Below are positions 1-64,000 of a DNA stretch of 64,000 bases, in pieces. Both the position numbers and the translations under genes were made by a program. Source of the DNA: Liolophura sinensis. Taxonomy: Eukaryota > Mollusca > Polyplacophora > Chitonida > Chitonidae. How positions within the stretch are numbered: position 1 is the stretch's first letter; each line of letters opens with the position of its first letter. The notes under the pieces are model-generated. The model searched no databases. It was not told the DNA's origin and was given only the letters and a program-made list of their open reading frames with translations. Where the stretch lies: NCBI RefSeq assembly GCF_032854445.1, contig NC_088295.1:79696028-79760027 (forward strand). Reading direction: 5' to 3'.

Positions 1-1294
1 AAAACAGTTATTGATAGATTATAATATTTTTAACTTGTTGATAATTATACGTACGTAAATCATGGAAGTGTATATCTTTGGAATAGGCTGAGTATAGTCA
101 GACAAAAATTGTGGAGAATTACAGCGAATCCCTACAAATTTACGTTTGTTATCGTTATGTACTATGACTAGTGTCATTATTACTATATTTATTTTATATT
201 TAAGTGATAATTTCATATTTCTAAATACGCTTTTTTCTCCAAACCTTATGCATTTTTCTATAACCTTTCCCCTTAAACACAAATATTCCACATAAAAAAT
301 ACCATGGTTGTTGTAGCATATGAGTCTCTGTAACTTTATAGTTACAAGAAAAACGAGACATAAACATTTGTACACTATTATCCAAGTTTATCCTCGGTTA
401 TTCTTGCATTGAATAGCATAGACAAAGTTTTAAGTCAATGGGTACTGTGAAAAACGGACGTCCTGAACTTCCGAATTAATTTGTTTTGAATTTACCGTTT
501 AAATCACATAGAATTTGACATGCAGGAGTTGAACATCAACAGAAAATCAACGATGTAGTATTATCAATTATAAATGAAAACTGAGATAGCATACAAGATA
601 ACATTTAAGTCGCGTATTTCGTTGAACAGATGTACTTTCCGGGTGATGCGTACAGCGTCTTTGAGCTCGAGGCTTACGCATGCCTTACCTGGGGGATAAT
701 TCATGTTTATTTTAGTGAACTTGCGTATGAAATAGCAGCCTATTGTTTGCTTCAGTTCACAATTACCTCTGAGAAGACAATTCTCTCAATCTTTTATTCA
801 CGTGTGTAAATTCTTTTAACTGCTGCCTTTAAGTACAAAAACTGAGCGTGGCATTGCCCTTATGCCTGTTTCATCCCCTAATCCCCTAAAGATGTCTTTC
901 GTGATTGTAAAGGTAGTTCCTAAATTTTGCTTCTTGCCCAAATGTACTTAAACTTCACATTAAACGTTTAAAGCTGGATTAAATCATTTATGCAGAATAA
1001 TTCGCATTTTAAGACTTTAGCCTGAGAGCATGAAGACATCCGTCAGCTGGGTTAAGTTAAGGTAGTGCGTGCTGACAGTAGAACGATGCTGGCCCCTTGG
1101 GCCTCGTGTCTCCGCTCCCGTACCCACACTCGACACAAACACTCATGCTAATTAGCGCAATAGTAATTAAGACGTTTTTAACAGGCTACACTTTTTTCTT
1201 TAGAAAGTAAAATTATCATAATCACCGTATAAAGATAAAATGTAAAGCACACTTGATGTATTTCGCATAATTATTTGTTATCGTTTGACAACAG
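1..1294 (+). other. Intron (3' portion) of the first engrailed gene
   Basis: I infer that this is intronic because a homeobox exon opens at 1295 behind a clean acceptor (TTTGACAACAG) in phase 1. Engrailed genes place the EH2-coding end of exon 1 upstream of exactly this junction. I searched the stretch by eye for an EH2-like WPAWVYCTRYSDRPSSG coding end and found none, so exon 1 lies outside the window. Most of it is AT-rich. Around 1040-1170 there is a higher-GC block followed by two TAAT-core homeodomain-type sites near 1147-1170, a possible intronic regulatory element. No transposon was recognised. Confidence 0.6.
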
Positions 1295-1620
1295 GTCCCC
1301 GGTCACGTAGAAACAGACGCCAGGATAAAGTAGTTCAGGAGAAGAGGCCTAGAACGGCGTTCAGCGCCAGTCAGTTAGACAGGCTGAAGAATGAGTTTGA
1401 ACAGTCCAGGTACCTTACCGAGTCCAAAAGGCAAGACTTGGCCAGAGAACTGAATTTGAATGAATCCCAAATAAAAATCTGGTTTCAAAACAAGCGCGCC
1501 AAATTAAAGAAGGCAACTGGTGTCAGAAACGGTTTAGCGTTACATCTGATGGCACAGGGACTGTATAACCACTCTACGTCAGGCAAACGAGAAGAAGAGG
1601 AGATAGACGTTGAGAGCTGA
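1295..1620 (+). CDS. en: Engrailed homeobox protein A, homeobox exon (5' partial gene)
   Basis: Last coding exon of an Engrailed-class transcription factor, a nuclear homeodomain repressor of segmentation, boundary and neural patterning genes. The exon begins with two bases (GT) completing a Gly codon behind an AG acceptor at 1293-1294, then encodes 107 residues and a TGA at 1618-1620. EH3 ([14 protein letters not shown]) is followed by a 60-residue homeodomain at 1339-1518 with Arg5, Phe8 and the recognition-helix core IWFQNKRAK (Trp48, Gln50, Asn51, Arg53). EH5 follows with [15 protein letters not shown], close to the family consensus, then a short acidic tail. Exon 1 with eh1 and EH2 is not in the window. 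The homeodomain matches the second engrailed gene downstream at 42 of 60 positions by direct count. A first AATAAA lies at 2354. Identity as Engrailed is secure; the symbol is a family name and I cannot say which paralogue carries it in any annotated species. Confidence 0.95.
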
Positions 1621-3517
1621 ACTCCGGGGAGTCCAGCGTAGTGATATCAGCACGGCGTGCGAAGCGCCTGACCAGTTGGATGCTGGATGCCGTAGCCACC
1701 CCAGAGGTTTTCTACACGACGCGGCAGACAGTGCCCCATAGCCCGGGATCCTTTTCCTCAACCATCAGGGGTCCGGCAGTGACACCTCATGTAACAGCAT
1801 AACAGACGAGAAAGTTTATATCGCTGACAAACTTGCCTGAAACATTGTCTACGTACGTCTGATGAGCGAATGTAAACGATACGTCAGGACTCAGTCACTG
1901 GTGGAACTGACATGTCAGATATCGGCTACCCTCCTCAGCATGCTAAACGATGCTTAATTGTATTATGTTAAGGATATACCACCGAGGCTGTCTCCCACTG
2001 TTATAATTGTTCAACAACTCTCCCTGTGGAAACTCTTTTTTTCCTATACCCTATACATTGAGCTATGGGTGACATTTAAATTAATCAAGTCACCCCGATT
2101 TTAGGGACGTACTGAAAAGATTAGCTCTCAGCTTAAATGCTTGCTGTGTTGGCTGTCAGACATTTATGTATGGGCAGATGAAAAATGGAAAATTTTATGA
2201 TGAACGCTAACAATTTCATCGTGACATACTCGCAAACAATGACAAGATTGTTGACCTAGCTGGGTTGTAAATACATCGATTTATTCACATAATGTTTGCA
2301 CAAATCACTTTTAACTGTTTTGTATCAAAATTGGCCATGTCAACTGGCACTGGAATAAAATGCACATTATTTATATTAAACAAAAGCGTGTGTGTACAGA
2401 TGCTCCAAAACATTTATTACGACCCATTTATTACATTGACAACCGTGCCTTTTTTTCTTACAACTGTTTCACACGCAGATGTTTTATTATTTTAGTGGTG
2501 GATGAAGTGGACGTTGTTTTCCAGGTGTTGTCTAAGATTTAAGGTAGATTAAGATAGTTTAAGAAGTCTAATCATCCATTGCTCAAGAAAACACTGACCA
2601 ATTTGATTGGTCGTTAGACGCATTTATGCGGCAAAACAGATTCTGGCATTTAGCTGAACTTTGACAGAATCTGACAAGTCTAAAACTGGTACCATTCATT
2701 GATTGTTCAGTCTATAATTCGATCTTATAATCAGCAGGATTGAAAGAAAATAATGCCTTTAAGATAGTTTACATGTCAAATGGATATTTGCCATGGCGTA
2801 TATCCTCAGGGTTGAGGTGAAGAAGACGGTTTCCGTGTATCTTGTCAAACTTCAGTGACAAGTGAGTGAATATTTACATACCTGGGGGCCGGAAGTGGTC
2901 CCAACACGATGAACTGCAGATTACAGGTGTAGCCTGGAGACCACGCACTTTCGATGACACCAACAAAATTGACAAGGCAAAAATCTGTGCATGTGTTTTA
3001 TAACAGTGACCGCCAAAAGAACACGCCCGCATCGATGTTGTGGGAATTTTGACCAAATTTTATCTGTTGAATTTTTAATGAAATTAGTGACATGTAACAA
3101 GATTGTACCGATTCATAGTTCCCATGCTCTGGCTGTCAAAATGGCACAGCGTTTCCTGTGTTAAAGGTTTCACAGTGGTATTTAAATATCTTTTCGGCTA
3201 GCTGTATATAGTGGCGTATGAATGTCATAATTGACGTTCATATCTCATAATTTATATTTCACTGCATATTGCACTGATCGCAATCTCGGAATGGCTGTTC
3301 GCCATCTCTTAAGCTACATGTCACATAGTACATAAAAAAAATCGTATTCGACTTATGAATGAGAATCCATTGTAAGTTGGCCGGACTTCATGTTATCGTT
3401 AACTGTGAAGGTGAAAGAGCTTGACTTTATAGTGTGACTAAGTACTATGCTCTTTCTATAGCTTCATCGTGAATCTAGTTAAGGATTAGTGTGCAGATCT
3501 ATTATTTATTCGTAATT
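1621..3517 (+). other. 3' flank of engrailed A
   Basis: Non-coding. The first canonical AATAAA after the stop codon is at 2354-2359, so a 3' UTR of about 0.75 kb is plausible. Beyond it the sequence is AT-rich unique DNA with no recognised exon. Open frames near 2300-2540 and on the minus strand near 2874-3056 are short and show no domain. The stretch ends where a SINE begins. Confidence 0.5.
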
Positions 3518-3790
3518 GGGGGTCCTCCGTGGCGGAGCGGAGTTAGCACGCCAGCACGGCGCAATCACCCAGAAGCCTCCCACCAATGGGATCACTGTGA
3601 GTGCAAGTCCACCTCACGCTGGCTTCCTCTACGACCGTGCGTGAGAAGGTCTTGCAGCAACCTGCTGATGGTAGTTGGTTTCCCCCCGTCTCTGTCCGGT
3701 TTCCTCCCACCATAATGCTGGCTGCCTTCGTATTAGCGAAATATTTTTGAGTTCGACATAAAACACCATCCAAATAAATAAGATAAATAT
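3518..3790 (+). repeat. tRNA-derived SINE, near full length
   Basis: The head resembles a tRNA with pol III promoter boxes: GTGGCGGAGCGGAGTTAGCAC corresponds to the A box region (with a small insertion), and a degraded B box follows near 3600. A conserved central body runs through CTTGCAGCAACCTGCTGATGG, the motif TCCTCCCACCATAATGCTGGC, and the 3' body GAGTTCGACATAAAACACC, ending in an (AATA)n-like tail. The same element recurs about ten times on both strands in this window. Non-autonomous retrotransposon; open frames on either strand here are not genes. Confidence 0.85.
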
Positions 3791-6700
3791 TTATTCATAA
3801 TTATCTACCCCTGTATATATTGTGAAATTGAGTTTAAATAATATTAAAAAAAGGTAATATGGCACTTAAAATGACTAGATAACTTTACACATATTTCCGG
3901 CAAACACTCGGTAGTGTCCGCCGAATTACGTCATAGCAGTCCAATCTTTAGGAGCTGTCAGAGCTTCGCCATTTAGGTCAGAGTTTAAAAGCTACAAGAG
4001 TGACAACAAGCATATCGCATTTCTCCACCAATGGTTTGCTGTTCTGCATACGGTTGTGAAAACAGGTCCCCAAATTAGTTGATCTGTGGCGGCGTACAGT
4101 TGGAAGGTTCCGATCTGCGATTGACTGAGGTAGTTTGACAGTGGTGTCTCATTTATTGATCGTAAAATGCCAATTAAATTTCCCCATAGCATGGAAAGAA
4201 ATAACTCCAATGGTAAATATTGTCCCTCTCCCCTCAACACCGCCATACCAAACCTCATGTTGTCTCTGTCAAAAGGAATTGACGAGAGTAAGCATCGGCA
4301 CCTGAGTAAAATCATTCACAGAAATGCGGTGCTGATCTTGGGTTTGAGAACACAAAAAACCTTCCTCACAATGCACACAAAAATCGCATGGGTTGACGAG
4401 AAAGCATACGCGTACATGTGTGCAATAATGCTTTAATTTATTAATTAACTTTAATTGTAGACCGTTCTCATGACTATTTCGCTTATGTATATACGATGGT
4501 GGTTAGGTTTACAGGTAGAAGAAAACGTCGAATAGCAGTGATTTATAGTGGCGGCCCAACAGGAATGAGCTAGAGTTCAACAAGCGAGCTTCTTGGTCTA
4601 GCACTTTATTCGTCTTTGCAGTATAACCTCTTACAAACAAACGGGACAGCAAAGGCCCATCTAGGCTATAATAAATTTTACGGAAAAATATACTTGCGGA
4701 TAATTAAGTTCACTTTTTGAGGCATACTGTATAGCACAATGTATATTTAACTGTATTAATGACATATAAGGAGGATAACTGTCAAAAGTATATACGGTTT
4801 TTCATGTCATGTTGTTCGTACAACGCGGTTATAGAAGATTCGGACACATTGTTACTTATTAATAGGACATAGACTTGGCTTGATATAATCGAACCTGAAA
4901 AATGAATTGCTCAGCGGTATACTTAACGTCAGGTTCGAGTTTTGATTTGGATTTTTTGCACTGACATATGGAAAGGATTTACATTGGCTTAAACACGTAC
5001 CTATGAGCATGCAGCTTTAGTAACTATTTATATAAGAAGTCTTGATAGAATATGGTCTAGACACAGTGTGGGAAAAATAATCATTTTTCACGAAGAATAT
5101 CTATGTTTTGATTATAAGTATCAACGGCATTTTAGAATAGCAAACACATAAGCAATTATTATTCGTCCCAGTTTGAACTTATTCTTCATTTTGCAATTTC
5201 ACTGCTCAAGCGCTGCTAAAGGACAAGGGCGATTTTACAGGTGTCCACAGAATAACAGAAATATATATATATACGTCACATTTGAGTTTTATCATTTTAA
5301 CTGTTAACTCCAAAATGGACGTTCATGTAGAAAAGAATTCAATACCAGATGAAGTAAAATATATGTAAATTTAGCAGTGTATATATGTAATGTTTTCTGT
5401 ACTCCATGACGTTGTGTAACAGTTAACGGTATATCCTTGGTCGGTTATACATACCAACATTTTTGGGATATTCAGGTGTAAGAAACAAAACCCACAGGAT
5501 TCTTTATACTATATCGTTGACACATTTTGTAAACGTTCCTTTCATTTGTTGTATCAGACAGAAAAAAGCTATGTTCTGAACGTTTATATCGAGTAATGTG
5601 GGTATCTACGTGTGACATGGAAGTGATTGTTTGGTATTATCACCCATCTTTAGTTATGCTGATTTTTATATGTACACAGCTCCCCGCCCTTTGTTTTATT
5701 CGTTATTCACCCCCCCCCCCCCACACGTCATATTATTGCTGTACTAATCACCCTATAAATACACGCTGTATGTTCCCTTTATTCTTAAATATGCAGAATG
5801 TCTCGGATTGAAACCTTTTGACATGCTAGTTTGTGTGTTATATATACCGACATTTGTTTTACCGGTATAGCTATGCGGCGAACACAGAAGTGGCAGATAC
5901 ATATCTCAGTAACGACATGAAAAAAATATTTGTTAAGATACACAATGCAGAGGAAATGGAGATCACTCGTCGCGTGGCGAAATCGTATGCATGAATTTAA
6001 AACTTATCAAGATGTTTCGAAACATTGGGTCACGTGGCTAAAAGAAAGAAGACTTCAGAAGAATGTAGACAGGAGGATTCCCCTTGGGTATATAGAGACG
6101 GGGAGGTTGGGGGAGGTGGGGCTTTGTCGATTAAACTATACTGAAGACAAAGTTGCGCAACACGTCTGCGCAGTTATAGTATATACCTTTAACATTTCAA
6201 CGTTCAAGACTTTGATGTTTTCAAGTTTTGGGAATATAGAGTGTTGTGAAATCTTTTCAAGGCAAGAAAAAAGTGTGTATCACTCTTATTATATACATGA
6301 CGAAAACATGTCACAATAAGTAATTTTATTTAAGTGTGGTTTAACACATTTAACTTAATCATGCAACGGTTTAGAAATATATATGATGTAATTTTCCATT
6401 CAAGCCTCTATACAATAAGAAAGGGTACCAGATGGAAAAAAGTTAGATACCCACTCTAACAAAAAGTATACCGATTACAACGCTATTCATGTTTACTGGT
6501 AATGTTTCCAGTTAGAGGCTAAGCGGCGTGTTGTTACAGTGAGGTATCATGCATGACTTGAATATATCGTTGGTGGACCTGCTTCATGTAAGGTGATGCA
6601 GTCATCGTCATAAACAGGGCGGAAATAATGTTGAGAACAACGTTAAACTTTCAAGGTATAATAAAACGATCGGATCGACTCTGGTATTCCATGGGTATAT

Positions 6701-9579
6701 CTGCTTACTGCATTAAATGTCCAAACGCGGGAACGAAAAGTGGCCCTGGAATATGCTGCAAAATAGAAATAACAAACCAATGTAGACTACAATTTACTTA
6801 GGAGGAGTAATTTTTGTTTAGTTTAAGTCTACAGCTACTCAGAAGTGCTGGGAAAATTGGTATTAACTGTTAATTTGAATTGGAGTTGTGACTTGAGACC
6901 GTATATGCCAAGCATATAGAACATGTGTTTGTAGATTCGCATTCCTATCACACATCTGTCCTTCTCAAAGGCAAATTTTAATTTTTTCTGCAATGATCAA
7001 TGAATTATGTCCTCTCCCAAATCTCACCTGACTGTACATTCCACCTGCTTTATTTGGTCGGTAGATTGGTGTTTGGAACATTGGCCTGTTCCTGTTTTCT
7101 TTGGCTATTTTATTCGCATTTGCACACAATTATTTTTCATAGATAAAAATATACTATTGTTTTCATAGTTTGCTCTGTGGAATTGCACATGTATGAAAAA
7201 TTAGTAAATTTATGAAAATATGATGAACAGTTACTGTTTCGTACTAAACTGTATAGGATGAATGTAGAGTGATTTTCAAATATATTGAATAAATTCTGTG
7301 TTATATTCAAAGGTAAATATTTATCCTAGTTGAATGTAGCGGGATTTTGAAACATAATTAAATACATGTAATGTTGTAATATGTGAGTATTCTCGAAATA
7401 ACATACATTCGTACAGAGAAATTGAAATAAACACGTGTTAATTTAATTCTTTTTCTACAGATTTATTTTTTCTCTCGTGTTTCATTACTTAAAATGCAAT
7501 GTCTAGTTTCACGCTTAAATCTTGCATTTTTAGAATTTATTCTAATTATCTTCGAGTAAAAACGAATTGTCCTGCCACAGAGGAGATTTGGTGGTAATAT
7601 CCTTTGTCGAGAATCTGTTAATATCAGGATCGCTATACGACAAACGACCGACAGAGGATATCCGGATCTGCATGACATCAATACCTTTCTGTGCTATGTA
7701 ACCACGTATTTGTACGGCGTCAACTGTCTTCTTCCGTAAAAGGGTGAGAACAAAAACGAGGCTGACTCAAAATTGCTTTTACGATAAAACTACATGCATA
7801 CTTATACATGCTTGTAAGTTTCCCAGGCTTGCTTTAGAGTTGTATTGTAAATTAAGCATTGCATCGTGTGAATGAAATTATGTACTTATATAAATTAGTA
7901 CAAGTAAGTTTATATATAGAGCTAAACAGACTGAACCTGACGGGAGAGTCTGCACATTTATGTCGGGTTTAACCAAAGCACCACTCTGTATAATGATCTG
8001 ACAATTTGTATCAGCTCAAACGAACAAATCATGGCTCACCATGTTCATTTTAATTCAGAAACATAATCCAAATTCAACCATTAAATTAAACCCCTCTGGT
8101 GTAAGAACTCTATATTATCATACTATGTTCCAATCCCTGATAACTAAAGATTTATACAAATCTAATAAAACATGTTATGCAATTAATATCTACAAAATGA
8201 ATACCGTCCACAAAATGAATATTTGTAAGTCCTATACCACGTGATAGCTCTGCAACAGTTAAATCTGCAGATAGGATTTGTTATTTTGGCAAGTTCGCCA
8301 TATTAAAAAAATTAATATCTACTCATTTTGACCTATTTTGACCTAGATAGAAATAACATATAACTTAGAATCATTACATTCATTCTTAACTGACATATCC
8401 GGTATATCGTTATGATTGATATCATAGTGCATGAATGATGTACACTAGTCGCATACATGCGCAATACGCGTACACACAATAATTCATTTCCGCCACGCGA
8501 TAGATGGCCGATATAGACTGAAGGGTAGAGTGAAATTAAATTCTGGCAAACAGGGTCTACCCGACCAGTTATTTTCGTAAAGGAAATCAAATATGCCTTG
8601 GGCATTTTTGTGGAATTTCTGCATGACATTTGCAATTATAGATTTCGTACGTCCGCTTAGTAAATGAGGCGAAAGGATGTTCAGGCAAATTGAAGCCCGT
8701 ATCTATGACGGAGATGTGAAGATACTAATCCTTACGCCGGGTAATCAACCGTTATAGACTGGATTTGTCTTAATTGTGTAAGTCAATTACGGAAATAAAT
8801 CAGCATTCCCAAACGTAATGACAAAATTGTAACATACATCAGAATAGAAAAGACTTACAGCATAGATTCACATACCTGGTCATATGCATATATTAATTAT
8901 TATATGTACTATTCATATTTATTACGTGTTTCTCAGATTATACAATAATCAAAAACACCAAAGCATTTAAAGAAAGTTTTACTCATGAGGCCGAAACCGG
9001 ATTAGATATCCCTGACCGTTTTCATGCCCCCAAGATGGTTACTTTGTTCACCTTAATTCGTTGTTTAAACAAATAAAACGCACGAGTTAGTTTCTGATTA
9101 TGCCTTATTCAGGAGTTATATGACTGGTGAGCTCAATTAGCTTAGACATTGTAAGACATCTGCTTGCTTATTGTCTATGCTTAACAAGTGACATCTGACA
9201 TGCTTTGTAGATGGTATACAGAATGCCCATTTAGCAAATATTTACGGGGGTCTATAACTTCTTTGGCTTCATAAAAACGGTTTTATGTTTTTACCTATTT
9301 TGTCTGGTTAATATATACTCAAACCTCACTATGGTCGAATTTTTTGTGCTTTATACCATATGTATGACGTTAATGCTGAAAATGGTCCAGATGTTAACCA
9401 TGTCGCCATCTTGGTTCTGCTGACATGGCGCGGGAAAAGAGCAAATCTGCAGGTCAGTTTTGTCTTGTGTCGGGGCCTCTGGGTGTCGTCTGATAACAAT
9501 ACCGGCTCATGTCAGCTTTGTGGAGGGGTGTCACAAAGACCGAGGGTCGAGCAGTTAATAGTCGACTAAGCGCTGCAAT

Positions 9580-9800
9580 TGCCGACGACGTGAAACTTCT
9601 ATTAAAGTAATAATAGCATGGGCTCGACTCTTGATCGCTGTCAGATAGCTGATGTTGATCCTCAATTAATTCACCCTACTAGCATCAGAACAAATTAACA
9701 GCTATTGAATTTCACTCTTGATTGACAACTGTCCAAAGCTCACGAGACAGGCGTGACAGTGGCCAATCAATGAGCACAAACATTATCTCACTGGATCTAA
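9580..9800. promoter_or_regulatory. Candidate cis-regulatory block with PBX/MEIS/Hox-like sites
   Basis: Non-coding block of higher complexity than its flanks. Seen directly: TGATTGACA at 9719-9727 (the classic PBX-type core), TGACAG at 9754-9759 and CTGTCA at 9638-9643 (MEIS/TGIF type), CCAATCAATGA at 9763-9773, and several TAAT cores (CAATTAATTC near 9663, AAATTAACA near 9692). Co-occurrence of PBX, MEIS and TAAT sites is typical of Hox/Engrailed-cofactor responsive enhancers. That this is an enhancer is inference; conservation in other species could not be tested. Confidence 0.3.
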
Positions 9801-10230
9801 TCGTATCTTATCACATCAGCTTCCTCTCGTAGGTGTTTATTTAGTACATGGAAAACTTTAAAAGTGTCCATCAGTCTTAAGAAATGTTAAACAGTCTTCA
9901 TTCATCGCCAATTGAAACATATGAAACGAGGTTGCTCCGGTTGTCCCCTGACATGTCAAGATAGGAAGAAGCAACATCGAAGGGAGTCAGTAGTTACATT
10001 TGATTATAGCCAGGCCAGATTGATTACAACTCTGATTAGTTTCCTGTGGTTTACACGTGATACTAGCCTGCGTAATTTGTGGCCATATGTCCACTGTTGT
10101 CATTCTACACGCGAAATATACTGTACCAAAATGCATGTGCACATCTGTGCGTCACACGTGAGAAAGTTTGTCCAAAATTTGCCAAAAGTCCATGGTTTAC
10201 GCCTAGCACTCCTCCTTCTCAAGTCGTCAA

Positions 10231-10297
10231 AATGACCGCCATCGTATAAGTGAAAACTTCTGAAGTAATGTGTTAAATTACCATCAAATAAATAAAT
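10231..10297 (+). repeat. Degraded SINE 3' fragment
   Basis: Resembles the tail of the window's tRNA-derived SINE: GACCGCCATCGTATAAGTGAA, then a corrupted version of the TTCTTGAGTACGGCG block, then ATCAAATAAATAAATA. The head and centre are absent. Old, 5'-truncated copy. Confidence 0.55.
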
Positions 10298-10999
10298 ACC
10301 ACACCAAAATACTTTGTGAATTCATCGTTCCCCATATAGAATACTTGGATATATAAGCTATATACTAAGAACACAGCGATCTTCGTAAAACGTCAAAGAA
10401 GATGAACCTAACAAATCAGTTTTATGTACATGATGGCGCAAAGAAAACACGAGTGCCACTGTATGTGTCAGATAATTACTATTCTCTCTGGGAGCTTTCT
10501 ATACACTGCAACCCATACATATGTGAAAATAATTTTGTCATTAGGCTGTCATTTTATTCTTGCTCTTTCAAAAAATACATGCTGCCGAAGGCGTGACAAT
10601 ATAAACAAACTTTGAATAGATTGCTTCATCAAATATTGAGAGAAACACATAGTTAGAGCATATTTGGTGTCATTGCTGAATTGAGCCTCTGCTGCTTATT
10701 TTATGGCTATAGATACTCTTAATTTCTCGTTGTGTAACTTTGCTAAGTCTTCTTAAATTAATTACCCAACTTTGATCTACAGCAGATTTTTAAAGTGAAA
10801 ATCCAACTTGTGCATTATTTTTTGTGTTTTATTCATTCTTGCTTTTATTCTTTTTTTTGCAATAATTTTCTCAGTTACAGCTCACCCACACTGAAGATAA
10901 ATACACTGTATATATAAGACGGACCCCTCATGCGGTAACTGTTAGCAGTCGTTTACACGTGTTTGCAGCACTATAGTACCGGCCCCAGGAAGCAAAGCC

Positions 11000-11500
11000 G
11001 TTCTAATCTATATCCCACATCACCGATCACATTGCAAAGTTTATTTCCGAATTTTCACGCCTGAACTGTTTGCACGTGGCAGAAAGATGCTGCAACCGGC
11101 TAGCGAAGTGATTTGCAGCGGATGTTTCTGTGACCTAAACACTGACCCACAACCTGTCCTACGCCGTCTGACATGGTAATTATATTCACAGAAATTGGAA
11201 AACATTTGTTTTACAACTGCCGGGGCTGGTTACAGCCGGGCGAAATGGAAGACATTTGTCCGTAATATAAACAGTAAGCGAATCCAGCGGCTGGATTATG
11301 TTTTCAGTATCAGCCGAACTTGTTCGGGGCATCATCAGACGGCTAATCACCTTAACAGATAACGCTTCAGAAGCGTAATTTACTCCTCTTTCCCATTGAA
11401 CGATATTAATTAAACCTGGCCGGCTAACCAGTCCGTTGCCATAAGTTGTGTCATTTTGAATCTCTATCAGCCGTCATTCCGTTGGGGAGATATTGGCAAC
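11000..11500. promoter_or_regulatory. Candidate regulatory block between engrailed genes
   Basis: A 500-bp island of clearly higher GC and complexity than the AT-rich DNA either side, with no open frame of note and no repeat. It contains TAAT-core sites (GGTAATTATATT near 11176, GGCTAATCACC near 11341, ATTAATTAAACC near 11405) and GC-rich stretches such as GGCTGGTTACAGCCGGGC, a small inverted motif. Such islands in a homeobox locus are often conserved non-coding elements; here this is inferred from composition only. Confidence 0.25.
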
Positions 11501-12728
11501 ATACAACCCCTTAAGGCCAACTTACTATTCGCGGACATGAATCATATTGCCGTTACATTCGCCATATGTGTTCTAACAGATCTCCTGTTTTATGACATTG
11601 ACATTAACTAAAGTGATAATATGATACATTACAACTTCTGAGATGTGGTGTGGACGAAAGTCTAGCATAATTGCAGTCAAAGACTTCAAGAATACACAAT
11701 TATCTGTCAAAGGATCTTTCGCACTAAATTCATGTATTCATTCACTTACAACTGAGAAACAGATGGTTGTGCTTAGGTTCCTCGCAGCATGGGATACTCT
11801 AAATAATTAATATCGAATATTATAATTGAAATAATTTCCTGCCGGGAGTGTGAGCATCGGGGTTATGGGTTTGTGCTCGACACTTGGCAGGGTATGTGAG
11901 GGTCATCAAGCCCTGGGTGATGTAAGTGGACGATATGGAGGGAAGTTAACAGATCCCTTAGCCCTGTGTCTCTGCTAATTACCACTGGTTACAGATCTTT
12001 TGTACAAAGCAGATACATTAGTAAAAACTGGCCGAGAATCACACCTGCTCCATCTGGATGCTTCCCTGTTGAATTGCACCCATTCTATATTTCATCGTGT
12101 TTTTCTCTGTGGCGTTTATGGACGATAGCTCACTCACATGTAATGGGTCAAAACAGTTGACTTTGTCATTATGTCGCCATACAAACACTAATGGATTAGA
12201 TCAAAAAATTGCGATCATTTCTTGCAGATAGATGTGAGGTAATTTTACTTTGTATAATTCAGTAACAAAAAACATCATGGTTCATGTTATGCGAAAAGAA
12301 AATATAAACAATGACCAACCAAAAAGTGGCATTTAGACAGAATCAACAGTACTACATAAAGAGAAAAACGACAGCAAATATAATTATTTCCTTGTACACA
12401 ATTCCCATGTATAAGTTCATTCGAAACATTAACGCATACGCCTAAAGCGTAATAATGAACGAATTATCAAAACTGTTACGATACCGTGTATGATAGAAAA
12501 AGACAATATCTAAATGAACATTTGAATCACTCTAATTGTGTGTGCTCTAGAATACTCCCAAATTTAAATAAAATGGGATTTTAATGTATATATATATTTT
12601 TTTTTCGATGTCTATAGCATTATAATTGTTAATTTACAAATTGTCGTTAAGACATACGAAATAAACGTTTAGTGTATTCTCCTGAGGAGGAGGAATGGCA
12701 CGGTTGTAGATTGAATACTGACAACCGT

Positions 12729-13144
12729 GGATGTTCTCCATGTAATATCCACACAGGTCCATGTACCTGTTTTCTCTGATGGATGTTCTCCATGTAATAT
12801 CCACACAGGTCCTTGTACCCGTTTTCTCTGATGGATGTTCTCCATGTAATATCCACACAGGTCCTTGTACCTGTTTTCTCTGATGGATGTTCTCCATGTA
12901 ATATCCACAAAGGTCCTTGTACCCGTTTTCTCTGATGGATGTTCTCCATGTAATATCCACAAAGGTCCTTGTACCCGTTTTCTCTGATGGATGTTCTCCA
13001 TGTAATATCCACACAGGTCCTTGTACCTGTTTTCTCTGATGGATGTTCTCCATGTAATATCCACACAGGTCCTTGTACCCGTTTTCTCTGATGGATGTTC
13101 TCCATATAATATCCACAAAGGTAATTGTACCTGTTTTCTCTGTA
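12729..13144. repeat. 52-bp minisatellite, 8 units
   Basis: Eight head-to-tail units of exactly 52 bp, each starting GGATGTTCTCCATGTAATAT at 12729, 12781, 12833, 12885, 12937, 12989, 13041 and 13093. Units differ at a few positions (ACACAGG/ACAAAGG, ACCTG/ACCCG), so they are highly homogenised. Because 52 is one more than a multiple of 3 and the unit contains no minus-strand stop, all three minus-strand frames stay open across the array, giving overlapping frames of 150-190 codons that are artefacts of the repeat. Confidence 0.97.
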
Positions 13145-14029
13145 TATGCGGCAACTGAACCCTAAATATGGAAGAGAATAATTCCATGCAGGTGCAAGAG
13201 TGAAAATTCATTCTCTTCTCAGACTTAAAACAACCACACCCATAATGCAATTTGAACTATAGCAATTTTAAAATGGTGATAGGGCAACAAATCATAATCT
13301 TTCACATGTACATCTCATACTAATTATACACTGTACATGTTGTCTTTGGATTATACACTAAATCTAACGATCATCCAAATCATGGGATACAGATTGTTTG
13401 CAATATTCAAATACCCGTGGGAAGAGAACAAACTTGTGAAGAATTACTATTATGCATATCCTCAATCCTCCAAAGAACACTTGTCCCTAATTTCAGTCAC
13501 AAGCACTGACCCGACTAAACCAGTGTTTGCTTACACTGTTCTCATGATGTGTTATTTAGTGCTCCTCAATTGTTAGGGTCCATTCAGGTGGCTACAGCAT
13601 CTTTACTATAGAGTAAAACTGTCTATACAATTCGTGAATAAAGAAAGAATAAAAGGTGTTTTCAATTCTCCGCCCCATGGAGTCCAGAAGCTCCTAACAC
13701 TGTTATTACCGCCTTACACTGAAGAGCGGTGTACATATATTTAGCAAACGAACGATCCGCATTGAGCTATCAAGTTGTCACGTCTTCGGCTGCACATTTC
13801 TGTTTGTGTGAAATTGACACTACGTCTTTACTCTGACAAACCATAACCTTTTTTCCGCAGAATCCACGGTTGACAGAGGTCGCTGTCAGTGGCCGATTAC
13901 AGATTGCATACAATGGTCTAGCCGAGGCCGTGTGAGCCGAGTACTTATCATGCCCCAGCTGAAGGGGGTTGCTTGTGTTATTGAATTTTATCATCTATAA
14001 GCAATACGACCATTAAAGCGGCTCAATGG

Positions 14030-14440
14030 GCTTGTGGACATTGTTGGGGTTTAGGGATCATTGTCGGGTGATGAGGCGGTATATAATCACAGTAACAGGG
14101 ACAGCCGTAACAGGGTTACTGGCTAGATGAGCTCATGGCTGCTGAACCGCGGGGTCGAGCGGAATTCTCAATGACTTGCCCCAGACAAAGAGGCTAAGTA
14201 AATGTAGAAGAAAAAGTGTAGCGGCATTGTCCACAGCCTGTAATTAGCCGGGATAAAGCGATGGGGCTAATCTACCGTGGTCATGGCCTTATCGCTTTCA
14301 TCTCTCGCCATTTCTTTCTATTAAATTGGTTTAATTTATACAAATTATAGGCTAGATGCCATGAAGCGAATTGTCGGGCGGCGGGGGGCTGGTGCCCTCG
14401 CCCTTCCTTACTCCAGGTCCTAGTGACACTCACCTATAAG
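14030..14440. promoter_or_regulatory. Candidate regulatory block
   Basis: Higher-GC, non-repetitive block upstream of the second engrailed gene. It has TAATTAGC near 14241, an Otx/Pitx-like GGCTAATCT near 14266, and a TTTAATTTATACAAATTATAG run near 14331, followed by a G-rich stretch near 14376-14390. No coding frame. The clustering of homeodomain-type sites in a homeobox locus suggests a conserved enhancer, but this is inferred from motif and composition only. Confidence 0.25.
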
Positions 14441-17400
14441 AGTCGGGCATTTTGAGAAACAGGATGGAAGACCATGTCCCGTCTGACAGTAGACTACCAT
14501 GAAAGTAATAACAGGGCGAAAATTACTCTGTGGAAGAGTTCAAAGTTTAAGCGTACAATGTAGGCTTCAAGTATGACGAGGAATAATTGCTGTTTTAATA
14601 GTTTTAAATTATACAGTTGTCGAGCATCTGTAGACTATATATGAGTTTGAAAAACGCTTAACAACATTCCACCTATGGGGCACGTATATAATTTGAACAT
14701 CAACGCTGGCTGTAACTATAATCTTAAAAAATGGACAACTCCAGAAAAACTCAGCTTTATATCTGTGTTACAAAGGCGAGGAAAGGGGTGAGGGTGCAGG
14801 ATTCGAAGCATGACCCAGACGGGATGTCGTTTGCTTGATTACCTTGACCATATGCGCTCGACACCACCAGTGGCCTGTCACTACACGTGAAATCAATGGA
14901 GGATGGTATCATTTAAATAAACCACAGACAACGACTGAGTGTTTGTGCCGGCAAAAGGAAGTGCCCGGGGCTATGTAATAAAAGTTGTAAAGGTGCCAAT
15001 GACCAATAATCAACCTAAGGCGTCTCGGTCAATCTGAAGCAGGCTAGGGATTAGTTGTGGGAATTAGAGTAACCGAGTTGGCGGACACCGGCTTTAACCT
15101 GTCAGACTCCATGTGTGCTGCTTCGTCTGTAACCCGACACCTTCTCCCATCTCACACTAATAATACACTCCCCTAAAACTAATTTAATTCCAACTTTTAC
15201 CACTAGACTTTATTCTGAGAGGGGCGTTTTAACAGACTAAAATGGTCAGCAATCCCTGCACGGCAGAACCAGATGTTTCTCTATATAAATTCCCCGTCAA
15301 GAAAGACATGCATATGCCTTCATCCATGCTTCCTGTCATTGAGAAACCACATATATACGATACTACCTAATTGATTCTTAACCGGACTACATATGCATAT
15401 TTACTTTACCATGTTAAAATTAATTTTTCTTACACTTTGAAATCAACTTTGATATCCAGCTCGCTGAATTATATAACATAAAGACTTACTTTCAACTTAT
15501 TATGGACTTAATAACCGGTATGTGTATAAGCATGGAATATGATTACGATTGTTCTTGAATAAATAACCTTATCTTGTCAGATAGAAATCTTTAAAACAAA
15601 AGAGCCCCTTGTCCAAAAGTTTGTTAAAAGTTAAGCCATGCTTATATTCTAATACCAGCTCCTTCTTAATGGAAAACGAATGATAGTTTATTTCAGAAGA
15701 TATTTAATACGGGGTTTGGCTAACAACTTTGAGCGACTGGACATCTGAAATATGGTTGAACAGATTGTCCCATAAAAGCGAATACATCGAGGCTCTATGT
15801 GTACGTTTATACAGGCACCCTAAAAATATTTCACGGTTAGTTGAAAGGAGTATATGATTTTATAAGATTTTCTTGCTCCCACTGCAATGAAGATGACAAG
15901 AGAAAAACATTGAGTTTATTTCGTATATATATAATCCAAGCGTCATGTCCGACCTTCGTATGCCACCCGTAAAACGAACATCCCAAGTTTATATAAGAAC
16001 TATTATATTCCATTCCAAAGCAACCTAAAAACGCCAGTTCCAAAGGAATATATAACAAAAATATGTTAATACTAAGTAAAACTGACAAAGATTCAGTAAT
16101 GCGGGGAAAACAATCGAGATTCTTGGTATAACATCCAATTAAATTTCAAACTCCAGGTCTAACACCTCTATAAGTACATCTCAGTATGTATTGCTACTGT
16201 TCGTACAAAAATACCCTGTTGATGTAATAAACATGGACGCATATACATGCCCCTCAGTCGTGGGTTAAGCGGGATTATAGATACTGGGCAAACAAACCGT
16301 GCCCTCGCGAGTGGATTAAGTTATAGGACAAGGAAACGTCGGAAGCACGTAACATAAAGCCACATCTCTCAGTAACAACTGTTGTGAACACAGACTGAAG
16401 TGAAATTATAACAAGATTGACAACTCATCTAGACGCACGTTTTCTTGGTTCCTTTGATGTTTCCCATGGTCAGTAATTTGTCTAGAATATGATATAGATT
16501 TTACAACCAGGAAACATCATTGTTTGTACTACTCAGAGAATTAATATGTGGAATGTCCAACTCGCCAAGATGTCAACACTCTTCTTAAAACTCCATTTAT
16601 CTCCGTGCAGTAATCTTCGTTCTAAGCCAACCGTGGAAATATGGTGAAAGTAAAGAAGGCCTCAGAGCAAGTCAGTTAGAAAGCCAGATCTCGAATGCCA
16701 GTCACTGTACTATTCCACGACAGGGGCCCACAGGTCTTGCTCATTAAACGCAGTATCGAACGACATATATCAAGAGCCAACCATCAATATCATTCAGCAA
16801 TTAAAAATAATTTAAGATGAATCGATCGTTGTTATTACGGGTATACAATAACGTTGGTTATCACAGGCGTTTATCGAACATGGATATCGGGTGTTATGTC
16901 CAATCGTGGATTGTACAGAAGAGTTTAACGGCACATTCAGTATTAAATTAATTTATAGGTCTATTTAATATTACGAGTATAAAAAATGCATTACAGTTTC
17001 TGAACTATATATCTGAACTCTGGAGACGAGTTCAACTCATACATAAAGCGTTTATGTACATCTCAATGGTGGTGAAATCTGATGGCACGAAACAGCCGTA
17101 TGTATTGAGTTGTATTCCAACCAGCTGTACTCGGCAGTCGCGTGAAAAACGTCACTTGTTCAAAGTGAGGTATGGAGGACTTTCTGAAGAGTCAACGAGA
17201 CTCTTAAGGGGTTTCAAGTGTCCCGAAACACTTGGGAACGTCTTTGGAGGGCATGGAGGTGTTTGAAGTCACAGTTCACTTAGGGCACCGTGGAATTACC
17301 GTAATTGTTTGCAACAAGAGCTCTAGATGAGTGTTGCTGACCACCAATGAGTCTAATAATTACTTTCTTTTTATATTTGATGTAGAATTTTTGCACCATC

Positions 17401-17923
17401 TTACTTTTCTATGTGTAGCTTACAGATAATTACAAATCCAGCTTGTCGGTGAACAAAATAATAATGGTATGTATATACAGACATAATTAATAGTTTCACT
17501 ATACCTGTATGCCAAAAAATCATTACTAAAGATTTTCCTCTGTACCATTCATCAGAGTTAAAGGTAATTAAAATATAACAGTAAATCTCAAAATGATTGC
17601 ACGTGTATGTGCATTGAATGTATTTACATGAAAGTTAGTGCCTGAAAAGGTGATCAGGCATGAATGACTTTCTATCCGATTTTAGTGAAAACTTACCACA
17701 TCTTAAGGATATTGGCATTCCTTATTAGTGCATCAGGTTTGGTAAAACAGTCTTCACGCATACGCTACTAAAAATACTGATAATTTATAAATAAGTATAA
17801 AATGAAGAATTAAACTATAAATTTGTGCTACTCTTTACAATATTTATGTATTTGAGTGCATGCATTTCAACCTCGTCTGTTGTCGATAGATGTTTCTATA
17901 TTTACATCGATGCACAAGATACT

Positions 17924-17985
17924 ACGCTCGCTTTCTGCGGTGCCGTATCTACTAACGCTCGCTTTCTGCGGTGCCGTATTTACTA
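17924..17985. repeat. Two-copy 31-bp tandem duplication
   Basis: ACGCTCGCTTTCTGCGGTGC at 17924 is repeated at 17955 with near-perfect identity through the following CGTAT(C/T)TACTAA. A local duplication, probably recent. Confidence 0.85.
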
Positions 17986-20159
17986 ACCGCTGAATCAAGG
18001 ACAGGCGCCGCATATACTCGCAGTCAAGAGAGACATCAACAAGGAAAAGTTATGAGGCCCATTTGCCCATCGCACCGAACAAAGTTCCTTTTTTTCTCCA
18101 TCAATCGGTTGGTGGGGACTGAAGGAGGCGTTCACACTGCTCCCGTGTTTTCATGTCAAGGGGCAGTCAGCTTAATATGTAGAACAGCCGCAGGACAACA
18201 GCTGCTCTTCTCCCCTCCGCCATTTGTTACTAATGAACTATCAAATCACTTAGCACGCTAATTAAGTTATACTTCCTTCGACATTCAAACTTAGTTGTCC
18301 GAGTCTTTTACCCGCAGCTTAAAGTCAGAAATCTTATTTTTGTGTACAAATGGACGTTAACATTAATTCCTATATCCTCACCCAATTAACCAAGTTAATA
18401 AAGTACGTTGTAAGTGGAAAAATCTAAGAAGGATTGACCAACTACTATGAGCTGTTCATATATACTGTCATCAATTTTTTTTAAAAAATCATCCCAAAAG
18501 GAGTATGTTTCGCCATGACAGACATTACAGTAATAGAAACTGGGAGCCCGATGCCTAAAAGATATCTACGTGTCTGTCATGATGAAATGTCCCAGGTATA
18601 AAATAAAAGAAATATGTATACGTATATGTTATGGCTAAATCACAGGCAATACAACATAGCGCCTTGGATGTCGTAACAGTCATCGTGTAACACTTTCGGC
18701 AATTGCAGTAGATCTCCAATCAGTTTTCTTTGTTTGCTCATGACGTCAACTGATTTCAACATTATTACGGTCATGTAATACGGTGATGTCACCAAATATT
18801 TCTGCCTGTCCCAGTGCCAACATATTTATACTGTTGCTTTTCTGGGACGCCGTGCTTATTAATAAATGATACATCAGATGTAAATCTCCACCCAGGCACT
18901 GTATCATAGTGTCACTGGGACGACTATTGCTTGGCCTGCTAAGGTCTGCCAAGGCGTGCTGAGCTGAAAGCCAAAGTCTCTGGTCTTTTGGTAATAGTAG
19001 TGTTCCATCACTCTGAGCATAATTTTCGCTCTACACGAAGAATAACAGTAATAACGAAGCGGCAGTAACAAAAATGTTACAATGTCTGGGGAGACATACA
19101 CTATATGTGAAAAGATTGTGATTGACGGCAACTCATGAATTATCAGAGTACACCATTTGGAGGCTGATTTAATTCATTTAACTAGAATATTCCTAGCGTC
19201 TTTCCATTAACATGTTTTTGATGCTTCTCTTTATAATAATCCGTAATAATTTATTACTTTATAACTTCAAAACGTTTTTCTTTGGAAATTGGTCTTGAGA
19301 TTTTTTACCCTGGAACGTCCATCATAATAAGCGAATGTCTGTTTCGACGCCGTAGAATTTAGATAATGTATTTAGACGATGTGGACATCCAGAAAGTGAC
19401 AAATTCTTGCGATTATAAACTGTCATTATGTTTAATAATTTAACATAATGGATCATAACATTCAGAAATAATGAACATTTTTCACTATACATATGCCAGC
19501 TATAGGTTTCTCTTACAATCCCCATGGATATAACGCTAGTGTATAACTGTGAAAGCATTCATGAGAGTGTATGATGAATCGCTGATCGGGATGTCATTCA
19601 TGATCTGATGGATATTACATTCACAGATGATCAGGTGTGATCAAATTTATGGGCGTGTGAAAGGCACTAACGAGGTTTTCGGTAACCCATAAAACCTTTG
19701 GAATATAGTTATGCCACCAACGGCAAAATGGAATAATATATAAAAAGATTCCCAATGTTTACTGTATAGTCTACAGGTATTGACATTGTTGTTATAAGTT
19801 AAGCCTCGTATTATTAAGAACGAAAATAGAAATGAGTTACCTTCACCAAGTTAAACACGAGGAGGTCATTAAACCGCTATAAGCTATCTTTAATGTATAG
19901 ACTCTGCTGACTTTAATGCCCTGTGTCCGGGTGAGAGGTTTGTTTTTCAGAAAACTAATTAAGTTGCAGATAAAGACAAAACAAACAGATGTGATGGAGT
20001 GGATTGTGTGGGTCGGAGTAGTGTGAGCAACAGCCCCTGCTCCCTGGCAAAGACAACCATGTACACCCTACAGCACTTGATTAATTCTCTCTGTTCAAAA
20101 AAAAAATCCTCCAGCGCGGTGTAGTGTGTCCTTACAAATACCTAACCCTCACAACAAAC

Positions 20160-20717
20160 GGCCTCCAAAACTATTTATTTAGTCCCGCTAAAGTGAAGTG
20201 TCGGCTAATAGATAGTTTTCCTATCTACTATCTACAAAGAAAAACGCCAGTTGGCACAAAGAATTGGAAACGAGCTAATTAGATCACTGTTTATGTTTGT
20301 TGCAGGCCGAACTGAGCTGCTATAATGAAGTTTTCGACTGAGACTGCTGGTAAGTGACGCGCTAAATGACCCGTGTCAGGGCGGCGAGGGGCTGGTGTTG
20401 GCTGCTATTGGCGGAGAGCTCGCCTTGGCACAAACAGGCCTCGCCTTCAATCGGCCTATCTTCGGCTCCCTCCTCTCCGGTACGCGTAGCACCTATCATA
20501 TAGACATAGTCGAGCAGTAGCCCGTGCATGACGTGCTTTACTGTTAGCAAACCGGATATTTATGCAAACGACACGGAGAATTTTTAAAAAGCAACCACGA
20601 TGATTTAGCCGACGAATAAGGGTTGTCTTTGCGGAAGTTCTACATTCGTGTTTTTTTTCTCCATCCCTCAGTATCAACAACAGAGATTTCTGGTTTTCTG
20701 ATGTGAATGAAGCAACA
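20160..20717 (+). promoter_or_regulatory. Presumed promoter and 5' UTR of engrailed B
   Basis: Sequence immediately upstream of the engrailed B start codon. Visible elements: GCTAATTAG-type homeodomain sites near 20274, a TATAAT at 20321-20326, an inverted CCAAT box (ATTGG at 20407-20411), and a locally higher GC content between about 20370 and 20480. The start-codon frame stays open upstream to 20604 but has no ATG there. The true transcription start cannot be fixed from sequence, so the promoter call rests mainly on position. Confidence 0.35.
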
Positions 20718-21195
20718 ATGCTAGACGTCTTGGAACCGCACAGCAACAACAACAACAACAATGGGAGCGTGAACAGAGTCGCGGGACAAAGCGTGACCAA
20801 TTTTACAATAGATCAAATTCTTCGGCCAGAGTTTGGCAAACGGGTCACAGGACACAGCTCAAATACAGGCCTTTTTCGGCCAAATTTGGCCATTTTCCCC
20901 AGACTTGTTGATTACTTTTCAGGAACCATTCCTTACCCGTTGCATGTGAGACCTGCAGACAAACGTGTTGCTAAGAGGTGTAAAGTAGAACCCGTAGAAC
21001 TGACAAACACTGAGTATCAGTTTGGAGACACATCCAAGACTGCTTGTCAAGATACCGATTCTAAACCCATCCAAGGAAGCCCATCTACGCTAAAAACTTC
21101 ATCCAGGCTACCTGAGACAATACCTGGCGGCGTGAAAAAAGACGACTGGCCAGCGTGGGTATACTGTACTCGTTACTCCGACCGCCCCTCATCAG
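20718..21195 (+). CDS. en: Engrailed homeobox protein B, exon 1 (eh1 and EH2 motifs)
   Basis: First coding exon of a complete 271-residue Engrailed protein. The ATG at 20718 is the first in the open frame and has A at -3. The exon encodes 159 residues plus the first base of a Gly codon and ends at a consensus donor (ATCAG|GTGAGT). Residues 10-15 are an Asn run encoded by an AAC/AAT-rich tract. Residues 27-40 (TNFTIDQILRPEFG) are the eh1/EH1 motif, which recruits Groucho/TLE co-repressors in this family. Residues 144-160 (WPAWVYCTRYSDRPSSG) are EH2, whose tryptophans contact Exd/Pbx. The region between is Ser/Thr-rich and not recognised. Exon 2 lies 4 kb downstream and restores Gly160 exactly. 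At 271 residues it is at the short end for the family. Confidence 0.93.
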
Positions 21196-22249
21196 GTGAG
21201 TGATTAATATCAACCTTAATGCGGCTATACAGCACCTAAAACATTAAATTACAGAAAAGAAAAACTTCATCATATTTAGGTCCTTTAGATCAGAATAGTT
21301 AAATAATATAATGTATCACATTGGGGATATGTAGTTGACACTTATACGGTCTATATATATTCACAGATTAGCTGATTTCCCGTGTCACAGTTAGGTATAA
21401 TACACATGTCAAAACACATTGGGTCAATTTCGCGCATTACATATTAAGGCTTTGGTAATTAAAGTTTGGCCTGTATACAAAATCAATTGCGTGCATCAAG
21501 GTTATGTGCACCTTGCGGAAAAACAAAGTTCATCGTCTTCAAAGATGGCCATCTGTATTAATCACATATAATGGATTTTATTGCCAGCACATGTCCTTTG
21601 CCATGATAGTGAAATGAACATATAGCAGCTAAGTGACAAGCAGTTGTATAGATCACTCCAAATTATATGCAAACGTTACAGATAAACGTTTTTCTTGGTT
21701 GAAACTAAACAATTTTAATTGCGTTTTAATTATGAAAGCTGTGGCTGAATCCCAATCCATAAAGCTCCTTACTGTGTATTTTAATTACTAGAAAATGCCA
21801 AAACAAAGCCCATTGAGGGCTAATAATAAATAAAGAACCGTCTGTTTGTGTTGATATAATTCGTCTCCTCGGCTCATTATACACCAAACCATTTTTCATT
21901 AAAACTGGTGCAAAAAATGTTGCGGCGGAAAAGGAAGGTAGTGTATGGATAAAGATTTAACATAGACTGTTGAAACCACATGTAAAGTCGTTAAATTAAA
22001 ATCACAATGTTTGGATTGCTGTCATTTGCTTCCACGCTTGCGGTTGAATAGTCCATTAGATGAAAGAGGTCAAATTGAATGCGGGGTAAAAAGCTCTCCT
22101 TACTTCGTACAGACAGTTAAAATTGAATAAATTAGAAAGGCAGGAAATGTAAACCTTTCCTTACGTCGACATGTATGTATATTCTGCACCGCAAGCATGC
22201 AGTTCTCTTATTCTGTATATGCGTACATTAGTGAAAGAAAATTGAGGTA

Positions 22250-22890
22250 GAGTAATACGAACAGAAATTTATCAGCATGTGCGATACACTTTGAGAGACT
22301 GAGGTAGATGATTTAATGACACACAAGTTATCGACTTGTGTGGTGAACTTGAAAATACTGAGACAGAATATAAATGTCCACAAGAAGTTATCAACACATG
22401 CATGCCGTACTAGACTAAGATAGAGTAGGCCTACATAAATGTCCAGGGAAAGTTATAAAAACGCGTGGTACACATTAAAAGACTGACCCATGTAGAGTAA
22501 TGTCCAGATAATGCTATAAACCCGTGCGATACACTTGAAAAGACTGGCCCAGAGTAATGTCTAGATAGTGTTATCAACACATGATGTACGCTTGAAAAGA
22601 CTGGCCCAGAGTAGTGTCTAGATAGTGTTATCAACACATGATGTACGCTTGAAAAGACTGGCCCAGAGTAATGTCTAGATAGTGTTATCAACACATGATG
22701 TACGCTTGAAAAGACTGGCCCAGAGTAATGTCTAGATAGTGTTATCAACACATGATGTACGCTTGAAAAGACTGGCCCAGAGTAATGTCTAGATAGTGTT
22801 ATCAACACATGATGTACACCTGAAAGGACAGGCCCAGAGTAATGTCCAGATAGTGTTATCAACACATGATGTACACTTGAAAAGACTGAG
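22250..22890. repeat. 57-bp minisatellite with degraded left flank
   Basis: Five to six near-identical 57-bp units: CTGGCCCAGAGTA recurs at 22544, 22601, 22658, 22715 and 22772, and a variant with an altered core (CAGGCCCAGAG) at 22829. Left of 22540 the units become progressively divergent and irregular in length, and can be followed as degraded GTTATCAACACATG-type motifs to about 22250. Because 57 is 19 codons, the minus strand stays open with a 19-residue repeating peptide (LITLSRHYSGPVFSSVHHV); this is explained by the repeat and I do not call a gene. Confidence 0.93.
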
Positions 22891-23132
22891 TTTAATTATT
22901 AGTACAATTAATTTTTAATTGTATAAAAGCTCGTATAATTATTAATTGCTAAAGATATAAATTTTGATTTGCGCAGTTGAAGTTGTACGCAAATTAGTCG
23001 CGATCAGAGGTGTTGCTCCGTGGTTCTGATTCATACTTGTGTTAAAAATGCAGAATGTAAAAATAATCTGAATTCAGTTATTGAAAATGTGAGACATGAT
23101 ATGCCTCTGTAAAATGCAGTCTTGCAAATATT

Positions 23133-23154
23133 TGCATATATATATATATATATA
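23133..23154. repeat. (TA)n microsatellite
   Basis: Short run of alternating T and A inside the engrailed B intron, just after TTTGCATATA. Simple repeat, likely length-variable. Confidence 0.8.
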
Positions 23155-25204
23155 TGACCATGTGACAGGCAAGGACATTTTATTCAATTTCACCAGACCC
23201 ACAAAAAGATTATATTTGTTCATTTTTCAGCGGTTTCAAAAATTCATATTCACTTTTCTGTTTCACATGATTTTACATTATTTTTCCCTGGTGATGTTTA
23301 TTTGAGTTGGAACCCCAGAGCGCATATATCATTTCCCATTCCGAGTTTTGTTGTTGTTGTTCGGTCTTTTGTTTCATGAACTTAATGTTATTTAGTACTG
23401 ATTCTCACAATTCGTGGCTGTATAATTTATGTATGCATGTCTCCCTGCTCTCACACTATTACACAATAATTACCACAGGATTATAAAACCTGTCTGAAAT
23501 TATGGAAATGTTCACTAAAATTGTGATGCACCATACACATATATCTTATGTTATTGTACTATGTATTTGTGACAGGGTGTTAATAATGTTAATTAACGTG
23601 GAATCACTGGTCTTTACTTTTTTTCTTGGTTTTTTATTTATTTATTTTTTTTTTGGCAATACGCCTCCATCACGGTACATGCAATATATACCCTTTACAC
23701 TTTGCATTCCAGTAGAGAATGATAAAAAAAGCTTGTGTCACTTGGACCGTTTTGTCTTAATCAACTTCCTCCCCAATTTGTGACCGTTCACTGTGTCATG
23801 AACTCATTAACAATTACAACGACTATTACACCATGGGACAGCTGAGTCAAAATGCCAAATTTCAAGACTGCCACTTGGACGAACCTAATATAAATATCAG
23901 TGAGCGTTTTGTAATTGGCCGCTGATGTAAGTATATTGCCCCAAGGTATGACATTTGCAATCAGGATATATACGTATAGAACTCAAACTTGTGGTCAGCG
24001 TTTCCCTTAGCTCCACTAATATATTGTGTTATGCTCGCAGACAATTACGTGTCAGTTGTGTTATTTTCCTTCACGGGACGTAACTCAGACACTGAATTGT
24101 CACTGACAGTGTATGATTACGATCATTACTTTGACGGCAAGGAAAAAAACATATGGGTACAATATTCAAAGCGTCATTTAAGTCACGTAATACCATTTCA
24201 GGTGCAGGGTTTAGAAACGCACCAAAAATTTCGTAAGAAATGCCAAAAGCTAAGATTCTTGTGACAAGATCGTTTAAATCCACGTCTTGTGAACTTGTCA
24301 TATATCCCATAGAGTCCAAACATATGACGTGCACCAAGACGGTGTATTTAGATATAATAAATGGTACACATGCAGGAAAACCATCCAACCAGACATTACT
24401 GACAGCTTGATAAACACATTTAAATTGCCACAGAGTCTCTACAGTATTTCATCCAAGTGTTATACCAATTAATAGACGAGCATACAGTGTACGAATCATG
24501 GTACAGCGCTACACGTCACGCCCCACTGCATTTGTATGATCAGCGGGGGAATTAGTAGCTGTTCTCTATCAAATTTCGTGTCGCGCGGATGTGTGATTCG
24601 TAATTAGTTTGAAGAATGACTGCACATGATCCGTCTAACTATTCCCCCATGTCAAGTGATCATACATAAATCTACCATTTGTATATTCACCTGAACAGTT
24701 TAAACTCTGGAATTAATGGCTACCTTTCACCCCGGTCGTATGAGCCGTCAATTTTCTCCCACAATGCCCCTGGCTTGTTCTCAGTATCGTCTATTGATAA
24801 TTACGAGACCGTTAAGAGATTTCCCAAAAGTCCGCCGCTGTGCTGGCGTCGAGGATTTTACTCTGTTTACAGTTCTCCTCACCCGAGCTTTGGTGGCTTT
24901 TCTATTAAATCTGTCTGTATGCTTGACACTCTGACAGGTAGCAGGTTCCTTTACAAATCGGATACTAATCAAAACATTACAGGAGATGAATAACTTGAAT
25001 AGGTTCTCCTCGTGGCGATTTGTAGACGATGACATCCCACGTATACAAAACGCATTCACCCTTGTATGATTTGTAAAACGTTCATCATTTTCGGCTTTGA
25101 TTAAAAATGTCATGACTTGAAAATCAGTTCGAAGGTAATATATTGAGTAAATTCTATTTGGTGTTTTAACACATAAAACATGATACATTTTTTTCTTTTC
25201 ACAG

Positions 25205-25542
25205 GCCCGCGATCAAGAAAGCACAAACGAAAATCCAAACTTGCTGACGAAAAACGGCCAAGGACTGCGTTCACCAGCGAGCAGCTCCAAGTGCTTAAAA
25301 GAGAGTTTGGAGAATGTCAGTATCTAACAGAAGCCCGGCGACAAAGTCTGTCCAGTGAATTGAAACTGAACGAGTCTCAAATCAAAATCTGGTTCCAAAA
25401 CAAACGTGCCAAACTTAAGAAAAGTTCCGCTGAAAGAGGATCCTTGGCCAAACATCTTTTGGCTGAAGGACTTTACAATCATTCCACAAACAGTTCAGGA
25501 CAAACTCAAGATTCTACCGACACCAAATCATTTGTTGGGTGA
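25205..25542 (+). CDS. en: Engrailed homeobox protein B, exon 2 (EH3, homeodomain, EH5)
   Basis: Second and last coding exon, entered in phase 1 (GC completes Gly160) behind CTTTTCACAG, ending with TGA at 25540-25542. Residues 161-174 form a basic EH3 ([14 protein letters not shown]). The homeodomain spans residues 175-234 (25249-25428) with Arg5, Phe8, Trp48, Gln50, Asn51 and Arg53; the helix-3 stretch [14 protein letters not shown] is intact, so DNA binding of the TAATTA type is expected. EH5 ([15 protein letters not shown]) is recognisable but departs from the [11 protein letters not shown] consensus more than the upstream paralogue does. The tail is Ser/Thr/Gln-rich and ends FVG. The first canonical AATAAA downstream lies near 25986 in a SINE remnant. 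This is a tandem paralogue of the gene at 1295-1620. Confidence 0.95.
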
Positions 25543-27240
25543 TTTTTACTGAATGTTTCAGTGTACACTTTAATAAGGTAATCAAATTTGAACCGCAGTG
25601 CTAAAATAATTTTGTTTTGTTTTACTTATTTTGTCTTATTTGAAACTAAATACCCATTTTCACGGATTTCCATCGTGGCATTTGACTTGTGGGTATGCAT
25701 AAATAACCTCATGCAGTTTCTAAATTAGTAAAATACAGTTTGGAATAACAAGCGACCGCAGGTGATCTATTACGGCCTGTAAAGATATTTTTAGAGTGTA
25801 TATAAATTTTTATGCTCACTTACAACTGTTTCTGGCTTGTTTTAGGCACCAAATCTAGTATACATAAAATCTGCGGATGGCCGTGGGTTTCCCCCGGGCT
25901 CTGTCCAGGTTCCTCCCACCCACCAATCTTATTGCCGTCGCATAAGTGATATATTCATGAGTGCGGCGTAAATCAAAACAGTAAATAAATAAATAGTATA
26001 CATAAAACGGAAATATTGGAACACCATATAGGAAAAGGCGTTTCGAGGCTTTCTCTCGGTTACTTTAATTTAATTTTACCGTGACAGAGTGAACCTAAAG
26101 GACTGTTCGAAATGGATTTTCAACAATATGATTGAGTTTTTAGAAAATTTGTTCTTTTATAAAAAGTGGACAAAATAAAAAATTGTTATCATTTAGTGAT
26201 TTATTAAGATTATCGCGCTATCCGATCTTGTGAAGATATTTTAATGAACAATATCACTTCTGGTTACATGCTTAACTTCCTGTATTCCGTTGCTCCTGGA
26301 GTTATGCGCGTTAATATATCCCCTATACACACCATCCAATTTCAATGCACATTCCATTTTCACAATTTAGTACACTTTATGTCATTTGTTCATAATAATT
26401 CAATATGTCATCCTCGCAGGCAGCTATGTGTTTTTTACCAGTTCTTGCCATCAAAACCATTTTGTTCATCCTTTTTACCATACGTGTACATTTTTTATCG
26501 AGCCGTCAGGCACTCAGAATTAATATCCGGTAAACTATCCTGGTAATTTCTCACAGGAAAAACTTAACCAATGTCAAGTACATACTATTAGTTGACAGTT
26601 TCCCGTAAAGAATGCATTTCTCCTCCCCATTCCTACATATAGCGGATGACAGTGCATGCAGTTTACGCAGGGAGAGAAGAGTTTATATGTACTATAACAA
26701 GTTTGTGCTTTTTATTCTTTCACACAATAGATACATTCTTAATGTTTCTCGGGGGTTATAGTTGATTTTTTTACTTTGTCTTTTGTTTCATTTCTCAATC
26801 ACAATTCTGCATCGCCAAACACAAAAAGAAAGGCTACATGCAGGCACAATGAATACAGGCTCAGTGAGGTTAGTCGTGAGAACTTTCTAATTCACATAAT
26901 TATACAGAATACCATTGTGTTTGACGTCATCCAGCCAGATATGGTGCCAGTATATACATCATGATCTCGTCTACGCAGGACATGGTGTCTCATGCACCGC
27001 GGAATCATCTATACTGTGATGTTATCTACAGCGTGATTTCATACATGCATGATGCCACATGTACACTGTCGTGTCATACACACTGCGGTACCATACTCAC
27101 TGTGCATTGTGTCATGTGCAACGTGCTGTGCAAGTGATCCGTACTACAACTGCATATAAAATGTATATTCACACAACAAGTTACGTACAAGAAACCTTCC
27201 CCTGCTAATTCACTTTTATTTCAGCGTTTATATCAGTCTT
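25543..27240. other. 3' flank of engrailed B
   Basis: Presumed 3' UTR followed by intergenic DNA. I see no AATAAA before the SINE remnant at 25873-25998. Beyond that the sequence is AT-rich and unique to the eye; open frames at 26244-26546 and 26776-26964 have no domain or splice context. Confidence 0.5.
25873..25998 (+). repeat. SINE 3' fragment downstream of engrailed B
   Basis: Contains the SINE centre and tail: GCGGATGGCCGTGGGTTTCC, CCCGGGCTCTGTCCAGGTTC, CATAAGTGATATATTCATGA, GTGCGGCGTAAATCAAAACA and a TAAATAAATAAATA tail. The tRNA-like head is missing, so this is a 5'-truncated copy in the same orientation as engrailed B. The tail supplies the first AATAAA hexamer after the engrailed stop codon. 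Confidence 0.85.
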
Positions 27241-28199
27241 TTAAAGGCAACGAAAACACTAAAATAAAGTATGTCATATAAAATACCATTAATTACTGTC
27301 CAGGAAAAGAGTTTGGTTTACTTTTTTAGATTGTTTTCTGACTCACTAAAATGCATTTAAAAAATAGGATTGTATGGTGGCATGTTCTGACCACTTTTGG
27401 ACCAGTGACCAGTCATCAAAGGTTTTTGCTACTTAACACATTTACGACAGCTACATTGTACATTGCATCATTCAAAATGCATATACATATAGATCTATGA
27501 ATGCATTCGCCACTTTGACCTTGAAACGAATGATGACAGACAAAAAGTATGGATGTGACGTCATTGATACCTTTTGGGTCGTAACAGACTACCGAAGAAT
27601 CTGTTCTTTTAACACAGTTTTACTCAGAAAAATTCTAAAAACATAAATCCAATTATTTTCCTGGACAGTTTTTAGTGGTCTTTCATCTGATGAATACTTC
27701 ATTTTAATGTTATCTTTGCCTTTAAGCTTGTTCTCACTTTATAGTAGCATAGTGACAACAGTTAAACCATTCTTAACTTGCTTTCAATTTTTGGTTTTCA
27801 TTGTACATTTATTTCTACATATTGATTTAGGGGTGATCTTGTGTGTATATGCTATTGAATGTTTAGGGTTAAAGGCGCATGGATTACGTCACTAGTACAG
27901 CTATGGATTCTGTCATCATTCGTTTCAAGGTCAAAGTGGCGAATGCATTCATAGATCTATATGTATATGCATTTTGAATGATGCAATGTAGCTGTCGTAA
28001 GTGTGTTAAGTAGCAAAAACCTTAGATGACGTCACTGGTCCAAAAGTGGTCAGAAAATGAACCATAGAATCCTATGCTTTAAATGCATTTTAGTGAATAA
28101 GAAAAAATCTATACAAGTAAACCAAGCTCTTTTCCTGGACAGTAATTAATGGTCTTTCATCTGACACATACTTCATTTTAGTGTTTTCTTCTCTTTTAA
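27241..28199. mobile_element. Palindromic TTAA-bounded DNA-transposon-like (MITE/foldback) element
   Basis: Two inverted arms of roughly 300 bp (about 27241-27545 and 27905-28199) read as near reverse complements: CACTAAAAT...CAGGAAAAGAG on the left mirrors CTCTTTTCCTGGACAG...ATTTTAGTG on the right, and the long stretch around ATAGATCTAT...GCATTC mirrors too. Both outer ends are TTAA (27241-27244 and 28196-28199), the target-site signature of piggyBac-type and some other DNA transposons. A third copy of the terminal about 65 bp lies internally (27660-27725), also ending in TTAA, so 27241-27725 could be one complete 485-bp MITE and the right arm part of a second in opposite orientation. No transposase is encoded; the open frame at 27707-27895 is chance. 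Confidence 0.7.
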
Positions 28200-31100
28200 C
28201 GGTCACGGCGAATTGAATACGTATATGGCAATGTTTATCAGTATCACATTACACTAAGCTGATTACTTCATAGACATGTAAGTGATTATATGCTATAATT
28301 CACGTACACAGACAGTTGCATAAAAAGTGCTAGTACTTAAGATAAACAGATGTGTGAATAAAAGACATCATATCTGACTTTAAAAGATGCACAGAACAAT
28401 CTCAGTTCGTTTTTAATATAGGTAGAAGCATTTCATTTTTTGTGTTGCCCCTCTCATCCCGTTTCGTTAAGACAACATCACTAGATTATGAACATGGATT
28501 AAATAAAGACATCTTTATTGCAATCAATTAAATACTTTGAAACAAGCATTCCTCAAAGTATTGTTTAAGATATATAATTATTTCGGGTACATGGGGTATT
28601 TTAACTGAACAATTGTCTTGTTTCGAGGTAATTTCAATTAAAATCTGACCTCGTCTAAACTTGCTTCGTGGTTATCGGGTATATACGTATTAAGTACAAG
28701 TGAACAAAGGCGCGCGGGGATATTTCAGTGAGCAACTCGGTGTCTATTATAATGGATAAAACCGAATTATGATGTCCCGGGGGGTTAGCTTTTGTAAAAC
28801 AAAGGCCAGTTGTTGAACTTTCTCCACCCAGGTTTAGCATTGTTTACAAATAACCTAAGTGTTGATAAAGAAAAGTACTCAATGCGCAAGTCCACTGGCG
28901 CTGGCGTAGACGGTCCGTAATTACGCAATGTGGGGGACGTGTAGTTATATTGCACGAAGCATCAGTTTCGGATGGGTGGACGAAAACGTCTTGTGAAGTC
29001 ACCTCGCCTCCAGCTCCAAGTAAAAAACAAAAGCTCAATAAAGAACAAGTGAATTAAAGACAGCCTGAAATTAAGCCATCAGCTAGTGGGTGGGCAAAAC
29101 ATCTGTTAACCGACGAGCAGCGAGAGAGCCCGAGGGGACGGGCTAGTCAACCTCGCCTAACATCTGTCTTCGAAGATGGCCCCCTGTAAGTTGATGGCAG
29201 TGCACCGAGTTACGTTTGTACGAAATCCCCTAAGGAGAACGATACATCCAATCGCGCTCGTAAAACGTCACACATCTGTAATGGTTATACCGTTAATTTC
29301 ACAAATCATATTTGTTTTTTTATAAAGGAGCTGTGAAACGATGAGCGAAATAAAAACTGATAATGTCTGTGGGTAATTATTCTGCCCGAATCTGAAGGAT
29401 ATGATTTCATTTCTTTTTCCCCCTATTCAATCTGCAAGGATACGTGGACATGATTATGGGTATACATAATTTATTTGTGAATATAATTAAAACCCCATAT
29501 CTACGCGTATATAATTAAAACGTACACATACACGCGTGTAATTAAAACTTACACAACTATTGATGTATCTTCTCTGTAACGGTTCGTGTCTTCCAGGTTA
29601 TATTTGGGTTATTACGCACATCTTATATCTCACTACAGTATGCGTCGTTGTGAAGAAACAGATTAGACTGACGAACTTATAATGCACACCATAGTTGCCG
29701 ATAAGTTCAACATTTTATTTTTATCATATTTCCAAACTGTTCATAATTAACACAGGCGCTTAATTATTGGCGACAAAAATATACAAGAGGAGGATACAAT
29801 TTAGTATCAGCGGTCTCTGTTTTTTCTCATTGCGATCAATGTTATACACCTTCGGATTTTGTGCAAAGATTCGTGGAAATGTTTATAAAAAACATTTCAA
29901 AACGAAAAAGCAGTGAGGTGTGGGAAATCTATATTGCCTAGCTGATCATTTCATCGGATAAGATCAGTAAGCAAACAATGTGCAGGTAATTGCTTATCCT
30001 GATGTGGAAATCCCTCCTAAACGTTTTTACTGTCTGGCGTGCATATAGAGCGCCAGGTAGTCACCAGGTAGAGTACGCACAGGGATTTGTCGGAGCAAAT
30101 TAACAATGGTGGAGCAAAAAAAAAGCCCAGCAATACAGCGAGATAAAACAATAACAATTATTGATGTGAAGTTTGTGATTTGCGACCAGAGCTACAATGA
30201 GCTTCCCACAAAATATTAACAGGCAAATAACTTGGAGACAAAAGACAACCCATTATAGGCAATTAGTTGTAAGCAGGGTAACGACGATGCAAATCTTACT
30301 TTTTATACGCAGGTTTCATACTTTAAACAAGGCTCAGTTTTTTCAGTGAAGCCGTTCAATTATTCCTGTTAACAAGTGTAATAATTAACAAATTACGTGC
30401 GAACAAACTTTTAGACGGTAACAATGTTTTTCATGTCTCACTATCAGGCTGTGGTTTTTGTTATTTTCTGATGTGGCAAGGGTCGTAGTACCGTACAAGT
30501 ATAGCCAGTGATATCCATCGCCTGAAGACTCCTCATGTAGCAGAGAGACAGAATAACATACATTCGGGCTCCGGAGGGATGGGGATGGGGAGAGCACTTA
30601 AACAGGTAATGTTATGAGCAAATTGGTCCTTCACAACTGCCACGACACTAACGAAAGCTTTGCTTCACAACGACCTTTAAGGTTAGATAGCTATAAATAA
30701 TACAAAATTACGTAAAGTGAACGATAGGTTAGTCACAAATATTATCAAATGTCGAATTTATCTACCATCTGTCTTGCCTTTTCTTCTGTTTTCTTAAGGT
30801 CCGGATTCAAACGTTGGTGTAGGTCACGGGATTAGCTTATTCCCCCGCTCTTGCTATTTGTGAGGCCATGGTTTTCGGCGCTCGTAAAGCCGTTAGCGCA
30901 TTCTAACGTTCGTTGAAGACCACTTATCATTCACCAACACAATGTGCATATCGCCACTCATGGGAAAGTTCGCTATTAAATTGCCAACTGTCAGTGGTTT
31001 ATGCTGAATACTGTGGTTTCCTGCATGCACTCACAAAGCTAATCATCATTGTACGTGAAAAATGACAGCATGGCATTAAACAGAAATCAATTCAGTAAAT

Positions 31101-31346
31101 TAAATTGATTTGTTGATAAAGATATTGACTGATTGACTAAGTGTCTAAATGATTACTTGATAGTAAATGGTTGATTAATTACTGGATTTATCCGTTGACT
31201 AATTGATTACTTGGTTGATTGCTTAATTACTCGATTAATTGATTCACTGATTTACTAATTGATACGTTTCTTGATTACTTGATTTATTCACTAGATGTCG
31301 TATTTAGGCGTTCACTGCTTTCTTATGCTTTTAGTACTTATTATTT
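28200..31346. other. Intergenic DNA
   Basis: No recognised gene. Mostly AT-rich unique DNA with a moderately GC-rich block near 28650-29200. From about 31080 to 31290 there is cryptically simple sequence built from TTGATTACT/TTGATTAAT-like words. Minus-strand open frames at 28655-29038 and 30385-30597 show nothing recognisable. Confidence 0.5.
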
Positions 31347-31608
31347 GGGGGTCTCCGTGGCTCAGTCGGTTAGCGCGCTAGCGCAGCATAATGACCCAGG
31401 AGCCTCTCACCAATGCGGTCGCTAAGAGTTCAAGTCCAGCTCATGCTGGCTTCCTCTCCGGCCGCACGTGGGAAGGTCTGTCAGCAACCTTCGGATGGTC
31501 GTGGGTTTCCCCCGGGCTCTGCCCGGTTTCCCCCCACCATAAGTCGTATAAGTGAAATATTCTTGAGTACGGCGTAAAACACCAATCAAATAAATAAAAT
31601 AAATACTT
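31347..31608 (+). repeat. tRNA-derived SINE, full length
   Basis: The best-preserved copy. Head: GGGTCTCCGTGGCTCAGTCG followed by GTTAGCGCGCTAGC (A box region), and AGTTCAAGTCC as B box near 31429. Centre: GGAAGGTCTGTCAGCAACCT, GGGTTTCCCCCGGGCTCTGC. Tail: TATAAGTGAAATATTCTTGA, GTACGGCGTAAAACACCAAT, then a CAAATAAATAAAATAAAT tail. tRNA-derived head plus conserved body is the SINE2 architecture. Open frames on the minus strand here are not genes. Confidence 0.93.
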
Positions 31609-31619
31609 ATTATTCGTTG

Positions 31620-31935
31620 CTTGGCACACTGACTCAATGATTACACTACACGAGACACACTGATTCAATCATATACACTTAACCAGACCCACTGATTCAA
31701 TCATAACCAAGCACACTGACTCTCTATATACAGTTAACCAGACACACTGAGTCAATCATGAAAAAGCACACTGACTCACTATATACACTTAACCAGACCC
31801 ACTGATTCAATCATAACCAAGCACACTGACTCACTATATACACTTAACCAGACACACTGAGTCAATCATAACCAAGCACACTGACTCACTATATATAGTT
31901 AACCAGATACACTGACACATTAAAAGTAATCAGAC
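31620..31935. repeat. 55-bp minisatellite, about 5.5 units
   Basis: AACCAGA recurs at 31681, 31736, 31791, 31846 and 31901, an exact 55-bp period. Each unit consists of two related half-units (CACTGA(T/G)TCAATCATAACC and CACACTGACTCACTATATAC), so the basic monomer is about 27-28 bp. It begins 12 bp after the tail of a full-length SINE. Confidence 0.95.
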
Positions 31936-33000
31936 ACACTGACTTCCACTTATAACACGTAGTCTACCACAGAAGCTTTCACTTATTGCACTTAATCAGT
32001 CTTAATCTGACTTTCCCTCATTACCTGTTAAGACATACACTAAATTCCTAGAGCTAAACTCACCCAGCTCACGCAACAAGACTATTTGACTCTCAATGAA
32101 TACTCGTTGCCATACACTGTGACTCTCACTTCCAATACAGACTCATATCTTTTGACTGTCACTGATTCATTTAACCATACATGTAATCACCTATCCTGAT
32201 TGTCTCTCATTTCCCTTGGTGGAGTGATACCTGTCTGACAGCATGTCTTCCATTGCCTGTTGCAAGACATTGACTGCGCCTCAGTACCAATAAGCAAACA
32301 CTCTGACTGTCAGCCATTACCCGTTGCAAGACACTGACTGCCCCTAATTAGCAATAAGCAAACACTCTGACTGTTAGTTATTACCCTTTGCGAGACTCTT
32401 GACTGCGCCTCATCACCAAGAAGCAAAAACTCTGACTGTCTCTGATAACCTTGTGCAAGACACCGACTGTCTCTCATTACCAACAAAACAACTCATCCAC
32501 TGTCATCTGTCATCCATTACAGTCTCTCAGCAACCTTGCGGATGTTTACGGTTTTCCCCGGGTCCTGTCCAGTTTCCTCCCACCATACACCTGAAAGTTA
32601 AACCTGATAGTGTTCATTAACACTGACTGTCACTCATTACACTTAACCCAACACCGTCGCTGTCGATCATTGCCCATTGAACATTTATTGCATGGTGCCA
32701 CAAGCGCCAGGTTCTCGGTTATTGCAAATTACCAAATACTCTGGCACTCATTTATTGCACTTTGCCAAATGCGACAAGTTCTCATTTATTTCACGTTATC
32801 AAACACGTTGGCGCTCATTTATTGCACATTGCCAAACACACCTAGTTCTCATTTATTGTGCGTTATTAAACACGCTGGCACTCATTATTAAACGTACAGG
32901 TAACCAGACGCTGGCTCTCATATATTGCACATGGCCACAAGTGCTGGCTCTTTTTGCACGTGACCACAATCCTCGATTCTCATTTATTGATCCTTGAATT
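31936..33000. repeat. Degenerate extension of the CACTGACT satellite
   Basis: For about 1 kb beyond the regular array the same words keep recurring in decayed form: ACACTGACTGTCACTCATTA, GCAAGACACTGACTGC, CTCTGACTGTC, then from about 32680 a CTCATTTATTGCAC...CCAAACAC variant with a spacing near 60 bp. A short SINE fragment (32519-32590) interrupts it. This looks like an old satellite from which the homogenised 55-bp block is the youngest part. Open frames 32399-32997 are read-through of these repeats. Confidence 0.65.
32519..32590 (+). repeat. SINE central fragment
   Basis: CTCTCAGCAACCTTGCGGATG, TTTCCTCCCACCATA and the intervening CCCCGGGTCCTGTCC match the central body of the window's SINE. 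Both ends are missing. It sits inside the degenerate satellite. Confidence 0.75.
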
Positions 33001-33559
33001 TTTTATTATTTGCACGTGTAATTATTCATTCATACATGTCACCATACACTCTTTACGCAAAATGACTGTTACAACACTCTGTAAAAGCATTGGAATATAA
33101 GACGTCCAACTATTTCTATCAACATTCCACCTATTTCCACCAGCATTGCCTACATTTTACTTAACTTTTGACACAATTACATGAGACCCAACTGTAAATG
33201 TTTAGCTTCAGCAGCACTCTATCCATAAGCCGTCATTTACACCATTCCATCGTGCTTTCCCTTTAAGCGGAAAATTAACAACTATAGTACTATCCAGTAC
33301 TGCTAAAGAAACATTCTTATCGCTGGCAATTCATAGTCAATTCCTTACACGCCCACCCCATCACCCAAAACAGCCGTCTTTCTCACAAACTGTTGTTCAG
33401 ACCGAAGCTTACGCGGACGGCGTCCTGCTGATACAAATATTTTGACGCTGACCGTGCGCAAACATGAAGGCATGACGTAAGCAGAATGCAGGGAATTACA
33501 TCTGAACTCGCCTACACAACTGCAACAGGACTGGAGAGACTTAACGGTTTTCATCGTAA

Positions 33560-33930
33560 AGGGATTGTCTGCAAGAAAAAAAAACTTCTTGGGGTAAATA
33601 GAGTAAATAGAGTTCCGACGGCTATGAGATGTGATATTGGAGAGGACAGTTGACGGTGTGTCGAGTGGATAGATGCTGACAGAGACGGGGGAGAGCCTTG
33701 GCAGTCCCGCTGGGGCGCATTCCTCTTACCCGCATCGGTTAGCCCTATCGGTGTGCCTCCAGAGCACTTGTTAACCCGAGATGGGGCGATGGACGGCGAA
33801 TCAACGGAAATCGCCACCAGTCAGCTAGTTAACACTAGATTACGTTGTTACAACCAATCAGATTTATAATATATCTGTTCTAACAGTTGACAGCTTCACT
33901 AACCTTTGGCGCATGACTAACACTAGTGAC
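33560..33930. promoter_or_regulatory. Candidate regulatory block
   Basis: GC-richer, non-repetitive DNA with GTTAACACTAG/GTTAACCC motifs, CCAATCAGATTTATAATAT near 33853 (CCAAT/PBX-like next to a caudal/Hox-like TTTATAA) and TTGACAGCTTC near 33886. The minus-strand open frame 33551-33817 has no domain. Could equally be a promoter; inferred from composition and motifs only. Confidence 0.22.
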
Positions 33931-36900
33931 TTAGCGCTCTGGGTATGGACAGAAACGTCTTGGCTTGAATGTCACAAACCATGACAAACTGCCGTCTGAA
34001 TTATTATGATATCCTTGTAATATCACGCTGTGTTTTTGTTATCTTTTGCTGATAGCGAACTAAAGAGTGGGTGTTTAATTCAGGCTCGATGAATAGACTT
34101 CCGGAGGAATTTAAGAGGCCAATCTGGACGCTTAGATACGCACAATCTGACATTTGTCAAGAACTTACACCTATGGAAAATTATATGCATCATAAAGGTT
34201 AGAATTCTTGTTTTAGACGTTATTGATTGAATCGCGGTCAAGATGTCTTACCTATAAACCATGATACCTACCACCATGGAAATACACTATAAACACAGTT
34301 TTAATCGTTAAAAGTGTCATTACAATATTCTAATCACTAACTGTGGCATCGTGTACAAAAAAAAAAAACGCTTCAGCTTGTATTAGGACGAATCACTTTA
34401 ACACCTCATTGTGACTTCCGTGTACGATTGTTCTTTTAATAGTGTGTTTTCTGAAAATTTTACTGACAACCCATTGGAAACAAGTATATCCCATTACTCT
34501 ATAGATCACCAGAAATGTCTTACATTGGTCTTTTCAAATATCTATAGAAATATTTTGGGTGGTTTTTCCCATTCATATTAAAATTCATATTTACATTCAT
34601 ATTAAATGCAGATTTGGGTGGGCTCTAACAAGTGGCATATGAATGTTCACCTCAATTCTGCAACCTTCTCCTAAACGAAAGAGCAACTTTTAATGCGGTT
34701 TATGCCCCTTTTATGGAAACCAAACTATACATTGGAAGGGTTGGTCTGTATCAGGGCTTCTTTTTAAGTACACTTTTACCTGCCTGCATAAAACACTGTT
34801 CTTAGAATATGCTCACATAAACATCTTGGAAACATGCAAACAGGTTGAAAAATTATACAGTGTATTCACATGAGCTTGTATGGCCTTACCATTTATGGGA
34901 AAAAAACCCCAGTGAAATCAACTTCCGGTGCACAATGTAAATTATGTTTGATTTATGTAAACATTTTATCGACCCACTTTTCGACCCTACCATAAATATT
35001 ACCCCCCCCCCATTTTTTCTTTTACTAAATTAATAGAAGCAGGCAAACTATGTCATGCATATTGTCATGCATTCATATTTTAATATATAGTTGTACATCT
35101 CAAGTTGGTAGAGGGCAATTGACTTGCATTGTGCACACTTGATTTACACACTTGCAGCTTATGTGTGCGGCGGAGGCCCAAATTAATTATAACTGTCTGC
35201 TCCCTTATTCATGATGGCAGGGAATCTATTACCAAACATTCAACAGTGGCAGAACCGAAAGAAAGAGCTATTTGTGACGTCACAGATTTCTTCATGACGG
35301 CCACCAAAGCTCTGCGTCAGAGGTAAATGACAGCTGTTGGGATTTGTAAACTTTTGACATGAGTTATATATAAAGTATATAGAGTTTTGTATTTTTGCAT
35401 TTTGCAACATATCTTGGTTAAGCATGAAATCTAGACTTGATGTCTGACTGACTGATTGCATGATTTGGTACCATGTGTGCATGGATTCCTCGCCAGGACG
35501 ACCGCCTTGTGTACCAGCCAAAATATACAAAACGTAACAACGTTATTTATGCATCAATACAAGTCTTTACTCTTGCTGTCATGGGTAATTAAGTACTTTT
35601 AATTGTCAGTGAAGGTTTTAATTAGACCAGACAAACACTGTCACAGAATAAGGTTACGAGGTGCAATGCCCCGTGGCTGTCTGTTTTATGCGCTGAATAA
35701 TTTCAATTAGATTAATCTTAAGCACAATGTTAAAATTAAATTCAAAAAGTCCTATTATATAAATAGCCTGAGGGCGGGATCGGATCACACATTAAATAAT
35801 GTTATATGACATAAATTTAAGCAAAAGACTTCCGGTTGCCCGAATAGCTGACAGGCACATCATGCACTGGCGAAAAATATCAAATATGCGTGTTGAAATT
35901 GTTTTACGTCTTATAGATGAAAATATCTTAGGTAATCAAGATTCAGTTCACAAAATGTGAAATTAACTGACATAGGCTACAACTGCTCTCAACCGGGTTA
36001 TTATAATTGCATGTCCAACATACTAATAACAAGTCATATGTCTTTCATAAAGATGAATTTTTAGTATTTAGTATCAACACACTTTTGCCACAACTATCTT
36101 ACCTGCTCAAAATATCCATTTTCAATAGTAACAAGCAAAATGCATTTTGAATTTTGAAAATCATAAACAGTATTATTGATATTATTGATATGCGTAAAAC
36201 AATGCTGGTACGATTATGCAAGCCCTACATGATCAACATGTGCAAATCTCTGTTTTGAAAGACACAAAAGCTCAAAAAGGTCAAAAAAGGTCTTGGAAAG
36301 CTCTTAAGCTGGGCCAGCAACAATACGCGCCACAACAGATTTATGGAGAACATATTCGCACATCTTAGTACGTCCGACGTATCCGTGCTGATATTTTTCT
36401 CAGCCAGATAAATTAAGGGGTAAGTACTGACACAGCACTGTTGCTGTAAAAGAAAATGAAAAAAAATCATTGTTTCTAAAACTTTAGTGAATAGCTAATA
36501 GTGAATGACCAGTTGTTGAACATAATACTGACAAAAATGCGACAAAAGACACTTTGGAAAACACAATTTTTTTACTCATGCACAAGCTTTCACAAGGCAC
36601 TTTCTTCATCATATATATTTAATGATTGTTCGACGTCGTCTGTGCTAAGCCGCGCCACAATCGTCTGCATGTATATTAATTGGTACATGAGATTTCAGCA
36701 CAGACTAATGGAATGATCTTTGTTATAAAAATAACACATACAGACTTTACGGTATGTACGTTTGAACCACTGAGTGTGCCACAGACAAGCTGTGTTGCAC
36801 CACCTGGGAACTTGACCCCACACAGCGCCACTGACACCAAACATGGACCCCATAATAACGTCACGGTGATCTACCGATACAGGACTCCTAATGGCAAGGT

Positions 36901-37721
36901 GTGTGTGCGCCTGATGGGTGATCTATACCTACACCTAACCCCACTGGCCTCGCGGAGTGTTTATCATTAAATAGAGATTGAAGCCTTGTGATATCCACTA
37001 CAACGGGTGTTACAAACAGAAAACAAACTTTGCTCTATGTAGCTCAAGGATGGGCTGAAAGAAGTTACTATTGTAACCAGTGATGCTGATATATATATAT
37101 ATTAGGTTTCGCGAGATCTCTGAGCAACTCATTAATCAAGCCAAGTACATGATTTAGTTATGTTCAACTATTTCAACTATTTATGTTCAACTATTTTCAA
37201 TGGTTATGGACTATTTCAAAACTTGGCAATATAATGAATCAAGCAAACCAGTCAAGGTGGAAAGCAATCATATAGAGCACAAACTGAACAAATGATAAAT
37301 CAGGCAACTGGCATGATTGAGTTCAGTCATTCAGTTTATTGTATCATGTATCAAGAGTCAAAGAAGCCTATAAATTATACAGCTCGTGCAAGGAATTCAC
37401 GTGATGGTGCGAAAGACTCCTAAGATTTAATAATCTATGGAGCCATTTGAAACCTCCAGATGCACTTAGGTTTACATTTCATAGACGTGTAGGCGTAGAT
37501 GTATATACATGATGTATTTTTTTCTTTACTTTTCATTTCACATCCGTGTCAGCGTTGTAATTTATACTAATGTTACTATATTCATTCCATCAGAATGTCT
37601 ACGTTAACGGACAGAATGTTAGTTGGTACTGGGCGTACTACACACTGTCTGTATATGTTAGCATCAATCGTGTCATAAGAAGATCCCACTGTCAGAGAAC
37701 TTGTATTTAATAAACGCTACA

Positions 37722-37908
37722 AGCTTTGGAAGGTGCACCATTGGCCACGGAAATCTATCATGCAGTCAGTGCATTCAGTGCATCTGCACTCAACAAATTA
37801 TCACATACAGGTGTTCTAACCGTCTACTAGTTCACGTACAGCACATATTAGACGACTGTGTTTCTTACATAGGGCAACTTCATCGATATTTAAAGACAAA
37901 TATAACAT
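37722..37908 (+). mobile_element. Degraded non-LTR retrotransposon 3' coding relic
   Basis: The frame reads RCTIGHGNLS, then a Cys-containing stretch, then LVHVQHILDDCVSY and a short tail to the stop. Jockey/CR1-like non-LTR polyproteins end in a pattern of the form R-x-R-I-G-H-x-x-L ... C-x-x-C ... L-T-V-x-H-I-L-x-x-C, which this resembles in order and spacing. It is short, lacks any reverse-transcriptase domain and sits in AT-rich DNA, so it would be a dead 5'-truncated fragment. The identification is by pattern memory only. Confidence 0.4.
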
Positions 37909-40900
37909 AACTTGAACTTGTGCAGTTATATTATTTTGATATCCAGTCAGACAATGGATATGTTACTTAACTCCTGTAAAATAAATTAATATTCGTCTAT
38001 AACTTTTACTATGAAACCGTCTTAATAGTATATATAGATGAACTCGCCGTCAAACTATGGTGATCCCAAATATCGTTTGTGGTCAACAAATTGAATACTA
38101 CATTAATGTATCAAAAAATCTTTGTCCGGGCTCACCTGAAAGTCAAAAATGCAGCATTTTGAGTAAAGACGTGTAATCTAATAAATTGCAGTTAACATCA
38201 CTGCATTTTTTGTACCTAATACTGCCCTGGTGCCATGGGCGTGCAATTTGTTAATTATCAAGCATTCACATGAACAGAGAATAAAATCGTGACTGAGGTA
38301 AAGTGGCAAGAGGCCTCATCACCATTCGCCAACAATCGGAAGTGTCAGTCGTCACTGTTCTGGTGTTACTCTTTATTTTGTAAGTATTTTATATTAACCA
38401 CATTTATGGCTTCTCAACTTGAAAATTATCATTTAGAGAAAAAATGTTTGACCCGTCGTTCACGTTGTCTGCGACATAATAGCTATATGACAATATTATG
38501 ACGCATCGATCTACCCCCCGCGATAAAAGAACCCGTGAAACTCTAAATTGTACTGAAGAAGATATTCAACCTGGTGAAAGCAAATGGACTGTGTGAATAT
38601 AACACAGAACATGAAGAGTTTTCAGACAAAGCTTATATAAAATAACAAAATCGTTATAAATTTTATTACTGATAAAGGTATTTCTCATTAAATTTTACAT
38701 TCCCGGTTATTTGGTTCCGTGAAATTAAGACTGAACTAGTATAGAACTGATGTTTACTTTCCTGTACCAAATGCCATCACAGTTTCCATAAAATTGATAA
38801 AGTTTAACAACTTCTTTTCAACATAAACGAACTTAATTGGACAGCTTTTGATGCCATTGGTATGGACGTTTACAACTTCGTACCTTTCCCTGCTAGAGAG
38901 AAAATGAAGTCACCCGATGGCCTTTAATTAACTTGTACATAATAAAATTTGGGAAATGTATGGACGGTGTAGCAAGGCCTTTGATGTTGTAGTTGAGGTG
39001 TTTCGGGTTACAGGTATTCCTTGTCCGAGCTCTGATTGGCGAACAGTTTTCCTTGGCTATCACATTATACAGCCTGTCGGTGTGGATTAGCTGTGGAACA
39101 CTTTTAGCGGGCTTCACGAGGCCAGACACAGCTATAGAGAATCCGTGAGGTCTGTAATCATCGCCCAGTCCTTCGGCCTTTATGAGGGGTACTCAAGAAA
39201 CTATCACTCTTATACCGTGTGTTTAACTAGCAGTGCTCTCTGTGTGGCAAGGCGGAGTTAAACACATATTATGCACTATAAGATTGGACAAGTTAGGTTT
39301 GCCTTTTCATCTAGCACACTTCTTACACGGACCTATAGGGTTAATATACAAAAATACTAAGAGATAGCTTTCAAACGATTGTGTTTTATTTTCATCTTTT
39401 TTTTTCATTTTATCTTTAAGAACCCTTTGCTTATCTTCAAATAATGAATTTTATTTAATGTCAATTCAACTCTGAAATCGCAGTAACATTTCTTTCTAAG
39501 GATCATCTGGCATTTCACGTAAGCCTTGATGTCTCGTCTTAATCATTGGTATCATTATGACTAAATTCTTTCATTCGACACTTCTTCATGTGATCTGGTA
39601 TTCGTGTTCCAAGCTATTGACTGTACATGTTAGGCAAATGGAAACTTTATCTTGTAATTATGGAGCAATTAAAAATAACTAATGACTTAAATTGTGATAA
39701 GTTTACAAATTGTAGACGTAAATTATAACAATTATTGTGCATTCTTGCTCGTGAGTTGCAAGTTTTATTCTTCTGATTTTGTGTCATTAAACCTTGATAA
39801 TTGCGATCTACTCGAACGCCTTGGGTTTTCTTCACCTAAATGTGTCAAACAAATTAGCAATAATTTTCCAGTTTACAAAGATTTAAACACAAAATTCCCA
39901 CTTGAAGAGGTATCGTCTTAACGGGGTGTATGGTCGAGTAAGCGGTATGCAGACGACTTTTTGTGCTCACAGCGCTCAGGGTCAGTGGCCGTCGTCAGGT
40001 CACGAGGTATCAGCAAGCCTATCAAATTCAAACAGCAGTTTACCATTACACGTTCTTCACACGTCGCCTACCCATAACAACCCTTATTTTCGTATAGATT
40101 TCAGATACACGTTTCGAGCAGTCTCGAACGATGCGGTAACAACAGGTCGTATGTTACCTCCTACATTCTCTACTGACATTGAACAACGTTAACATCCTCC
40201 TTAACAACAAAAAAGATTAACATACAGCAGATAACACCGGCTAGTTTGGCAGGTACAGTTTCATACACCGTAAATGATCGCCTCGTAAATTCAAACGACT
40301 CAGACATCCGCCTGTAACAGATGGATACTAAAGACATCAGGAAAACATTTCTGAAAGCCACTACTTTTGTAAGAGCAGCAGTAGCACAGGTTAGTCATTT
40401 TTCTACTAAAATATCTCGATTTCTGCTCACCGCGACCCTTTTGCCTCTGTGGGAACTTATCGAAGGCGACGATAGATGTCCAGAAGCTAGATTGTCAACA
40501 TTCCATACATTTAGAACAAGTCTGAAATATTGTGTTTTACCATCACAGTGAGAAATATTACACCTCAAAAATGTAAAAAAGAGAGAAGAAAAGCAGTTGG
40601 GTAGGCCTTTACTTTGAACCGTGCTGTGAGTGGCGGGAATGTTTGCTGGAACCAGTATTTCAATCCACAGAGCAATTTATCAATTCTGGTCGCTATTCCC
40701 AAATTGTCTCGTTTTTCTTTCCTTTCCCGCTCGATCTTGTTTCCAAAAAGCGATTTTCGTTGATCCAAGCATTTGTCTCAGTGTTAGAGTTTATTCCTGT
40801 CATCGCTCGGGGCTATTAACTACAAGTGCTGAAGATATATGGACTAATTTTCACCCGGCGGAAGTGGAAAACTCCCAGGATCGACCGTCGAGAAACTTTG

Positions 40901-41495
40901 TGACTCAAATCAGTCTTCTTGGAGGACATACTTTAGCTGAGAAAATCAGTCAGTGAAGTGTGATCATGTAATTTTCCGAGCTTTGTGGATAGGCGGGAAG
41001 AGTACTATCGTTGAGGAAACCTTTGCATTTTTTACCGTCAGTAAAGTCATCATGGACACGTGTGTTAAAGCTATTCACTTTGATCACGTGACCTGTCTTC
41101 GGCGTGGCCCGCCAAATTCCGGTGAGGTACCAACTCGGTTCAAGGGGATCACTCTTTTCCGAATATCCATATCATATCTCTGGTTTCAGGAGGTTAAAAA
41201 TTACTGAATGTTTCCATAACGATGTTATTACAAGCAGAGTAGAAAAGACACGCGTCGCCTTTCAAAGTGATTACATCGGGCGTTTGAAAAATGAGGGAGT
41301 GATGGCGTGACCGGGGCGAATCTGGTGTGGGTACGGGGAATAACCCGGGCCCCCGGGTAATGGCCCACTCCCAACTAATACACTCTCCTACTGATGAGAA
41401 AACCCAGACGACCAAACATAGATACATAATTATCCCCATACAGTCGATCCATCACAATCACAACTTGGAAAACACGAAGCAGTCTGGGACCTTTT

Positions 41496-41516
41496 TTCTT
41501 CTTCTTCTTCTTCTTC
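41496..41516. repeat. (CTT)n microsatellite
   Basis: Seven uninterrupted TTC/CTT triplets following a T-run. Simple repeat. Confidence 0.85.
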
Positions 41517-42689
41517 AAGGTTCTCTGTTTTATGTCTTTATGATACCCATAACAAGAATTATGTTACGGCCTAAACTGAACCGAGAAGACACATGGTATA
41601 GTGAATGATAGGTTACACGTGAAATCTGTTACAGCTGGCTGAACGCAACCTTAATACAACATTTCCATTATATTCCAAACACCGGGTATAAAAAGTTTTG
41701 AAGAAAAGAATAAAAGATAGCTATGTACTTTCCTCTTTAAACAAGTAAACAATTTGTGTGCTTTTGTGAACTCTGCTCATATGTGGGTTGTGGTATGGTC
41801 TTTCCATCTTCATATACTATTTCGTGTATTTATGAAATCTTATTTATGAATTACATTTTACCACTCTACTATATTTTAGAAATTTGCGAAACCAAAATTG
41901 ACTCTTCAAAATGATTACATGAGATAATTGTTTCTCACCTCAGTTAAAATATTCACAACTAACTTTATACATGCATAAAAAACGAAACTGAGAATGACAA
42001 CAAGGAGTAAAAATCCAAATTTCAGTCGAAATTTAAAAACTAACTTTAAACATATGGAAATATTGTAGATAAACAAAACAAAGTAGTTATACAATTTGTT
42101 TGATATATAAGTTTGTTTGATTTTAAAATTCTTATTATTTGAAAATACAAATTCAGTGAGCTACACATATTCAGGCATTGTGGTCGTACTTGATTTATCA
42201 ATTTCGGATCAATACACATGCACGGAAGTAAAACGAGGTTATCCATAAATATCTTTCAGAGTAAATATTGTTTAAAACATCACCACTTCAATAAAAATGA
42301 ATTGTTTACATATGCCATTGTGACAGTGGATAGAGATCGGTGTTAGCCCTATACCGAAACGCACTGCACCAAAGATGGATTTTAGTCATATATATATCGA
42401 TCATAACGTATGTACCAAAGCTATACCGCCAGTGATTTTAGAGTGATTTAAAGTATGAGAAATATCTTATATAAACAGCTAAGCTATTAGATCTTACATA
42501 TATTTAATTATTATTAATTGTGATTGCAATTCTTAAATAAGTCCAGCTTGTGTTAATGTATTCATTTTTTGTGTGACTAAATCGTTAGCCATAATTTTCT
42601 GTTTATGTCACAGGCTTTTGATCATGCACAAAGAAGAGCGAATTATCAACAAGTCATTTCACTACTGATTCACTGAAGTGGGTTGGTAA

Positions 42690-42990
42690 CCATTTTAAAG
42701 TCAGACTTTGTTAACGCTGCATTGCGTTCTCCGAATAACCTGTGTGGTCCGGGATGTGGCAATGGTATACTGCCGTGGACAAGCCATTGACAGATCTCGT
42801 CACGTAAAGGCTTTGGCAATTATTATTGCTCAACTGTTTCTTTAGCTCGCGAAGAAACTGTGAAAATGGTGAATTGTTTTAGCAGACGGTAGATGGGCAC
42901 TGGCGCCAGCCTAGATGTCTGAATCTAACAGCGTGAAGGGTTCGTCAACTTTATCCAAGACAAAACAAATTCTGCTGACCAAACAGGGAA
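42690..42990. promoter_or_regulatory. Candidate regulatory block
   Basis: Non-coding block of raised complexity with GGCAATTATTATTGCTC near 42812 (an almost perfect inverted repeat around ATTAT), GTTAACGCTGC near 42709 and TGTGTGGTCCG (Runx-like TGTGGT) near 42740. No open frame. Proposed only on composition and motif clustering. Confidence 0.2.
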
Positions 42991-43978
42991 CGTTTCACGG
43001 ACTCAGACTGAAAAGGACTTGAGAAACTACGTGGAGTAAAAGTAAGAAAATGTCACACTGTTGACCGTTTGATCCCTTCCATCCATCACCGCGGGTGAAT
43101 GCAAGTGAAATATCATATCTTTCGTATGTGCTTTTTGCGTGAAACAAGCGAAATATCACGCCTGTGTCAAAATACCAACAAAAACTGCATCATCCATGCA
43201 CACCGCGTTATTGAGTTATAAATGCGAAAAGGGCTTTTTTTATGACAGACTATCCTTCGATTACAGAAAGAAATTATATTAGTTTGTTGGCACTTATTAA
43301 ATACCCAGACACCGTGTGATTTTGGAAGGTCTTAAGAGGAAAAAAACGAAGAAAAGTTGGGTGGAGATTACAGACTGAGATGCAGTTAACGCAGATATAA
43401 AGTACTTCATCGTCACCCTCTGACAGATTCACGTGTGAATCGAGTTACAGTATATTAGCACCACAACATAAATTAATGTGGTTTAAAACCGAGGTGGCCA
43501 AATTATGACATTCATCGTGACAGTGAAAGCGATTGCAGGCACACAAAGCTTTATGGACGGCCTCGCATCATACATGTGAATGCATGTATGTGATCTTGGA
43601 TTGTTAGTCGGTTACCTCTAGCGAGAAGCATTACTTGTTGTTTATCTTATCAAGATATGTTTACATAACTGCGCTACAGGCTCCTTCCCAAAGATGTTTT
43701 AAGAAGCACAAGATTATTTACACAATGCCACGAAACGTATCTTTATGTTGATTTTATGTGGTTTGTAGATTTATTAGATCATGTTTTATATACTGATAAA
43801 CATGAATAACTGAAAAATATTACCGGTGTGGTTATAAAAAAATACTGAAAGAAATAACTGTAGACATAAACTTTTGTTCACTAATCGAGTTCGATTCAAA
43901 ACACTTCTGATCCTTCCTAGCAATTGTAGTTTTGTGTTCTCTTCATACACCTAGCTCCATGGGTTAAAGTATTTAATT

Positions 43979-44075
43979 ATTTGATTGGTATTTTACGCCG
44001 TACTCAAAAATATTTCATTTATACGATCGTGGCCAGCATTATGGTGGGAGGAATCCAGGCGGAGCCTGGGGGAAT
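43979..44075 (-). repeat. SINE 3' fragment
   Basis: Reverse-complement of the SINE tail and centre: GATTGGTATTTTACGCCGTA, CTCAAAAATATTTCATTTAT, CCAGCATTATGGTGGGAGGA. The head is missing. Confidence 0.85.
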
Positions 44076-44216
44076 TCTATGGGTTACGGTGCATTTGATT
44101 GTAGCACAATGGTACTTAACGAAATGGTGTAAAATAGGGGCGATACTATATTTATAGTGTAAATTTTATACAATGTGCACATCAGAAATGAGTACTCTTT
44201 GGATATGGGATTTGTG

Positions 44217-44218
<2 letters not shown>

Positions 44219-44298
<80 letters not shown>
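44219..44298. repeat. (AT)40 microsatellite
   Basis: Eighty bases of uninterrupted AT dinucleotide. Pure and long, therefore probably recent, polymorphic and capable of cruciform extrusion; also a likely place for assembly length error. Confidence 0.97.
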
Positions 44299-44302
<4 letters not shown>

Positions 44303-46429
44303 CTATAGCCAGTTAAAACTCTAGAAACCCACTGTAATCATATCATTTAATATACTTAAGCGACCAGTTATGAATATCACTTATTCTATCAGAAATCTGG
44401 ATTCTGTTTTATGTCGGCTGATATTAGTGGTGATTTGGTGGCCCGCCAGGCCCCCGCATCTCGACCCCTAACGGGGGGTCTCACAAACAAGACTTTGTCA
44501 GTGCTGCTTGGAGGTTGGAAGCAAGTTCAGCACCTTCTGGCCTGGTGTCATAGCGCTCGTCATAACTGAAATGGATAAGTCGGCAAGCGTACCGAACGTC
44601 CCTCGTGCTATCGGCTCGGTACTTCGTAATCAATTAACCAGATTGCATATTTACAAGACAGGATGCGAAATGTGGTGTTCATGTACGAAATGTTAACACG
44701 TGTCGGTTAGTGAAGCAGTAATAGCCCAGCAGGAAACGCGCTATTGACGGGCTTAGGCAATGACATATCTACACAAATACGGCATCTGACATAAAGTAAT
44801 ACACAGCAGCTAATGAATATCATAACATTTACCTTCGCCTAAATGCTTGCCTGTCTAGCCGAGTTATACGTCAACTTTTTACAGTGTACTGTGTTGTTAA
44901 TGACTTCATGGTGATATTAGGTGTACTGTAAAACATTTGATATTATCTCACACAAGGGTGTCCGAATGAGCCTCATAACCATAATGTGGCCACACCCGCA
45001 AAACGATCACAATGTTTATTTTATTTCATTGATAGGTTAATATATGAATATTTGATTTGTTTTATTATTTATTGGATATGTTTTAAATGTCGCATGTACC
45101 TAATACTATTTTTTTAACACCACAAGAAAAATGAGTTGAGTGGAGGCGAAACATGCGAATTTCCCAACATACTAAGTAAAGTATATCATCTGAGTTTTTT
45201 CTCAGAGTGTGGGCGTGGAAGTCCACAGTGAATTATCTCTGGTGATTTAAAGGAACCTCTTTCTGGTAATTCTGATAACTTGTAGGACAGCATTGATAAT
45301 GATATAAAAAGGTAATAACTTTTATAAATTTGATCAATTATCTCTTTAAGCGGAATGCTAGTCGTTCGAGTTTTTCGTGTCTTTCTGAGAGATGCTGTAA
45401 ATGCTTCCCTTTACTACGCATGTTTTTCTGTACCGATATTACGATGTTAAACATGTTTTTCAGGCGTCCAGGAAGCTACATGAAGCTACATTAAGTCGAT
45501 GTAGTGGTTAAGAGTCTTTGTCCTATTTTGTGGCGACCTTTTGAAATATGTTGTCTTTATATATTAGACATACAATAATCAAGTTACAACTGACAAAAAC
45601 AAACCTGACAACAAATCTGACACGAGCCGAATGTTACTGGTACAATCAAAACACGGAATACTCAGTACATATTTATGAAGCGATGCAGTACTTATTTCAC
45701 ATTTTAAAAAAATTTCAATGACCGCTTCTCACCGACGGATCAACTTTTAAGTTCAGAAACTGTTATACACTGTACCTATTATGATATTCCATCAAACGAC
45801 CTTCATCAGACGTTTCATCCAGAGTAGAGTATTACCGACCGATACGAATTAAGCTTTAAATCTGAAGCCCAGTTTGTGATAATACCGGTGCATATGCAAA
45901 AACATGAAAAGTGGAATTAAAATATTTATTGTGCCTTTCTATGAGCATTGATTTAAATTCTATTGATAAGTTTCTATAATTTTCATTTATCATTTATACA
46001 CCCATGTAATGTTTCTTCCTCATGTTTTAAGACTTTTGAGAATTCTGCGGCACTGATCGTTTCTGTCCAACAGTTCAAAATATTTATTATCTGTAGGTCC
46101 ATGAAATGTTTCCTTTTCTTACAAGTTTAAGAATGTTTCTATTGGACATAAATGGATTTAAGTACTAGTACATGGTCAACATCTGTAGGGTGTGTAGCGT
46201 TAAAGAGTAAAACAAATCGTGTTTACGTCAGGCGTATTGGCTCTTGCAACTGGCGTTAAGCTAACTAGCATTCTTTTGTATAGGTTATTGCTGTAATTCA
46301 AGAGGCGACTCCCATAGAGATGCAGTTTTACAATTAAGAGAAATCAGTTGCCCAAACTAATATCAGGGTTTAATTTCTGCTCACAAATCGTCACGTGAGT
46401 GATCACCTTACAGGCGGTTGTGCCGTAAA

Positions 46430-46800
46430 GCTCGAGACTCTGTCACGAGGACGGATGAGCACGTGGCAAAGGTCATCGTCATGGGGGCCAGAGGTCAACA
46501 GATCACCGACTGTATTCAAATAAAATGTAATAGTGGTTAATAAAGGTGCTGGCGCCTAGGCCTCGCCTTTCCGTCCCTCAGTTTACAGATCCAATAGCTG
46601 TTGTCCTTCTGACATAAGATCAGCGCGAAGCAATAGATTACGGCCTAAGCTGGAGGGTTGAGCTGGAACCCTCACATCACGGAATGTCCCCTCCCTGAGT
46701 TTTGGCCAATACACGCGATAATTAATTGTCTGTAGCCGACATGATAATCGTAGATATCCACAAAGGTGATTGTCAGCAAGACCAATTCGCAAGCCGTGTG
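46430..46800. promoter_or_regulatory. Candidate regulatory block
   Basis: GC-richer non-coding block. Two AGGTCA nuclear-receptor half-sites (46470-46475 and 46492-46497) face the same way, with a CACGTGG E-box just before them near 46460, and GCGATAATTAATTG (TAATTA core) near 46713. No coding frame with domains. Inferred from motifs only. Confidence 0.25.
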
Positions 46801-48409
46801 GCGCCCGGATTGCTATTGTTAGACACTGTGACTGAGCAGAAGATCTACTTTACCAAATAACTCAATATCTACTGCAGCTATAGTGTGTTCAAACCACGTC
46901 GACATCGTGTTAGATATGTCTACATTTTTCTCTATCCGTGAAACAAAAGTGTTACTGACCTCTTCTCCATAAGATGAGTGTGTTGTGGGACTGAGATTCT
47001 TCCGAAGTCTAATACACACTTACATAGAAGCGCACTTTGTAGCAGTTTCACACGGTATAATGGTCTTACAAGATGGCGGGAAATTGTCGAATTTGTATGC
47101 GAGCTTCATTTTTATAACAAAAAGTGTACAGTAGGATAATATTTGGAGGTGAACCGAAATGTAATGAATTTATTGGTTTTTGACTGAAAAAGGAGATATG
47201 ACAAAAGGATAAATTATGTCATATCTCTGTCTCAACGTTTTTACTCTCCACGAAAACTTTAAAACTCAAACTTTAATTGCGCCTCTGATTATGTACCAAT
47301 GCTTGAACAGTGAAAAGCAATCAGCAAAGGTTTCAGGCGAATTACAACATTTCGCTTTCAAACGTGTGTGCATGAGGAAAGATGAGTTGAGTGGTTAGAA
47401 TACAAATTAAACATAATTTTTCTTGTAACAACACGTGGGAATATCTTCTACTGGGAATATCCGACGCTAACAAAGGGCTTAGATATCTGCCCATGAGGAA
47501 CACCCAAACTGATTGATTTATTTACTTAAAAACTAATTCACTCAATGTTTAATATTTCATTTGCAAGGTGTTGACCATGCAGTGTTGTCCAATGTGCCAG
47601 TGGAGTAACTCTTCGTCCATTGGCCATCAACTCGGTCATACCCATTGGTACTTGGCCGATCCTGTTAATGACTTCTGTGGAATGTTCACTTGCACTTGAT
47701 TAAGGAGACTGCTGGTTTGAGCCCCGCTCCCGCGGTGTTTACATCAAGGGCAGTCTAGGATTATTTCCGCGTGTTCTACATGAACGTGAAAAGCAACGAG
47801 ACTTTCCTTAGTTCTACTACTTACAAAAGTTACCATTCATGGAATGGTTCACAGTTCATTGAATCGCTTCAGTCAAGGATATTCCATCAAACAGCTTCGC
47901 GTTCAATTTCTTAAAATCTACAGCGATGATTATAACAATCTCGTTAGCAAAGATGGACAGAGCGTTCAGGATCTCTGGCGATCTGTGTTTGTGAAATATC
48001 TAATTTCGTTTAACCCGGGGTTAGCGGATGTATAAGCATCCTTCATATTTATAACATCATCTTGGTGGTTTCACGACCAGTTGTAGTTAAAGCCAGATTG
48101 AGATACATGTCTGAACCTATATTTGTATTCCACCCGGAAATTGCTAAGGGGCTATTCTAGCATAAAATCTGAATTACATGTTATGCCAATGGAGTATAGA
48201 TTGTCTTCCCTGCATCACTGAAAACTGATGAGCTTCTCTCTTGCATACATGATATCAGCTTTATTTCTTTCTGTATATTCCCTTTTTCATATTCCATTGG
48301 GCACTGGTGTTTTAAGTTAGATCGGTTGAGACGCTTAAATTTTACACCTGCCCTCTGCTGCACATTCAAAACCACATTCATATAAGTAAAATATTGCCTA
48401 CAACCTTTC

Positions 48410-48524
48410 AGATGATGGCCGCCGTTGTACGAGTGAAATAGTCTTGAGTGCGGCGTAAATCACAAGATAAATAAATATAAGTAAAAGACTCTCAAGTTCG
48501 GCATAAAATATCAATCAAATGATT
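48410..48524 (+). repeat. Two adjacent SINE tail fragments
   Basis: First piece GATGATGGCCGCCGTTGTAC, GTCTTGAGTGCGGCGTAAATC and ATAAATAAATA; directly after it a second decayed tail with CTCTCAAGTTCGGCATAAAA and TATCAATCAAATGATT. Either two truncated insertions or a tail duplication. Confidence 0.75.
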
Positions 48525-48899
48525 AAAACCTCAGAATAAATTTCGATATTTTTATCTGAAATGATGAATGCAAGTTCACTATATTCATGGGCACTAAAAC
48601 AACTGTTTAGCAACCCTGTTTAAGAGTATTGTTTGCATATACCGTACATGACTACAGAGATACAGAAAATAAGGTATCTCACTTGGCGTAATTTATACCA
48701 AGACTTTTGGGAGTCCATTTGCGAAATAAAACCATTCCAAGTCTCTGACCCGTACACAGTTCACATCACCCCTACTTAATTGAACAAATTCAAGCTAATT
48801 TAAAGGCGTTTTCACGGTTTAGAGTAATGTCTAATTAATAAAGCACATAAACAGACGTCTCAGAAGTGAAATAATAGAAGGCACCTAGAGACGCATACT

Positions 48900-49200
48900 A
48901 AAGCGTACGGGCTTATTGGGAGATCCCGGAGCAAAATTCTGCGAAAGTTGACATCTCTACATATCATCGGGAACAAATTACAACGGGTCCGTGACAATAA
49001 TCGAGCCGATTACGAAACGAAAATTTCCATGATAGTGAACCGTCTTCACTTATTGCGGTAGTCGGGGTCTTGCATGTAATGACGTCTGATTTATTCGGCT
49101 CTGGTCTGGGTAGCCGTGTGGCTACACACAGTTCCCCCAGCCCAGACACACGAGAGCTGGGCAGATCGAGGGGTCGCCACAGGCTCGCACTGCAGCCTCA
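48900..49200. promoter_or_regulatory. Candidate regulatory block with hairpin
   Basis: Composition-shifted non-coding DNA with TGTAATGACGTCTGATTTAT (CRE-like TGACGTC beside a Hox/Cdx-like TTTAT) near 49074 and a strong inverted repeat at 49104-49147: GTCTGGG pairs with CCCAGAC, and inside it TAGCC-GTGT-GGCTA forms a perfect stem. No coding frame with a domain. Confidence 0.22.
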
Positions 49201-49887
49201 TTGATAAATGTCCTCATACCAATGAAAATGACAGAAAGCGAGAGAGAAATGAAATGTAATAAGTTTGCGGAATGTCTAGATTATCCATCATACCAGGCAC
49301 ACATCTGTAGTTGGGGAAACTTCTGGATGCAGATACGACTTTCCATTTAAACACAAGACACACTGCGTGATAGCTGCATAGAGTTTAGCCAAGCATGACA
49401 ACCATGTTTAAACTGTATAGCGTGAGAATAACTCGTTTTGCACATTGTATATCATACACAAAACGGTAACAAAATATTTATCTAGTTATATGAAAGGATT
49501 CTTTAGTCAACTTCCACTTTCTATTTCGTTTTACGCTTTGAACAGTTGGAGTATAATTTATATTCTCCTTGTATTATTTAGTGTTATGGTTCCAAACGTT
49601 TTAATGGTGACAAAAAGGTTTTGGAAAAGCGATTTTATTAATCTGTAAATGGCTTATGATACACAAAGGAATGTTGTCCGTATCAATATACTCTCGGTTT
49701 TCAGGAAATAAAAATCAATATTTTGTCACAAAAAAGTACATAATGTTACCAAACAAAATTCAGTTTTATTATCAAACGTTGACTTCTGCAATATGTTACG
49801 CAGTTAACCTCTGTGGTTAAGAAGAGCTAGGAAAAAGTACTCTCGATAAACATACACGAGGGTTGACCTACGAAAAATACGGGGGTA

Positions 49888-50086
49888 TGGGTGACGTAGT
49901 AGTTAGTTTGATAGCACAGCACAATAACCCAGAAGCCTCTCACTAGTGCGATCGATGTGAGTTCGAGTCCAACTCATGCTGGCTTCCTCTCCGGTCGGAA
50001 GTGGGAAGGTCTGCCAGCCACTTGCGGATGGTCGCGGGTCTCCCTGTGCTCGGTCTAATTTTCTCTCACCATAATGCTGGCCGCAA
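49888..50086 (+). repeat. SINE, 3'-truncated
   Basis: Head and centre of the tRNA-derived SINE: AGTTAGTTTGATAGCACAGC, GAGTTCGAGTCCAACTCATG (B box), GGAAGGTCTGCCAGCCACTT, CTCTCACCATAATGCTGGCC. The sequence leaves the element right after CTGGCCGC, so the 3' tail is absent. Confidence 0.88.
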
Positions 50087-50579
50087 AAAATCTGCATGTT
50101 CTTAGGCTCTACTTTAAGTATAAATGATGTTAGAGTAAGAGGCTGTCCAATGTTCAAGCATTGAGCACAAATAAAACTGGCTGTATAAGTATAAATACAC
50201 GCATAATACTTCTGCAATAATTTAAGAGCCGTGAAATGGATCAGATTTTCACCATTCATTGCTCTGTCTTCCATGTTTATGGACATGTAATAGTTCAGGT
50301 ATCATCTCAAGTTACTCTCCAAATGAATAAGTCTTTGTAAGGCAGCTCGAAACGACATCATAACCTTGTTCAGAAGTTCTCGTATTACAACAACAAATGG
50401 AACTCTAAACAAGGTACGCACCGTTATTTCGATTGATTTACAATCGTCAGTTGTGGAGGGAGGCAAACTTTCGCTAGGAGACGTGCCAGATAAATGACAT
50501 TGTCAACAGATAGGTAAACTATCCTGTTTATAATTATGATTTACTTCTGGGAAGATACTGACTGACCATTGTGATTCGT

Positions 50580-51160
50580 ACATTGTTGACGTGGTCAGGC
50601 AGAGGAAGTGGGTGAATCAGTGCGGTATTGCTGACAGGTGAGTTCCCTTAGGACATTCAGGCGAACCCAACACCTGCAGCCTTATTTACCTGTGATGACA
50701 ACCGTCTAAAACATAACCATTCAGCCCTATAATTGCGGACGTCCAGAAAAAAAATATGTTAGTACCAATAACAAAGGTGCTATCTGGTGCAGTGAATTTT
50801 TTAAACACCGCTGACCGCAATAAAGAGATTGTTGGAGGATGAGACCAGTAGATGTGGTTGTCCATAATTTATTTCACGATTTAAAGAAAATAAATGTTTG
50901 ATAGGTCTTCGCTGCCAATGCGTCTTTTAAAGTGTCTGTGGTTATTAATCAGTTAACGTGGCTTCACTAATCCGAGTAGACACGTGATGGTGTGGCCCGG
51001 GGCAGAGACGGGCGGTTTCCTAGCCCCTTACCTGTGAAATCTACCTGTCACATCACACCCGAAGACCGTGGACCTTGATCACCCCTAGTCGACAGGTGAG
51101 CTAGGCGGATTCAATTACCCGGATCAATTATATCTGACAATGTCGTTAGTAATTGGCGAC
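50580..51160. promoter_or_regulatory. Candidate regulatory block rich in ACCTGT/ACAGGTG E-boxes
   Basis: Two GC-richer patches contain six CAGGTG/ACCTGT-type E-boxes: 50634-50640, 50671-50677, 50688-50693, 51030-51035, 51043-51048 and 51092-51098. This core is bound by Snail/Scratch/ZEB zinc fingers and by bHLH factors. TTAATCAGTTAAC and TTAGTAATTGG homeodomain-type sites lie in between. No open reading frame of note. Function is inferred. Confidence 0.3.
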
Positions 51161-52465
51161 ATTGAAAAAGCGTTACACAATAGGCTGGCTTGTTATTGTT
51201 CTTTTGTGTTGGACACAAACTTATACCAATCGGGACAAGTAACCATGTGATATTAGGGTACGCTTAGGACAGATGTCACTTTCACTCAATGACCGAACCT
51301 TTGTCACAAAACGGTTAAAATTTGCAAGTTCTCAAGACCTCACTATACATTATCTTCATAATCGTATAGAATCATCATCCAGGTCTTGAGCAATAATAAT
51401 TATCTTGAAAAATACCAATAATGAGCGAAATTTCATCATGCACCTCTCTGAGCATTTTGTTCAGAATTTTGTATATACATGTAAGCTAGTTTAAAGCTTT
51501 ACATCTAAGTACAAGCAAACAAACTCTTTAATGGTTCAGTAGAAATAAATGCATGCATTAATTGCTGAGCTTATCCCTTTATGTACACCACTGATAAAAT
51601 CCTGGTGTTTATACTGGTTTCCTTTGGTGAATGTAATTCAACATTTCAATGGATTTAAAATTCCATTTTAAAAGAGGCCTCCGAAGTGAAAAAACTATAC
51701 CAACTGAGTTTTGAATATTTGCCATGTAACATATTAGTGTTAGTGTTTTTATATTTTCTTAATGCCTTTCTGGGTTCTGTTCAGTCGACTACTTTGCCAA
51801 ATGTTTAAATCTAATCACCGTCTAAATATTAGCAAATGTAGGGTGTAGAAACCACAGCACCCACAGTATGCATTTTTGTACAGTATACAGGTGCACTCAT
51901 GCTTCATTGAGCGGTACGTGTTGATGTGCATGAAGACCAATGTATTTCAAGCACCAGTTGAATTTCTGATATCTATCACAGGAAATGTCTTGTCAAGTTT
52001 TTTGCGACCTTCCGATGTAGGGTTAGAACTTCATATTGTTTACCAGTAGTCCTTGTCGTTTGTATGGTTTATTCCGTCTTTGACACGGAGCTGTGCGCCC
52101 GCAATCGCACCATGCTAAAATCATAATTAATTCTCCGAGAGTCTATTGTTATGATAATAGTGGGCTTAGTCAGACCAATCCACAGCCCAGCCAATCAGCA
52201 GTCGCGGGGAAGAGGGTGGAGATGATAGACGATAAGATCTATCACACCAGCTGTCCAGCCTTAACGAGTCAAACCTTTTGTACCGGCAACCGGAACTAAA
52301 GGGGTCTTAGTGCTGGTGCACTGGAGTGTCTGAGAAATTGTAGAAATTGAACAATACTTGTTGTTCATCACATTGCTTAGCTCGTTTTGCACACATGATT
52401 CACTCATTGTTTTCTGGTTTATTCGTAACTTCACGATGCCTTTGATTAACCAATTAAGCAAGTAG

Positions 52466-52515
52466 CTGATTTATTTATTTATTTATTTGATTGGTGTTAC
52501 CAGAGGAAACCCACG
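52466..52515 (-). repeat. SINE tail fragment
   Basis: TTTATTTATTTATTTATTTG followed by ATTGGTGTTACC and GAGGAAACCCACGACTA, the reverse complement of SINE tail pieces with the middle of the tail deleted. Confidence 0.6.
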
Positions 52516-52619
52516 ACTAACTGGTATTAATTCACTTTTCATTTTCTTGATTAATTGCCTCAGTGATATGAAGGTATACATATATTATATGATTCGCTAA
52601 ATTCCATGATACAATGTAT

Positions 52620-53420
52620 TTACGTTTACATATGAAGCGTTACGTCTTTGGTGACATTTCCACAATTGGCTATCGTGGTGGTTTCATGCAGGTATACATT
52701 TATTTTTATTGATGTTTTAAGTCGTACTCAAGAATACTTCATGTGACCAGCATTATGGTGGGAAGAAACCCACGACCATCCGCAAGCTGCTGTCAGACAT
52801 TCCCACGTATGGCCGCAGAGGAAGGCAGCACGAGATGGACTTGAACTCACAGCGACCGCATTGATGAGGAGGCCCCTGGGTCATTGCGTCGCACTGGCGT
52901 GCTAAACAGTCACGGAGGCCCCTATGTGCACGTAGGCTAGAGCGTTAAATCTGTAGCGGCATTCCCACCACTGGCCTTCCATGGTAGTTACGTTTACACG
53001 TTCAGCGTTACGCCCATGGCAACATTTGCACAACTGGCCATGATGGTGGTCATGTGCACGCAGGTTAGAGCGTTGCTTCTGTAGCGGTATTTGCACCAAT
53101 GACTGCCTTGATAGTTACGTTTGTACGTATTACTCCATGGAAACTATTTTCACTATGATAGTTTATGATAGTGTCGGCATTCCCACCTCTATCTGCCATG
53201 GTAGGTACGCTTGCACGTATAGCGTTACGTCTATGGCAACATATGCACAACTGCTATCATGGTTGTTGCGTGCTCGTAACGTTTCGTCCTTAGTGACAAT
53301 TATATTCCATGTAGTTACATGATCGTAGCGTTACCTGTATGGTGACATGCGCACCACTGCATGGCGTAGTTACCTACCATTATAACGTTAGGCTAACATA
53401 TACACCACTATCTGGCGATG
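52620..53420. repeat. Degenerate about 63-bp tandem repeat array, interrupted by a SINE
   Basis: The words GTTACGT(T/C)TA, AGCGTTACG, ATGGCAACAT(T/A)TGCACAACTG and CCATG(G)TAG recur every 60-65 bp, for example around 52620, 52925, 52985, 53045, 53112, 53205, 53265 and 53315. Units are strongly diverged, so the array is old. It is split at 52708-52923 by a near full-length SINE on the minus strand. Confidence 0.75.
52708..52923 (-). repeat. tRNA-derived SINE inserted in the 63-bp array
   Basis: Reverse-complement copy from GTCGTACTCAAGAATACTTC (tail) through CCAGCATTATGGTGGGAAGA and CCCACGACCATCCGCAAGC to ACTTGAACTCACAGCGACCG (B box) and GGCGTGCTAAACAGTCACGG (A box side). Some 3' body bases are deleted. 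Flanked on both sides by the same degenerate tandem repeat. Confidence 0.9.
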
Positions 53421-54828
53421 TTATGATGTAAAAAGAGTTCATTGTCAAAAATATGTCATGGATTATATATTTGTTTGTACGAAACTTGATAGTACATATA
53501 TTGTACAGCAGGATGCCAATGAAAAGTCCTTTAAAAAAATTGCCAAATGTACTGTTTATTAAATGAAGTTTAGATTCCAGGAATTGTTTCGTTTTTCACG
53601 CTGCATAGCTGAATGAGTAAATATTTTAACACAGTTATACTCTTTAATCAATTTGAAAACTGACATTTGAACTGAAGCTGATATTATTTCTAATTTTCAT
53701 CCCCAGTGCTAGGGGTAATAATTGATAAAACCGCTTTATTCCGTCGGTCATTTGTTACTACGAATTCCTCTGACGATTTGGAAAATATCTGGAATTCTAT
53801 ACCATATTTACATTAATCAATAAACTGTGAATGACAGTATGAGGGCTTCTGATAAACTAAGGCTTTATCGTTATGCAAAGGGAGAGCAGAGCCATCTAAT
53901 ACAAGAGCTGGATCTGTATTCCAGCAGAATTTATTTCTTCATTTGACGAGATACGCGATGAGAAATTTCATATGAGACAAGATGAATTTGCTAAAGTGTG
54001 TCTAAATTAGCCGCTTTATAGAATTTCCATACGTTTGGAGAATTCAATATCCTCTGTCGAAATGGACACATTTTCTCCAGTGTGATTCATCGAGTTGATG
54101 CAAAATCAATTAGGGACAGCAAATAAAATGGGACATAACGGGGAATTTATACCGACAGAATCAAGCCTTCTGACAAGGTTCATAAAACTGCCTCACATCT
54201 AACGGCTGGTGTCAGCTTAATGAAAACAAGCCGTGATGAACATTATAACCATCACACGACTGAGATGACATGAAATGAACATCATTGCATACGTCACGAG
54301 GGTTATTGAGGATATAGGTGTTGAATTTTATCACTTAAGCCGTAGAATTATATACGTATACCTATGTAAGCTTGTCTACTTACATTTACAGTGTTATAAG
54401 TCATGTTATAAGTCATGTATTACTAAACCCTTGTTTCAGTTAGGTAAAAAATTAACCTCATAAGTAGAGCGAGGGTGCGCAGCACGTAATGTAAAGAGTC
54501 ATTAAAAGGTTAATAAATAATATGGAGAAATTCAAGAAAGGAAAGAACTTTTATAGTGTCTTCCAATTTTTACAAAATGCCGAAATGGGAGTTGCAGTTT
54601 GTAATAGTTTATTACAAAAAGCCACTATCAGAGTAAGTTTTTGTAATAATTATTTCCATTTGCGTTTTTATTACAAATTGCGTTGTTAAAAACATATAAC
54701 ACTTTATCTCATTACAGCAGGACATGGGCCTATACTGCAAGAAACCTTTGGAAAGTATTTGTTTATTTATTTATTTACATATTTGTTTGTTTGGTTGTTT
54801 ATTTACTTATTTGTTTGTTTATGTATTT
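53421..54828. other. Intergenic DNA
   Basis: No gene. A composition-shifted block at 53840-54260 (separate entry), a 12-bp inverted repeat TTATTACAAAAA/TTTTTGTAATAA at 54608-54649, and a (TTTG/TTTA)n stretch at 54762-54832 leading into a SINE. Otherwise AT-rich. Confidence 0.5.
53840..54260. promoter_or_regulatory. Candidate regulatory block
   Basis: Continuous non-repetitive DNA with an octamer-like TTATGCAAAG near 53871, AAATCAATTAGGGAC near 54102, CTAAATTAGCC near 54003 and AGATGACATG near 54262. The density of homeodomain/POU-type sites and lack of repeats resemble a developmental conserved non-coding element. Not testable here. Confidence 0.25.
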
Positions 54829-55055
54829 ATGCGTGGCGAGGCGGTTAGTACGCCACCGCAATGAACCAGGAGCCAGTGTGAGTTCAAATCCAGCTCATGT
54901 GCCTTCCTCACGGGTCGCACGTAGGAAGGCCTTCCAGCAACTTGCCGATGGTCCTGCTTTTCCTCAGGGCTCTGCCCGGTTTTCTCCCCACCATAATGCA
55001 TTGAAACATGTGAAATATTCTTGAGTACGCCGTAAAACACCAATAAATAAATAAA
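54829..55055 (+). repeat. tRNA-derived SINE
   Basis: TGGCGAGGCGGTTAGTACGCC (A box side), AGTTCAAATCCAGCTCATG (B box), GGAAGGCCTTCCAGCAACTT, TTCTCCCCACCATAATGC, GTGAAATATTCTTGAGTACG, CCGTAAAACACCAATAAATA. Small deletions in the head. Minus-strand open frame over it is not a gene. Confidence 0.92.
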
Positions 55056-58000
55056 GGTATTTACTTATTTATTTCACTGGTGCTTAACGCCGTCTTCAAA
55101 CACTTATTTAATCATCAATCGTTTGTGCAAGGCTTTTATTCCCGGTGAAAATTTTGTCCAAACAATCAGGAATTATATACTAAAAATTGCATTTGTGTTT
55201 GATTATAAACACACCTGCCTGAGTACTAGGATGATCAGTTCATATTTATTGAATATCCCAGCATGACCTCGTGACACACACATAAAACGTCAAATGAATG
55301 GACCTGTAAGCGCACACTGAAATTAATTATACACGTACACAGCGAGTATAATGTTGCAGTACGATATTTCGTCCACCTACTAATATAAGTTAAATGCGTC
55401 TACCTTCGTCAAAGTCAAGTTCAACAATTCTGAGGGTATATCTATATAAAGCCTCATTTCAATGATTTCTTAACTACGAACAAAGAACGTGTGATTCATA
55501 GTGCATGGTTTGTGTTATTTAGATGTCTTATTTTGCCACAAGCAGCATTACTTAGGCTTGATCAGATCGCAATAAACACAGCCAGATATATCTTGGGATA
55601 TCTTTATACTTCAAAAAAAAAAAACGAATACAAAACGTTTTATTACTCAGAAAATGTAGAGTATTCAACCCATACCCCAGAATGTATATTCTCTTGCTAA
55701 TTTTATGTAAGATCTCTCTTCACTTCAAGGTGACGTCTATTGATTGTGACATGTCAGCCTTGAGCGAATAACGGTTCAGTGAAATACTTAGGCGACTATT
55801 TATTTAAAAGAGCGTCAATCCTAAAGGGCTATTGAAGTTAATGTCTGGCTAATTTAGATGTTATTCAAAATTCTAAATTCCACTGGCTACTCGTTGGTTT
55901 CAAATAAAGGAATAAAATTGACGAATTAATTTGCGGTTGTAGGAATGCAATTCTTTTCTATCGGTATCCTACAGAAGCTGTAGAAAAAAATCGCTCAGGC
56001 TTAAATTATCACTTCGTTTCAGAGTGTATTTAAGACATTACAGCTAGTCCTACAATGTTTTCAAAACAAAGTGGCTTGATTAACTCATCGATTGATTGAT
56101 AGAGTGATTAGTTAAAGTATACGTTCCACAATAGCAGTGCAAGTAGACAACTTCGTCTCTATAAACCACTGTAATTAATATTTAGTTCGCATGCAAGAAC
56201 ACGTTGCGGTTGGCTAGTTGTACTCTCTTTATGTACATGTATACAGTTTCTGGCGACCTAGCATACCGTCGAACTGATGCCATGTCTTGAGGCTCCTTAT
56301 TCGCATTAAGAAGACCGAGTATAACCTGTTTAAAATACGGACCAGTTAAGCAAGGAGAATCCCATATAGCGCATGCGCGCACCAACAGTTGTCAACAAAA
56401 GATTAAAGTACAAAGATCAGTAATTGCCAATTTGTTATAAACTGTGTAACAGCCCTCACTCCCAACCCCATCCCCGCTTCCTCAAATCAACTAATTTTGA
56501 CCGAAATTAATCAACGAACCAGTAACATCTTCTCGTCTCGGGATTGGCTCTTTTGTGTATACAACGTAGGTAAGACTTGTCATTCAGGGGCAGCAGCCGA
56601 GGTGTCAGTGGGAGAGCTTTTCAATGACGCTTGCGCAAGTCGAATCCGAGCCTCAACAGCTCGTGTTATATACAGACATAGGGCCAGGTTTTGTGGGTCA
56701 CTCCCTGCACACAGTCTGTGTTTAAGGGATACGCATGGGTGTTAAAACATTAGGAAACAACCAGTTATCCAGAACTTTTTGTGTAGTTAGTCTGCAATAA
56801 AACTGGATATCAGTGAATTTGCTCATCGGATATACGCCTGTTATAGGCCTATTATAGGCAAATTGGGTCACACTACAGGAAACTATGCCATGTCTCATTA
56901 ACTTTTCAATTTATTCAGAAGTTTCCTAAGTTTTCCTTATCTCTTGATAAACATGACAAGTAATATCACCCCCTAATACGTGTTACAACACAGGACCAGT
57001 TCAATGTTGTTGCAAGTGGATTTAAGATATATGAACCTGCACCAAGCAGCTTTTACCAATATCAGTACAGGGGAGATAACTTGCGTAAAACTTGGGACAG
57101 TTCCAATGCCACCTGCGAAGACAACGTCCATAGTTCATCTGCCACCCTTAATGAGCATATATCACACATAATCCATAGAATATAAATGAAAAAGAATGAA
57201 ACTCAGTCATTTGCCAGTTCATGACCTCAGAGACGTGATTTTGTTTTCACGAATTGTACAGGTTTTATTATAAAACTGCACAATTTAAACAACTCAAGCA
57301 AACAATACTTTTTTCTGTGCGTGGGCTTCTTCAGCTGGTTAACAGAACCGACAGGGAGAAATCATTAATGAAAACCACAACATTTTGAAAAAATGTAAAA
57401 ACGTATCTGATGCAGACGATTTTCTGGGCTGTGTAGGTTTCATGTCGCGAGGGATGAGGTTGATGACGAACCACGTGACCTCATGGCATTATTCACAGGA
57501 CTGCGGGAGGTAAAGTCGGGGTTTATCACTGCTGACAACATTATAATAGATATTGAGAATGATGAATTGAACATCACCCACACACGCTTATTTCTTACAC
57601 AAGAACATATTATGTTCGTTATCTTTTGTAATGCTTTACACAATTAAACCACATAAATATTTAAGTAAACGCACCACCACCATGACTGACTCGACTGCGG
57701 CTAACAGTCCGGCAGTTATCCGGTGTGTGTCTGCGTGGTGGAGGGCGGCGAGTTGACTTCTGACATTCCAGTCTCCTCCACCCGTTACCTCACCACCGCC
57801 GCCTAAGTGAAAAAACATTGATTAATGTTGATCTAGATGTTGAGAATAAATAGTAAATTTATTATTAACATCACTTTGTTTTGGTCGTGTCGGTTTCTGC
57901 ACAGTGAACATTCATAACATTTTAAACGCTTTATTTTCGTATATCAGGTATGGACATGACGTTTGTTTTACACCTAAATGGAAGCGATTTTTGAACAAAA

Positions 58001-59179
58001 AGCTTTCATATCCCCTAAATGCATGCTACGCTAAATTATAAACTTCAATGTTGCTGGACTTTAAAGCAGCCATATGTGCCCTGCACCATTTGGGTTTCCA
58101 AACAAAGAAAGCAGAAGAAATCACTTTTTCCCATGCACTGAACACCCGATAAACCTGAGATATGTACATGTTCATGCTACAGACTGCATCAGAACTATAT
58201 GCAGACAGTACCATGCAGGTGCAGCGCAGGTGTCGTGTTGTGTTCCGTGGTGTTATATCGGAACTCAGCCTACTTTTATAAATCTGAATGTAGAATTAGT
58301 TTTTCGCAACGTTCCTCGTAAATCATTTTGCCCTGTTATGTTATATATACAGCCTACACACAATGAAGGGAAGGACTCAAAATTTTTATAAGGCGCCTTT
58401 ATTGCAATTATGAAACGAATATACACGCCAAGGCTTTCAGCTAACCGTCTCAACAAAAAGAGGAAACAAATTTAATTCGCTTTTATTACAAATATAAAGT
58501 TATATTATAAGCTAACCGTCTCAACACATGTAAAATTTATTAACACCCAAATGTCCAAAATATTCCTATGGATTTCAATCAAAGTTATAAAGCAAAGGCT
58601 ATAAGCGTTATATAGGTGCACGTATCTTCTCCCTCTATACCTAAACTTAGGCCATATACAAATAACGAAATATTAAATACATCCACATCACCAAGCTGCA
58701 AGTGTGGAGTTGGCAATTGGGTTCCGAATACCCAGACAGAAAATTTAAAAATTAACGACTTCGTTACTGTTATCTTTCAATAAGTTGACTTGAATTTCGG
58801 ATTTTGACACTTTGAAGATGCATGCTTTCAACTGCAGCCAATTCCGTTATCCTAAATGTTTGAATCGTAAGGTATTCTTTCATTAAAATTTGATTTTTGG
58901 AGGAATAAATCGTATCAAACGGCACTGCATTTTGCAGGGCAGACCTAACGGTTTTTCCATATTTGTTAATGCATTCATAATGCGAACTGCCCACCTACCT
59001 AGCGAGATTGCCCACGGTTAACTGTACTCGGCAAACCACAATCGCAACCATGTACTTCACTCTATGTTAACCACAATACCACCCATGCATCTTACGCACA
59101 AACCCACTTTGTCTACACGTAGGTCAGCCGTAGACACTTTCATATAAAGATGTGCGGTAAGTTTGCCTCACTTTACATA
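55056..59179. other. Gene desert, part 3
   Basis: No convincing complete gene. A partial SINE tail-like motif in reverse (TTTATTTCACTGGTGCTTAA) starts it. Promoter-like sequence at 56365-56600 and a possible exon at 56994-57185 are discussed as a finding. Overlapping open frames on both strands at 58026-58391 have no recognisable domain. Remaining DNA is AT-rich. Confidence 0.5.
56365..56600. promoter_or_regulatory. Candidate promoter with NRF1-type site and CCAAT box
   Basis: A perfect NRF1-like palindrome GCGCATGCGC at 56369-56378 and an inverted CCAAT box (ATTGG, 56543-56547) occur within 180 bp, followed by CpG-containing sequence (CGCTTGCGCAAGTCG near 56627). This combination is typical of TATA-less housekeeping promoters. 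No secure gene has been found on either side, so the call is tentative. Confidence 0.25.
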
Positions 59180-59400
59180 TGACCGATGGATTAGCACGCC
59201 AGCACGTCGCAATGGCCCAGGAGCCTCCCGCCAATGCGGTCGCTGGGAGTTCAAGTCCAGCTCAAGCTGACTTCCTCTCCGACGTTGGAAGATCTGCTAG
59301 CAGCCTGCGGATGGTCATGAGATTCCCCAGGGCTATGCCAGCTTTCCTCTCACCATAACACTGGCGGCCGTCGAATAAGTGAAATATTTTTGAGTATATA
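59180..59400 (+). repeat. tRNA-derived SINE
   Basis: TGGATTAGCACGCCAGCACG, AGTTCAAGTCCAGCTCAAGC (B box), GCAGCCTGCGGATGGTCATG, CTCACCATAACACTGGCGGC, GTGAAATATTTTTGAGTATA. The distal tail (GTACGGCGTAAAACACC) has been replaced by a short TATA-rich repeat. Confidence 0.9.
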
Positions 59401-59860
59401 TCTTTATATATATACAGGTAGATTATTTTTGTGATGGCTTGAATTAATCTTCGTATAATCTACCTGACGTAAACAATCTATATGAACATCACACCTGGGT
59501 CCCTAAAGATATGTTTGCATGTTTGGTTGAGATTTCCAGCACGATCTCGTGGAAGAGAACGCTAACAGAACTGTATTATAGGTCTTCACGCAACACGAGT
59601 ATATATACTCCATCGCCTAACTGACGTATAATTTTCCCTGTTCGAACGAAGATACAGCTGTGTCGGGCAAGCGGTTTGTCTTTATATGCCGAGGTACCAT
59701 GGTTTCTTCTGGAATCTGTCCCATTTGCTTCAGCTGTAAAACGGCCTAAAACCCCAAAGAATCAAACATATATGTGGTAAGCATTATAACCGTCTATTTT
59801 CAAGAAAGGTCCAGCTCCCACTTCCTAGTTTTTAAACAAAATTACCCATACCTTTACAAC

Positions 59861-60099
59861 CATGCGATAAATCCAGGTTCATGAGAGAAATTACGGATCA
59901 TGTGAGAACTTCAAGTTTATGTGGGAATTTCAGGTTCAAGTTTATGTGGGAATTTCAGGTTCATGAGAGAAATCCAGGTTCATGCGAGAAATTCAGGTTC
60001 ATGAGAGAAATCCAGGTTCATGAGAGAAATCCAGGTTCATGCGAGAAATCCAGGTTCATGCGAGAAATTCAGGTTCATGAGAGAAATTCAAGTTTAAAA
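59861..60099. repeat. 19-bp minisatellite
   Basis: AGGTTCATG(A/C)GAGAAAT(C/T)C repeats at a 19-bp period (59957, 59976, 59995 and onward), with a diverged AAGTTTATGTGGGAATTTC variant at the left. A 75-codon open frame over it is an artefact of a stop-free unit. Confidence 0.92.
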
Positions 60100-61144
60100 C
60101 TATGTTAGTCTTGTTACTCTCCTTGCTTGGTGTTCACTGTATCAGGAGATTTATCAAGTATTGGTTTCTCCGGTGCCATGTAGTAAGAAATGAGCCTGCT
60201 TAGGGTGTCCTATCAGGTGTTAAAATAAACAATACGTAACAGTATTAATCACTATGAAAGAATTGTTAGAATAAGAACTATAACTCGCTTCCATTTTGAA
60301 CAGCCAGTACGGTGCTTTGCGCTATGTACATATATTTTGAAAGGAAGCCTCATTTTGGGATTTAAGTCTAACGCGACTAAACTTTTCATACAGCTGGTTT
60401 CACATACTCATCACAAAACATCGTGAACGTTTCCTAAGACTGTTTCTATGGTTATCTGAAAACAAGACATTTCAGCGTTTTGGTGGCTTCTTCTCAAGGG
60501 AGCCTGAGTGAATGGTGGAATAGCCCACATGTTGAAGGTACTGGTCGGATCTGGTGCACAAGATGTGGACATTCCGTTATAGATTAGGTAACGTATAAAA
60601 CAGACGAAGAAAATTATTAACTTTCTGTGAATATTAGCCAAGCAAAGGATATATAAAGAGATGTCTTCTCGCTTTTATTAATGGCATTTAAGAACAATAA
60701 CAGTGAAGGGGGTTCTTATAGACAGTGTAAAACTCAATACAATACACACCATATCATGTTGAGGTCAGTGGTCATACCCTGTATTATAGGCAATGAGTTC
60801 TGAACACGTCAGCATGCCGGTTTAAATTATGTATTACCCATGTTAATATGCATATTATTGATTACATGGTTCCACTTCATTACAAATGCTTTGAAACGTT
60901 TAAAAGGAAGAGAGGACAATTTTACCCATCTTTGCTAATGGAATACAAACATTGATATGACCTGTAAAGCACATTACTAAGCACATGCGCGTGGAAATAT
61001 TAACCCATCTTTGTTAATGGAATGCAAACACCGATATGACTGGTAAAACAATACTTAGCACATGCGCATGATTCAAAAGCAGAGTTACCGTCTGGCACCA
61101 AATCAGTGTAAGTGTGGTAATCCACTTAAGTATCTACTCATAAT
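60100..61144. other. Downstream flank of the right-end gene
   Basis: Presumed 3' UTR and flank of the minus-strand gene ending at 61145. On the minus strand the first AATAAA downstream of the stop that I see is at 60679-60674. An approximately 79-bp two-copy duplication occupies 60921-61072 (separate entry). No other feature. Confidence 0.45.
60921..61072. repeat. Two-copy 79-bp tandem duplication with NRF1-like motif
   Basis: ACCCATCTTTG(C/T)TAATGGAAT starts at 60924 and again at 61003, each followed by CAAACA(T/C)(T/C)GATATGAC and each ending in a CACATGCGC(G/A)TG motif. The two copies differ at about 10-15% of positions. Confidence 0.88.
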
Positions 61145-61653
61145 TTAATACAGCTCAATTCCGTCCTCAGACGAAATCAGCTGGCTGGAGTCCTCTGGGT
61201 CTAAAGGGATATCCACACAATTGATTAGCTTATACTTGGCCAGGAAGTGAAGAAGCCAGATGTGTTCCAGCTTAAACTCGGGATACACAGATCTGAATAT
61301 TGGCACAGCATTCTCCCGTAGCTGATGAACACTGACCATACCAGAATGTGTATATGCGTCTCTCAGCCAGGTGGCCACATCTCGCTCAGCTTTGATCACA
61401 TTCTCAAGCAACTCCGGCCTGTTGACCAGACCAGTGTACGGACAAGACTTCACAACTCGCGTTGTCCAGCGTTGCACATTGGATTTGGCTATATCGAATT
61501 CAATCATGGCGGATTTCGGTCCCATCTTCAGAGAATGGCCGACAACGGCTAATTTGAATTCCCGGGAGTAGTTTCTCACCACTCTGGTCTTCTTTTGTGG
61601 GCAGTGCATTTTACGATGGACTTTCCACTTGGCCTTGGCCTTGGAACTTTTGA
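61145..61653 (-). CDS. Terminal exon of a CENP-B/pogo-type helix-turn-helix protein
   Basis: Minus-strand last coding exon: acceptor CTGTTTTTCATCTCAG then 168 residues and a TAA at 61147-61145. It opens in phase 1. After a Lys-rich stretch (KSSKAKAKWKVHRK), residues near 28-64 of the exon (61570-61460) read NYSREFKLAVVGHSLKMG ... AKSNVQRWTTRV, the shape of a psq-like/Brinker-type HTH. About 61393-61223 (KAERDVATWLRDAYTHSG ... FKLEHIWLLHFLAKYKLI) matches the layout of the CENP-B-type HTH: acidic start, W-L, a Val-Ser turn, F-K and a final W-L-L-x-x-F-L-x-K-Y. This pair is the DNA-binding half of CENP-B, Jerky and Tigger/pogo proteins. The protein ends EDGIELY with no DDE catalytic domain after it. 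A DNA-binding nuclear protein derived from a transposase is the best inference; it could also be a Brinker-like factor. Confidence 0.75.
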
Positions 61654-63382
61654 CTGAGATGAAAAACAGAATAACACATTATATCCTCGTTAAACGGATT
61701 TATTTATTTATTGGATTGGTGTTTTACGCCTTACTCAAGAAGATTTCACTTATACGACGGCGGCCAGCATTATGGTGGGAGGAAACACACGACCATCCGC
61801 AAGTTTTTGACAGACCTTCTCACGTAGGGCCGTGAAAAGTCAGCATGAGATGAACTTGAACTCACAGCGACCACACTGGTGGGAGGCTCCTGGGTTATTA
61901 TGCCGTGCTGGCATGCTACCCCCCTCGGCCTCGGTGTCGATGTCGGCTCGGTGTCCGTTGACTTTGCTTGGGTGCACGATCCATTATTAACGGTGTATAT
62001 ATTGTCTTACATATTACTGCATCAGTGAGGCATGCTTCGGTCTGCTATACATTATATTGCTATAAACGGACACCGTCTTAACATGGCCGAAATAGCGATA
62101 AAAATGACGTTAACCCCCTCCCACTCTCCAGAACAAACACAAAGAAACACTCCACCACAGTTGCCACACTGACGTCACTTATTTGGTATAGGACGTCTTC
62201 GCAAAATGTGTTTGTGTGTGTGTGTACTATAGGAACTAATTATTAACAAAAATGGGTTCATACATTCGCCAGAATCATAAGTATACTTCTTATAATTACT
62301 TGCAATGTAAATAAAGAACAACCATTGCTAGAAGACAGAAGTCACTAAAGTAACCGATAATTCATGACAGCACAACAGTCACTTATCCTCATGGTGTGAT
62401 ACAGAAAACGATGACCCTCGTCTCACAGGTGTAACACATAATACAAGACAGAACAAAATAGTCACTATATTCACGGCGTGATAGAGGAAACGATGACCCT
62501 GGCCTCACAGATCTGATAGATGATACAAGAAGATAGAACATAGTCACTATACTCACGGGGTGAGACAGAAAACGATGACCCTGGTCTCACCGATGTGACA
62601 GATAATACAAGACAGAACAACATTGTCACTATATTCACAAAGTGAGACAGAAAAAGATGATCCTGGCCTCACAGACGCGACAGATAATACAAGACAGAAC
62701 AACATTGTCACCATACTCACGGGATGATACAGAAAACGATGGTCCTGGTCTCACAGACGTGACAGATAATACAAGACAGAACAACATTTTCACTATACCC
62801 ACGGGTGATACATAAAACGATGATCCTGGCCCCACAGACGCGACAGATAATACAAGCCAGAACAACACTGTCACTCTTCTCACGGGGTAATACAGAAAAC
62901 GATGACCCTGGTCTCACCGATGTGACAGATAATACAAGACAGAACAACACAGTCACCATACTCACGGGGTGATAAGGAAAACGATGATCCTGTTCTCACA
63001 GACATGATAGATGATACAAGAAGATAGAACAACATCGTCACTATACTCATGGGGTGATACAGAAAACGATGATCCTGGCCTCAGAGATGTGACAGATAAT
63101 ACAAGACAGAACAACACTGTCACTATACTCATGGGGTGATGCAGGAAACGATGACCCTGGTCTCAGATGTGATAGCTGATACAAGAAGATAGAACAACAT
63201 CGTCACTATACTCATGGGGTGATACAGAAAACGATGATCCTGGCCTCACAGATGTGACAGATAATACAAGACAGAACAACACTGTCACTATACTCATGGG
63301 GTGATGTAGGAAACGATGACCCTGGCCTCACAGATGTGATAGCTGATACAAGAAGATAGAACAACATTGTCACTATACTCAC
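61654..63382 (-). other. Intron of the CENP-B-type gene
   Basis: Donor CCCC|GTGAGTATAG at 63382 and acceptor TTTCATCTCAG ending at 61654, both phase 1, so the joined codon is C+TC (Leu) and the frame is kept. The intron contains a minus-strand SINE (61699-61945), about 400 bp of AT-rich DNA, and a tandem array that runs from about 62370 to and across the donor. The phase agreement between the two independently chosen sites is good support for this intron. Confidence 0.7.
61699..61945 (-). repeat. tRNA-derived SINE in the intron
   Basis: Reverse-complement full-length copy: TTATTTATTTATTGGATTGG tail, TGTTTTACGCCTTACTCAAG, CCAGCATTATGGTGGGAGGA, CACGACCATCCGCAAG, TGAACTTGAACTCACAGCGA (B box), ATGCCGTGCTGGCATGCTA (A box side). 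Same orientation as the host gene. Confidence 0.93.
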
Positions 63383-63432
63383 GGGGTGATACAGAAAACG
63401 ATGATCCTGGCCTCACAGATGTAACAGACACA
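62370..63432. repeat. 82-86-bp minisatellite, about 13 units, overlapping an exon-intron junction
   Basis: Repeated unit on the + strand: CACTATACTCACGGGGTGAT, ACAGAAAACGATGATCCTGG, CCTCACAGATGTGACAGATA, ATACAAGACAGAACAACATT. Copies are centred at about 62395, 62475, 62556, 62637, 62719, 62800, 62882, 62964, 63049, 63131, 63213, 63296 and 63381. A longer variant with AGAAGATAGAAC alternates with the shorter one toward the right end, giving 82- and 86-bp spacings. The rightmost unit overlaps the last 16 or so codons and the GTGAGT donor of the minus-strand coding exon. Stop-free runs on the minus strand (62635-62965) are repeat read-through. Confidence 0.95.
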
Positions 63433-64000
63433 ATCTTTGGCATCTGGTCTCCATCTACCTCTGTCATGTCCGCAACTTCATCTTCCTCATCAACTTCATC
63501 GTTGGAGTCCGATCCTACATCAGAGGCACAGTCACTAACAACCTCTTCGTTTTCTGGTGAATTCGGACAGTTCATATCGTCTTTCTGAGAGAGGGGAGAG
63601 TTCACTGGTTGAACGGGCAAAGTCATGAAAATTTCGGGGCTGGGTTCTACTTCCGTGGAGGATGCCTTCACCAAGTTTGAGAGGAATGTTGAGGCTGCAT
63701 GGGACGGTGAAGACTCCTGGAAGCTCGATTGAGAGGTCTTGATTCGTTTAGACAAGGGAGTTGGGTAAAACCCAGAAGATGCGGAGCTGAAGATGTTTCG
63801 GTCGCCCGAAGAGCTTCTGTTCGGTTCGGCAATAAGCGAACCACCGTCCAGATCATCAAAGGTACCAGAATCTTTCTCACTTAAATCCGAGCTGCATTGT
63901 GGTCGTTTTCTTGTGTTTCCCTCGTAACTTCCGCTGCGGTTTCTCTTTATCCTTTGGTCATCAACAAACAGGTCCTGGAATCTGTGCTTCCCATCCTCTC
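63383..64000 (-). CDS. Upstream exon of the CENP-B-type gene (partial, continues past the window)
   Basis: Open minus-strand frame from the window end to a GTGAGT donor at 63382: 205 full codons plus one base (phase 1), which joins the exon ending at 61145 in frame. The sequence is disordered-looking: an early basic segment (RKRP, possible nuclear signal), Ser-rich stretches (SKRIKTSQSSFQESSPSH), and an acidic block (GSDSNDEVDEEDEVADMTEV). The last about 16 residues (SVTSVRPGSSFSVSP) are encoded within the first unit of the adjoining tandem repeat. No conserved domain is seen here. The start codon is outside the window; an internal TTG or ATG start is unlikely because the frame is open to the edge. 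Confidence 0.65.

Follow-up and report, generated by a model that had tools for sequence, protein, structure and literature searches.

The window analyzed here, a stretch of 64,000 nucleotides from Liolophura sinensis, ends within a gene predicted on the minus strand, in which a minisatellite extends from the end of a coding exon into the following intron (Table 1). Elsewhere, the window contains two tandem engrailed-type homeobox genes on the plus strand (1246-1617 and 20604-25539), with Pfam matches to Homeodomain and Engrail_1_C_sig in both homeodomain exons. The open reading frame (ORF) ending at 21200 contains a WPAWVYCTRYSDRPSSG motif, which we take to be engrailed EH2. Two further minisatellites were detected by Tandem Repeats Finder (TRF), one at 12728-13142 (52 bp x 8, 96%) and one at 22494-22888 (57 bp x 6.9, 94%), the latter located between the presumed two coding parts of the second engrailed gene and not at a junction. 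In addition, a dispersed family of SINE-like elements, whose AATA tail is A/T-rich, gave 15 blastn matches in the window (E up to 1e-3, query included); besides the copy listed in Table 1, it is represented at 52698-52904, 59192-59396, 31355-31604, 3527-3788, and other positions. SINE-like elements of this kind and the engrailed sequences would point to a lophotrochozoan and away from a lancelet.

Table 1. Features of the minus-strand gene and its array (a slash marks the exon end)
Feature	Position	Strand	Evidence
Predicted coding exon; continues past window end, stops one base into a codon	63383..63998	-	Open frame 63998-63297; in-frame join to last exon
Copy 1 donor C/GTGAGT, predicted working 5' splice site	63377..63382	-	Alignment, frame
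Last coding exon: 2 bases finishing the split codon, 168 codons, TAA	61145..61653	-	Frame
Minisatellite: 13 units of ~82 bp and a partial 14th	62342..63428	-	TRF, MAFFT, local alignment
Copy 1: final 46 bases of the exon, donor, start of the intron	63352..63428	-	Alignment
Copies 2-5, donor column ATGAGT	63020..63351	-	Pairwise identity, block alignment
In-frame TGA for transcripts passing the copy 1 donor, in copy 2	63294..63296	-	Frame
Copy 6 donor-like C/GTGAGT	62960..62965	-	Alignment
Copy 9 donor-like C/GTGAGT	62715..62720	-	Alignment
Copy 11 donor-like C/GTGAGT	62551..62556	-	Alignment
Dispersed SINE-like element, same intron as array	61690..61990	-	blastn

Exon end and last exon

At 234 codons, of which 205 precede the donor, and truncated by the edge of the window, the frame of the upstream exon is the window's longest stop-to-stop ORF; in 40 mononucleotide shuffles, the longest ORF reached at most 163 codons and averaged 138. 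When 63382 was joined to the acceptor before 61653, which was chosen by eye and is itself a candidate, the frame remained open for 168 further codons. The last exon is open only in the phase whose first codon begins with one base of the upstream exon; the other two phases meet a stop after 13 and 25 codons. Donors were scored with a vertebrate-like matrix, so that scores are relative only. On this scale C/GTGAGT at 63382 scored 1.96, which was reached or exceeded by 3.2% of the 4,100 GT sites on the strand. Three candidate donors within the exon scored >1 (63880, 63458, and 63382). The first-pass annotation had named the GAG/GTAGAT site (63458) as an example of an exon end that would speak against its reading; this site is disfavored by frame and was rejected, as its join to the last exon is out of frame and meets a stop 25 codons past the junction. 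Donor 63880 (score, 1.93) joins the last exon in frame, as does 63382, but its use would remove 166 codons from the open frame, and it is unlikely to be the actual exon end. As part of the explanation favored below, the normal mRNA probably joins 63383 to 61653.

No Pfam match was found for the upstream exon up to E 1. The last-exon frame gave a sub-threshold Pfam match to HTH_Tnp_Tc5 (E 0.00083; 19.7 bits versus a cut-off of 22.2) and no PDB match up to E 1. Its predicted product is a basic, helix-turn-helix-like protein end followed by a stop, without a transposase catalytic part in frame. Judged from sequence, the last exon is possibly the domesticated N-terminal part of a transposase.

A minisatellite in register with the splice junction

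TRF reported the minus-strand array at 62356-63428 with a period of 82 and 13.0 copies (82% matches; score, 1354). When the unit consensus was aligned locally, homology began at 63428, inside the exon, and faded at ~62342. Copy 1 contains the last 15 exon codons and the GTGAGT donor at 63382. Alignment of the 13 units with MAFFT brought the junction column into register, with identities of 73 to 99% among units; copy 13, at the far edge, formed the lowest row (73 to 80% to the other copies). The first-pass annotation had proposed a unit spanning the exon end and its donor, repeated about 12 more times into the intron. The TRF array, the aligned junction column, and the frame fit bear this out, with 13 copies in total and its copy coordinates correct within 2 bases. 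A dispersed repeat was rejected as the nature of the unit, since a search of the rest of the 64-kb window yielded no further unit (best E, 2.6).

At the junction column, GTGAGT is present in copies 1, 6, 9, and 11, GTGAGA in copy 7, GTGGGT in copy 8, and GTGAAT in copies 10 and 12, while the GT is lost in copies 2 to 5 (ATGAGT) and in copy 13 (ATGAGG). Junction positions were located at 63382, 63297, 63215, 63132, 63050, 62965, 62883, 62720, and 62556. The first reading of the sequence had correctly placed GTGAGT near 62556, 62719, and 62964, GTGAGA near 62882, and ATGAGT in the four copies closest to the exon. It lacked the fifth AT copy, copy 13, the duplication of two units and the effects on the frame described below, as well as a TCG/GTGAGA within the exonic portion of copies 7 and 11, which scored 3.06 versus 1.96 for the copy 1 donor. 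The donor-like sites of copies 6, 9, and 11 score the same as the latter. Copies 2 and 4 begin (~63343 and ~63176, minus strand) with an acceptor-like TCTTCTTGTATCAG, ~40 bases past a donor column. A repeat unit could thus in principle act as a mini-exon, although the donors of copies 2 and 4, where the acceptor-like sequence is present, are both lost.

Origin of the array and state of its donors

The consensus of copies 2 to 13 encodes SVTSVRPGSSFSVSP, identical to the exon tail, as would be expected if these copies had been copied from the exon; copy 1 differs from it by two synonymous differences over 15 codons. Parsimony yielded 40 changes among the copies, distributed 14/10/16 over the codon positions. 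Of these, 17 were synonymous and 23 nonsynonymous, against an expected synonymous share of ~31 to 32% (P 0.09 to 0.11). Changes per column amounted to 0.89 in the exonic part versus 1.13 in the intronic part, and gaps of two bases in copy 4 and one base in copy 8 break any frame. Direct comparison of copies 2 to 13 with copy 1 gave 34 synonymous and 31 other differences, with 11 of the 34 representing one shared difference. The intronic copies hence look free of clear codon constraint, and the synonymous share slightly above expectation is a weak hint against pure drift. That the interior copies are former coding repeats was rejected, since a period of 82 is not divisible by 3 and the changes are distributed fairly evenly among codon positions. 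The intronic copies resemble the exon tail most likely because they descend from it.

We consider it probable, with good confidence, that the array is a mirage-type minisatellite (a class described in lancelets; see below) that was copied from the splice junction and whose first donor is in use. A stretch of ~82 bp, from the end of the exon through the donor into the start of the intron, would have been duplicated in tandem, and unequal exchange would then have expanded the array into the intron, recently by the duplication of two units at once. The copy next to the exon would have remained the working 5' splice site, presumably the only one used, and its exonic part would have stayed under coding constraint. 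The remaining copies would have been left in the intron to drift, losing their donors one by one, partly via C-to-T changes at the donor CpG. The reverse order, in which a pre-existing intronic minisatellite spread across the edge of the exon and the copy at its end was taken over as coding sequence with a donor, would leave the same array. Furthermore, in a FastTree unit tree with copy 1 as root and many low supports (0.116 to 0.903), copy 1 clusters with copies 3 and 5 (support, 0.756) and so is not necessarily the oldest. However, the consensus of the noncoding copies encodes the exon tail and is stop-free in that frame, and free copies are absent from the rest of the window; an origin of the exon end from the repeat is therefore unlikely.

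The first-pass annotation had regarded the array as a ladder of potential alternative donors, and the three distal GTGAGT copies equal to the working donor in score would fit regulated use, in which expression is tuned through transcripts from distal donors that are long, truncated, or NMD-targeted. Yet all candidates scoring >1 beyond 63382 (11 of 11, from 62965 on) read into the TGA at 63296, adding 29 residues to the product and losing the last exon's 168 codons, so that such a ladder would yield only truncated messages and its usefulness is not borne out. For donor 62965, the stop lies ~330 bases before the junction, and by the usual 50-base rule a stop that far before a junction invites NMD; messages from distal donors would probably be NMD-prone. 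The closest donors, moreover, are lost. Published cases point both ways: two downstream units of the minisatellite in human IFI6 (6-16, G1P3) are said, citing Turri et al., to be employed as donors (PMC4526556), while the lancelet mirages are reported without disturbance of splicing, with regular products in Adh3 and globin RT-PCR; alleles differing in length are reported there as well (PMC3087553, PMC3902484). Regulated use of the distal donors thus appears improbable.

Copies 2 and 4 share 98% identity and copies 3 and 5 share 99%, and alignment of block 2+3 with block 4+5 revealed few differences; copies 4 and 5 are therefore a recent duplicate of copies 2 and 3, a two-unit block of ~165 bp. 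The single shared G-to-A change proposed in the first-pass annotation is not supported, as parsimony on the one tree places three events (in the ancestor of copies 2 and 4, in that of copies 3 and 5, and in copy 13). The consensus at the donor is C/G, a CpG, and loss corresponds to C-to-T there. Most simply, the four silenced neighbors go back to two events, later copied once, at a mutable dinucleotide; conversion between neighboring copies 2 and 3 could make their change one event, and with one event or two the four are not good evidence of selection. Compared with the window, the array is poorer in CpG (0.60 versus 0.83) and richer in TpG+CpA (1.45 versus 1.21). Within the unit, 52 CpG cells show 6 transitions and 1 transversion and 401 other G/C cells show 26 and 15, counts that include changes shared by descent; an excess of CpG decay is suggestive at most. 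That selection silenced the closest donors to protect the working one, as the ATGAGT in all four might suggest, is very doubtful: copies 4 and 5 duplicate copies 2 and 3, the far-end copy 13 also carries A, A is present in 3 of 10 intronic copies once duplicates are collapsed (with a chance of ~0.07 that both closest copies have it), and the donor site is a CpG.

Relation to known boundary-spanning minisatellites

The minisatellite of human IFI6 has a short unit of 12 bases. It was reportedly described with multiple donors by Turri et al. in 1995. The present array resembles it in providing repeated 5' splice sites, but whereas downstream units are stated to serve as donors in IFI6, distal donors here would meet a stop. 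Closer parallels are the lancelet mirages (Adh3, the globins BflGb6 and BflGb9, troponin C, and PGBD5), described as minisatellite-like tandem duplications over exon-intron boundaries, with units of 10 to 160 bp (81 to 100% identical in BflGb6), splice signals retained in many but not all copies, and both 5' and 3' boundaries possible (PMC3087553, PMC3902484). The remark in the first-pass annotation that it knew of no case quite like this thus fails as a claim of novelty, as these mirages and the multidonor minisatellite of IFI6 are already in print. One of the PGBD5 arrays abuts a 5' splice site, the exon structure of that gene being largely predicted (PMC3902484). The present array shares the tandem, minisatellite-sized units (82 bp x 13), the exon-intron boundary inside the unit (in copy 1, where it is supported by frame), and splice signals in part of the copies (GT in 8 of 13, full GTGAGT in 4 of 13), and it is known from one sequence. 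The length instability between alleles seen in mirages would find indirect support in the recent duplication of two units. In lancelets, outer units are reported to be excluded from homogenization (PMC3087553); here, the far-edge copy 13 is the least identical. Internal tandem repeats at exon-intron boundaries, able to alter splice sites or intron extent, are likewise reported from human duplicated genes, where they change exon/intron structure between paralogues (PMC2812944), whereas here the junction appears to be kept, as judged by frame. In the passages considered, a report on an earthworm metallothionein gene with intronic repeats shows no boundary repeat (PMC12783039). In the literature searched, no mirage was found under that name outside lancelets, which does not prove their absence. 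A further-reaching reading would have mirages occur beyond lancelets, the present array being a donor-side mirage of another animal group in the gene of a putative transposase-derived DNA-binding protein, and its length setting what share of transcripts stop in copy 2 and do not reach the last exon; as a whole, this is improbable.

Overall, the array looks like an ordinary, decaying example of the known boundary-spanning minisatellites and leaves existing knowledge unchanged. Such minisatellites, from which new introns have been proposed to arise (PMC3087553), offer natural experiments on spliceosomal choice of one donor among near-identical ones. The 13-copy array, whose donors have decayed to many different degrees and whose frame separates the right choice from a wrong one, is well suited to testing this.
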